40,659 nt of DNA from a virus. The translations under genes were made by a program, and so were the position numbers. Each line of letters starts with the position of its first letter. The first letter of the stretch is position 1. Location of the stretch: the IMG/VR virus record IMGVR_UViG_3300030390_000753, positions 1-40,659 of that record; one strand, given 5' to 3'. This document shows positions 1-40,659 of this stretch, piece after piece. Under the pieces are notes generated by a model, which was not told the origin of the DNA, made no database searches, and was given only the letters and a program-made list of their open reading frames with translations.

Positions 1-101
1 AACTATTAAGCTCTCTGTAAATGATCCTGAAAAGTTTATGGTGTCGCCAGAAGAAACAGATCCCCATGCAATACTAGCAAATGTATTCCACGGTGTTGCT
101 A
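1..101. repeat. Left copy of 101-bp terminal redundancy
   Basis: Bases 1-98 are identical to 40559-40656. Position 99 (C) differs from 40657 (A), and the next two bases match again. The repeat lies inside a coding frame that is continuous across the junction, so it marks circular closure or terminal redundancy rather than a separate element. Confidence 0.95.
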
Positions 102-153
102 AAGATCCATCTCCGCCGCCAGATGCCGACGATTCGCAATAAAATGTAGCCAT
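1..153 (-). CDS. N-terminal 51 residues of a beta-helix tail protein (partial, continues at the right end)
   Basis: The start codon is ATG at 151-153, preceded on the minus strand by AAGGAATAAGTA, the same initiation sequence used by the neighbouring tail genes. The peptide begins MATFYCESSASGGGDGS, the usual opening of right-handed beta-helix (pectate-lyase-like) tail spikes: a Gly/Ser-rich stretch, then PWNTF and GDTINF. The frame runs off at base 1 and continues in phase at 40558. Joined to the segment at 39089-40558 it gives a protein of about 540 residues. It lies 10 bp downstream of the SGNH tail protein in the leftward late operon. Its role is probably receptor binding or polysaccharide recognition at the virion tail. 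Confidence 0.85.
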   Translation of the reverse strand, partial: MATFYCESSASGGGDGSLATPWNTFASIAWGSVSSGDTINFSGSFTESLIV

Positions 154-163
154 TACTTATTCC

Positions 164-400
164 TTAATTAGATTCTATTCTGGTTGCTGATTGAGTTGCT
201 GATTTAATAACTCTATACTCTTGAGCTACACGCTTGTTGTTTTGAATAAAGCCACTAGTATCGTCTGAATTGATAACAACGCCCATTGTGCGCCACCCTA
301 TGCTTGCATCATTGACTTCAATGGTAACATACTCATTAGATCCCAACCTTGGCGCTGCAAAGATTTCTAACTCTTGGCTTGGCTGTATTGTAAACCCAGA
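164..400 (-). repeat. C-terminal tail module, copy A
   Basis: This codes for the last 78 residues of the SGNH tail protein: FTIQPSQELE near the start, then EYVTIEVND, GWRTMG, NNKRVAQEYR and final RIESN. It aligns without gaps to 35632-35868, 37248-37484 and 39089-39325. It is closest to the copy at 39089, with which it shares INSDDTSGFI. Confidence 0.9.
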
Positions 401-1459
401 TGAGGTTGAAGATTCTGTTGTCGAGGGTATATATACATTTGCTTTAGGAGTTCCAGCGCCAGATCCTGGAGCAAGAACGTCTGCCCATAGTCTTCCACAC
501 TCTATTTGACCGTATTCATTTAAGTGGGCATCCCTATAATTATGTTGAGTCCCTTTAAGTAATAAAGTGCTTAACATTGGGCCTTGGAATGCTGAAGTTT
601 CTGATATAACAGCTTCCATCGCTGGTTCAATAACTGCTGTAAATCCAGCTTGGTCGTCTGCCGTTGATCCTGTGCCGCCAACTTGAGATGAGCCAATATA
701 AACCTGATCTGGCGCAATGTTTGCTACAGCCCAGTCGTATATATTTCTTACAGCCTGTTTGTAGTATGCTTGCTGTATTGTTCCAGTTGTTGCGCTTGTT
801 GATGTGTATACACCGCTATCAAAGGCGGCATCTGCTTGACCGTGTTGAATCACAACTATACATCTATCAAAACTGTTAGACCACGATTCAAGATTGTTTT
901 TTAGGTTGGTTAAATAGCTATTTGGATCAAACCCTGCATCTCCAGAGGCAAGAACTGTTCGAGAGTCTGCGCTTCCTGTTGATCCGCACCAATCTGTTAT
1001 AAAACTTGTCCCACCAACGCCAAAACAATCAACTGTTTGAACCCATTGCTTATTGTTAATCCACATTTGCTCAGAAAGATATGTCCACATACCTGTGCCA
1101 CTGTTTGGGCAACCAATTGTTGAGTGAGCTATCATATCACCCTGAACCATGCCTCCATTTGCATTAAAAAGAGTGTGATTTAGTGGCGGGCTTGTGGTGT
1201 CGGCAACTGTAATACTGTCTGTGGTGTACGCTATTACAGGCCGATCTTGTATAAAAGAGTTTAATCCACTTGGTTTTACTAAGCTAACTTCTGATGTTGT
1301 GTTGAATCCATGACCTGCGCCAATTGTGTAGACTGATTGACCTGCTGATCCAGCAGCAGAAGCGAGTATAGGGCGACCCATTTCAGGCTGCTCCCTTGAC
1401 TCGTTAGACTGACCAATAACTACTAGCAATATATTTTCACTTCTTGCTTCTAATGTCAT
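164..1459 (-). CDS. Tail protein with SGNH/sialate-O-acetylesterase-like hydrolase domain
   Basis: This 431-residue protein opens with the SGNH block I motif IGQSN, whose nucleophile would be Ser18. It has a block II-like GVGGTS segment in the middle and DAHLNEYGQ near residue 310, giving the Asp310/His312 pair of the catalytic triad. This pattern is typical of carbohydrate acetylesterases (SASA/CE6-type), so the inferred activity is removal of O-acetyl groups from host surface polysaccharide. The last 78 residues, ending RIESN, form a module shared with three other tail proteins in this genome, probably for trimerisation or attachment. It follows the LamG gene by 4 bp in the late operon. The enzyme class is well supported; the substrate is not known. 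Confidence 0.8.
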   Translation of the reverse strand: MTLEARSENILLVVIGQSNESREQPEMGRPILASAAGSAGQSVYTIGAGHGFNTTSEVSLVKPSGLNSFIQDRPVIAYTTDSITVADTTSPPLNHTLFNANGGMVQGDMIAHSTIGCPNSGTGMWTYLSEQMWINNKQWVQTVDCFGVGGTSFITDWCGSTGSADSRTVLASGDAGFDPNSYLTNLKNNLESWSNSFDRCIVVIQHGQADAAFDSGVYTSTSATTGTIQQAYYKQAVRNIYDWAVANIAPDQVYIGSSQVGGTGSTADDQAGFTAVIEPAMEAVISETSAFQGPMLSTLLLKGTQHNYRDAHLNEYGQIECGRLWADVLAPGSGAGTPKANVYIPSTTESSTSSGFTIQPSQELEIFAAPRLGSNEYVTIEVNDASIGWRTMGVVINSDDTSGFIQNNKRVAQEYRVIKSATQSATRIESN

Positions 1460-1463
1460 TTCC

Positions 1464-2234
1464 TTAAACTCCTACAACTTCAGTAGTTAATGTTTGGTAT
1501 GGGTTTGTAATTGCCCAGTTCACAATTTTTGTTAAGTTGTGAGGTAGCCCGCCATTATCAAAAACCAAAGTATGTATATCCCTAAACTGCCCAGCAAAAG
1601 ATTTTTCTGCTCCACCACCATCTCCTGCTATGCCAAAGCCGTAATATCCATCATTAGCATTTTTCAGAGAACCGCCAAGATCTACAATTTTCTGCAAAGA
1701 CCCTGATTCATCAGCATCTCTTTGAGGATTACCGTCAACAAAAAACTGACAAAACTTTGTAGTGCCATCTATTGCTACAGTAACGTGATGATACTCGCCA
1801 TCCATTATTTTTTCTGATAAAACTGATTGGACTGAATAAGTTTCGCCTTTAACGCTACTGTAAAAAGCTATTTCAACTTGACCATCAGCTCCAGAGTTTA
1901 CAAGTGCAAAGCCAGCTTCAGCGGTTGCCCTAAAAACTGTCCCCGCAAGTCTTTGGTTTCCAGCAGGTGGAGACATTTTCAACCAAAACATTAATAAAAA
2001 ACTATCACCTTGAACAAGGTCAAAATCTGGCTGAGGAGTAATAAATACTCCGCCGCTAGCTTGAGGTGTTCCTGCATTTTCTGATGTAGCGGTTGTAACC
2101 CAACCAGTGTTAGCAAAAAGACCTGCTGATGCGGCAGATCCAACGGTCATTGTGGTGCTTTTCGCAATATCTGCTGGTGTGCCTGACCCATCGTTGCATG
2201 GATAATGGCTGTGATAGGCTGTAGAGTCTGTCAT
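1464..2234 (-). CDS. LamG/concanavalin A-like carbohydrate-binding tail protein
   Basis: The protein has 256 residues and a pattern expected of a laminin-G/concanavalin A-like jelly roll: a FLLMFWLKM strand, a central GEYHHVTVAIDG followed by FFVDGN (the typical 'W H-V-A-V-D-G ... VDG' region), and a Gly-rich loop before the last strands. I infer that it binds host surface glycans. It starts after the same TTAAGGAATAAGTAATG initiation sequence used by the beta-helix genes. Unlike them it lacks the RIESN C-terminal module. It overlaps the upstream coiled-coil gene by one base. It could be a virion adhesin or a chaperone-type accessory; the fold is more certain than the role. Confidence 0.65.
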   Translation of the reverse strand: MTDSTAYHSHYPCNDGSGTPADIAKSTTMTVGSAASAGLFANTGWVTTATSENAGTPQASGGVFITPQPDFDLVQGDSFLLMFWLKMSPPAGNQRLAGTVFRATAEAGFALVNSGADGQVEIAFYSSVKGETYSVQSVLSEKIMDGEYHHVTVAIDGTTKFCQFFVDGNPQRDADESGSLQKIVDLGGSLKNANDGYYGFGIAGDGGGAEKSFAGQFRDIHTLVFDNGGLPHNLTKIVNWAITNPYQTLTTEVVGV

Positions 2235-2518
2235 TACTTATTCCTTAATATGTTTAGTATTTGCTTTTGATTATCCTTAATTTCTGCCCGCTCTTTCTGC
2301 GAATGCTCAACAGACAGTGTAACCACCGCCATAGCGGTCTTCAACTCTGCTAGATCTTTCTTCATTTGCTCTGTATGGGTTTGCGTTTCTTCAATAGCGT
2401 TCTTATTGTAATCTACCTGACTTCTTACATTGCTCCAAGCTCCAAGACCTACCGCTAAGGTAAGGAATACTGTAATTACATTGGCCATTGAGAATTCAGG
2501 GTTAATTTGCAAATCCAT
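2234..2518 (-). CDS. Small membrane-anchored coiled-coil protein (possible spanin or holin accessory)
   Basis: The protein has 94 residues. One hydrophobic segment lies near residues 11-29 (MANVITVFLTLAVGLGAW), followed by a long charged helix rich in Lys, Glu and Gln (ETQTHTEQMKKDLAEL, HSQKERAEIKDNQ). This N-in/C-out single-anchor plus coiled-coil layout matches i-spanin and XhlA-type lysis accessories. It sits directly after the putative holin, 1 bp apart, which supports a lysis role. No lipoprotein o-spanin was found next to it. The function is an inference from topology and position. Confidence 0.5.
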   Translation of the reverse strand: MDLQINPEFSMANVITVFLTLAVGLGAWSNVRSQVDYNKNAIEETQTHTEQMKKDLAELKTAMAVVTLSVEHSQKERAEIKDNQKQILNILRNK

Positions 2519-2519
2519 T

Positions 2520-2915
2520 TTATTTCCTTTCTACACCCTTAGACTTCTCGAAGCTACGCATACCACCAAGTCCCAGCATTCCTAAAAGGACTGGTAACAT
2601 TGTTTCTAGCTCGATAAGGGGGATTGATATTTCAGATGAGGCCAACGCTAACACAAAGTTAGTCATTGGGATGAGTAAGAAGTTAGCCGCCATACCTAGA
2701 CAGCAAGTCCAGCCGACAGCAGGTCGCCATCCGCTAACAAAGAGGCTGTGGTGCTTGGCCTCAGTGTTGTTAATTTCAAGTTGCGCTTTAATCTGCTCGT
2801 GCGCGTTTTTCTCTGCCATTGTGGCGATTTCGTGCGTAAGCTTCCTACGCAGATCTGAGTCAGGAATAGCTTTTTGCAGTAACGATGATATTGGTCCAAT
2901 TAAAGCTTCTAACAT
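2520..2915 (-). CDS. Holin, 3-TM GTA-type family
   Basis: The 131-residue protein resembles the phage/gene-transfer-agent holin family with three membrane segments: an amphipathic, charged N-terminal half, then SGWRPAVGWTCCLGMAANF, a second hydrophobic segment FVLALAS and a third LPVLLGMLGLGGMRSFEK. The GWRP...GW signature before the first membrane span is characteristic. It would form lesions in the inner membrane that release the M15 endolysin (22293-22637). It is the first gene of the late operon, about 108 nt below the promoter at 3030-3058. AAGGA lies only three bases before the ATG, an unusually tight spacing that may limit its translation. Confidence 0.75.
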   Translation of the reverse strand: MLEALIGPISSLLQKAIPDSDLRRKLTHEIATMAEKNAHEQIKAQLEINNTEAKHHSLFVSGWRPAVGWTCCLGMAANFLLIPMTNFVLALASSEISIPLIELETMLPVLLGMLGLGGMRSFEKSKGVERK

Positions 2916-3029
2916 AAGTCCTTATCTGCGAGCGTATGCGAGCAGTTCGCCGAGTTTTTTTAAGTGCCTCCCAGTAACGGAACGCTAAAGGGAGGCTGTC
3001 GGCCTGAGAGAGGGGGGACCGACCACGGT

Positions 3030-3058
3030 AGTATAGGGGCTAGAATCCTTGCTGTAAA
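3030..3058 (-). promoter_or_regulatory. Late promoter, sigma70 type, leftward
   Basis: On the minus strand, TTTACA (3053-3058) and TATACT (3030-3035) are separated by exactly 17 bp. Each hexamer matches consensus at five of six positions. Transcription would start near 3023 and enter the holin gene at 2915. A/T-rich tracts upstream (3059-3100) resemble an UP element. The leader contains a 7-bp hairpin (2966-2972 with 2990-2996). Confidence 0.7.
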
Positions 3059-3064
3059 ATAAAC

Positions 3065-3097
3065 GTGAAAAAAAGTTAATAAAGGTATGTTTTTCAC
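3065..3097. repeat. Inverted repeat GTGAAAAA/TTTTTCAC between divergent promoters
   Basis: GTGAAAAA at 3065-3072 is perfectly complementary to TTTTTCAC at 3090-3097, with a 17-base spacer. It lies just upstream of the late promoter -35 box, where an activator or an UP-element contact would be expected. The function is unproven. Confidence 0.6.
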
Positions 3098-3126
3098 TAC
3101 AACATAACAAATTGGTAATGTATACT
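3098..3126 (+). promoter_or_regulatory. Possible rightward promoter into the control region
   Basis: TATACT at 3121-3126 is a good -10 box, directly preceded by TG. The hexamer 17 bp upstream (TACAAC, 3098-3103) is a poor -35. If active, it would transcribe the structured segment from about 3133. Confidence rests on the -10 box only. Confidence 0.3.
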
Positions 3127-3132
3127 TAATGC

Positions 3133-3310
3133 CTGATCAAAGTGATCTCGGTCTTGAAGGATATGTCCGGCGAAAGCCTCCCTCACCGCTCAAGACTTAA
3201 AGCGCAAAAAGATACCTCACGGCGCATCTGAGTTCTAAAGACTGAACAGGAGGTGGACTACACGCTAGTAGAAGGCAGTCGAGTTTGCATAAAGCGTTAA
3301 TTGCAGACTA
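3133..3310 (+). ncRNA. Candidate structured non-coding RNA
   Basis: The segment lacks a reading frame but has several nested complementary pairs: GATC-AAAGT-GATC at about 3137-3149, GTCTTGA (3151-3157) with TCAAGAC (3190-3196), a GGC-GAAA-GCC tetraloop hairpin inside that stem (3169-3178), and GTTC/GAAC further on. It follows a possible promoter at 3121. I recognise no known RNA family. It could equally be a leader, a cis-acting packaging or origin element, or chance pairing. Confidence 0.3.
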
Positions 3311-3482
3311 TCCAAAGTCCTAAATGCGACTAAGGGTAAAAGGAACCAAGTTTAGATCTGTTATAGGTCTTTACTGGGGTTCTTTTATCCTTCAGAACCT
3401 AATACTACCTTGCACTTCCGTACCCAACTCCTCTGTAAGCCCCGCAGTTACTGCATTCTCCTATACAAATACACGACACCTA

Positions 3483-3498
3483 GTACCATATTTGGTAC
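3483..3498. repeat. 16-bp palindrome GTACCATATTTGGTAC
   Basis: GTACCA and TGGTAC flank a 4-base centre. On one strand it reads GTACCAAATATGG, identical over 13 bases to one of the repeats inside the O-like replication gene (11887-11904). It may be a second binding site for the replication initiator. This is an inference from sequence identity. Confidence 0.5.
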
Positions 3499-3999
3499 AC
3501 CTAAACGCTATATTCCTCTATAAGCTCTTGATTACACTCCCGATTTCCTATTTTGGCTCCGGTATATGGGGTGGATGTCCTAGCACAAAGAGGGCTGGCA
3601 AGTTGGGGGTGGGGGTCATATCCAGTCAGATCCAGAAGTCAAGTTAAATAGCTGTAATGTTGGTCCTATTATGTTTCGGGTAGGAAAACAAGTTAATTTT
3701 ATTTAATGTTGATGTATGTATGATGTGGGATATTCCATTCACCTAATCTATATCATCACTAACCTTTATAACCCTATGGCATACCGTCAATATATCGACA
3801 CAATAGCAAGTAACCGTCAGTGTTTTGACTACATTACAAATCTGTCATGTTATCAAATAATGCTTGCAATTATTCTCTGGCGATTTAAGCGATTTTATTC
3901 TAACCCTTGCCTTGGTATCAATTCTCTCTGCAAATGCCATGCGTAAAAGTCAATAGTAAAACCGTACAATTTCTAACCAAAACATTACGATAATGTAAC

Positions 4000-4027
4000 T
4001 TGTAAGCTAGCTTTCAATCGGTATAAT
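4000..4027 (+). promoter_or_regulatory. Early promoter, rightward
   Basis: TTGTAA (4000-4005) and a perfect TATAAT (4022-4027) are spaced by 16 bp, with a start expected near 4034 and the first gene at 4077. The -35 box and spacer are covered by the palindrome at 4001-4016. The 15 bases from 3994 recur exactly at 5557 in a second promoter of the same design. Confidence 0.75.
4001..4016. promoter_or_regulatory. Operator O1 (TGTAAGC TA GCTTTCA)
   Basis: This is a near-perfect 16-bp dyad with one mismatch from TGTAAGC-N2-GCTTACA. The same dyad lies at 5564-5579 (perfect) and 12744-12759 (two mismatches), each time overlapping a promoter. The likely ligand is the Cro-like protein at 12538-12711. 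Confidence 0.6.
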
Positions 4028-4076
4028 TATTTTATGGATCGGGCAATGATGCGCGACATAAAAGAGAGATAAGATC

Positions 4077-4220
4077 ATGGCTAAACTACTTAAAGCATTT
4101 AACGAAGCACCAACACAAAAGAACGCGGCACGTTTACTTAAACACTTAAACAAGCATCCAATGTCTGCGTGCTTTGTAGATCAATCAACAATTGATAAAG
4201 CAAAGGAGGTGGCCGCATGA
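4077..4220 (+). CDS. Small early protein, 47 residues
   Basis: This is the first gene of the early operon. Its ATG follows AGAGAGATAAGATC, and its stop overlaps the next start (ATGA at 4217). The peptide begins MAKLLKAFNEAPTQKNAARL and is basic and helical, with an Asn/Ala-rich first half and a KHPMSAC segment. It resembles small conserved proteins at the head of early operons in other tailed phages, but I cannot assign a function. It is probably a host-takeover or regulatory peptide, judging only from position. Confidence 0.7.
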   Translation: MAKLLKAFNEAPTQKNAARLLKHLNKHPMSACFVDQSTIDKAKEVAA

Positions 4221-4435
4221 TCAACTGGCATAATAAAACATTGAATAAAATGAAGTCCTTAAACGTTGAGTCTTTGCTATATATACGAAAAGACGCTTAT
4301 CAAGCTGCAAAAGCTGGCGATGGTTGGAATCCTAAAGCGGGCCAATATTGGGATGAGTTCCACTATGCATGCATGGAATTAAAAAAGCGCGGTATTAATA
4401 CTATCAATCTACCATTACAATCAAAAGAGGGTTAA
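4217..4435 (+). CDS. Early hypothetical protein, 72 residues
   Basis: The ATG overlaps the preceding stop (ATGA), and AAGGAGGTGG lies 6-15 bases upstream inside the previous gene, an excellent ribosome site. The protein is soluble and basic, with SLLYIRKDAYQAAKAGD and QYWDEFHYACMELKKR helices. There are no catalytic motifs. The 3' end (CAATCAAAAGAGGGTTAA) doubles as the ribosome site of the next gene. Confidence 0.75.
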   Translation: MINWHNKTLNKMKSLNVESLLYIRKDAYQAAKAGDGWNPKAGQYWDEFHYACMELKKRGINTINLPLQSKEG

Positions 4436-4438
4436 AAA

Positions 4439-4648
4439 ATGCAATATATAACAAGAGTTTTAACGAAAAGAGAAGTTCAAAACATGATAAAGGGTATCCG
4501 TTCTAGCGGCTTAAAGGTCAATAAAATAGACGGTGGCTATATTTGCAAGGCTATTGGACCGGACCAAAAAGAGCCAGTAGAAGTATTTAAGGCTATGAGC
4601 GGGAACAATAGCTATCTTGTGCGAATGGTTGACAATCTTTTCGCTTAA
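4439..4648 (+). CDS. Early hypothetical protein, 69 residues
   Basis: It starts 3 bases after the previous stop, using AGAGGG as ribosome site. The product is basic and short, with a predicted helix (LTKREVQNMIKGIRSSGL) followed by strands (KIDGGYICKAI, SYLVRMVDNLF). The KIDGGYxCK strand resembles KIDGGVEVW in the protein at 5094-5255, so the two may share a small fold. The family is not recognised. Confidence 0.7.
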   Translation: MQYITRVLTKREVQNMIKGIRSSGLKVNKIDGGYICKAIGPDQKEPVEVFKAMSGNNSYLVRMVDNLFA

Positions 4649-4661
4649 GTAGCTAGTTAGG

Positions 4662-4684
4662 AGCGGCTAGTAATAGTCGCTTTT
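4662..4684 (+). terminator. Attenuator/intrinsic terminator hairpin in the early operon
   Basis: AGCGGCTA (4662-4669) pairs with TAGTCGCT (4674-4681) around a GTAA tetraloop (8 bp including one G-U), followed by TTTT. It lies 14 bases after the 4439-4648 gene. It may terminate partially or act as an RNA processing site, since the operon continues downstream. Confidence 0.6.
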
Positions 4685-4723
4685 ATAGTAGTTATTTACC
4701 AACACACAAAAGAGGGTTAAACC

Positions 4724-5020
4724 ATGCATACATTTCAACAACAATTAAATGATTCTCCATGTATTCCAGTCTTTGAAATTGAAGTTATGGACCTAGACGG
4801 TCAAGCTGATTACATACTTTGCGAAGTGAGTGTAAGAGGCAACCAATTAATAGCGCAACGGGATGCGGTGAGTAAAAAAGAAGAAAATCAGCCTAAAATA
4901 GCTAAATCCGCAGTTGACATAGATTCTGATTGTTTTTCATTAGATGAACACCTGCAAGACTTATATGATGAAATATGGCATGACATAGAATGCGGCGATT
5001 TATACGATTTAGCAAAGTAG
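4724..5020 (+). CDS. Early acidic hypothetical protein, 98 residues
   Basis: The ATG follows CAAAAGAGGGTTAAACC, the recurring early ribosome site. The product is strongly acidic (DLDGQADYILCEVSV, then SDCFSLDEHLQDLYDEIWHD), with a strand-rich first half and a helical acidic tail. Small acidic early proteins sometimes mimic DNA or inhibit host enzymes, but there is no motif here to prove that. It has its own hairpin-leader cassette upstream (4662-4723). Confidence 0.7.
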   Translation: MHTFQQQLNDSPCIPVFEIEVMDLDGQADYILCEVSVRGNQLIAQRDAVSKKEENQPKIAKSAVDIDSDCFSLDEHLQDLYDEIWHDIECGDLYDLAK

Positions 5021-5027
5021 CCACCTA

Positions 5028-5053
5028 GTAAACATTCTTTCGGGAGTGTTTAC
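5028..5053 (+). repeat. Intergenic hairpin GTAAACA/TGTTTAC
   Basis: GTAAACA (5028-5034) and TGTTTAC (5047-5053) pair perfectly and the stem extends inward by three more pairs. It is followed by GTAGTTATTTT and then an AGAGGG ribosome site. The hairpin plus GTAGTTATTT arrangement matches the one at 4662-4723, suggesting a repeated RNA-processing or attenuation cassette. Confidence 0.55.
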
Positions 5054-5093
5054 CATTGTAGTTATTTTAAACAATCAAAAAGAGGGTACAACC

Positions 5094-5255
5094 ATGAAAG
5101 AACTAATGGCAATGCTAGATAATGATGAAGTAGTGACAATTCATAATTGCCCTACACTAAAAGCGCTAGGGGATTACATGGAATCACAAGGAATTGATCC
5201 CGATGATTATCGAATGGAAAAGATAGACGGCGGCGTAGAAGTGTGGAGGGCGTAA
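5094..5255 (+). CDS. Early hypothetical protein, 53 residues
   Basis: I chose ATG 5094, not the upstream in-frame start at 5046. AAAAGAGGGTACAACC precedes 5094, the same ribosome site used by its neighbours, and the earlier start falls inside the hairpin. The product is acidic (MKELMAMLDNDEVVTIHN), with a helix LKALGDYMESQ and a final strand KIDGGVEVWRA. No family is recognised. Confidence 0.7.
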   Translation: MKELMAMLDNDEVVTIHNCPTLKALGDYMESQGIDPDDYRMEKIDGGVEVWRA

Positions 5256-5256
5256 C

Positions 5257-5568
5257 ATGGAAAGAATTAAACTTTACGGCCAAACATACGCCAAAAACGA
5301 CAAGGCTTTAGTAAATACGCTATTCAATGCCAGCGGCACCGCTAACGGCACGTTTAAGCGATACAAAAACCGCATAGAGCTAACGCATACTAGCGGCGAA
5401 GTTATGGCGGTAGTGAGAGCTATCGACGGCATAGTGCTATCAACTAAGGCTAACGGACGCTATATGCACTCGACAACCTCACAAGCCGACAAGCTATTTA
5501 GCGTGCCTGATAGCTTTATGGCGAAAACTGAACAAGCCGACGAACTATTACAAAATTGTAACTTGTAA
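5257..5568 (+). CDS. Early hypothetical protein, 103 residues
   Basis: The ATG follows GGAGGGCGTAAC with one base between genes. The product is basic and strand-rich (ERIKLYGQTYAKND, FKRYKNRIELTH, EVMAVVRAIDGIVLSTK), ending in a helical tail LFSVPDSFMAKTEQADELL. Its stop codon lies inside the operator-promoter at 5563-5590. No function can be assigned. Confidence 0.7.
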   Translation: MERIKLYGQTYAKNDKALVNTLFNASGTANGTFKRYKNRIELTHTSGEVMAVVRAIDGIVLSTKANGRYMHSTTSQADKLFSVPDSFMAKTEQADELLQNCNL

Positions 5569-5590
5569 GCTGGCTTACATCTACTAACAT
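5563..5590 (+). promoter_or_regulatory. Second early promoter, same architecture as 4000-4027
   Basis: TTGTAA (5563-5568) and TAACAT (5585-5590) are spaced by 16 bp, exactly as in the first early promoter. The 15 bases from 5557 are identical to those from 3994. It would drive genes from 5631 onward independently. The -10 box is weak (four of six), so strength is uncertain. Confidence 0.5.
5564..5579. promoter_or_regulatory. Operator O2 (perfect TGTAAGC-TG-GCTTACA)
   Basis: This is the perfect version of the dyad. It overlaps both the stop codon of the 5257-5568 gene and the -35 box of the internal promoter, a position that suits direct repression by the Cro-like protein. Confidence 0.65.
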
Positions 5591-5630
5591 AAAAACATGG
5601 CAATAACGCCAAACAATAGAGGGTTATAAA

Positions 5631-6008
5631 ATGAACAGATTAAAAAGCGACGTTAAACAGTACATTATCGACCAATTAGAGAGCGGTATCGGCTTAGACA
5701 ATTGCAGCGAAGATTTGCACCATTACGTGCTAAACGAAGACTATTTCATTATCGGCACTTATAAGGCCGAGCAATGGCTAGGCGCTGATACATGGGAAGC
5801 TATTAAGCTTGTGCAAGAATACGAAGAATTTAATTTCGGCGCAGTATCAACTGATATAAGCAACGCTGAAGCACTTGCCAATATGGTCGCGTACATTCTA
5901 GGCGAGGAACTATTGCACAATTGTAAATGGCTTGACGATTGCCGAGAAAATAGCGAAGCAATACGTCAGGTAGATTTAAACATGATCCAACACCAACTAG
6001 CGGCATAA
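5631..6008 (+). CDS. Early hypothetical protein, 125 residues
   Basis: This is the first gene after the second early promoter; its ATG follows AATAGAGGGTTATAAA. The product is mostly helical and acidic, with several aromatic residues (YFIIGTYKAEQWLGADTW), an ISNAEALANMVAYILGEEL helix and two Cys in CKWLDDC. It resembles uncharacterised proteins common in early regions of tailed phages. I assign no function. Confidence 0.75.
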   Translation: MNRLKSDVKQYIIDQLESGIGLDNCSEDLHHYVLNEDYFIIGTYKAEQWLGADTWEAIKLVQEYEEFNFGAVSTDISNAEALANMVAYILGEELLHNCKWLDDCRENSEAIRQVDLNMIQHQLAA

Positions 6009-6018
6009 GGGGCTAACG

Positions 6019-6192
6019 ATGAACAATCACAATTATTCTATAGTAGATTCAAAAGGGTATCTTTTATGCGAAATAAAAACCCAACCGACCAACGCCAATT
6101 TTGATGATAACGCTAAGCTTTTTATCGTCGATTTGCTGCCAGTTATCGCCAAACAATACGGCGTAGAAAAAGCCTTTTATGCGGATATTTAA
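6019..6192 (+). CDS. Small early protein, 57 residues
   Basis: The ATG at 6019 follows AAGGGGCTAACG. The frame is 58 codons, ending TAA at 6190. The product starts MNNHNYSIVDSKGYLLCEIK and ends in a helix (VIAKQYGVEKAFYADI). It lies in an operon where every other gap is filled by such small genes, with 10-base spacing upstream and 2-base spacing downstream. No known family. Confidence 0.6.
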   Translation: MNNHNYSIVDSKGYLLCEIKTQPTNANFDDNAKLFIVDLLPVIAKQYGVEKAFYADI

Positions 6193-6194
6193 AG

Positions 6195-6362
6195 ATGATC
6201 ACTAACGACTATAAAAACGGATATAACAACCAAAAGCCTGCCAATTGTGCGACTAGCAAGCGCGAAATTTCACGCGCTGAAATGTTTTTAGTTGATACGT
6301 TGGTTGGATTACTAGGTGCGGCTGTACTTATAGCGCCTTATTTCTTTTTTATTTACTTATAA
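6195..6362 (+). CDS. Small early membrane protein, 55 residues
   Basis: The ATG at 6195 sits two bases after the previous stop. The first 30 residues are polar and basic (NQKPANCATSKREISRAEM), then one membrane span of about 22 residues follows (VGLLGAAVLIAPYFFFIYL) at the very C terminus. Such tail-anchored peptides are often superinfection-exclusion or host-membrane effectors, but this is a guess from topology. Confidence 0.6.
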   Translation: MITNDYKNGYNNQKPANCATSKREISRAEMFLVDTLVGLLGAAVLIAPYFFFIYL

Positions 6363-6375
6363 AGGGGCTTTAAAA

Positions 6376-6603
6376 ATGAGAGCGATAATCAGAGCAATTA
6401 ACTACACTGGCGACGATAAAATACTTAAGGAGGCATACGACGAACATTTAGATTTCATTTTTATGGATTGGTTTAACAACTTTTTAACCGTCGAGCGATT
6501 CGCAGAATATTATGATTTAGAAATAAAGCAAGCTAAAAAGGCCATTGATGCAGGTCGAGAAATACATGATAAGAGAGTTAATAGGCTGGAGGTTATAGAA
6601 TGA
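6376..6603 (+). CDS. Early hypothetical protein, 75 residues, possible HTH
   Basis: The ATG follows AAAGGGGCTTTAAAA. Residues 35-60 (LTVERFAEYYDLEIKQAKKA) look like a helix-turn-helix: two short helices with a DLE turn. The last codons carry GGAGGTTATAGA, which is both the end of the protein (EVIE) and the ribosome site for the next gene, with ATGA overlap at 6600. Confidence 0.65.
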   Translation: MRAIIRAINYTGDDKILKEAYDEHLDFIFMDWFNNFLTVERFAEYYDLEIKQAKKAIDAGREIHDKRVNRLEVIE

Positions 6604-6770
6604 AAATCTACGGGGTGTATGATGTTTATGGTGGTGCCAACTACGGTGAGACGGTAGAAATAGACCGATATTATTCAGATAGAGAAAAGGCTTTAGAGTT
6701 TATAGCTAATGAGGGCGGCCCTGAAGCAGATTTAACTGACTGGTTAGTTGAAATTGAGGTTATAGAATGA
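6600..6770 (+). CDS. Small early protein, 56 residues
   Basis: ATG 6600 overlaps the previous stop and TGA at 6768 overlaps the next ATG (6767). The product (MKIYGVYDVYGGANYGETVE start) is acidic, with a strand-rich first half and a helix (DREKALEFIANEGG), ending EVEVIE-like (EIEVIE). The 15-base string GAGGTTATAGAATGA is repeated at both of its ends. It resembles small phage proteins of unknown function. Confidence 0.65.
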   Translation: MKIYGVYDVYGGANYGETVEIDRYYSDREKALEFIANEGGPEADLTDWLVEIEVIE

Positions 6771-7030
6771 TACATGATAGAGAATTCCCATTTGATGAAA
6801 TAAAACGCAAAGACGGCGACTACTTCAACACCGCAAAGGAAGCAATGACCGCAACTGGCCTAGATTCCAGCCATGTGTGGGTGATCATTGAGAGCGATAC
6901 GGGCAATGATAACGAATATTGTTACACCACCTCACCGCCTCATCATTACATCAATAAAATAGGCTATATAGCCACACAAGAGAAGCACGACCACGAAACG
7001 TACTATAACGAAATAGTAAACTTTGCATAG
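6767..7030 (+). CDS. Early hypothetical protein, 87 residues
   Basis: It is translationally coupled to the previous gene by ATGA. The product has an acidic-aromatic composition, with a central VWVIIESDTGNDNEYCY strand pair and several His (PPHHYINK, EKHDHETYYNE) that could bind metal, though no known motif is formed. Gene order suggests host takeover or a regulatory role. Unassigned. Confidence 0.7.
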   Translation: MIHDREFPFDEIKRKDGDYFNTAKEAMTATGLDSSHVWVIIESDTGNDNEYCYTTSPPHHYINKIGYIATQEKHDHETYYNEIVNFA

Positions 7031-7041
7031 GAGCATATAAC

Positions 7042-7191
7042 ATGAATTTATTGTACAACGTGCTAGTGAATAACGAAAAAATCAATCAAAGGCCGCTCGA
7101 ATGGGCAGAAATGCAGACCTTATGGTATCTATTGGAGCAAGAGGGCGAACGGAACATTCGAATAATGCCTCTTAAGGAGCTAGAAAAATGA
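7042..7191 (+). CDS. Small early protein, 49 residues
   Basis: The ATG at 7042 follows TAGGAGCATATAAC, a good ribosome site. The stop overlaps the next start (ATGA at 7188). The product (MNLLYNVLVNNEKINQRPLE start) is helical, with a WAEMQTLWYLLEQEGER amphipathic helix. No family recognised. Confidence 0.6.
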   Translation: MNLLYNVLVNNEKINQRPLEWAEMQTLWYLLEQEGERNIRIMPLKELEK

Positions 7192-7376
7192 ATAAAGCAG
7201 CATTATATTATCTAAAAAACTATTATCTGGACCTATCGCATCAGCTAGAATCAGGTGGCATTGATAAAATTAACTTTGCAAGTGAGTCCACGCCTTATTT
7301 TGATGAAGACAGCGAAGCAAGAGAGTATTTAATTAATTTAGCAATAGTTATTGATCAAATGGAGGCTAACAAATGA
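7188..7376 (+). CDS. Small early protein, 62 residues
   Basis: It is coupled by ATGA to the genes on both sides, with AAGGAGCTAGAAA as ribosome site. It is acidic and helical (LYYLKNYYLDLSHQLE, DSEAREYLINLAIVIDQME). No conserved motif is visible. The end (ATGGAGGCTAACAA) supplies the ribosome site for the last gene of the operon. Confidence 0.65.
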   Translation: MNKAALYYLKNYYLDLSHQLESGGIDKINFASESTPYFDEDSEAREYLINLAIVIDQMEANK

Positions 7377-7459
7377 ATAAATTAGCCCATGATATATTTT
7401 GGCTAACCCTTAGCGGCTTTATCGTAGGCACTTGGATAGCCTATAGATTAACTTTTTAA
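7373..7459 (+). CDS. 28-residue single-span membrane peptide
   Basis: The last frame of the early operon overlaps the previous stop (ATGA) and has GGAGG 7 bases upstream. The peptide begins MNKLAHDIFWLTLSGF and is one hydrophobic helix with charged ends. The overlap, ribosome site and terminator 23 bases downstream argue that it is a real microprotein. Confidence 0.55.
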   Translation: MNKLAHDIFWLTLSGFIVGTWIAYRLTF

Positions 7460-7481
7460 CCCTTGCAGATTGTTAGTATTC

Positions 7482-7505
7482 GCCCCTTAATTGGGGCTTT
7501 TTTTT
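7482..7505 (+). terminator. Intrinsic terminator of the early operon
   Basis: GCCCC (7482-7486) and GGGGC (7493-7497) flank a TTAATT loop, followed directly by eight T residues. This is a textbook Rho-independent terminator, 23 bases after the last small gene. Confidence 0.9.
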
Positions 7506-7570
7506 GCCCCTAGCAAAGCCATACGGTACACTGTTAAACTTAAACACAAGGCCACATAGGAGCTTATACA

Positions 7571-7828
7571 GTGTCTAAAAAAGAGCAGACCCATATTACA
7601 TGGGCAGATTTAACAAATAGGGACCGTTCACTCATATCAATGGATTGTGAACCAAACTTTACGCGAGCAATGATTGATAGGATGTCGCTTACATTGAGTG
7701 AGGAGCAGATCATGCAAATTGAGGAGGGATTCAGGGTTGCTGATCCTGAAATTGTTAAGAATGCACTATACGACCACCTAGTAAACTGTATCTTTGATGA
7801 CGTTCACATAAACAGACTGGCCGTATAG
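7571..7828 (+). CDS. Hypothetical protein, 85 residues, GTG start
   Basis: The start is GTG at 7571, with TAGGAG eight bases upstream. It lies beyond the early terminator, so it needs its own promoter or read-through; I see only weak -10-like sequence (TACACT about 7533). The product is acidic and helical, with LTLSEEQIMQIEEGFRVAD and VNCIFDDVHINRLAV segments. It is convergent with the metallophosphoesterase gene, with 50 bp of A/T-rich DNA between them. Unassigned. Confidence 0.65.
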   Translation: MSKKEQTHITWADLTNRDRSLISMDCEPNFTRAMIDRMSLTLSEEQIMQIEEGFRVADPEIVKNALYDHLVNCIFDDVHINRLAV

Positions 7829-7878
7829 TTTTATATACACACAAATACATACAAAGTTAAGTTTTATATATACATTAG

Positions 7879-9036
7879 CTATATGCGCTCAGTTGAGCGT
7901 CTAACTTCGCCCTTGTCTTTGTCTAGGACAATTAAGCACATTGATTGACCGCTAACGTAACCACTCGCATCGTGCCACGCATCGCTAGGTGGTAATCCTG
8001 CGAATGATTCGGTAATTGTCTGGCCGTACGTTTCAGCGCTTATCTTTTTGCTGTGAATGTGACCATGCCAACAATACCTATGCTCACTTGCACCCCAAAC
8101 CTCAGGATAACGACCAGCGAAGAACTCAGCCATTTTCGCGTGCTTTAATGTATCGCCATGCGTAGTCATAAACGCTGTTTTTCCGTGTTGGTGCACCCAT
8201 GTTGCAGTAGGCGACATTTCAATGCTTACACGCTTGTTATTACGCCAATACGCTTGCTGCTGGCATCGTATTAGCTGAGTCAACACCGCATCGTGATTGC
8301 CCTTACAGTGCCTTACAATGACCTTGTTAAACCGCTTTAGCGATTCCTCGACCATAAACGACATCACATCTAGGCCAACTAGCACAATATTCTCTAATCT
8401 GCCGTCAGTATCGACCGGCGTACCTTTTGTGGTGGTGCTGGTATAGGTATCTGAGTGAAAATAATCACCTAACTGGTTAATTATCAGTGTTTCACACTCT
8501 GGCGCGTTATTCATTAGCCGCATAAACACATCTTTGTGGCGATCCGCAGCAATTTGGCAGTCATAATCCTCACCTGACACGCCTTTATCGGCATACATGC
8601 CAAAATGGGCATCACCAATGTTAATAACAGCTAATTCCTGATCTTTTTTCTTCTTTTTTGGCTTAGGTACTGGCGGAGACTTTTTCTCATGGTCTTTTAA
8701 GAACTCATCAAGCGCTCTTTTTATTGCCGCAGTCTGTTCTTCTTGGCCCAGTGCTGACTTAACCCACTGCACTTTAACCTGACCATCATCGCCGTATAGC
8801 GTACTAACGCCTTTAGCTACAAATCCCTCTGGGACAGAGCGAATCATATCGTGTTCAGGCGACCATCCACGCTTTGCAGCGTTCTTTTTTACGTTAGCAA
8901 TGTTTTGATGGATATTTCTAAGACTAATTCCTAGTAAATTAGCCGCTTCTTGAGCTGTTCTTGTGTCAATTCTGGCTTGGACCGCTTTTCTTTGCGCTTC
9001 TGTCTGACAATATTCTAGTAAACTCTCACTGATCAT
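7879..9036 (-). CDS. Phage metallophosphoesterase with N-terminal HTH
   Basis: The protein has 385 residues. Residues 20-60 (TAQEAANLLGISLRNIHQNI) form a helix-turn-helix. The calcineurin-like core follows a Lys-rich linker and shows the full metal-ligand set: GDAHFG, GDYFHSD, KGNHD, THGDT and HGHIH. The family comprises nucleases and phosphodiesterases; similar proteins are common in phage replication regions and may process DNA ends. It is the last gene of the leftward replication operon, overlapping the upstream gene by 11 bases. Substrate is unknown. Confidence 0.85.
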   Translation of the reverse strand: MISESLLEYCQTEAQRKAVQARIDTRTAQEAANLLGISLRNIHQNIANVKKNAAKRGWSPEHDMIRSVPEGFVAKGVSTLYGDDGQVKVQWVKSALGQEEQTAAIKRALDEFLKDHEKKSPPVPKPKKKKKDQELAVINIGDAHFGMYADKGVSGEDYDCQIAADRHKDVFMRLMNNAPECETLIINQLGDYFHSDTYTSTTTKGTPVDTDGRLENIVLVGLDVMSFMVEESLKRFNKVIVRHCKGNHDAVLTQLIRCQQQAYWRNNKRVSIEMSPTATWVHQHGKTAFMTTHGDTLKHAKMAEFFAGRYPEVWGASEHRYCWHGHIHSKKISAETYGQTITESFAGLPPSDAWHDASGYVSGQSMCLIVLDKDKGEVRRSTERI

Positions 9037-9304
9037 CGCCTAATTCCTCCATGTGTAAGTTATTTGCGTGCGATATTAAGGTTGTTAAGTAGCCAATGGC
9101 TGTCATCATACTTTCATCGTGCGGATTAAAGCTGTAAACAAGCGTAGTCTGCTGATCCTCTGTCGGTCCAACCGCTAGTAAAACGAATTGGATTGGATCA
9201 AAGTCAACTTCCTGCGAATCTCTTATCGCTTGCAATAAAACTGCTTCCATATCGCTCAAGTTATCAAGATCAATGTGATCCTTTAGATTAATTACGTTAG
9301 ACAT
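9026..9304 (-). CDS. Hypothetical protein, 92 residues
   Basis: An acidic protein overlapping its neighbours on both sides (8 and 11 bases). It has a polar N terminus (VINLKDHIDLDNLSDME), then helices and a strand pair (FVLLAVGPTEDQQTTLVYSF), and an acidic end. Similar small proteins sit next to replication genes in other phages, but I recognise no motif. Confidence 0.65.
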   Translation of the reverse strand: MSNVINLKDHIDLDNLSDMEAVLLQAIRDSQEVDFDPIQFVLLAVGPTEDQQTTLVYSFNPHDESMMTAIGYLTTLISHANNLHMEELGDDQ

Positions 9305-9743
9305 TCCGATTTACTCCTGCATTCCATCGATCAGGCCAAGCTGGACAAGGCCAGCCTTTACCAACTAACCACTTATGTAAAATGTTGTAGATGTCATTGT
9401 GTTCATCAATCGCAAGCTGTTCAGTAAAAGCTTTTCTAACCACGGCAGCCTGTACTGGCTTCCAAAGATTCTCTTTAACTGTGAGCTTCTGCCAAGGTAT
9501 CTCAAAATTATCTTTCATAGCGGCTAGAACAACTCGCTGATCAAGCCCTGCATCATTCAATTCTTGCGCTAGCAAACCGCACCACAGATGAAAAGAGTTT
9601 CTTTGAGAGGCTGTTTGTGGCTTCTTAGAGTCATTAATAGGCGTTATTGTCACCATGTAACCATCTTTGCAGTATTCGATGGGTGCATTAAGCAATGCGG
9701 CCTCCATTTGGCATCGTTCTGCTACTTTAAACTCAATCATCAT
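9297..9743 (-). CDS. Conserved phage recombination/replication-region protein (NinB-like position)
   Basis: I start at ATG 9743, not the longer in-frame start at 9803, because AAGGTGGCG lies just upstream and the extra 20 residues would overlap the previous gene. The 148-residue product has the pattern QRNSFHLWCGLLAQELNDAG, then IPWQKLTVKENLWKPVQ and a helical end, a conserved phage family often placed near NinB (Orf-type recombination mediators). Assignment to NinB proper is uncertain because sequence likeness to lambda Orf is weak. Confidence 0.55.
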   Translation of the reverse strand: MMIEFKVAERCQMEAALLNAPIEYCKDGYMVTITPINDSKKPQTASQRNSFHLWCGLLAQELNDAGLDQRVVLAAMKDNFEIPWQKLTVKENLWKPVQAAVVRKAFTEQLAIDEHNDIYNILHKWLVGKGWPCPAWPDRWNAGVNRNV

Positions 9744-9954
9744 CGCCACCTTGTAAGTAGTATAAGAATCCAGCCGTAGGATTACGACAAGCCAGCTCAT
9801 CATCCGACAAAGTTATACCGTCAACTCTGCGCCTGACATACGTCTCAATATCTCTCCTGCTAACCCCGACCGCTTCAGCAATTTCTGTATAGCATAGCTC
9901 AGTATGATCTAATAATTTTGAAATTTTATATTCCATGCCTTTGTTTATACGCAT
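9733..9954 (-). CDS. Small helix-turn-helix protein, 73 residues
   Basis: Residues 17-42 (ELCYTEIAEAVGVSRRDIET) form a clear helix-turn-helix of the sigma/Trp-repressor style, followed by basic YVRRR. It probably binds DNA and may regulate the operon or help initiation. It starts at 9954, overlapping the previous gene by 10 bases, and ends GDDD, overlapping the next start. The internal ATG (residue 7) is an alternative start. Confidence 0.65.
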   Translation of the reverse strand: MRINKGMEYKISKLLDHTELCYTEIAEAVGVSRRDIETYVRRRVDGITLSDDELACRNPTAGFLYYLQGGDDD

Positions 9955-10292
9955 AACCCCTCCTCTTTAATTACTCTTTTAACATAATCGCAGTCAACAC
10001 CGCAGACTTCAGCGTGCCACAAATCACCTCGTAGATAACCTGCTGCGTTATTGATTAGTTTACGTTCCTCTTCGCTAGGACTTCGCATCATTACCTGGTC
10101 CCAGTTATGCACATCAATCAATGCCAGCTCTATAACCGATAGCATTAACTTTTTTTCTCCCGATACCCACGAATCCGATTCTGCATCGTACCCAAACAGC
10201 GGAGCCAAGCGTTTAACGACGTTATGAATTTTGATAAAATTATTACGCCATTTTGGATTTTTTGTTTTTCCTGCTCGGCTCTGTGTTGTCAT
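9945..10292 (-). CDS. Hypothetical protein, 115 residues
   Basis: Its N terminus is basic (TTQSRAGKTKNPKWRNNF), followed by helices with conserved-looking Trp and Cys (HAEVCGVDCDYVKRVIKEEG). The C-terminal CGVDCDYV segment could be a small helix-turn-helix or zinc-knuckle half. It is embedded in the replication operon with 4- and 10-base overlaps. I do not recognise the family. Confidence 0.65.
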   Translation of the reverse strand: MTTQSRAGKTKNPKWRNNFIKIHNVVKRLAPLFGYDAESDSWVSGEKKLMLSVIELALIDVHNWDQVMMRSPSEEERKLINNAAGYLRGDLWHAEVCGVDCDYVKRVIKEEGLCV

Positions 10293-10591
10293 AGACTTAG
10301 TTTACCATTCCAAATTTGGGTTACTAATTTAGTTTTTCGGCTTTCCATATTCAAACTATTTATGTGCCAGCCATGTACGCTGCTGTTTTTAGGTAACGGT
10401 GCGCTATAAAGCAATCCACCATTCTCCATTGATCTTAACATACGATTAATATCGCTAGGTCTTTTCTCTAAAATGTCAGCGTAGTTCCTAGCAGTCTTAC
10501 CAGCAGAATCTTTTACTAAAACGTAAAGCGCCCTGCGAACTGGACTTTTTATCTCATCTAAATATCTTTCTTTGTGTCTGCTAGTAATCAT
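10289..10591 (-). CDS. Winged-helix protein, 100 residues
   Basis: Residues 15-60 read as a winged helix: SPVRRALYVLVKDSAGKTAR, then ADILEKRPSDINRMLRSMEN and GLLYSAPLP. The recognition helix would be near PSDINRMLRSME. It may be a DNA-binding partner of the helicase or a regulator. Its start overlaps the DnaB-like gene's end by 11 bases. Confidence 0.6.
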   Translation of the reverse strand: MITSRHKERYLDEIKSPVRRALYVLVKDSAGKTARNYADILEKRPSDINRMLRSMENGGLLYSAPLPKNSSVHGWHINSLNMESRKTKLVTQIWNGKLSL

Positions 10592-11513
10592 TTAAGTTCC
10601 CCTCTAGCGGCATTGCTTTGCCCTCTCTGCTTGTAAATTGCATACTCTCTTTGTGAAAGTATAGACCAAAATCTAACTCAGTACCGTCTTGCCTATTTTT
10701 TACTAATTTCAAATAAACGTCCGGCTGATTTAAAAACTTTTCATCGAAAGGAAAGTTATTATCTCTTAACGCCATAGCTTTCTCTCTTGCTTTATTTCTG
10801 AACACTACAAAAACTTTATCCGCTAGATCAGATATTTCACCAGCACCTCGAATGCTGAACTTGCCGACCTGCTCGTTCTCATCCGAACCCTTACGCATAT
10901 GACAAACTAAATGAATATGCATGTTGTACATTTTAGCGGCTGCTCTTAACTGGTTTACGAACTCACCCTGCGCAGTGTAATCCTCACGACCAACGCCACA
11001 CATGGTTAAGCTGTCAATCGCTAGATGATTAATATCCAATTCTTGACCTGCAAAATGAACAAGCCCCAGTATGCGCTCTTGCGGAACTTTATCTAAACAG
11101 TCATAGATATGCCCTACTTCTTTCATTCTTTCAAGCCAGCCTAACGCAAAAGCCCTCGATGGTGAGCATCCAGCAGCTTGCGAACACATCCACTGCAATG
11201 TTTCCTCTGGCTTCATTTCCATAGACGCTACCAAGCACCTGCGACCTCTAGCCATTAAGTAAGTAAAAACATTTGAAAGTAAAAGCGTCTTGCCGTGACC
11301 ATTAATTCCTGACCATATCGAAAGTTGGCCCTGACCTAACCTCACAGCGCTATGAGTCTTAGCCCAAGGTAGTTTATCCCCAACTAATCCAGTACCGCCC
11401 TCTAATTGTTTAAGCAATCTATCTCCATAAGAATCAAAAGCGCCAATTTCTTGACTCTCCTGCTTTCCGATGAAGCCTAGCAACTCCTTATCCGTAATAT
11501 CAATCTTTTGCAT
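10581..11513 (-). CDS. DnaB-type replicative helicase / RecA-like ATPase
   Basis: The 310-residue protein is a RecA-fold ATPase: Walker A GINGHGKT near residue 68, Walker B HLAIDSLTM, a sensor-like VCHMRKG, RGAGEISDLADKVF (DnaB-like loop) and the final KNRQDGTELDFGLYF typical of hexameric DnaB/gp4 helicases. It has no N-terminal primase or DnaB N domain; a zinc-finger protein is encoded separately at 12155. It would unwind DNA at the phage fork. A good AGGAG precedes the ATG. Confidence 0.8.
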   Translation of the reverse strand: MQKIDITDKELLGFIGKQESQEIGAFDSYGDRLLKQLEGGTGLVGDKLPWAKTHSAVRLGQGQLSIWSGINGHGKTLLLSNVFTYLMARGRRCLVASMEMKPEETLQWMCSQAAGCSPSRAFALGWLERMKEVGHIYDCLDKVPQERILGLVHFAGQELDINHLAIDSLTMCGVGREDYTAQGEFVNQLRAAAKMYNMHIHLVCHMRKGSDENEQVGKFSIRGAGEISDLADKVFVVFRNKAREKAMALRDNNFPFDEKFLNQPDVYLKLVKNRQDGTELDFGLYFHKESMQFTSREGKAMPLEGNLNDY

Positions 11514-11522
11514 CTCTCTCTC

Positions 11523-12158
11523 CTATACCCATATTGATGTGTCTTGCTTGCTATCACCTTTCTTGATAGTCAGCACATCCCATTTATCCCTTAACTTCTT
11601 TGGACTAAGGATATTTGACTTCCAAAAATCATCGCTATTGGCAAACCTAAATAAACTTAGTATCTCGCTATGAGAATAGCTATCTTTTTCTCTCATCAAT
11701 CTGACCTCATTAGCCCATGATTCCATAGCTGGTTTTTTGTGCTTTGGATTCAAAGTTAATATCAAATTGTAGATCGTTTCTGCTGTCTCAAGATCACCAT
11801 TTTCGTAGTGTAGGTTCTTTTTAGGTTTACTTTTAGGTTTGTGTCCCAAATTTGGTACTGCTTTTAGGGAATTTTGGGCTACCCCCTGTCCCATATTTGG
11901 TACTACCTCAACTGCTAAGAAATACTGATTACTTGATCCCTCCACTTTGATCCTACTAAGCACTTCTTGATCGCTAAGTAACTTCAATGATTTAAGAATT
12001 GTTTTTCTGTCTAGCGATGTCTTTTTACAAATGTAATTCACACTGGGATTGCACTGACCAGTATCTGCGTTATGGCAATCTGCCAAGCACAGCAGGACGA
12101 GCTTCTCCGATGAAGGCACTTGCACCTCCCAAGCCCAGAATGTCGCTCTAGCGCTCAA
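11523..12158 (-). CDS. O-like replication initiator (winged helix)
   Basis: The 211-residue protein starts with the lambda-O-like helix-turn-helix: SSEKLVLLCLADCHNADTG, then NPSVNYICKKTSLDRKTILK and LKLLSDQEVLSRIK. The C-terminal part is basic and helical and may contact the helicase. Between them the gene carries two 18-bp repeats (11842-11859, 11887-11904), reminiscent of lambda-type origins inside O genes; at protein level they give VPNMG and VPNLG. It overlaps the zinc-finger gene by ATGA and precedes the helicase gene by 9 bases. Confidence 0.7.
   Translation of the reverse strand: MSARATFWAWEVQVPSSEKLVLLCLADCHNADTGQCNPSVNYICKKTSLDRKTILKSLKLLSDQEVLSRIKVEGSSNQYFLAVEVVPNMGQGVAQNSLKAVPNLGHKPKSKPKKNLHYENGDLETAETIYNLILTLNPKHKKPAMESWANEVRLMREKDSYSHSEILSLFRFANSDDFWKSNILSPKKLRDKWDVLTIKKGDSKQDTSIWV
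11842..11904. repeat. Iteron-like repeats inside the O-like gene (candidate origin)
   Basis: TGTCCCAAATTTGGTACT (11842-11859) and TGTCCCATATTTGGTACT (11887-11904) differ at one base and start 45 bp apart. The core also appears in the 16-bp palindrome at 3483. Lambdoid origins are embedded in the initiator gene in the same way. Replication function is inferred. Confidence 0.5.
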
Positions 12159-12547
12159 TGAGAGCCTCTCAGCGCCATAAATGACTCAAGCTCTGCCGTT
12201 TTATCTGCTTTGCTCTGCTTAAAGCCTTTTTCTCTTCTGCTTCGGCTAATATCAACGTGCAATTGATGAAAGCAAACATCCTTTTTCTGACGCTTGATCT
12301 TTCCTTCGTAGCCATCTTCAGGGAAAAGCTCATGGTATTGCATGCCAACACTATCAATAACATCGTTAGCTCCGCAGCCTGACCAGCACTTGATCAATAC
12401 TTTTCCGCTGTCAGCTAGATCTACATATAGCGATGGACTTGTATCATCGTGTGCAGGACACTGAGCAATCCAAGATCTTTTATGATTTCTTCTTGGCTTA
12501 ACTTCTTTTGCGTGACTCAAGCGAGATATTAGATCTTCTACTGACAT
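12155..12547 (-). CDS. Primase-type zinc-finger protein, stand-alone
   Basis: Residues 25-75 form a DnaG/gp4-like zinc-binding domain: WIAQCPAHDDTSPSL, then VLIKCWSGCGANDVID, giving Cys-His-Cys-Cys ligands. The remaining 55 residues are basic and lack TOPRIM motifs, so this is a zinc-binding module without the catalytic polymerase domain. It probably recognises the primer start site or partners the O-like protein and helicase. A truncation is possible, but the frame is bounded by clean overlaps with both neighbours. Confidence 0.75.
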   Translation of the reverse strand: MSVEDLISRLSHAKEVKPRRNHKRSWIAQCPAHDDTSPSLYVDLADSGKVLIKCWSGCGANDVIDSVGMQYHELFPEDGYEGKIKRQKKDVCFHQLHVDISRSRREKGFKQSKADKTAELESFMALRGSH

Positions 12548-12711
12548 ACAGCACCCCGCAATTCTTTTAATAGCCTATACTCTCTAACACGCTGCGCAGG
12601 GACTTCTTCTTTCCACTGATAGACAGCCTGGACTTTAATGTCAAAGTATTCTGCGACCTCATTAGGTGAGCCGAAGAACTCGACAAATTCTTTATAAGTT
12701 ACTTGCTTCAT
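12538..12711 (-). CDS. cro: Cro-like repressor
   Basis: I start at ATG 12711 because GAGAGGAGG lies seven bases upstream; the longer frame to 12774 would extend through the promoter. The 57-residue product reads MKQVTYKEFVEFFGSPNEVA, then YFDIKVQAVYQWKEEVPAQR, matching the P22/lambda Cro layout (helix 2 EVAEYFDI, recognition helix VQAVYQWKE). It should bind a dyad operator as a dimer. The dyad TGTAAGC-N2-TCTTGCA overlaps its own -10 box (autorepression), and closer dyads overlap two early promoters. It heads the replication operon. No CI partner was found. Confidence 0.8.
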   Translation of the reverse strand: MKQVTYKEFVEFFGSPNEVAEYFDIKVQAVYQWKEEVPAQRVREYRLLKELRGAVCQ

Positions 12712-12741
12712 GTAAACCTCCTCTCGATTAATTGAAAAATG

Positions 12742-12770
12742 AATGTAAGCTATCTTGCACAGACAAGCAA
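12742..12770 (-). promoter_or_regulatory. Leftward promoter of the cro-replication operon
   Basis: On the minus strand TTGCTT (12765-12770) and TACATT (12742-12747) are spaced by 17 bp, about 30 bp upstream of the cro start. A second inverted repeat, CTTGC-N8-GCAAG (12754-12771), covers the -35 side. Hexamers match only moderately. Confidence 0.5.
12744..12759. promoter_or_regulatory. Operator O3 at the cro promoter
   Basis: TGTAAGCTATCTTGCA matches the dyad TGTAAGC-N2-GCTTACA at 14 of 16 positions and overlaps the -10 box of the cro promoter, a natural site for autoregulation. Confidence 0.5.
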
Positions 12771-12807
12771 GCATTTTTTAAATTACAAAATGTTAATGTT
12801 GTTTTGT

Positions 12808-12835
12808 TTGACTTTCGATATAAATGTACTAAGAT
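12808..12835 (+). promoter_or_regulatory. Rightward promoter of the recombination operon
   Basis: TTGACT (12808-12813) and TAAGAT (12830-12835) are spaced by 16 bp, with transcription expected near 12842 and the first gene at 12871 behind GAGGAGG. It is divergent from the cro promoter within the same 159-bp interval. Confidence 0.55.
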
Positions 12836-12870
12836 TACATCTCATACGTTTTCTTGAGGAGGAATAACCA

Positions 12871-13176
12871 ATGAACAACATACCAGACAATCCCGCCCGA
12901 ACAGCTTCACCAGAATCGCCAGTAGAGCCAAATTTTAAATGGGAATCGAGAGCGCTAGTAAATAACTATCTTTCTAACCCCTCTCCTATTAGACCTCTAA
13001 CAAAAACTGAGGCTATGTTTGAAGAAGCGCTAGAGAATCATCTTGTTGAAACAGGTATGGCTCATGCGTTTATGAGGATGGCGTTTAGTGCTAACCGATT
13101 TGATCTTGATGTTGAAGTGATTGACTTTGTTAATGATTTTGCTTTAGCTTTTGTTAAAAGCGAGGCTGGACTATGA
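12871..13176 (+). CDS. Hypothetical protein, 101 residues, first gene of the recombination operon
   Basis: It has a strong ribosome site (GAGGAGGAATAACC). The N-terminal 30 residues are Pro/Ser-rich and probably disordered; the rest is helical (KTEAMFEEALENHLVETG, VIDFVNDFALAFVKSE). It is coupled to the next gene by a 4-base ATGA overlap. No family recognised; position suggests an early recombination or regulatory factor. Confidence 0.7.
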   Translation: MNNIPDNPARTASPESPVEPNFKWESRALVNNYLSNPSPIRPLTKTEAMFEEALENHLVETGMAHAFMRMAFSANRFDLDVEVIDFVNDFALAFVKSEAGL

Positions 13177-13433
13177 AAGTTAAAAATTTATTAGCAGAAG
13201 AGGTGGCCGAAATGCTTGATACATCTAAGGGCGATGAAATGTCTGCTCTATCTCAAGACGGTTGGATCGAGTTTGAGTTAATGATTGCTATTGATAGATA
13301 TTTATCGACTCAAGATTTTACTAATGGCTATGCTTTTGCAAAAGATATTGAATCAAAAGCCTTACAAGTTTGGCGGGAAGTGCAAATAGATATAGCCAAG
13401 AAAAACGCTACTGAAGATGAGTTGCCATTCTAA
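13173..13433 (+). CDS. Small protein ending in an SSB-like C-terminal tip
   Basis: The 86-residue protein is helical and acidic (LLAEEVAEMLDTSKGDEMS, FELMIAIDRYLSTQDF). It ends ...ATEDELPF, close to the acidic C-terminal tip of bacterial SSB (DDDIPF), which docks onto RecO, RecG, PriA and exonuclease I. This could let it recruit host recombination proteins to the ERF-coated DNA encoded next door. The body has no recognised fold. The next gene starts on its stop codon (TAATG). Confidence 0.65.
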   Translation: MKVKNLLAEEVAEMLDTSKGDEMSALSQDGWIEFELMIAIDRYLSTQDFTNGYAFAKDIESKALQVWREVQIDIAKKNATEDELPF

Positions 13434-13579
13434 TGAATAAGATAATTATTCCTGACGCTGCAATAAAAGAGTTTAATGACAAGTACGGCAAATACTTACC
13501 TAAGCCTAGCGTACCAGTTATTGATGAAGATGAAATGTATTTAAAGTATATGATAGGAGAGAGTAATGAACAAAAGTGA
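13433..13579 (+). CDS. Small protein, 48 residues
   Basis: The ATG at 13433 overlaps the previous stop (TAATG), and the stop at 13577 lies 14 bases inside the ERF gene. The product (MNKIIIPDAAIKEFNDKYGK start) has a helix and an acidic segment VIDEDEMYLKYM. The GATAGGAGAGAGT before the ERF start lies in its 3' end, so its translation is probably coupled to ERF. Function unknown. Confidence 0.55.
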   Translation: MNKIIIPDAAIKEFNDKYGKYLPKPSVPVIDEDEMYLKYMIGESNEQK

Positions 13580-14201
13580 AAGTATAGATAAGTTAGCAGC
13601 AGCACTATGTAAAGCACAGGCAGAAATGGGTGGGGCAGTCAAAGACGCAAAGAATCCGTTCTTTAAGTCATCCTACGCTGATCTTACTAGCGTTATAAAA
13701 GCGATTAAAGAACCGTTCGCTAATAATGGATTGTCTTACTCGCAGTTGCCAGTTACATCAGAGGGTGGTGGCGGAGTAGGTGTTACTACAATCTTAATGC
13801 ACTCATCTGGCCAATGGTTAGAGTCAGAGTTCTACTTGCCGCTTGCTAAAAAAGATCCACAGGGCGGTGGTAGTGCGATAACTTACGCTAGACGTTATGC
13901 GTTACAAGCCATTGCAGGAATTCCTACAGCGGATGATGATGCTGAGGCTGCGATGATGCGGGGAAAGCCCGCTGAGAAGTCTATAGAGGAGCTGTGCGCT
14001 GAAGCAGTAGAAGCTCACATTGATTCTCTACAGTATATCCGCAAAGTTCTCTGTGACCCTACGGATGACAACCTTGCATTAGCTAAAGAAGCTTTTGGCG
14101 AGATACCAGAAGATGATCAAAGGGCTATGTGGGTAGCTCCTAGTAAATGTGATACTTACTTCCTAACAACCGAAGAACGAAAACTATTAAAAGGATTATA
14201 A
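13566..14201 (+). CDS. erf: ERF-family single-strand annealing protein
   Basis: The 211-residue protein carries the ERF superfamily signature: KAQAEMGGAVKDAKNPFFKS and YADLTSVIKAIKEPF near the N terminus, then GGGSAITYARRYALQAIAGI followed by DDDAE at residues 105-130. P22 Erf-type proteins anneal complementary single strands and recombine or circularise phage DNA. The C-terminal 75 residues are acidic and helical and may bind partners. Both adjacent small proteins and the SSB-tip protein at 15014 fit a recombination module. Confidence 0.85.
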   Translation: MNKSESIDKLAAALCKAQAEMGGAVKDAKNPFFKSSYADLTSVIKAIKEPFANNGLSYSQLPVTSEGGGGVGVTTILMHSSGQWLESEFYLPLAKKDPQGGGSAITYARRYALQAIAGIPTADDDAEAAMMRGKPAEKSIEELCAEAVEAHIDSLQYIRKVLCDPTDDNLALAKEAFGEIPEDDQRAMWVAPSKCDTYFLTTEERKLLKGL

Positions 14202-14202
14202 A

Positions 14203-14385
14203 ATGAAAGAAGAAACATCACTCTATATAACAATAGCAATGGTTATAGTTTCAATTGGAGCTTGGGCCACGCACATCATTCATTGCCTAATGCACGCTAA
14301 GTATTTATTGTTAATTGCTGGCGCGTTTATGTTCCCAGTTGGAATCATTCACGGTGCGGGCCTTTGGTTTGGAGTCACTTGGTAA
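14203..14385 (+). CDS. Small two-span membrane protein, 60 residues
   Basis: It begins one base after the ERF stop with AAAAGGATTATAAA upstream. Two membrane helices are evident (YITIAMVIVSIGAWATHIIH and YLLLIAGAFMFPVGIIHGAG) joined by a short His-rich loop; a Lys/Glu N terminus suggests N-in. It could be an accessory membrane effector; no family assigned. Confidence 0.6.
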   Translation: MKEETSLYITIAMVIVSIGAWATHIIHCLMHAKYLLLIAGAFMFPVGIIHGAGLWFGVTW

Positions 14386-14471
14386 TGGAACCTGAAGAAT
14401 ATTTTGAAGTAGCAGCAATTATTGTTTTTTGTTTTATATTTATTCAATTTATGCAGTTTATGAACACTTAG
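14385..14471 (+). CDS. 28-residue membrane peptide
   Basis: ATG 14385 overlaps the preceding stop (TAATG). After an acidic start (MEPEEYFEV) the peptide is a single Phe/Ile-rich helix (AAIIVFCFIFIQF), ending MNT. The coupling to the two-span protein suggests a two-part membrane function. It is small and the evidence is position only. Confidence 0.45.
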   Translation: MEPEEYFEVAAIIVFCFIFIQFMQFMNT

Positions 14472-14480
14472 GAGAAGAAA

Positions 14481-14882
14481 ATGATTACTTTAAATTATGA
14501 AGCGCCTTACGATATGTACGATGTTAGCGCCACAAGAAATATTGAGGTGCAAATTGACTGCGACGCAGATTTACATAGCATTGTTGAGTCTTTTGAATCG
14601 TTTATTAGATCTATTGGCTTTGTCTTTCCAGGAGCTATTCAGATTAATGAGCAAGCACACATGAGCGATGAAGAAATTATAGAAGAAAACAATGCTTACG
14701 AGAAAACTTTAAAAGATTACGAATCCTGGATTGGTAAAAGCCCTAAGTTTAACGAAGAAGATCATCCCGAAGAATGGGCGCAGATGGTAAAAGATAAAAG
14801 AGAGATTGCTAAAGGTCAACTAGACCATATGGAATACCTTAAAGAGCTACAAAAAATTGTTGAAGCTGTGTCAGAGTTGTAA
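14481..14882 (+). CDS. Acidic coiled-coil hypothetical protein, 133 residues
   Basis: The ATG follows TAGGAGAAGAAA. The first half is strand-rich (LNYEAPYDMYDVSATRN, IEVQIDCDADLHSIVESF), the second half is a long acidic helix (DEEIIEENNAYEKTLKDYES ... MEYLKELQKIVEAVSEL) likely to form a coiled coil. Similar two-part proteins occur beside ERF in other phages but I cannot name a role. Confidence 0.7.
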   Translation: MITLNYEAPYDMYDVSATRNIEVQIDCDADLHSIVESFESFIRSIGFVFPGAIQINEQAHMSDEEIIEENNAYEKTLKDYESWIGKSPKFNEEDHPEEWAQMVKDKREIAKGQLDHMEYLKELQKIVEAVSEL

Positions 14883-14922
14883 GAATGGTTCAAGGTAGCT
14901 AACGCCTCCTCCTTCACCAGCT

Positions 14923-14965
14923 AGTTGGCCGGTGCAAGATTAGTAGCCAACTGTTTTATAGTTTT
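14923..14965 (+). terminator. Possible attenuator before the SSB-tip gene
   Basis: AGTTGGC (14923-14929) pairs with GCCAACT (14946-14952) around a 16-base loop, followed by GTTTTATAGTTTT. The loop is long and the T tract broken, so it is a weak terminator or an RNA-processing hairpin rather than a strong stop. Confidence 0.4.
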
Positions 14966-15013
14966 AAAAAGGAATAACAAATTAATTTAAACCAACCAAA
15001 AGTGAGAAATGTT

Positions 15014-15268
15014 ATGAGTGAATATGATAATACTAACCGAGGCGCGATCTGGAAGAATGACGACCGCAAATCAGACAAGCACCCACAGTACAAAGGCAGC
15101 ATCAATGTAGCTGGAGTTGAATACTGGTTAAGTGCATGGGTAGGAAACAAAGATAATCCCAAGGCACCAGCGTTAAGTTTTAGCGTTCAAGCTAAAGAAG
15201 AGCAAGCAAAGCCAGCTAAAGCTGCACAGACTGCTGCTATCGACTTTGATGATGATATGCCGTTCTAG
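15014..15268 (+). CDS. SSB-like small protein with DFDDDMPF tail
   Basis: I chose ATG 15014 over GTG 15002, because no ribosome site serves the GTG. The 84-residue protein has a small strand-rich body (HPQYKGSINVAGVEYWLSAW, then APALSFSVQAKEE), a Lys/Ala/Gln linker and ends AIDFDDDMPF. The end is almost the exact E. coli SSB tip (DFDDDIPF). The family is common in phages and bacteria beside recombination genes and may bind ssDNA, or borrow SSB partners such as PriA or exonuclease I. It is flanked by a hairpin upstream and a structured RNA downstream. Confidence 0.75.
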   Translation: MSEYDNTNRGAIWKNDDRKSDKHPQYKGSINVAGVEYWLSAWVGNKDNPKAPALSFSVQAKEEQAKPAKAAQTAAIDFDDDMPF

Positions 15269-15347
15269 TTCTTCTGCGGAGCTGGATGCAACCCAGCGGG
15301 GTTCTGGTGCCGACCTCTGATAATAAGGCACCGCTCAGTGAAAGAAG
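15269..15347 (+). ncRNA. Candidate three-way-junction RNA element
   Basis: This starts right after the stop codon. P1 is TTCTT (15269-15273) with AAGAA (15342-15346); P2 is GCTGG (15281-15285) with CCAGC (15293-15297), loop ATGCAAC; P3 is GGTGCC (15306-15311) with GGCACC (15327-15332). The next gene begins at 15399. Stacked perfect helices in a gap between genes suggest a leader or regulatory RNA. I do not recognise the class. Confidence 0.5.
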
Positions 15348-15398
15348 TAAACGGTATATATAAGGATTTATCCATATGAGTAAAGAGAAGTAATACTA

Positions 15399-15764
15399 AT
15401 GATTAGTTATAGCACAAATTGGATGGGGCCAATATCAACCAAGTGGTATGAAGATAACAACATCCCATATGTTCTTAAGAAGACAAGTGGTAATGTATTA
15501 TGGGGAACACCTCCTACTGAATATAAAGAGTACACTGAATCTTACTCTGCTGGTCGTATAGACATATATGGGCTTGACGAGAATGATAATTGGTACGGCA
15601 AGTCTGAGTACAGTGTTGGTGTTATGAAGTCTGAATCATGGAATCTTTTAAGTGAGTTTCTGGACACATACAAAACTGAAGACTTGGTTAGTCCTGATGT
15701 TTTGTTTGGTGAGTTTGAAAAAGAAACTGGACATAAAATTGAATGGTGGAAAGACAATGGATGA
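15399..15764 (+). CDS. Hypothetical protein, 121 residues
   Basis: The product is rich in Tyr, Trp and Glu (YSTNWMGPISTKWYEDN, YKEYTESYSAGRIDIYGLD, FGEFEKETGHKIEWWKDNG), with alternating strands. The leader contains the structured element at 15269-15347 and a tiny five-codon frame (15376-15393). Its 3' end overlaps the next start. It resembles uncharacterised phage proteins from ERF-containing operons. Confidence 0.7.
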   Translation: MISYSTNWMGPISTKWYEDNNIPYVLKKTSGNVLWGTPPTEYKEYTESYSAGRIDIYGLDENDNWYGKSEYSVGVMKSESWNLLSEFLDTYKTEDLVSPDVLFGEFEKETGHKIEWWKDNG

Positions 15765-15936
15765 TTTATATTTTAATGTTAGAAAGCTTAGCAAGTATGT
15801 AGATTTTGAATTTTCGCATGATAACTACAGGTGTAGTGGCTTTCTTAATCGTGACGAAGTGATAGCACTGGCTGAGAATTTAGAAAACACAGCACACGAA
15901 TTATTAGAATGTATTGACCAAACGGATGATGATTAA
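15757..15936 (+). CDS. Hypothetical protein, 59 residues
   Basis: ATG 15757 is preferred to the frame's earlier start at 15652, which would lie within the previous gene; GGTGGAAAG is six bases upstream. The product (MDDLYFNVRKLSKYVDF) is strand-rich then helical, with an acidic end (LLECIDQTDDD). Coupled to the DUF3310 gene by a one-base overlap. Unassigned. Confidence 0.65.
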   Translation: MDDLYFNVRKLSKYVDFEFSHDNYRCSGFLNRDEVIALAENLENTAHELLECIDQTDDD

Positions 15937-16199
15937 TGAAAGATAAAATAATTAGAGGCACAATTCCTACATATTGCGAAGAAGCTGATATGGTCAATCA
16001 CCCAAGTCATTATACTTTTGGCAGTATCGAAACGATAGACTATATAGTCGATGTTTGCCACGGTAATGTTTTAAAGTATTTAGGCAGCAGGTTGCATCGC
16101 AAAGGGATGCCAGCACAAGACGCTAAGAAAGCGCGATGGTATCTTAACAAGATGATCGAGCTAATGGAGGCAGACGATGCCAGCGAAGAAGAAAGCTAA
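15936..16199 (+). CDS. DUF3310 protein (T7 gp1.7-related nucleotide kinase family)
   Basis: The 87-residue product shows the DUF3310 pattern: VNHPSHYTFGSIETIDYI, then NVLKYLGSRLHRKG and DAKKARWYLNKMIELME. In T7 the related gp1.7 phosphorylates dTMP/dGMP; most DUF3310 proteins are uncharacterised and this one is shorter than gp1.7, so nucleotide-kinase activity is uncertain. It overlaps NinG by 23 bases. Confidence 0.75.
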   Translation: MKDKIIRGTIPTYCEEADMVNHPSHYTFGSIETIDYIVDVCHGNVLKYLGSRLHRKGMPAQDAKKARWYLNKMIELMEADDASEEES

Positions 16200-16614
16200 G
16201 ACTGGTGCGCAACTGCGCAAAGAAGCCCTTAAAGCCATACAGAAGCTTGTTAGGCTAAAGGCTGCCGATGATAACGGTTACTGCTCTTGTGTAACGTGTG
16301 GGGTTACAAAGAGGTGGAACGAGGGGATGCAAGGCGGTCACTTCATTCCTAAGGGTTCTAGCAGCTATTGGGCGCTTGAGGAAGATAACATCCATCCTCA
16401 GTGTGTAGGCTGTAACCAGTTTGGAATGCTACATGGCGATGCTGCTCAGAGGTACACCATATACATGCAGGATATGTACGGTAAGGATTATGTTGACCAG
16501 ATGCTTGCTACTGCAAAAGATGAAAAGAAATACTCGCCTACTGACTATCGAGAGATGCTAGAAGAATTTAACGCTGAAACCACTAGACAATTATATAGAA
16601 TAGGAATGATATGA
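16177..16614 (+). CDS. ninG: NinG/Rap-like recombination nuclease
   Basis: The 145-residue protein has a basic N-terminal helix, then a zinc finger/HNH-like core: CSCVTCGVTKRWNEGMQGGH, FIPKGSSSYWALEEDNIHPQ and CVGCNQFGMLHGD, with the CxxC pairs and GGHF placed as in lambda NinG (Rap). Rap cleaves Holliday junctions and D-loops in lambda recombination. Its position beside DUF3310, downstream of ERF and SSB-tip proteins, supports this. Confidence 0.85.
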   Translation: MPAKKKAKTGAQLRKEALKAIQKLVRLKAADDNGYCSCVTCGVTKRWNEGMQGGHFIPKGSSSYWALEEDNIHPQCVGCNQFGMLHGDAAQRYTIYMQDMYGKDYVDQMLATAKDEKKYSPTDYREMLEEFNAETTRQLYRIGMI

Positions 16615-16811
16615 ACACAATGCTAACGTACACTATAGAAGGCGATCAAGAGAACACTCAGTTACAGGTTGAGGTTCTTAGTGAGGATAAGATTGTTAAT
16701 GTTCACATTCATGGCTGGGATAAGTCTCTTACATTTACTCTTGATAGAGCTGATGTAATTAAAGATCTTGGAAGCTTATTCATCGAAGCTTCAACTGTTG
16801 CGGAGGAATAG
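16611..16811 (+). CDS. Hypothetical protein, 66 residues
   Basis: It overlaps the ninG stop (ATGA). Strand-rich and acidic (LTYTIEGDQENTQLQVEVLS, VNVHIHGWDKSLTFTLDR), it ends EASTVAEE. It carries GCGGAGGAATAGAC, the ribosome site for the final small gene, at its 3' end. No family recognised. Confidence 0.65.
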   Translation: MNTMLTYTIEGDQENTQLQVEVLSEDKIVNVHIHGWDKSLTFTLDRADVIKDLGSLFIEASTVAEE

Positions 16812-16813
16812 AC

Positions 16814-16978
16814 ATGGGAAAGGGTAGCAAACCAAGACCAATTGAGATTGGCAAGAAAGAATTTGATAAGAAGTTTGACCAGATAGACTGGAGCAACACT
16901 AAGGAAGTTTCATTAGAAAAGAAAAAAGCCTCCAAGAAGAATGAAAATAAAATTCTTCCCAGAGGCCGTAAGGGTTAA
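16814..16978 (+). CDS. Basic small protein, 54 residues
   Basis: ATG 16814 follows GGAGGAATAGAC. The product is Lys-rich (MGKGSKPRPIEIGKKEFDKK, a central DQIDWSNTK and a basic end LPRGRKG) and matches a type of small conserved phage protein with an MGKGS start. Its TAA (16976-16978) interlocks with the TAA of the large ejection protein gene on the other strand at TTAA. Possibly nucleic-acid binding from charge alone. Confidence 0.65.
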   Translation: MGKGSKPRPIEIGKKEFDKKFDQIDWSNTKEVSLEKKKASKKNENKILPRGRKG

Positions 16979-19839
16979 GGAGTAAATCTAAGTACAGGCT
17001 CCTCTTCCTCAGAGTACAGTGCTGGATTGGTAAATGAATCCAAGAACCCTGTAGCAGCTCTAACCATTTCAACTTCATCACGAGCATTAGCAACCGCCGC
17101 CGCAGCTTTAGCATACTTTTCTGGATTAACCATAAGTTCTTCTATGATCTGATATGCTTGCTGCTTAGGTCGTTCAGAAAACAGCTTCTTCATTATGCTA
17201 GAAGCTTTGCCAGCAATACTTAATGCACCAGCACCAGAACCCTTACTTACAATCGGTGCAGCTCTTATGCCGATATACTGAAGCATCGAATCAAAAGCCA
17301 CTCGCTCAACAACACTATCCGCTGCTGCTGGAGCAGATGAAGCTCTTTGGATATTTTTTATCTGAGCAAACACATCGTCAATAACTTTCAACTGCTCTGG
17401 GCTATCGCCAAACAAGTCATTAAGAACAGGCTTCATATCATCGTAAGCGGAAGTGCCTTTCAGCTTTTCTACTGGACCTTCAAGAATCTCACTTACTCCG
17501 ACCTTTTGACCACTAGCCTTTTGTACTAGAGTCTTGACAAAAGTTCTTCGTAATCCTTCTAAAGCATCGCCAGTTGGATCTTTTGCAGCTTGACGAATAA
17601 GTAAGTTCATAGCTTTTCTTGGCTGCTTATTTCTAAGCACAGACTGAACAGCCTTTACTGGATCTGCAAACTCGCTAAAAGTATTAAAGGCGGCTTTAGC
17701 TCTCTCGCTAGCGAATTGAGATTGCTTCGCAATTAAAGCGTCAGTTGCCTTTTGTGTGAATGCAGCGTCTTCTAACTCAACTCTTAACTGCTTGTTCTGC
17801 GGTTGAGCAAGATAAGATTGATGCTTCTTTAAGAAAGCCTCAGCACTTCTTGGGACAACAACACCATTTTTTATTGCTGCGTTTGCAAAGGCCGCTCTAA
17901 CATAGTCGTCAGCAGCTCCAATCAGTCCTTGATTGTAACCAGCAGCTTCAAGCATTTGATTAACCCTTTCTGCCCCGCCTTCTCCAACGCCAAGCATTCT
18001 TTTGCCTATAGTTTGAGTGTCGGTAAAATCAATGTCGCCACGCTTAAATATATCGTGAACCTTTTTTGTTTCATCAGCAGCTCTTCTGTAGGCAACAGAT
18101 GCTTTGGAGTTTTCCAGGACACCTAGAATTTGCTCTTGAGCGTCATCAGCTAGCTTTTGCAAAGCAGAGTTTGATTCGTTCTTAGCTTTTAAGTTTCTAG
18201 TAACCTGGAGCATGTTAGATCTAAACTTAATGATTTCTCTAGCGGGAACTCTTCCTTTCTGAGCTGTAGCAAGCAAAGCTTTAAAGTAAGGATCTAAAGT
18301 CTTGCCAGCAGCAATAATTTCCTGATCTGTATCTAAGGCAGCTCTGTTTAGAAATGATTTAGCAGCCTTCTCAACCTTTGCTCTGTTTACAAACGAATCT
18401 GGAACAGCGTCCCATAACTTGTTAAGCCCAGTTGTGGCGGCTTCAGCAGCTTGATCTGCCTGTTTAGTAGCAATTTGAGCAGCCTCATCTGGAGACAGCT
18501 CTAGGGCCGTACCAGCTCTTTCCATTGCAGACTTAGCTTCTAGTCTAGCGTTATCGGCCTGACCTTGGATAGCTTTTGCTAACCCTTGCTCGCGCCCTTT
18601 GATAAAGTCGCTAAAGAAAGCATCTGCTGTTTCATCTGTTACGCCGTCAAGCTCAGATAATAAACGTCTTGAATTCTTTTCATCAAGCTCAACAACTTGT
18701 GTCGAAAATCTTGCTTGAGTTCCAGATGGGCTTCCCTTGCTTCGCATTAACTTAACAAAAGACATCAAGCCTGGATCTTCAGATAGAACTCCAAGGTCGC
18801 CAGTCTTACCCTCTGCAATATTCTTCTTTGTAGTTAGTATTGACTTCTTAAAATCTGTTGCGTGAGTAGCCATCTGATCTATAGCACTTTCTGTAACGGC
18901 TTTTTTGCCAACCAAATCCTTACTTGTCTTAGCTAGACCATAAAGACCTGCACCACTTCTTGCTCCAATTAAAGCAGCGATAGGCAAACCTATAGCGCCA
19001 GCAGCCTCCGCCAAAGGAGAGCCTTCAGAAAGATTGCTCATCCCAGCAGCCCCAACGCCAGATAATACACCAACTCCACCAGCCATTAAGTTGCCAGCTC
19101 TACCAGTTTGCTGTTGAGCTATAGATCCGCCTACCGATTGAGAGCCTACAGGTAATGGCTGACGCACTAAGTTTGTCGGCGCTAAAGCTTGCTGTCCACC
19201 TTTTACGAATGGAGTGCTTCTAATTGCTGGAGCTGCTACTTGAGCGTATTTGCTAATTAAAGCTTGCGGGCCTATAGCGCCAGCAGCGAACTCAAGGCCA
19301 ACTCCTAGTGGTCGTAAGCTTTCTTTTAATTCATCACTTCCAGGTTGTCTGCTAGGATCAAAAATCCTACCTGTATCTAAACCTAAAAAGTTTTGAGAGA
19401 ATGGCTGTACATAACGAAAATCACTTGGATCTGCTCCCGTAGCCATGTTAAGCAAGCCTCCAGGTAAATCGAGAAGATTGCCAATAAGACCTTTATTTAT
19501 ATAAGAGCCAATGATTCCAGCGGTATCTGAAACCTCGCCAAGAGTAAACCCATCCAAGTCATCAGATAGTTTTGTTGTAAAATCATCTTCTATGTTTTGA
19601 ATCTGAGATGCTTGAAATGCCGCAAGAGCTTCTGGATCACTAGCTTCAAGTGGAGCCTCAGCTTGTTTCTGTTCTTGCTGGCTAGCTATAAACGCTTCTA
19701 GACTGGCAGGATCACTTTGATCTAAAGCGGGAGCGCCTGTACCCATTGGCACGCCAAGATTTCTAACATCTTCTTCTTCCTGTTGTGACACACTATTTAT
19801 TCCAAGTGAGTTCATAACTTGTTGCTCTGGAGTTGCCAT
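16975..19839 (-). CDS. Large internal virion / DNA ejection protein, 954 residues
   Basis: This is the last gene of the late operon. It begins with Gln/Glu-rich low-complexity sequence containing a duplicated motif (SDPASLEAFIAS and SDPEALAAFQAS), then Gly/Ala-rich segments (residues 240-300, likely membrane-active) and long helical regions. It sits after two other ejection-type genes, like T7 gp14-15-16 or P22 gp7-20-16, whose products form a conduit for DNA into the cell. No transglycosylase motif was seen. The family assignment rests on size, composition and position. Confidence 0.65.
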   Translation of the reverse strand: MATPEQQVMNSLGINSVSQQEEEDVRNLGVPMGTGAPALDQSDPASLEAFIASQQEQKQAEAPLEASDPEALAAFQASQIQNIEDDFTTKLSDDLDGFTLGEVSDTAGIIGSYINKGLIGNLLDLPGGLLNMATGADPSDFRYVQPFSQNFLGLDTGRIFDPSRQPGSDELKESLRPLGVGLEFAAGAIGPQALISKYAQVAAPAIRSTPFVKGGQQALAPTNLVRQPLPVGSQSVGGSIAQQQTGRAGNLMAGGVGVLSGVGAAGMSNLSEGSPLAEAAGAIGLPIAALIGARSGAGLYGLAKTSKDLVGKKAVTESAIDQMATHATDFKKSILTTKKNIAEGKTGDLGVLSEDPGLMSFVKLMRSKGSPSGTQARFSTQVVELDEKNSRRLLSELDGVTDETADAFFSDFIKGREQGLAKAIQGQADNARLEAKSAMERAGTALELSPDEAAQIATKQADQAAEAATTGLNKLWDAVPDSFVNRAKVEKAAKSFLNRAALDTDQEIIAAGKTLDPYFKALLATAQKGRVPAREIIKFRSNMLQVTRNLKAKNESNSALQKLADDAQEQILGVLENSKASVAYRRAADETKKVHDIFKRGDIDFTDTQTIGKRMLGVGEGGAERVNQMLEAAGYNQGLIGAADDYVRAAFANAAIKNGVVVPRSAEAFLKKHQSYLAQPQNKQLRVELEDAAFTQKATDALIAKQSQFASERAKAAFNTFSEFADPVKAVQSVLRNKQPRKAMNLLIRQAAKDPTGDALEGLRRTFVKTLVQKASGQKVGVSEILEGPVEKLKGTSAYDDMKPVLNDLFGDSPEQLKVIDDVFAQIKNIQRASSAPAAADSVVERVAFDSMLQYIGIRAAPIVSKGSGAGALSIAGKASSIMKKLFSERPKQQAYQIIEELMVNPEKYAKAAAAVANARDEVEMVRAATGFLDSFTNPALYSEEEEPVLRFTP

Positions 19840-19848
19840 TATTGATTC

Positions 19849-21465
19849 CTAGTAAGCTGATATTTCTGAATATCTAATAAAATCTGCTGGTGTTAAGCCA
19901 TATCCTTTTGATATTTTATCAATAAAGTTTTGACTTACAACCTTACCCTTATAAGAATAAACGCCATCTGCTCCAGATAGATTTCTTGATACTCCAGTTG
20001 ACGGGTACATGTCTAAAAGTCTATTTGTCCTTTCGTTCTTTTCTGCCATTGATTGATCAGCAGCATAACCCTGACCCTCTAGCGCACCATTTAAAGATGA
20101 TTCAGCAAAGATTAATTGATTTTGAGCAGCAACTTGCGGGCCGTATACCCCACCTTCCTCACCTCCAGTGTCACCAACTTTATAGTTTATGTTGCTATCA
20201 AAGATTAATTGAGCAAGATCTGGAAGAGATTTGCCTTCCCACTCTTTTATTTGAGCGTTTCGATTACCCGCCTCTAACAAACCTTTTGTTTTTTCTAGCT
20301 TTGCAGCATCAATATCTGTTACTGGCGCTAAAGTTCTGGCAAAAGGTAACATAGCACTTACACGAAACCTGTTTTTAGCCTCTATGAATTGAGAGATTTC
20401 TGGATTTCCTAGCGCTCTAAGGCTTTCATAAGCCCCTGCTATTGTGGGGAAGTTCTGTATTCGACCAAATATTTCATCCTGAATAGGATCATAAACCAAA
20501 TTCATACCTTGTTTAGCTATCTGACTTGCTCCAGTAATAGACCCAGTAAGATCTATTGTCTGCTTGGTAAGCTGAGTAGGCTTTGATGACCCCATTGTAG
20601 AAGGCTTTTCCCATAAACCTGTGGTTGGATTTAAAGTAGCTTTTGGCGCATTAGCCGCATTAATTTCGTTAATCTCATTATTCACTTGCGCTATAGCAAT
20701 TGGATCGGGCTGATCGGCTGCTTCTAGATTTGCCAATTCTACTTGCAAATCTCGTCGTCTTATTTGACGCTTCTCCATTGCACCTGGAGCTGGTGGAGTT
20801 GGGTTTTCAAATTTAAGAACATCAAGATCGTATTGTTGTTGCTTAAACGCATTATCTCTAGCTTGCTGCAATCTATCGGCTGTAACTTCAATCTGCGCAG
20901 CTTCAGCAGCTCTGGTTTGCTGACCAAACTGGAGGTCTTGAGAGGCCGCCTGTGCGCCGAAGTTGGCTTGTTGCAACGCTAGTTGTTGTGCCTTAGTTTC
21001 TTGCTCTATGCCCGCCTGACGACCCGCCTGCAAAGCCTGAGCGCCAGAGCCTAACGCAATACCTAAACGAGATGACAAGTTCTGTGTTGAGCCTGAGCTA
21101 GATAGCAAAGATAAGCCGAAATCTCGCATTGCTGCTCTTTGATTATTATTGGGATTTCTAAAGGCTTGACCAAGAGTTTGACCCTCTGTTGCAAATCTTG
21201 CACCTGGAGTCTGGTTTTGAGCTTCAGAAACATTAGTCATTGCCGCTAACTGAGCAGCCCTTGCATCTCTAATAGCTTGCTGTTCTGCTTGAAGACCTTG
21301 CATAACTGGAGCTTGACCTCCTTCTGCGGCAAGTCTTTCTGCTCTTACATCCCGAACAGGTGCGCTTGGAGCTAACGCTTGCGCTCCAGCTTGACTAAAC
21401 GCTTGATTAAGAAGATTGTTGTATTCTTCTTCTTCAATTAAACTGCCAAAATTATTAATCGCCAT
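19849..21465 (-). CDS. Ejection/internal virion protein, 538 residues
   Basis: The first 230 residues are Ala/Gln/Arg-rich coiled coil (LQAEQQAIRDARAAQLAAMT, AGRQAGIEQETKAQQLALQQ), followed by a Pro/Asn-rich linker and a more globular helical C-terminal half. It follows the Gly-zipper protein by one base and precedes the 954-residue protein by 9. This composition and order fit an internal core or ejection protein. The exact counterpart in T7 or P22 cannot be told. Confidence 0.6.
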   Translation of the reverse strand: MAINNFGSLIEEEEYNNLLNQAFSQAGAQALAPSAPVRDVRAERLAAEGGQAPVMQGLQAEQQAIRDARAAQLAAMTNVSEAQNQTPGARFATEGQTLGQAFRNPNNNQRAAMRDFGLSLLSSSGSTQNLSSRLGIALGSGAQALQAGRQAGIEQETKAQQLALQQANFGAQAASQDLQFGQQTRAAEAAQIEVTADRLQQARDNAFKQQQYDLDVLKFENPTPPAPGAMEKRQIRRRDLQVELANLEAADQPDPIAIAQVNNEINEINAANAPKATLNPTTGLWEKPSTMGSSKPTQLTKQTIDLTGSITGASQIAKQGMNLVYDPIQDEIFGRIQNFPTIAGAYESLRALGNPEISQFIEAKNRFRVSAMLPFARTLAPVTDIDAAKLEKTKGLLEAGNRNAQIKEWEGKSLPDLAQLIFDSNINYKVGDTGGEEGGVYGPQVAAQNQLIFAESSLNGALEGQGYAADQSMAEKNERTNRLLDMYPSTGVSRNLSGADGVYSYKGKVVSQNFIDKISKGYGLTPADFIRYSEISAY

Positions 21466-22281
21466 TTATACTATTCCTGCTGCTCGCATTTGTTCAAACA
21501 TTAATCGTTTTTCTTCTTCAGATTGTAGCTCACCTTTAGCTTCATCAAACAAGCCTTTAGGTGCAAACATTGGTTGCCCACCTGATGACGCTGCAAGAGA
21601 TTCCTCTACTGTTGGCGCTCCGCCAAACTGACCTTGCTGGACGGGTGCAGAAGCATACACTGGTGCTTGTTGCTGCTGTTGTTGATCGCCACCGAGAAGC
21701 TGAGAGGTTTGTTGAGCTGTTCCAACAGGATCTTCTTTTAAGCTATTCATATACCTAGCGCGAGCAGTCTGAGCAAGAGATGGTTGTGATGCTACTATAC
21801 CTTGATTAATTCCTGCCGCCGCTGCGTTTGACGTTCCCCCAGAAGTTAAAGCGCCTAAAGATTCTGCTGTAAGAGACTGTTGAGCATTTTGAGCTAGGCT
21901 TTGACTTGCTTTTTTAGCCATCAAATCTTTAAAAGGACTTGCCGCTGCTGTCTTTCCTGCTTCTGAAATTGCAAGCTGTTTTGCTTGTGATGCTGCCGCT
22001 TGCTTTCCTGCCTCAACTGTTGCTTGCTTGGCAGCCTGTTTTCCTGCCTCAACTGTTGCTTGTTTTCCCGCTTGCACTGCTGCTTGCTTTGCGCCCTCTC
22101 CTGTAGCTGCTGATAATGCGCTTTGTGTTGCTCCCTGAGCGCCCGCTGCTCCACCGCCTAAGCCGCCAGTAAGAGCGCCTAAAGTACCACCAAGCAATGC
22201 GCCACGAAGACGATCATCTGGATTAGTGATTGCGCCAACACCTGCGCCTACAATCATTGGTATTAAAAATGGTAAGGCCAT
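21466..22281 (-). CDS. Glycine-zipper ejection-type protein, 271 residues
   Basis: The N terminus is a glycine-zipper membrane segment (MALPFLIPMIVGAGVGAITN, then GALLGGTLGALTGGLGGGAAG), followed by Ala/Gln/Lys repeats (VEAGKQAA units encoded by tandem DNA repeats at 22004-22062) and a Gln-rich C-terminal half. Such proteins insert into host membranes during DNA delivery. It lies between the endolysin and the coiled-coil ejection protein. Confidence 0.6.
   Translation of the reverse strand: MALPFLIPMIVGAGVGAITNPDDRLRGALLGGTLGALTGGLGGGAAGAQGATQSALSAATGEGAKQAAVQAGKQATVEAGKQAAKQATVEAGKQAAASQAKQLAISEAGKTAAASPFKDLMAKKASQSLAQNAQQSLTAESLGALTSGGTSNAAAAGINQGIVASQPSLAQTARARYMNSLKEDPVGTAQQTSQLLGGDQQQQQQAPVYASAPVQQGQFGGAPTVEESLAASSGGQPMFAPKGLFDEAKGELQSEEEKRLMFEQMRAAGIV
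22004..22062 (-). repeat. 36-bp spaced tandem repeat in ejection protein gene
   Basis: A 23-base string beginning TTTCCTGCCTCAACTGTTGC occurs at 22004-22026 and again at 22040-22062, encoding repeated VEAGKQA units. Length polymorphism between relatives is likely here. Confidence 0.8.
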
Positions 22282-22292
22282 GATTTATCCTA

Positions 22293-22637
22293 TTAGTAAC
22301 ACCACAATACGGGTGTAGTTGTTCTTTTGTCAACGTGAACGAAGCTCTTAGCCACGCCTATTCCAGTGAAACCTAGTTTAACAGCCTCTGCAACAACTGC
22401 CATACGCTGAGAGCCATTTGCAACTTTAATGTCTGCTGCAATGCCTTGAGCGTGAGTTCCAGGCTTTGATTTCTTTGCTTCTATACTGTGAGATGGATCT
22501 CGGTAGCCAGAAGTAATAGTAAAAGAAAAGCCGCAAGCTTCTCTTAACTCATCTAGCGAATGAATAAACTGATTATCCATCCGATTACATCCAGTTTCCT
22601 GACAATCAAACTCATCTATAGAAAAGTATTTAAACAT
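22293..22637 (-). CDS. Endolysin, peptidase M15 family
   Basis: The 114-residue protein matches the zinc D-Ala-D-Ala/L-Ala-D-Glu peptidase M15 layout: ITSGYRDPSHS, then GTHAQGIAADI with ligands His62 and Asp69, and FVHVDKR with His101/Asp103. It cleaves peptidoglycan stem peptides. There is no signal peptide, so release depends on the holin at 2520-2915. It lies amid ejection genes, so it may also be a virion-associated lysin that locally opens the wall at infection. Confidence 0.85.
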   Translation of the reverse strand: MFKYFSIDEFDCQETGCNRMDNQFIHSLDELREACGFSFTITSGYRDPSHSIEAKKSKPGTHAQGIAADIKVANGSQRMAVVAEAVKLGFTGIGVAKSFVHVDKRTTTPVLWCY

Positions 22638-23188
22638 TAAGATGTAGCCTTACCTAGTGTTGGGTTCATAGTTTGACCCGCAGACATTTGCTGCATTCCT
22701 CTTGTTGCTAAGTTTGACAACATACTGTTCTGAGGAGCTGAACTTGCACCAATTCCCATTTGACCTAACAACTGAGGATTAAGCTGAGGCTGATTAAGCT
22801 GAGGCTGATTAAATCCTTGGTTAATTACAGGGTTGTTACTAAAGTAATTAGCGCCGGTTACTTGACCGCTGTACTGAGATGGAGGAGCAAAGCCAAAGAT
22901 AGGCTGAAAGCCTGATACGCCACCCCTAGATCCAGGAGCGCCAAATATTTTCTGACCTTGAATCTTTGATCGTTGACCAAGAATCTGGCTTGTTACATCT
23001 GACAGTTCTTCTTTCGAGAGTCCTGAGTTTGAAAAAAAACCAGCAGTGCCAGCTTCAGGAAATAAATACCCTTTATCTATTACATCTAGACTATCTGCAA
23101 ACTCTCTATTGGCAGGATCGCGTAAAAAAGCTAAATCTGAATCTGATAGCTTTTTATTGTTATGGTTGCTGTAGACACCTGTTCGCAT
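22637..23188 (-). CDS. Gln/Asn/Pro-rich virion protein, 183 residues
   Basis: The first third is charged (LAFLRDPANREFADSLDVID), the rest low-complexity Gly/Gln/Asn/Pro (QPQLNQPQLNPQLLGQMGIG) encoded partly by a 15-bp tandem repeat. It overlaps the next genes by one base on each side. It probably belongs to the ejection/tail apparatus by location; no family recognised. Confidence 0.55.
   Translation of the reverse strand: MRTGVYSNHNNKKLSDSDLAFLRDPANREFADSLDVIDKGYLFPEAGTAGFFSNSGLSKEELSDVTSQILGQRSKIQGQKIFGAPGSRGGVSGFQPIFGFAPPSQYSGQVTGANYFSNNPVINQGFNQPQLNQPQLNPQLLGQMGIGASSAPQNSMLSNLATRGMQQMSAGQTMNPTLGKATS
22781..22810 (-). repeat. 15-bp tandem duplication
   Basis: AAGCTGAGGCTGATT occurs twice in direct succession (22781-22795, 22796-22810), with a partial unit before it, encoding NQPQL units in the Gln-rich protein. 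Probably a slippage-prone site. Confidence 0.85.
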
Positions 23189-23946
23189 TACTTGCCACCT
23201 CCACCAAACATTCCGTAAGCAGCTACGCCTCCGCCAACAGCCGCAGCAGGATCGAATCCACCACCGCCACCGCTAGATTGACTGTTAGAAATTTGGCCAA
23301 GGTTAATACCTGAAATACGGCTACCAAGTCTATCAAGTGCAGTTTGCGGTGCTTGCTGCTCGAATCTAAAACGCTCTCTATCAGCGTTGATGAGCTGCTG
23401 ATTATAAGCGTCTTGCTGCGCACCAATAGCGCTTGCAGTCCTAGCAGGAGCCAATAGGCCGCTCTGAGCAGCACCTAAAGAACCCATTGCATTTAACTGG
23501 TTGCGAAGCATTGCCTGTGTAGCAGCTCCAGCAGTAGCTTCAGCAGCAGATTGCTCTTGCACACGCTGACGATCACCGCCAAAGGCACCTTGCTGGATAG
23601 CTTGACTACCAATTCCAGGAAGAACCTGACCTTGTAATTGAGCAATGTATGGAGCCATTACAGCCTGTGATTGCGCTGAGGTAGGATCTAATGCAGCAGC
23701 TACTGATCTAGCTCCAGCTTGACCTAATCCTGCTTGCTGACCAAGAGCATCCAAACCTAACTGTTGAGCAGCTATGGTATTAAAACCTTGATCCGCAACA
23801 GTCTGACCTGGATAGAATTGATCTGGTCCTGCTTCAAACGCAGCTTCAGACAAACCAAATAATTTAGTTAATGCCTTCTCCTGAGCTGGAAATGGTTTAG
23901 TCGTTGTAGTTGTATTTGCTGGTGTACTGCTACCGCCGCCGCCCAT
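23188..23946 (-). CDS. Gly/Ala/Gln-rich virion protein, 252 residues (possible ejection protein)
   Basis: It starts MGGGGSSTPANTTTTTKPFP, contains long Ala/Gln helices (QSAAEATAGAATQAMLRNQL) and ends in a Gly-rich zipper (FDPAAAVGGGVAAYGMFGGG), which could insert into membranes. Proteins with this opening and ending are frequent in podovirus tail-ejection regions. It follows the GNAT-like gene by one base. Confidence 0.55.
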   Translation of the reverse strand: MGGGGSSTPANTTTTTKPFPAQEKALTKLFGLSEAAFEAGPDQFYPGQTVADQGFNTIAAQQLGLDALGQQAGLGQAGARSVAAALDPTSAQSQAVMAPYIAQLQGQVLPGIGSQAIQQGAFGGDRQRVQEQSAAEATAGAATQAMLRNQLNAMGSLGAAQSGLLAPARTASAIGAQQDAYNQQLINADRERFRFEQQAPQTALDRLGSRISGINLGQISNSQSSGGGGGFDPAAAVGGGVAAYGMFGGGGK

Positions 23947-23947
23947 A

Positions 23948-24373
23948 TTATTCTCCTAGTGCGGAAGTTTCCGCTAAATCGTAACTAAAATCTCTCATAT
24001 CACACCTAAATCCCATACTTGTAAACATACTGTCCAACCCATCTATAGCTGTTCTTGTTTTAAATCTTGTACATCCTATCTTTCTCCCCTCTTCACAGAA
24101 AAAGTCAAAGTGCTTCTCAACCAAGCCTAACCCTTTTTCCTTGCCTCCAGCAACCCAACACAAAAATGTTTTTTCTTCTGTTAGAGGATGAATCTCTATT
24201 ACAAATATTGCAAATCCATCATCAGTCTTATACAGCACTGCTGATCCGCTTACACAAGCTGCATAAACATCTTCAGCTCTATAATCAAACCAATGGAACT
24301 GGTTAAGGATTTCATTTATTCCAAATCCTACCCAATCCCATTCTTTTTTTATACTTCCTACTACTGGATTCAT
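23948..24373 (-). CDS. GNAT-like / internal virion protein A-type protein, 141 residues
   Basis: The order of strands and helices (GFAIFVIEIHPLTEEKTFLC, then a VAGGKEKGLGLVEKHFDFF helix and a C-terminal GFRCDMRDFSYDL) resembles the acetyltransferase-like fold found in T7 gp13-type proteins; the VAGGKEKG segment is placed like the cofactor loop. In podoviruses these are virion-assembly proteins. Whether it binds acetyl-CoA is unknown. It lies among structural genes. Confidence 0.5.
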   Translation of the reverse strand: MNPVVGSIKKEWDWVGFGINEILNQFHWFDYRAEDVYAACVSGSAVLYKTDDGFAIFVIEIHPLTEEKTFLCWVAGGKEKGLGLVEKHFDFFCEEGRKIGCTRFKTRTAIDGLDSMFTSMGFRCDMRDFSYDLAETSALGE

Positions 24374-24388
24374 CTCTCACCTCTCTAC

Positions 24389-24967
24389 TTACTTCTTAGC
24401 TTGAATTATTAGCCAGTTTGCACCATCGCTAAATAAAGTGACACCTTCATAACTTCTGTCAATAACGTAATCTGTAGCGCCATCTATTGTAAACACTCCA
24501 GAGTCTAATCTAACTTTTTTGTTCGCTAAGACAGTGTCATCGGATATAAACCGTATTGTTCTATAGCTTTGCTCGATAGGACTTGGAAGCACAACGCTGT
24601 ATTCCCCATTCCCGCCATTATACTTTAGCAAAGCAAAGTCGTTAGATTGCGTATAGTCAAATGACTCACCATTAGCACCATCTATTATTGCCGGAACCAT
24701 ATCGTCACTTGCGAAATGAATCCAGCCAACATCTCCATTTAGATCTGGATCTAGGTAATCATACCTGTACAGCCCTCTTCCTTTATGATGTCCAAAAGTT
24801 GTGTTTGTCCCATCCGAGTACATTATCATCCCTAAAGATGGTGTTGCCACTGGATCGGTAACAGGTATAAACGTAAGCAGCGTTTTCATATCGTCAATAC
24901 GCTGAGTTAATGCGTCTATCTGCTCCTCAAGAACTGCACGATTATAATCTGCCGGAAGGTTAGCCAC
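24389..24967 (-). CDS. Virion protein with N-terminal coiled coil, 192 residues
   Basis: Residues 1-30 form a helix (NRAVLEEQIDALTQRIDDMK) that could trimerise; residues 40-190 are strand-rich (IMYSDGTNTTFGHHKGRGLY, DYVIDRSYEGVTLFSDGANW), as in small tail fibres or tail needles. It overlaps the gp10-like tail gene by one base, suggesting assembly with it. Not assigned to a named family. Confidence 0.55.
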   Translation of the reverse strand: MANLPADYNRAVLEEQIDALTQRIDDMKTLLTFIPVTDPVATPSLGMIMYSDGTNTTFGHHKGRGLYRYDYLDPDLNGDVGWIHFASDDMVPAIIDGANGESFDYTQSNDFALLKYNGGNGEYSVVLPSPIEQSYRTIRFISDDTVLANKKVRLDSGVFTIDGATDYVIDRSYEGVTLFSDGANWLIIQAKK

Positions 24968-27042
24968 TATCGCTCACCCTCAAATCTACCCTGTACAACT
25001 AGATCAGTTAATGTCCAGTCGTCAGTAGCGCCTGTGCTTTCAACCTTAACATGGATATATCGACCAGCAGCTCTAATTGGAAAACTTTTAAACGAGTCGT
25101 CAATCAAGAAAGAATCTTTATCTAAATAAGTAGGCTCTGCATCTATAGTATTAGACCAGCCGATAGACATTCTTGGGTTTCCAGACCCCTCCTTGCCTAC
25201 ACGAATAGCTGTGACTTCTTTAACGCGATCAGCGTCATTAAGATCATGAGCCTTGGTTATTGCAAATACTGTCTGAACTGTGCCGGTGTCTGGATTTGTA
25301 TTATTTGGCCCAGAACCTTCGCTAAATAAATTGCCATTAGAGTCGGCGGATAATGCGCTGTGGAATATGCCTCTATCAAGATATGCGGAAATAATTGAAG
25401 ACCTTATTCCCCACTGGTTAGTTTTGTAATTGTAATAAATCTCTTCTGTAATACTTGTCTCATCTTTAGGTACACCCCAAACAACTTCGTTTTCTTTTGA
25501 GTTGTCAAATCCGTAACATTGAGCAAGCTCATTCGCTGATGCTGTATCTCTGAAGTATTGATTCATGCCGCTTTCACGACCAATCATTTTTACAGACGCA
25601 CCATCAGTAGCAAAGAATCCATCTCTGCTTAGACCGTAGTTCATTCGGCCTACAGATACTACTGAGTTAGGTGACACAGCTCCAATGCTACCCTCTAACG
25701 CAACCTTGTAGCCAAAAATGTTTGGAAGGCCAACATAATTGACGATAAACATTTGAGTTTCAGTGTATACCGCAAGACCGTTACCTAGCTGAGTAACGCA
25801 GCGAATGGGAGTCTCTGCTTCACGAATTAAAAGACTACCGGCAGTGTTTGTTGCCGATGCTGTCCAAGTGTCTAAGTCGTCTGCACTGCACCACGCAAAA
25901 CTTGTACTGTAGTCTACATTGCCCTTGCTGTAGTTAAACGCAAGCATGTGTGGTCCTTGACGATGAAAGCACTCAAGAGAGTCAAAGTCGATCTGAGGAA
26001 CAGTTAGCGTTGCTGTGGCAGAAGTTGTGCCGCCAGAAAATGTAATCACATCTCCGTTAGTATATCCAGAGCCAAAGTCTGTTATCTCAAACGCCGTTAT
26101 AGCACCGGTATCAACCTCTGTTACTGTTGCGGTTAGTCCGCTACCAGTTCCGCCAGTTGTAGTTAAGGTGTCTCCCACGTTGTAACCAGCGCCACCAGTA
26201 TTTGCTAACAGTATTGCAGCACCACTAACTTCATCGTTATGGTATGTATTGAAGTTTACATTGTTCTTTTTAATTACTGGTTTGGTAGATCCTTTTGCGC
26301 CAACTACAAACGAGCCAAAAGTTTCAAAGTCCCACTGATCAGATTCAGCAACACCTTCATCCCAGTTTGTGCCTGAGTCATCCCAGTTTGTTTGGCCTAG
26401 AATTACTGTTGCGCCACTTGTGACATATGTCTCATCGCCTAATGGAATGTCTGCATAAGTCGTTATAGTGTATTCATTAACAGTTGTAGAGCCTGTCGGG
26501 TACGATGCTACATGATCGCCATTAGGATCAAATGTTGTATAACCTAAACCAGCAAGCGTAAACGTAACCCCTGGAATCAATCCATGAGGAACATCTGTTA
26601 TTATATTTAAAGTGCCGAATGACCTATAGGCAGAAACTATATTAACTACTTGTCCGGTGTCCCAAGTTGTACCCTCAGAAGACCTTAATAATAAGTACCC
26701 GCTCCCAACAGTCTTAACAGATGGCATTCCGCTGTTGAGTATGTCTTTTTGCAAATAAGAATATATGTTTGTTAAGTTTCCAGCATAGGCAACCTTAGTA
26801 TCATATTCTCTAGTCGCTATAAGCCCTCGGAACGGTGTGCTAGATGATTGCGGTGCGTCTTTGTAGTTATGCAAAAGATCACGACCAGCCTTTCTGCGCA
26901 TACCAAATTCAGTATACTGCACACCATCAACAGTCTCCCAAAATGGGATCTTACGATCGAATCGTTCTGGATATACGCCAGTCTTTAGAAGCTCGGAAGC
27001 ATCTATTTTAAAACCACCGCTTTTATCAGTTTCAAATGGCAT
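24967..27042 (-). CDS. P22 gp10-like tail hub/stabilisation protein, 691 residues
   Basis: Much of the protein is strand-rich, with FRGLIATREYDTKVAYAGNL at the N-terminal part and a WGIRSSIISAYLDRGIFHSA, RVKEVTAIRVGKEGSGNPRM, FKSFPIRAAGRYIHVKVEST C-terminal part typical of podovirus tail stabilisation (P22 gp10-type) proteins. An inserted stretch near residues 270-350 carries two GYxxGD repeats (GGAGYNVGDTLTTTGG, SGYTNGDVITFSGG). It would form the nozzle under the gp4-like adaptor. Confidence 0.6.
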   Translation of the reverse strand: MPFETDKSGGFKIDASELLKTGVYPERFDRKIPFWETVDGVQYTEFGMRRKAGRDLLHNYKDAPQSSSTPFRGLIATREYDTKVAYAGNLTNIYSYLQKDILNSGMPSVKTVGSGYLLLRSSEGTTWDTGQVVNIVSAYRSFGTLNIITDVPHGLIPGVTFTLAGLGYTTFDPNGDHVASYPTGSTTVNEYTITTYADIPLGDETYVTSGATVILGQTNWDDSGTNWDEGVAESDQWDFETFGSFVVGAKGSTKPVIKKNNVNFNTYHNDEVSGAAILLANTGGAGYNVGDTLTTTGGTGSGLTATVTEVDTGAITAFEITDFGSGYTNGDVITFSGGTTSATATLTVPQIDFDSLECFHRQGPHMLAFNYSKGNVDYSTSFAWCSADDLDTWTASATNTAGSLLIREAETPIRCVTQLGNGLAVYTETQMFIVNYVGLPNIFGYKVALEGSIGAVSPNSVVSVGRMNYGLSRDGFFATDGASVKMIGRESGMNQYFRDTASANELAQCYGFDNSKENEVVWGVPKDETSITEEIYYNYKTNQWGIRSSIISAYLDRGIFHSALSADSNGNLFSEGSGPNNTNPDTGTVQTVFAITKAHDLNDADRVKEVTAIRVGKEGSGNPRMSIGWSNTIDAEPTYLDKDSFLIDDSFKSFPIRAAGRYIHVKVESTGATDDWTLTDLVVQGRFEGER

Positions 27043-27051
27043 TGACTAATC

Positions 27052-28131
27052 CTAAGCTGTTCGTTTCCAGATATAAGTAGTTATGTATGGCTGGAGGTTA
27101 TTTTGAGGCTGCGTTTCACCTAGCGTTCCGTCCGTCTTGTCGCCACCAGTATATGCCGTAATTTTTTCATTGGCTAAGCTGTTTCCGTTTCCTGGGTTAT
27201 CAACATCAAACCCTTGAGTAAATCCACCCGAACTTCCTGCTGGGTAAATCCCGCCATGCCTATGGCTTGGCATTTGATCCAAAGATAAAGTGTTATTGCT
27301 TGAACCGCCAACTTCTTGCGCTGTATCAAAGGCAGCATTTTTAACAAGCAAATCTGTTCCTGCTAAAGCACCATCGCTAACATTTGTCGCTGTGTAGACA
27401 ATGTTTGTAGATGTTGTGCTATCAACTGTAAACGTGCCATTAGCGTCAGTATCGCTTGTAAAGCCGCTAACAACGATTGAATCGCCAGCAGATAGTGAAT
27501 GACTCGCAACAACAAGTGTGACTACGTTAGATGAAGAGCTTGCAGAGGTTATTGTAGTGCCAGTATCAAGACCTACAATAGTACGACCTGCTGCATACGC
27601 TGCCCAAGTACCAAACGTAATACCGTTAAAGAAGTAATCAGCATCACCTGGATCAGTCGCTACAGTAGTTGTTAGCAAACTGCCTACTGGATATAAGCCA
27701 CCAAGGATAGTTGTTAGCAAAGTGTCCTGATTAGTAATAGTGGATAAGTTTAAACAAAACCATTTAGATAGACTGTCATTCCACATAAAATCATAAGTGC
27801 CATCCACAACAAGGTCGCCAGCAGATAAAGCTGACCCATCGGCCTTTACTATATTAGCAGGGCTAGTTTGTGGAGATACAGTCAAGACTGGGATGGCTGT
27901 GGTGTTTGCTGCATTGATTCTTGCCGAGACTCTGGTGCCATCAACTATTGCAATTGACGGCAATCCATAATTAAGTGAATAACTTATTGGGCCTCCAGTT
28001 GTTGTCTCAACATCAACATTAGTTCGTTGCAAAGCAGTTATTTCATCAGAAGCAAATGAGAAATTATCACGAACGCTAGATGTAGTAGCCGTACCTGCTG
28101 TGGGGTTTGTTTTAATTATTGCTGAAGTCAT
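27052..28131 (-). CDS. Tail fibre with collar/tip domain, 359 residues
   Basis: After a strand-rich N-terminal region, the tip begins LYPVGSLLTTTVATDPGD and FGTWAAYAAGRTIVGLD and ends LDQMPSHRHGG ... NLQPYITTYIWKRTA, the pattern of T4 gp12/tail-collar and microcystin-dependent-type fibre tips. In between (about residues 190-270) an Ig-like inserted segment (SNVVTLVVASHSLSAGDSIV) interrupts the tip. Probably an additional receptor-binding fibre. Confidence 0.65.
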   Translation of the reverse strand: MTSAIIKTNPTAGTATTSSVRDNFSFASDEITALQRTNVDVETTTGGPISYSLNYGLPSIAIVDGTRVSARINAANTTAIPVLTVSPQTSPANIVKADGSALSAGDLVVDGTYDFMWNDSLSKWFCLNLSTITNQDTLLTTILGGLYPVGSLLTTTVATDPGDADYFFNGITFGTWAAYAAGRTIVGLDTGTTITSASSSSNVVTLVVASHSLSAGDSIVVSGFTSDTDANGTFTVDSTTSTNIVYTATNVSDGALAGTDLLVKNAAFDTAQEVGGSSNNTLSLDQMPSHRHGGIYPAGSSGGFTQGFDVDNPGNGNSLANEKITAYTGGDKTDGTLGETQPQNNLQPYITTYIWKRTA

Positions 28132-28745
28132 TAGACTAACGGGCCTCCATTGGCTGCTATACTTTCGTCTTTAATTCTTGCTCTACCGATACCTTGCTTG
28201 GATCGTCTTGCTTGTACATTAGCAACACCCTCGTCAACCATACCTTTAAAGTATGCCACTCGACCGTCATCCTTAAGATAGACGTAAGCTTCGTGAAGTG
28301 CTGCGTTTAAATAAATGTCTTGCAGCAATACAGGGCCACTATCGCCACCGTTTAAATCCTTGTCTGCGCTATATAGAACGCTAAACGCATCTGTATTATC
28401 TGCTGCTGGTGTTGGAGCAAAGTAAATCTTATCGCCAGATACTGAATAGCGACATACTGATCCGCTTTCTGCTGCGTAGTCAAGAAGCTCTGACATTGAT
28501 ACAGCTTCTACTCTATGGCCATTTGAATCAGATACGCTAATAACAAACTTAGTACCTACTGGTAGAGTTGTAGCCTGAGCTACAGGAGTAATTTCTGTAA
28601 GAATTTCTTGCTCTACAATAGATAGTCTACGGTTTATTTTTAATTGCGCTAACGTCAAAAAGTCAGGTATCTGCGCTGACAAGTCTGATCTGTTTAACCA
28701 GTCGGCTATTGCTGCCTGTAGGTCTGCGTTTGTGTTTAAAGCCAT
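28131..28745 (-). CDS. Tail adaptor, P22 gp4-like (head-completion)
   Basis: The 204-residue protein begins LNTNADLQAAIADWLNRSDL, with QIPDFLTLAQLKINRRLSIV and later LLQDIYLNAALHEAYVYLKD helices, a well-known pattern for adaptor proteins that dock under the portal in short-tailed phages. The C terminus is basic (RRSKQGIGRARI). It sits between the capsid block and the tail-nozzle gene and shares a base with both neighbours. Confidence 0.7.
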   Translation of the reverse strand: MALNTNADLQAAIADWLNRSDLSAQIPDFLTLAQLKINRRLSIVEQEILTEITPVAQATTLPVGTKFVISVSDSNGHRVEAVSMSELLDYAAESGSVCRYSVSGDKIYFAPTPAADNTDAFSVLYSADKDLNGGDSGPVLLQDIYLNAALHEAYVYLKDDGRVAYFKGMVDEGVANVQARRSKQGIGRARIKDESIAANGGPLV

Positions 28746-29074
28746 TACAGTCTCGCTGTGGTGGTTTTCATGTAGGGGTAGTGTGTCTCAATGAGCTTGA
28801 AAAAGTATTTCCAATCAACATTATCTGCAAGAATATCTATACCATGTTCTTGCTTAATCTTCATGGCATCAGTCATAGACAAATCTAAGACTTGATGGTA
28901 ATTCTGTTTTGGATCGTATTTAACCCAGTCGCTAGTGTCATTACGCTTTCTTTTATTGTCATCAAGAAGCTGAGTAATGTCCTGCGAAAATGTTTGGTGC
29001 ATTCCACCATCATTTGTAAAATGAGTATCTTCAGTAACCCCGTTGTTAATCTCTCTTGCTGAAAATGACTTCAT
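28745..29074 (-). CDS. Conserved structural-region protein, 109 residues
   Basis: It has a polar N terminus and a helix-rich end (DAMKIKQEHGIDILADNVDW, KYFFKLIETHYPYMKT). Similar proteins follow the capsid gene in podoviruses and may be head-tail joining factors. It starts on the stop of the small basic peptide (TAATG) and ends on the adaptor's start. Function unassigned. Confidence 0.6.
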   Translation of the reverse strand: MKSFSAREINNGVTEDTHFTNDGGMHQTFSQDITQLLDDNKRKRNDTSDWVKYDPKQNYHQVLDLSMTDAMKIKQEHGIDILADNVDWKYFFKLIETHYPYMKTTTARL

Positions 29075-29178
29075 TACTTCTTACCTTTCTTGGCTGACTT
29101 CATTGGCTTTGCACCAGTCTTCTTTTTCTTTGGTGGACGACCTACTTTTGAACCGTATGTACCTTTTCCGCTTGGCAT
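29074..29178 (-). CDS. Lys-rich peptide with AT-hook-like motif, 34 residues
   Basis: ATG 29178 follows GGAGAATATT, a usable ribosome site. The peptide reads MPSGKGTYGSKVGRPPKKKK, then a second basic run, including GRPPKK, similar to an AT-hook core (GRP flanked by basic residues). It is strongly positive, so it may bind packaged DNA or a virion component. It lies just downstream of a terminator after the capsid gene. Confidence 0.6.
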   Translation of the reverse strand: MPSGKGTYGSKVGRPPKKKKTGAKPMKSAKKGKK

Positions 29179-29203
29179 AATATTCTCCGATAGTTGAATA
29201 CAG

Positions 29204-29224
29204 GAAAAGGGAGCCGAAGCTCCC
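29204..29224 (-). terminator. Intrinsic terminator after the capsid gene (UUCG tetraloop)
   Basis: On the minus strand GGGAGC-TTCG-GCTCCC (29209-29224) is followed by TTTT (29205-29208). It lies 20 bases after the capsid stop. It would trim transcription between the capsid and the tail genes, like T-phi after T7 gene 10. The short U tract suggests partial read-through. Confidence 0.75.
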
Positions 29225-29244
29225 TCACCCTAATTACTTATAAA

Positions 29245-30270
29245 TTAAGCAATGTTGTAGTAAGCACCGTTAGCTTCTTCAGAACGACACTCTAAAGTGT
29301 AGTAACACTCTAAAAGTTTCTGTTCAGCAGAAGTTCGAGTAGCAATATCAGTGGTATGAATTTTCTTACCACCAGCAAATGCTAGACCCCAAGTGCTGTA
29401 GTCTACAGCGTACAAAGTGTTAGCTGGCATATGCTTGTTAGGAACAACAGCAACAGGGCCAAACTGAGAAACGTAAACAGCTACGCGAGAAATGATGTTG
29501 CCACCGTTGGTAGAGTTGCCGTTTAAGTTGCTATCAACATTGTCAGCCATACCGCTTAACTCGTTACGCAATGAAGATACAGTGCCAGCAGAAGCCATAA
29601 GCTTTAATGAGCCGAAATCGCCAGAGCTATTCCAAACACCGTCAAGCAAGGTGTCCATAGTAGCTTGAGCAATGGTAGCAGTTGCAGTACCTTTAACTGG
29701 AACAGTAGTACCGTCTGAAGCAGTGTTGTCAGAAGCGCCAGCTACACTATTGCCCGCTTGGTTAGTTAAGATCCAAGAACCAAAAGCAGCAGAAACACCA
29801 GGAAGTGCTGAAGTGCCTTGACGCTTAGTAGCACCAATAGTTGCACCAGAAGTTGCGGTATAAGCGCCTAATGTTTGTTTTTCAACATCCATTTGAAGCT
29901 CTTTACCTTTCTTCATTAACTGATAAGCCATTTCGCGGCCAGGAACACCTGCACGATCCATGAATTCAGCTTTGTTAGTTACAACAACTGAACTATCAGC
30001 GATTTGAATGAAGTTACCTTTACGAGTACGAGTTGTACCAGCTACAGCAGCGATTGGATCTCCTGCTTCAACTACTGCGTTGTCAGAGACAGCAACAGCT
30101 AAAGTGTCAGTCAACCATTCGTGAGTATCAGCAGTTGCTTTAGCTTGCGCAATACCTGAAGTGAAAGGAGTCTGAAAAGGAGTTACGTTAAAGATTACGT
30201 TACCTAAATCTTCACGAATGTTTTTTGCACCATCTAATACTGGTACTGAGGTTGATGTGATTGAAGCCAT
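29245..30270 (-). CDS. Major capsid protein, SU10/DUF5309-like
   Basis: The 341-residue protein starts SITSTSVPVLDGAKNIREDL, then VIFNVTPFQTPFTSGIAQA, EWLTDTLAVAVSDNAVVEAG and a GNFIQIADSSVVVTNKAE strand, a layout typical of SU10-type major capsid proteins (DUF5309), which have the HK97 fold. It lies directly after the scaffold gene (10 bp). High expression is suggested by the terminator placed behind it. Confidence 0.8.
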   Translation of the reverse strand: MASITSTSVPVLDGAKNIREDLGNVIFNVTPFQTPFTSGIAQAKATADTHEWLTDTLAVAVSDNAVVEAGDPIAAVAGTTRTRKGNFIQIADSSVVVTNKAEFMDRAGVPGREMAYQLMKKGKELQMDVEKQTLGAYTATSGATIGATKRQGTSALPGVSAAFGSWILTNQAGNSVAGASDNTASDGTTVPVKGTATATIAQATMDTLLDGVWNSSGDFGSLKLMASAGTVSSLRNELSGMADNVDSNLNGNSTNGGNIISRVAVYVSQFGPVAVVPNKHMPANTLYAVDYSTWGLAFAGGKKIHTTDIATRTSAEQKLLECYYTLECRSEEANGAYYNIA

Positions 30271-30280
30271 GATATTTTAC

Positions 30281-31321
30281 CTAGTTAAAAGAATTGAGAA
30301 TTAAATCTACGGCGGAAGCTTGTGAGTAAGATCCATCACTATTTGTTGCATCTCGCAACTGTTTAGACTTTGCCGCAGCCTGTTTTTGTTTCTTAGTTGA
30401 TGACGCACCCTTTCTCAAAACAGTTTTAGAAGCTTTCTTGGTAGACTTTTTAGTGTCTGCCGCTTGCTTAACAGATTTATTTGCCATCGCAGCATCATGT
30501 AGTACCTTTAACACAATTGCATCTGTGATCGTATTAAGAGCTTCGGGTTTCCCGCCGATGCTTTCAAAATATTCACCCATTATTTCAACTTTCTGCGCCG
30601 CAACTTTTTGATCTGCAAAACTTGGTTCTAATTGAACTAAAAGCTCTGCTTGACCTTGCGACTCCGCCTGAAATTTTTCAGCTTGCTGTGCTGTGTACTG
30701 ATCTGATACCGATGAGGCTATCTTGTTAATTTCGGATTCCTTTTGTTCAAAGATCATCCGCTCTTCTAATGCTGCTTGGTAAGCATAAGGATCTGACTCT
30801 TTTAACGCTAATAGCTCTTGAGTTGTATGGGTTGGTCGCTGACCGTATACCATTGCCGAAGCAACCTCTAACAGCTTTGCTGTTTCTTCTAAAGATTGGT
30901 TTCGTTCTGCTTCAAAAGTTTTACGCTCGTCAGATAATGCCTGAGTTTTGCGTGTGTAATCACCTTGCATCAAAATACCGCTTTTAATCTTATCGATGTC
31001 ATCAAGACCATTCTCATTAAGATATTCGCGTGCATTAACTAAATATTCATATTCACCGTCTTCAAGCTCGATGTCACCAGAGAGTTCTTCTCCGCCTTCA
31101 TCACCTTCTTCGGCTTCAACTTCTTCTAGTTGATCCAAGTTTTCTTCCACTTCTTCTTCAGAATATTCTTCCTCAGTTTCCGCTTCAGCTACAGGTTCAT
31201 TTTCAATTTCTCCTAAATCTTCTTTAGGATTGATCATGCCCATTATTGCCTCTAATCCAGCATCCTGTGTAATGGGTCCGTTAATAGAGAGTTCCGAAGA
31301 GTTGTTCTCATTGTCTGACAT
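30281..31321 (-). CDS. Scaffolding protein, acidic, 346 residues
   Basis: Residues 35-95 are very acidic (NEPVAEAETEEEYSEEEVEE), then NAREYLNENGLDDIDKIKSG and MQGDYTRKTQALSDERKTFE, a motif common in podovirus scaffold proteins, followed by a coiled coil and a basic C-terminal third (TKKSTKKASKTVLRKGASST) that would contact the capsid. It sits directly upstream of the capsid gene, as scaffolds do. Confidence 0.8.
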   Translation of the reverse strand: MSDNENNSSELSINGPITQDAGLEAIMGMINPKEDLGEIENEPVAEAETEEEYSEEEVEENLDQLEEVEAEEGDEGGEELSGDIELEDGEYEYLVNAREYLNENGLDDIDKIKSGILMQGDYTRKTQALSDERKTFEAERNQSLEETAKLLEVASAMVYGQRPTHTTQELLALKESDPYAYQAALEERMIFEQKESEINKIASSVSDQYTAQQAEKFQAESQGQAELLVQLEPSFADQKVAAQKVEIMGEYFESIGGKPEALNTITDAIVLKVLHDAAMANKSVKQAADTKKSTKKASKTVLRKGASSTKKQKQAAAKSKQLRDATNSDGSYSQASAVDLILNSFN

Positions 31322-31361
31322 TGTTATTTCCTCAAGGATCTGTTTCCAGTTGTCCTTATTG

Positions 31362-31571
31362 TTAAGTTATGATTTTTGGTTTTTGTGTTTCTTTTAGCTC
31401 AAGATACTGTTGCATGGTTGGCGTGTTAAACAGTTCATCTGTTAGGCCGTCAACATCCTGCATAGTAAGCTTTGTAAAAGCTACACCTCGCATCCAGTTA
31501 ATTAGATCGCTAGACACGATAAAATATTCTTTATCTTCCTCTTTTGGTGAGGGTTTCTCGTTGGTTTGCAT
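31362..31571 (-). CDS. Hypothetical protein, 69 residues
   Basis: The start overlaps the previous gene by 41 bases, with GGAGTGGT upstream of the ATG. It has a charged N terminus (NEKPSPKEEDKEYFIVSSDL) then a helical core. It lies between the portal-associated gene and the scaffold, so it is probably a minor head protein. Confidence 0.6.
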   Translation of the reverse strand: MQTNEKPSPKEEDKEYFIVSSDLINWMRGVAFTKLTMQDVDGLTDELFNTPTMQQYLELKETQKPKIIT

Positions 31572-31812
31572 ACCACTCCAAGTTTTCTTTTAAAGCCTTA
31601 ACTACCTTAACCTCTCTCCAGATCGCTTCACCTTGTTCAGGTGTTGGTACGCTAGAAAAAGCCCTGTACAAATTATCTTCCATTTCTTGAAAAATAAACT
31701 GTATTGCTTCGTCTCCTATGAGCTTATGGGCAGCATTCGCCACCCTTAGCTTTGTTTCTGTATCAGCCTTATCACTTGCTAGGCTAGTTACCAATCTTGA
31801 CTGCTCTCTCAC
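31531..31812 (-). CDS. Hypothetical helical protein, 93 residues, GTG start
   Basis: The start is GTG at 31810-31812 with GGAGGCACGCA upstream; it overlaps the portal end by 29 bases. The protein is helical (REQSRLVTSLASDKADTETK, VVKALKENLEWYANQRETLT). In related phages small helical proteins sit here after the portal. Probably a minor head or portal accessory; no family. Confidence 0.6.
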   Translation of the reverse strand: MREQSRLVTSLASDKADTETKLRVANAAHKLIGDEAIQFIFQEMEDNLYRAFSSVPTPEQGEAIWREVKVVKALKENLEWYANQRETLTKRGR

Positions 31813-33736
31813 TGCGTGCCTCCAGATTCAATTCGGCTACTTTAAACTCGTTTTCATCTTCATGCTTCTTAACTTCAAGCATAAATTCTTGCTCTTTAAT
31901 CTCAAGCTCGGCCTGATCAATAGCAAGCTTACCTTGCTCAATTTGAATCTGAGCCATAACAGCTTCTTGCTGTGCTTGCATAGCTTGTTGTTCTGGGCTT
32001 GGACCTTCTTGCTGACCAGTAAATTCTTTACCTGGATCTGTGAAGTACCTGCCATTTGCGCTCTTATCATACAGTCTGACCATATCCTCTTGCAACTGTA
32101 CAATCTGGTGAGGCATTACCGTAACACCTAGTCCGCCAGCGGCTACCATTTGCTGCTGTGCAGCCATAGTTTGCTGCATATGGAACAGTTGCTCAGTCTT
32201 AGATCCGTTACCTAATCCAACTAGGACAGACACATCTTTACGAGCATTCCATGTACGAGGATCAACCTCTACAAAGCGGTTATCTAAACGAAAGATAGCC
32301 TTGTCTTCTGCGTGAGCAATCTCAAGCTCATAGACACCCATAAACACTTTGCGCAAGAATTCACCAAACTCACGAGCAATAAGTCGAACTCGTGCTTGGC
32401 GTTTAGATAGCACTTGGCTAACTGCACCGGCAGCAGTGTTTCCGTTAAGAATATCTGGGCTTAATGAGTTATCAGTAGAGCCAACATCGTTCTCTAGCAT
32501 CTGATCAGCCATACCCATCATATTATTGGTATGTGCGCCAAACGAAGGCTGGTTAGGGAATGAGATAGCATTAGGATGCTTAACAAGGTACGGAGCGCCA
32601 GGCTTGCTGCTCATTACTGAGTCTAGGTCTACTTGGCCCTCAACGACCACAGGGCGACCGTTATTTAAGTTGTACTGATTATCTAGCTGGTTGCGCCAAA
32701 GCGTACTCTTCATCATCTGGATAGGTGCTGCGGCATCCGCTGGGCAAAGACCTGTTAGGCGATGAGGAATACGGATAGGAGTCCAGATATTAAATGGAAT
32801 CTCATCAGTCTCTTCGACCATAAGGACCGTATTACCTATTCGGCATACTTTGACTAGCTCTGCATGACCATCTTCGTTTCGGTCACAACGCATGTAGACT
32901 TCATGCAAATCATAAAGCTTAACTATGTCATCTTCTTCTTCACCATAGCTATCGGTATCAAACTCTCTAGCTAGGCGCTCTGGAGAATCGTACTCGGTGT
33001 AACCTGATGATGTACTTGCCTTGTCTACTTTAGCCTCGTCAAAACCCATGTCTAACAATTGAGTCTTGCTCTTTAAGCTTCGATGACGAACATATCGCGC
33101 ATCTTCAATAGATGTGGCTGTTTCGTTTATAGCAAACTCTTCAGATGGGATTACTTCGATTCGCGTACTGCCTTTAGACATTGTGCGTATCAACTTACCG
33201 CTAAAAGTAATCTCTAAACTAACATCGTCTTGTAGTTCTTCAAATTCAGTGATTTCTACTTCGGGATCTGCACTAAGCAGCATAAAAGCTTGCTGAGATA
33301 TGTCGTCAAAACTATGGTTAGTGATCTCATCTTCTATAGACCACCAGCGCTTAATAACACCTTGACGCTGAAGTAAGCCATCCATAAGGCTATCTAAGAT
33401 GTTGCCAAAGCCATCATTCTGACGATAGAACACATAGCGAACCCAGTCAGTAGCTTGTTGAGCTGCATCTAAATCTTCTGGACCTGTAGGCTCAAAACGA
33501 ACAGTCTCATCATCCGCAATAAATAACTCAGCTACATCTGCCTTAATATTCTCAACGGTTTGATATACCTCTCGTGTAACAACGCTTGAGTAGCCCTCCC
33601 GTTCATTTCCGTAGGGATCACCAAGATAATAGCGAATAAGATCAGCCCTAGTTTGCGCTGCATCACTATCCAGGTTATCAGAAACATTATCTTCATAAGC
33701 TCTAATTGTCGTCAGTAATTCTTTGTTGTTGATCAT
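31784..33736 (-). CDS. Portal protein, P22-like, 650 residues
   Basis: The N-terminal third (DLIRYYLGDPYGNEREGYSS, VTREVYQTVENIKADVAELF, LDSLMDGLLQRQGVIKRWW) and the conserved RIPHRLTGLCPADAAAPIQM, MLENDVGSTDNSLSPDILNG segments match podovirus portals related to P22 gp1. The C-terminal 100 residues are a long Gln/Glu helix (barrel-like). As a dodecamer it forms the DNA entry channel. Its start overlaps the terminase stop by one base. Confidence 0.8.
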   Translation of the reverse strand: MINNKELLTTIRAYEDNVSDNLDSDAAQTRADLIRYYLGDPYGNEREGYSSVVTREVYQTVENIKADVAELFIADDETVRFEPTGPEDLDAAQQATDWVRYVFYRQNDGFGNILDSLMDGLLQRQGVIKRWWSIEDEITNHSFDDISQQAFMLLSADPEVEITEFEELQDDVSLEITFSGKLIRTMSKGSTRIEVIPSEEFAINETATSIEDARYVRHRSLKSKTQLLDMGFDEAKVDKASTSSGYTEYDSPERLAREFDTDSYGEEEDDIVKLYDLHEVYMRCDRNEDGHAELVKVCRIGNTVLMVEETDEIPFNIWTPIRIPHRLTGLCPADAAAPIQMMKSTLWRNQLDNQYNLNNGRPVVVEGQVDLDSVMSSKPGAPYLVKHPNAISFPNQPSFGAHTNNMMGMADQMLENDVGSTDNSLSPDILNGNTAAGAVSQVLSKRQARVRLIAREFGEFLRKVFMGVYELEIAHAEDKAIFRLDNRFVEVDPRTWNARKDVSVLVGLGNGSKTEQLFHMQQTMAAQQQMVAAGGLGVTVMPHQIVQLQEDMVRLYDKSANGRYFTDPGKEFTGQQEGPSPEQQAMQAQQEAVMAQIQIEQGKLAIDQAELEIKEQEFMLEVKKHEDENEFKVAELNLEARSERAVKIGN

Positions 33737-35217
33737 TATGTGACCCAGTTGTAATTGCTATTAGATTCCTTAGTTTCCCAAGGCTTTCCTCTACCCTTTT
33801 TGCTCTTTGGCGCTTCTGCAAATCTTTGGCTTTGGAAGCAGTATCTTGTTGCTGACATTAAATCGTCTGCTTTATCTACTATCTTTCCGTTTTCGCCAAA
33901 GTGATAACCGCCGTACTCTTCCTGCCAGTAGTAACAACTTTTAAACACCTTAAACAAATTCTTTTCCATTGCTTGAGATATAGCTGTTATGCCTGCCGCT
34001 ATCTTTATATCCCCTTTAGTTTGAGATATGTCGGGTGGGTTTGTAAAGTGTTCTGGTAAAAAGTTTACACCCTCTTGGCGATACTGCTGCGCCATAGAAT
34101 CACCACCATCGAATGTTCTATTACCATCGTGCGGCCAAGCTATAGGTGGCTCTACTGGCCTAGCTTTAATCGCAATGGCGTGCTGAGTAGCAGTTTGTCT
34201 TGATTGCCTGTACTCATCTACAATGTAAAAGCAGCCATTCTCAGGGTTTATAGCTCCCCAAACAATAGCTGTAGGGTGATCAAACCCAAAATCGATACCG
34301 CATATTCTTTTCCAGTGAGTAGGTATTGGGAAGTCATCAACTACTAACTTGTCAACTCCGTATGGGAACACCATACCTCTACCAAATACCGGCTTACCTT
34401 TTGTTCTCATCTCTCGTTCGTTAGGTAGGTACTGAGCGAGTATCTGCTCTTTTGCATCCTCATCTAAATGGGGAGCTTCATCCCAACCTGCTTGAACTAG
34501 ATACTGACCTTTCTTTCTATCGGTCATAAACTGTCGAATAACAGGAGTCATCCCGCTTTCTGGGGTAAACGTCATCATAACGAAACCCTTCTTATCCAGT
34601 GTACGAGTTAGACACTGAGTATATATATTCTGTGCTGGCTGCTCATCTAGCCAGATCCAATCAAGAGAAGAACCCATGAACTTCTCTTCGCCCATCTCGT
34701 AAGACTTAAACGATACGACTGACTCGCCTATATGCTTTCCGCTCTGATCATGAAACTTAACAACAATACTTTCTACTGCATTAGGTATCTGTGGCTTTCT
34801 AACTACATCAACAACGCAGTCTCTTGGTATCGACCCAGAGCCTCGTAAATTTATGTTTACGGGATCACCTAATAGCTCACGCTGTAAAATGTCTCGTGTT
34901 GTAGCTGTACTCGCACCTGCTGCCCATGCAGTAATAGGCTTTGTAAATCTATGCCCAGTCCACCAATCAGGATATATACCTGTTAAGTGGCAAGCTGTAA
35001 TCCTTGCACCCGTATAAGTTTTACCAACCCTGTTACCCGCCATAGCGAGACACTGGTTAGCTTCATCGGTTGCGTTAGAAAGCTTTTCCTGCCAACCATA
35101 AGGCTCCCATTGAGCCAGTTGGTTGTACAGTTTTCTCTCATCGCGCTCCTGCATCAATAACAGAAGCTTTTCTTTTTCAGCCTTCTTTAAGTTTTTGGAC
35201 ATTTTGGGATGATTCAA
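33736..35217 (-). CDS. terL: Terminase large subunit
   Basis: The 493-residue ATPase/nuclease has Walker A GNRVGKT (residues 61-67), Walker B IWLDE (188-192), and an RNase H-like nuclease with ICGIDFGFD (Asp309, Asp313) and the late DDLMSATRYC. It packages DNA into the prohead. The indicated start is TTG (35215-35217), overlapping terS by 41 bases; ATG 35202 is five codons later and could be the real start, because neither has a strong ribosome site. Confidence 0.9.
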   Translation of the reverse strand: MNHPKMSKNLKKAEKEKLLLLMQERDERKLYNQLAQWEPYGWQEKLSNATDEANQCLAMAGNRVGKTYTGARITACHLTGIYPDWWTGHRFTKPITAWAAGASTATTRDILQRELLGDPVNINLRGSGSIPRDCVVDVVRKPQIPNAVESIVVKFHDQSGKHIGESVVSFKSYEMGEEKFMGSSLDWIWLDEQPAQNIYTQCLTRTLDKKGFVMMTFTPESGMTPVIRQFMTDRKKGQYLVQAGWDEAPHLDEDAKEQILAQYLPNEREMRTKGKPVFGRGMVFPYGVDKLVVDDFPIPTHWKRICGIDFGFDHPTAIVWGAINPENGCFYIVDEYRQSRQTATQHAIAIKARPVEPPIAWPHDGNRTFDGGDSMAQQYRQEGVNFLPEHFTNPPDISQTKGDIKIAAGITAISQAMEKNLFKVFKSCYYWQEEYGGYHFGENGKIVDKADDLMSATRYCFQSQRFAEAPKSKKGRGKPWETKESNSNYNWVT

Positions 35218-35632
35218 TCAGCTCGGATAGTTGTTCATCAAGTTCTGCATCAGACAAGTCCGATACGGTTTTAGTAAGGTTTACTTCTTTAGGTTTATCG
35301 TGACCTGTTCTGTGCAGAATATCTTGAGCAGCCTTTAATCTAATGGCCGCTCCATTTTCAGGATTACACATAATGTCTTCGATTATCTGAGTTGCCAAAC
35401 TGGCAACCTGATTCTCTTCAATAAGATCATCACGGCGATCTTTAATAATGTCTTTTAGATCCTTGTACAAGCGGTACGCATTACCGTTATCCGGTGCGTA
35501 ACCCGCTAGTGCAAAGGCATCCATAACAGTCATTTTTGTAGGATCTCGGCCTTCGTGATAACCACGCGCCATTAACCCTACAAATTTTTCCTGTTGTTTT
35601 GTTAATGTTCTTTTCTTTTGTTTTTTAATCAT
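35177..35632 (-). CDS. terS: Terminase small subunit
   Basis: The 151-residue protein has a basic N terminus, a helix-turn-helix-like region (TKQQEKFVGLMARGYHEGRD ... TVMDAFALAGYAPDNGNAY), an oligomerisation helix and an acidic C-terminal segment (DLSDAELDEQLSELIESSQN) that may recruit the large subunit. It directly precedes terL. It recognises the packaging site, which has not been located here. Its ATG overlaps the stop of the third beta-helix gene (TAATG). Confidence 0.8.
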   Translation of the reverse strand: MIKKQKKRTLTKQQEKFVGLMARGYHEGRDPTKMTVMDAFALAGYAPDNGNAYRLYKDLKDIIKDRRDDLIEENQVASLATQIIEDIMCNPENGAAIRLKAAQDILHRTGHDKPKEVNLTKTVSDLSDAELDEQLSELIESSQNVQKLKEG

Positions 35633-35868
35633 TAATTAGATTCAATTCGTGTAGATGATCGTGTGGCTGACTTTGTAAGTCTATACTCTTGAGCTATTCG
35701 CTTATTGTTTTGAATAAAGCCGTTTGAATCAAACTGATTTACAACAACACCCATACTACGCCAGCCTTGAATAGCATCATTGACTTCAATGGTAACATAC
35801 TCATTCTCTTCTAGGGCTGGAACTGCGAATACTTGCAGCTCTTGGCTAGGCTGTAATGTAAATGGCGC
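35632..35868 (-). repeat. C-terminal tail module, copy D
   Basis: This codes for the last 78 residues of the 534-residue beta-helix protein. It is most similar to the copy at 37248-37484 (shared QFDSNGFI and RSSTRIESN). Confidence 0.9.
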
Positions 35869-37236
35869 TGATGTTGCTGCAACTGAAGTTGATGAAATAT
35901 AAGTAACAGCTCTAGGTGCGTCTGGGCCAGGAACTACAGTTTGATAAAACCCAATAACTGGTGTTGACGGATCATAAGCAACCCCAGCAAAATCTAAAGT
36001 TAATCCTGAAATTGGAGTTCCAGCATCAACGCAAGGACTGGCGCTTGTTAAGTGAAAATCGCAATCTTTCCAGTTATGAGAAGAATAAGCAGATACTTTT
36101 GGGTCTGGTAGCGCTCGTTGGTACTTGTTAGAGTTGTCTCCTGCGCCAATAGCTACAGTGGTATTAAAATAAGGGGGTATATCAGTAGCATCTGTAATTA
36201 CCCAGTTTCCACTAATATAACTTAGCTTATTAACACTATCATTAAGTCGAGTATAATAGCAGTTATTTGTCTCAGCTAGACTTCCAGTAGTAAATGCAAC
36301 CGTTTGCTCTATACCGCCTGATTCGCTTCCTAAAACTAAAGTATTTTTAAGGGTTATTGTGGCAGCATTAGATGTATTACGAAGACCTAAATGTGAGTTA
36401 TGGAAAACACAGTTAGCCACATCTACAGTAGCTGCTGCGGTTACACTTACAGATCTGTGTGATTGAGTCATTAAGCAGTTTCTAACTGTCAGTATAGAGT
36501 TAGAGCTTGACGCTACGAGAGTGGCAAACTCAGCCAAACCTATTACACAGTTTTCTATAGTTGCACGCGCTCTAACAATAAAAGCATCTTGGTTTCCATA
36601 TAAGATATGCAAACCTTTAAATGTTTGATGATTAAAAGCTATATCAACGTAATTATCGGCTGTTGAAATCATAACTTCGTGTGAAGTTGCAATACCATCT
36701 GCGGGTCGAAAATAAAATGTACTATAACCTAAGCTGTCAGCATCACCGTAACCAAATTCTCCAGCCTCAAGCGCCCCAACAACAGGAGCGTCACCATTAG
36801 CGGCTGTTGCGCCTAACTGCTCTAACGCTTTGTTAGCTCCGGCTACAGAGACTCCTCGGTAGTAGCCGTCTACTGTTGCAGTCTGAACGGTTATTGAAGG
36901 ATTTGATCCATTTGCTAAAGTCAAATAAAACACATTAGCTTGAGAAGATGGCTGCCACGCATAAGTAGAATCTAAATTAACATTAACGGCAGATAACAAT
37001 CGTCCTTGAGTCTTACCAACCCATTGCTGCCATACATTATTATTATTTAATGCACCTTGCTTTAAACCATTAAATGTTTGAGTTAAGTAGTGATCGCCAG
37101 CAATGTTAATAACATTATTTCCGCCAGCATCTAAATCACCAGCTACCAAGCTTTCAAAATTTAAATACGGATTAGCTTCAGAGCCATTATTGCCTGTTGC
37201 TGTAGACGTTGAGTCTATATATATTGTCTGAGCCAT
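35632..37236 (-). CDS. Beta-helix tail protein with shared C-terminal module, 534 residues
   Basis: It opens with TIYIDSTSTATGNNGSEANP (the GNNGS...P beta-helix start), continues with repeated strand rungs such as TIENCVIGLAEFATLV, LTVRNCLMTQSHRSVSV and VDVANCVFHNSHLGLR, a right-handed parallel beta-helix, and ends with the 78-residue module (LQPSQELQVFAVP to RIESN). The AVTYISS linker precedes the module. Probably a tail spike or receptor-binding protein. It starts after TTAAAGGAATAAGTA. Confidence 0.75.
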   Translation of the reverse strand: MAQTIYIDSTSTATGNNGSEANPYLNFESLVAGDLDAGGNNVINIAGDHYLTQTFNGLKQGALNNNNVWQQWVGKTQGRLLSAVNVNLDSTYAWQPSSQANVFYLTLANGSNPSITVQTATVDGYYRGVSVAGANKALEQLGATAANGDAPVVGALEAGEFGYGDADSLGYSTFYFRPADGIATSHEVMISTADNYVDIAFNHQTFKGLHILYGNQDAFIVRARATIENCVIGLAEFATLVASSSNSILTVRNCLMTQSHRSVSVTAAATVDVANCVFHNSHLGLRNTSNAATITLKNTLVLGSESGGIEQTVAFTTGSLAETNNCYYTRLNDSVNKLSYISGNWVITDATDIPPYFNTTVAIGAGDNSNKYQRALPDPKVSAYSSHNWKDCDFHLTSASPCVDAGTPISGLTLDFAGVAYDPSTPVIGFYQTVVPGPDAPRAVTYISSTSVAATSAPFTLQPSQELQVFAVPALEENEYVTIEVNDAIQGWRSMGVVVNQFDSNGFIQNNKRIAQEYRLTKSATRSSTRIESN

Positions 37237-37247
37237 TACTTATTCCT

Positions 37248-37484
37248 TTAATTAGATTCTATTCGAGTAGATGATCGTGTAACAGATTTTGTTAATCTGT
37301 ATTCTTGAGCCACACGTTTGTTATTGGCTATAAAACCATTTGAATCAAACTGATTTACAACTACGCCCATTGATCTCCAGCCCTGAATAGCATCATCAAC
37401 CTCGATGGTAACATACTCATTTTCTTCAAGGTCTGGAACCGCAAATACTTGTAGCTCTTGACTAGGTTGTAGTGTAAACGCAGA
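37248..37484 (-). repeat. C-terminal tail module, copy C
   Basis: This codes for the last 78 residues of the 609-residue beta-helix protein; same subtype as copy D, with only a few substitutions. Confidence 0.9.
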
Positions 37485-39077
37485 TGAAGTAGCTGCTTCT
37501 GTTCTTGAAGATATGTATGTTACTGCTCTTGCAGGAGATGATCCAGCTCCTGTAGTAATAACACTTGTTATTGTGTTATCAATATTTGCACTTGTTTCGT
37601 CTGTTGATTTCCAGCTAGTAAGTGATACTGAGGTTTGACCAGCACCACCAGCATCTTTTGTGCAAGGTGTTGCCTTAGTAAAGTCATCAGCGTTTGCATA
37701 AGTGTTAGACGCAAAGGTAGCAGTGTTATTTTCAGCCACTTGAATTAAGCCTAATGCAGCTTTTGTTGCAGCAGATATTTGAATTGCATTTGACTGGATT
37801 AATGCACCAGTGCTGTTTTTTGTTGGCGATTGAGTGTCATCAGCAATAACAAGCATAACTGTACCAGAACAATCTGGAGTAACATCTACGATGTTTCCGT
37901 AAAATGTTGTGTTTGTAACGCCTTTTGCTTGGATTCCAGATCCAACATTAGCGGCTGTAGAGCCAAAGCTTCTTATGATGTTTCCGTAATGTCCGCCACC
38001 AATAGTTCCCTTACAAAGTAATCCTAACCCACCATTAGAGACAATGTTAAATGAACTATTACAATCAGTCTGATGACCAAAGAATATAGAGTGACCAGTA
38101 GAGTTTCGGAAAACTTCACTGCCATTCATTGTGTTGTTTGTCATTGTTCCTTTGTTTGCTTTGTGATCTAATGCAGCATCACTTCCATCGTGACCAAAGC
38201 GAATCATAAACCCGCCAGTAGTATCAATGTACCCTGTGTTATTTCTTACAATGCAGTCGTTTGCAGTTAATGTTGCTGTATCGCAGTCAACAACAATTAA
38301 TGATCCAGTGCCAGTTGTAGAGTCAGCATAACAACTTACATTGTTGCCCTCTATTAATGCGCTATCAATGTTTAAAACTCTTATCATTGGATGCTCAATT
38401 TGACTTACTGATGACGAAAGAGTACAAGTTATAGAATTGTCTTTTACAATTGCTGTGCAAGGTGCTGCGTCAGCAGAAAGGTAAATTGGAGACTCTCCGT
38501 TAGTCTTACCTGTAATAGTTATAGTATTGTTTTCAACTAAAACATCACCCTCTCCAAGAGTAATAGCCCTTAACAAGCCCCTAGTCGATACTCCAGTTAA
38601 AGTATTTCCTTTTACTGTTAAATTAGCTTTTGTAAGTGCGTTGGTAATATTAATTCCAAAAATAGCATTATTTTTGAATGTATTGTTTTCGCATACCACT
38701 GTGCAAGCACTTGCTCCGTTATTTGCAACCCAGACTCCGTAGTTTGGGGCTACTGGGCCAGAATCATCCATTACAATGCCGCTAACACCTACAGTTTGCC
38801 CTGACAGATCTGTTGACCATCTAAAAGCTGCTGTTGCTGCGCTAGGCTGCACTGTAACTGATCCATCAACCTGCGCCTCAATAGTAATACCAGTTTGAAC
38901 AAGAGCATAACCATTAGATCCTGTTTGCATCTCGGTGGCGTTATAGACCCCAGAGCCAACAAGAACTCTGTCTCCATCTACACAGTCGGCATGAACTGCT
39001 GAAAATGTATTATATGCAGTAGCCTCAGTTAATCCGTCTGAGTTATCACCTGTTTTATTCCAATATCTTGTGGTCAT
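37248..39077 (-). CDS. Beta-helix tail protein with shared C-terminal module, 609 residues
   Basis: It begins MTTRYWNKTGDNSDGLTEAT, then YNTFSAVHADCVDGDRVLVG, typical of pectate-lyase-like tail spikes, followed by many short strand rungs (VVCENNTFKNNAIFGINITN, LVENNTITITGK, ALIEGNNVSCYADST). Ends in the 78-residue module and PARAVTYISS linker. It has the same AAAGGAATAAGTA ribosome site. It presumably contributes a different receptor or glycan specificity from its neighbours. Confidence 0.75.
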   Translation of the reverse strand: MTTRYWNKTGDNSDGLTEATAYNTFSAVHADCVDGDRVLVGSGVYNATEMQTGSNGYALVQTGITIEAQVDGSVTVQPSAATAAFRWSTDLSGQTVGVSGIVMDDSGPVAPNYGVWVANNGASACTVVCENNTFKNNAIFGINITNALTKANLTVKGNTLTGVSTRGLLRAITLGEGDVLVENNTITITGKTNGESPIYLSADAAPCTAIVKDNSITCTLSSSVSQIEHPMIRVLNIDSALIEGNNVSCYADSTTGTGSLIVVDCDTATLTANDCIVRNNTGYIDTTGGFMIRFGHDGSDAALDHKANKGTMTNNTMNGSEVFRNSTGHSIFFGHQTDCNSSFNIVSNGGLGLLCKGTIGGGHYGNIIRSFGSTAANVGSGIQAKGVTNTTFYGNIVDVTPDCSGTVMLVIADDTQSPTKNSTGALIQSNAIQISAATKAALGLIQVAENNTATFASNTYANADDFTKATPCTKDAGGAGQTSVSLTSWKSTDETSANIDNTITSVITTGAGSSPARAVTYISSRTEAATSSAFTLQPSQELQVFAVPDLEENEYVTIEVDDAIQGWRSMGVVVNQFDSNGFIANNKRVAQEYRLTKSVTRSSTRIESN

Positions 39078-39088
39078 TACTTATTCCT

Positions 39089-39325
39089 TTAATTAGATTC
39101 TATTCGAGTAGGTGCTTGAGTTGTTGATTTAGTAACTCTGTATTCTTGAGCTACACGTTTATTATTCTTGATGAAACCGCTAGTATCGTCTGAGTTAATA
39201 ATAGCACCCATTGTACGCCAACCTAAGCTCACGTCATTTACTTCAATGGTAACAAACTCATTAGCTGCTAGTCTTGGTTCTGCAAAAACTTCTAACTCTT
39301 TACTAGGTTGTATTGTAAATCCAGA
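39089..39325 (-). repeat. C-terminal tail module, copy B
   Basis: This codes for the last 78 residues of the junction-spanning beta-helix protein; same subtype as copy A at 164-400 (INSDDTSGFI). Confidence 0.9.
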
Positions 39326-40659
39326 TGAGGTTGAAGCTGCTTCTCTTTCAGATATATATGTAACCGCTCTAGGTGCAACGCTTGTAGGAGCAACATAACC
39401 AAAAGCGTCATCTCTATACAAGATTCTAGTAGGCTCAAAAGTAGTAATAGTAGTTTCAGAGTAGCTTGTTCCATTTACTGTTACTAAGTTACCAACCTGA
39501 AGTCCGCCATAATAGTTTTGACTTGTAGTTAGATTTTGAGCAAACTGTGAAACCTCATCAATACACTGACCCTCTATACCTTCAAACACGTTTTTAGAAA
39601 TAACTAAATCGTTAGTCTGATCGGTTCTAATGCTAATTGCATCTCTTACAGATCCTGTTACTCCAGTAAACGCAAAAGTGTTGTTAGTAATAGACGAGTT
39701 AAGCCAATTACTATGCAGTCTAATCATCAAGTCATTGCCATATAGTAAGTTATTATTAATAACTAATTCGTCAATGGTCATTCCACTATCTGTGTAAATA
39801 CCATAAACTGCGTTATTAGAGGCTCCTGTAATTTCACAGTTTTGAATGGTTACTCTGGTTACGCTGCTATTTGCTAAAAATTTGAATCCGTTACTTGCCG
39901 CAGCTCTAGTCTTTATACCGTCAAATGTAACATCGGTTACGTTTTGAATGTTATTTATTGAAGAAGCAGACCCGCCAACTATATCTATATTTTTAAACAC
40001 TGTTGAGCTTACATTACTAACTTCATATATGCCTGTATCTGTGTTATCTAGTAATTTTAAATCAATTAATAAGCAGTTATCTTCTGCGTAATTAACTTGG
40101 AGACCCTCTAGGCTTCCTTGAGATATACAGTTTCGTATTGTTGAGCTTTTAATTGGATGAGTAACAGGATCGCCAGACATTGTGTAGCCTCGCGTTGCTG
40201 CGTCTAAAACTATACAGTTTTCAATTAGGCAATCTGACATCCCCTGGCCTACACTAGCCGTACTTAAACTCATACCTCTAAACCTTGCACCAATACTTGA
40301 GCAGAACTTAATACTGCACCCAATGCTGTGTCTTATTCTTATATCGTCCCAAAGTGCATTGGATGTTTGGCAGCTATGTACATGGCAATCATTTGAGCCA
40401 AGCATATCAATATTCTGCTTTTCGGAGTTTTTTACATTAAAACCTTTTATAAGAACGCCAGTTCTTGTCTCGCATTCTATACCTACATCTAATCCGACCG
40501 CATCTATAATTGTAGTAACACCGCTATACTTGCCCGCTAAAGTAACTCCGTTTCGAGCAACTATTAAGCTCTCTGTAAATGATCCTGAAAAGTTTATGGT
40601 GTCGCCAGAAGAAACAGATCCCCATGCAATACTAGCAAATGTATTCCACGGTGTTGATA
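39089..40659 (-). CDS. Beta-helix tail protein with shared C-terminal module (N terminus lies at 1-153)
   Basis: The frame is open from the window end to the stop at 39089. An internal Met at 40405 would give 438 residues, but no ribosome site precedes it and the upstream frame runs in phase into 1-153 through the circle junction, giving about 540 residues. The central part has repeated rungs (IENCIVLDAATRGYTMSG, TIRNCISQGSLEGLQVN, VTIQNCEITGASNNAVYG) of a right-handed beta-helix. The C-terminal module follows PRAVTYISE. The variant base at 40657 changes Ala to Ser relative to the left copy. Confidence 0.8.
   Translation of the reverse strand, partial: STPWNTFASIAWGSVSSGDTINFSGSFTESLIVARNGVTLAGKYSGVTTIIDAVGLDVGIECETRTGVLIKGFNVKNSEKQNIDMLGSNDCHVHSCQTSNALWDDIRIRHSIGCSIKFCSSIGARFRGMSLSTASVGQGMSDCLIENCIVLDAATRGYTMSGDPVTHPIKSSTIRNCISQGSLEGLQVNYAEDNCLLIDLKLLDNTDTGIYEVSNVSSTVFKNIDIVGGSASSINNIQNVTDVTFDGIKTRAAASNGFKFLANSSVTRVTIQNCEITGASNNAVYGIYTDSGMTIDELVINNNLLYGNDLMIRLHSNWLNSSITNNTFAFTGVTGSVRDAISIRTDQTNDLVISKNVFEGIEGQCIDEVSQFAQNLTTSQNYYGGLQVGNLVTVNGTSYSETTITTFEPTRILYRDDAFGYVAPTSVAPRAVTYISEREAASTSSGFTIQPSKELEVFAEPRLAANEFVTIEVNDVSLGWRTMGAIINSDDTSGFIKNNKRVAQEYRVTKSTTQAPTRIESN
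40559..40659. repeat. Right copy of 101-bp terminal redundancy
   Basis: Matches 1-101 with a single mismatch (A at 40657 against C at 99). With one copy removed the circle is 40,558 bp. Confidence 0.95.

Follow-up and report, generated by a model that had tools for sequence, protein, structure and literature searches.

The virus record analysed here (40,659 bp, referred to in its full length as the window) contains a non-coding gap at 2916-4078, flanked by leftward lysis genes on one side and rightward early genes on the other. Which function does such a long non-coding stretch serve? An earlier note had read its part up to 3330 as a divergent control locus with a structured RNA-like segment, resembling a locus with a regulatory RNA or an antitermination or packaging element. 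The portal of this phage shows at most ~31% identity to annotated phage portals among the matches listed, including that of Pseudomonas phage UFV-P2.

Control sites of the divergent locus

The features of the locus are summarized in Table 1. The leftward promoter proposed in the earlier note was confirmed on the minus strand, and both hexamers recur by eye in those relatives that retain the segment. The inverted repeat and the rightward -10 box were equally found in place, as were a hairpin (2966-2996) and a GTCGG/CCGAC pair (2998-3002/3019-3023) in the late leader. A box resembling the TATACT -10 is also seen by eye upstream of the RNA in relatives. A promoter scan of 2500-4500 gave 7 promoter-like sites compared to 5.8 expected and is on its own no evidence.

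An 18-bp operator-like pair in inverted orientation brackets the whole RNA region. Its left site was found with the 3833 site as pattern (3 mismatches, 0.04 matches expected in all). Furthermore, the stretch 3984-4016, which overlaps the early promoter-like sequence, is repeated at 5547-5579 with 85% identity over 33 nt.

Table 1. Features of the locus and of the distant initiator gene (window coordinates).
Feature	Position	Strand	Remarks
Rz-like spanin gene	2234-2518	leftward
Holin gene	2520-2915	leftward
Sigma-70-like promoter, lysis/late side	3030-3058	-	TTTACA-17-TATACT, 10/12 matches
8-bp inverted repeat GTGAAAAA/TTTTTCAC	3065-3072/3090-3097		retained in close relatives (by eye)
Operator-like site over putative RNA promoter region	3102-3119	-	inverted copy of 3833-3850
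-10 box TATACT of putative RNA promoter	3121-3126	+	start inferred at ~3133; poor -35
Structured RNA core, putative gene of a new family	3148-3410	+	ends approximate; predicted from sequence
P1	3151-3157/3190-3196	+	covariation; encloses P2 and family motif GAYATGTC...CTCACCG
P2, GGC-GAAA-GCC tetraloop hairpin	3169-3178	+	covariation
P3	3202-3205/3222-3225	+	interlocked with P4 (pseudoknot); two-sided changes at one pair
P4	3214-3218/3250-3254	+	interlocked with P3; two-sided changes at one pair
P5	3228-3230/3247-3249	+	invariant within window clade
P6, pseudoknot of P5 loop	3240-3244/3276-3280	+	two-sided at 6/6 pairs (43 members), 1/5 in window clade
P7, hairpin CTAC/GTAG	3258-3271	+	two-sided changes at 4/4 pairs, window clade
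P8, stem	3282-3309	+	two-sided changes at 6/8 pairs, window clade
Element A GTCCTAAATG	3317-3326	+	placed by position relative to P9, as in other members
P9, long 3' stem	3334-3347/3378-3390	+	96.2% of cells paired; 1/13 pairs two-sided, 5 one-sided
Element B GAACCTAATA, 3' edge	3395-3404	+	placed by position after P9, as in other members
Iteron-like palindrome AGTACCATATTTGGTACA	3482-3499		~75 nt after B
G-rich run TTGGGGGTGGGGG	3603-3615	+	retained in window-clade relatives (by eye)
Operator-like site	3833-3850	+	ahead of early promoter-like sequence (4000-4027)
O-like/DnaD-like replication initiator gene	11523-12158	-	two 18-bp iteron-like repeats, 11842-11859 and 11887-11904

Predicted structure and covariation of the RNA

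The segment 3148-3410 looks like a putative gene of an RNA of ~265 nt, whose fold includes two pseudoknots and, towards the 3' end, a long stem. Positions 3127-3400 fold at -81.5 kcal/mol (z = -2.78), and none of 200 shuffled sequences was equally stable, which places the structure beyond chance. The nested stems described in the earlier note, GTCTTGA/TCAAGAC around the tetraloop hairpin, are exact and represent P1 and P2. The segment had been drawn to end at 3330 and thus ~80 nt short, since the conserved element continues to ~3410. P5 and P6 interlock in the same way as P3 and P4.

The covariance analysis suggested in the earlier note was carried out and revealed compensatory changes; among 43 members P1 changes on both sides at 7 of 7 pairs and P2 at 2 of 3. 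Considering the entire 5' domain of these members (18 pairs), 90.2% of the cells are paired compared to 57.2% after shuffling, 17 pairs change two-sidedly (13.4 shuffled) and covariation amounts to 0.752 (0.176 shuffled). The two-sided count is lowered because P1 of the window clade, i.e. the close relatives of the window phage, by eye sits one column out of register. The outermost pair of P6 fails in 18 of the 43 members.

Within the window clade (14 sequences; 52 pairs in nine helices) 98.5% of the cells are paired versus 91.4% after shuffling, and two-sided changes occur at 16 pairs spread over eight of the nine helices (10.7 shuffled). A contrary measure is the number of further pair types, 30 compared to 33.5 in the shuffles. 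Slid controls favour the drawn structures because these were drawn from the same sequences.

A chance structure was rejected on the covariation in both data sets. A protein-coding reading of the mechanical ORFs 3324-3647 and 3716-3946 was judged unlikely as well, given that the conserved 5' domain varies as base pairs. A tRNA/tmRNA search returned none.

Distribution of the RNA family

The Rfam search advised in the earlier note matched zero Rfam 15 families over the RNA: the covariance models gave 0 matches in the window at gathering score, and relaxing the E-values brought up no credible match over the RNA, whether in the window, in L105 or in ten loci. The RNA is likewise unreported in the literature searched, a body with most subscription papers and preprints outside its scope.

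Relatives of the holin gene together with a pattern scan (24 stretches) exhibit a near-invariant block from 3148 to ~3410 with diverged flanks. Blastn against phages gave a weak match to Pseudomonas phage 16Q (29 nt, E 0.02), with which the profile concurred, and the 16Q sequence has the same RNA architecture as the window. With 16Q as query 154 phage records were obtained, all of them Pseudomonas and 30 covering most of the query; with L150, a member from a virus contig, there were 131 (124 from Pseudomonas and 7 from Vibrio), none of which covered most of it. Vibrio phage 1.064.O (L227), the one Vibrio phage checked, reaches 44.6 bits with the model. Gapped patterns returned a further 18 and 60 stretches, some unrelated. 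The 76 gapped-pattern loci include plainly unrelated coding sequence, and filtering for the motif and for complementary P1 strands retained 78 candidate members from all loci, 77 of them long enough to yield the 56 representatives used in the repeat tests below.

Among 84,980 prokaryote species one exact pattern had 0 matches and a second had 3, keeping in mind that diverged copies escape such patterns. L229 is the sole true copy of this set (95.3 bits, 35-kb contig), since L230 and L231 match a short piece only. Its contig belongs to a MAG labelled Armatimonadetes and is probably phage because the phage RNA is present. On this survey, the predicted RNA is found almost only in phages, namely those of Pseudomonas and Vibrio and many virus contigs.

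Model R1 applied to 80 holin loci gave 13 matches at E 0.01, all within the 18 loci of at least 79% holin identity. The other five of these 18 (L006, L009, L010, L011, L015) end short of the RNA position, and no usable empty site was found among the 80. Three more distant holin relatives (L062, L052, L020) score 9.7-13.7 bits with R1 and possibly represent diverged copies.

A matched but freely changing repeat

The same two alignment places are linked, within a few columns, by an exact repeat (7 nt or longer) in all 13 Pseudomonas members, one place being ahead of P9 (element A) and one at the 3' edge (element B). Of the 56 representatives, 24 have an A/B match of at least 10 nt; this length is reached in 83 of 3080 cross pairs and in neither of two control regions (0 of 56 each). 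At a length of at least 8 nt the numbers are 42 of 56 versus 324 of 3080 cross pairs, 4 and 3 of 56 in the controls and 72 of 1120 shuffles. The repeated sequence (X) is 8-16 nt long, with the maximum in L153; when X sharing the first 8-mer are collapsed and the spurious repeat of L175 is left out, 34 are left, some still related.

X differs between phages as well as between the two copies of one genome: GTTTTGGATAG and ATCTACAT in KIL1, ATTCTAGATAG and ACTTACGAGAA in 16Q, ATTGTGGA and ATCCGCAGAA in KoPa-4. Within a single predicted RNA gene, A and B thus change together. Moreover, two copies with different X imply that one sequence-specific protein does not readily explain the identity of A and B. 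In these three genomes the four X of at least 10 nt are present only at A and B, although chance occurrences are not expected either. Their complement is absent elsewhere in the 20-kb pieces searched, in which matches spanning a border escape, and the two 8-nt X are uninformative here. A trans target of the longer X within these three phages was rejected on this basis.

The window itself is a weak case. Its A and B share CCTAA only, and the repeat is not claimed for the window alone. The A/B match is likewise weak throughout the window clade, where the longest matches are 5-7 nt and lie in the right place only in L088 (CAACTAA).

If A paired with the complement of B, wobble pairing would permit an excess of G in A opposite A in B. 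At the first 3' mismatch this combination indeed prevails (13 versus 2 for the reverse), but at the first 5' mismatch the ratio is 5 to 8, and all mismatches within 5 nt give 43 to 31 for G/A and 38 to 37 for T/C against C/T. These tables add L227 and L229, and L175 is left out of the 3' count. The asymmetry was thus discarded as support: it is confined to the 3' side, where a ribosome-binding sequence at B explains part of it. B abuts a Shine-Dalgarno sequence or a start codon in many Pseudomonas-type members. In many of these, too, A and B can each be drawn by eye as a small CTC...GAG hairpin. Reverse-complement matches between the A and B regions are longer within members than across (8.14 versus 6.32), which we ascribe to the stem strands included in these regions.

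Downstream of the RNA, the conserved string GGCTCCGGTATATGGGGTGGATGT (3555-3578) recurs in the window clade, as does the G-rich run TTGGGGGTGGGGG. This string resembles the GGCTCC-X context around element A of other members. In L160, L172, L175 and L180, B has a G-rich run (e.g. GGGGATGGGGATGG) no more than ~50 nt behind it.

Taken together, comparative analysis gives solid support to the prediction of a new family of pseudoknotted phage RNAs which, in much of the family, carry a matched A/B repeat. The earlier note saw neither the RNA family nor its pseudoknots, the A/B repeat or the link to iterons.

Copies per genome and neighbouring genes

Model R1 was run on 20 records, all of which were selected through a locus and therefore necessarily match, and found 34 places. 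Seven named Pseudomonas phages of ~95 kb have exactly two copies each on one strand, 32-36 kb apart when the map is treated as circular and with nearly constant spacing over the seven. The 13 other records, some of them fragments, have two copies in seven cases and one in six, including the window. The packaging element suggested in the earlier note is without support in view of two far-apart copies in each of these seven phages and no Rfam match; its more general reading as a conserved structured RNA at a divergent control locus holds, and its interpretation is thus supported in part.

In the seven named phages the RNA position carries no annotation or is assigned to short hypothetical genes. 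Both copies lie between a leftward and a rightward gene block in KIL1, PAK_P1 and KoPa-4. One copy precedes tRNA genes in KoPa-4 and tRNA genes followed by terminase in KIL1, and in PAK_P1 and L152 a copy precedes a block leading to primase/helicase. The RNA is located ahead of terminase and portal in L148 and L172, the portals of which belong to different families, and ahead of a ResIII-type helicase in L146 and L150. Divergent junctions are not the rule, as L227 has rightward genes on both sides and in L172, L160, L118 and others both neighbours are rightward by mechanical ORFs.

L153, a phage contig with 16 tRNA matches, contains a sub-threshold match to YrlA (Y RNA-like) at 7976-8093 (-), scoring 40.5 bits at a threshold of 69. 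It adjoins a DUF2828/DUF7788 protein (6388-7833, -), perhaps forming a Ro-like RNA-protein pair.

An iteron-like motif links the RNA locus to an initiator gene

The palindrome after B was found with a symmetrised pattern and also, at 2 mismatches, with the repeat of the O-like gene itself. The 18-bp motif is present in eight of nine window-clade records, while the reversed control pattern matched once. Four records have it at the RNA locus and at a distant place, with G018 as a fifth if its RNA-locus site is counted; three records, all fragments, have it at the RNA locus only. The distant place is the O-like gene in the window and in three other records scanned.

Altogether 26 of 35 RNA loci (many being duplicates of one contig) carry the motif, in most cases at a distance of 328-335 nt from the RNA core. 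Of the nine loci lacking it, seven end before this place; L087 and L098 reach it yet lack the motif. G014 has three tandem copies 23-24 bp apart in an iteron-like manner.

Iterons within the O gene are the arrangement of phage lambda. Because the O-like initiator gene contains iterons, the main origin is probably at ~11.85 kb. Judged from these motifs, the main origin likely lies within the O-like gene and the RNA locus with its one iteron would have an auxiliary or regulatory part. DnaA boxes show no enrichment (1 found, 5.3 expected). GC skew tracks the gene strand by eye and is uninformative.

Possible modes of action

Since the A/B repeats are matched, A would have to meet the strand complementary to B. 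We infer that this partner is the template DNA, with replication following. The template strand at B would be available during transcription, and an antisense transcript across B would serve equally. As a tentative first choice, we propose that A, while still nascent, anneals to the template strand at B in an R-loop resembling that of ColE1 RNA II and tied to replication. The RNA would be transcribed rightward from its own promoter and act in cis during its synthesis. Its 5' domain would fold and present A. As soon as RNA polymerase clears B, A would pair with the template strand there, giving a stable R-loop as with ColE1 RNA II. This R-loop would open the DNA or prime replication of the phage; in the window clade it would do so next to a putative binding site of the O-like initiator.

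The R-loop reading takes first rank as the only one to make use of the A/B rule, and the match statistics, the restriction of X to A and B and the initiator motif at the RNA locus are consistent with it. Against it stand the weak A/B match of the window clade, the probable main origin elsewhere, the single iteron, the non-divergent copies, the lack of DnaA enrichment, the position of B at Shine-Dalgarno sequences and the mixed wobble result. It was graded slightly lower, and antitermination slightly higher, because the wobble is one-sided and copies occur off divergent junctions.

A regulatory RNA or antitermination element as considered in the earlier note is compatible with the data. An antitermination or anti-pausing leader similar to put of HK022, in which the nascent RNA binds its own host polymerase so that long operons are read and A/B would set a pause or hand-over at B, is the main rival and on balance doubtful. 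The copies heading rightward blocks (KIL1, KoPa-4, PAK_P1, L152, L148, L172, L146, L150) speak for it, and such a place at operon heads suits an antiterminator and an R-loop to a similar degree. In KIL1 and 16Q one copy is followed, on a rough ORF call, by a block longer than 30 kb; the block of the other copy is broken up in that call. HK022 itself carries two put sites of ~70 nt each according to the accessible text of PMC9378689, which at the same time makes put far smaller and describes no A/B repeat there. Moreover, the window RNA heads only a ~4 kb block while the long leftward late block is without a copy, and three genomes have few terminator-like sites (6-9 per strand, counted without a chance control).

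A regulatory RNA acting in trans that has two identical seed loops and targets host RNA or blocks a host machine is unlikely. The compact, conserved fold and the CTC...GAG hairpins drawable at A and B would suit it, but X varies between copies of one genome and X of at least 10 nt have no complementary site elsewhere in the three phage genomes.

Very unlikely is a guide RNA belonging to an RNA-guided or mobile system that is so far unrecognised, with B as its DNA target: guides of such systems typically have a loop identical to flanking DNA, many genomes have two copies and the ORF directly after one copy in KIL1 is annotated 'putative endonuclease', but no recombinase, reverse transcriptase or homing nuclease was found among ten proteins scanned from seven loci, and the near-constant copy spacing in seven phages is unlike a mobile element. 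Equally improbable is a plain 5' leader serving the next gene, as a riboswitch-like element or in translation control, as might be suspected from B abutting Shine-Dalgarno sequences or start codons; the window early genes begin ~670 nt past B behind another promoter-like sequence, the next rightward ORF of L148 is ~300 nt away, the next long ORF of L229 is leftward and the genes after the RNA are unrelated between members.

Comparison with known systems

In ColE1, a loop of RNA II is paired with the template DNA close to the origin, a direct repeat comparable to A/B. The persistent hybrid of RNA II is cut by RNase H, and DNA synthesis proceeds from it. Such a repeat at the 3' edge is seen at the level of the phage RNA family and is weak in the window clade. 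ColE1 has no initiator protein of its own, in contrast to the window phage with its O-like/DnaD-like initiator. The phage RNA further differs from RNA II in lacking any sequence or family match, in being about half as long with two pseudoknots, and in being phage-borne with up to two copies per genome and a proposed role in replication. GOLLD and ROOL are likewise large structured RNAs and in part phage-borne; by their descriptions they are longer and of other structure, and no such family appeared in the Rfam scans.

As far as the accessible part of PMC5043065 describes it, ColE1 RNA II sets the precedent of a persistent RNA-template hybrid used as primer; it is a non-coding RNA made by the host polymerase, properties that we propose for the phage RNA. 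Two abundant non-coding RNAs of a Pseudomonas phage, sRNA1 and sRNA2 of PAK_P3, are by their description in the accessible text of PMC4933390 ~100 nt long, and one lies between tRNA genes. HK022 put shares the features of a phage RNA heading operons with two sites per genome, cis action on polymerase being only a proposal for the RNA described here. The put RNA itself binds the beta' zinc-binding domain of the polymerase and thereby suppresses termination in cis. The two stem-loops given for put in the accessible text of PMC9378689 contrast with ~265-310 nt, two pseudoknots and the A/B repeat.

The predicted RNA class is absent from Rfam 15 and the literature searched, and every one of the seven named Pseudomonas phages has two copies. 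Its A/B repeat, matched yet free to change, is an uncommon signature. It is conceivable, with more doubt than belief, that we are dealing with a widespread class of phage RNA which programs its own DNA target through an element copied from its 3' edge and re-hybridises to the template, perhaps in replication initiation. With the same reserve, the element would in that reading change freely yet stay matched, the event taking place at one or two sites per genome. Should A pair with the template, the ColE1 design would have a counterpart in phages; should the RNA be an antiterminator, it would do the job of put at a much larger size.
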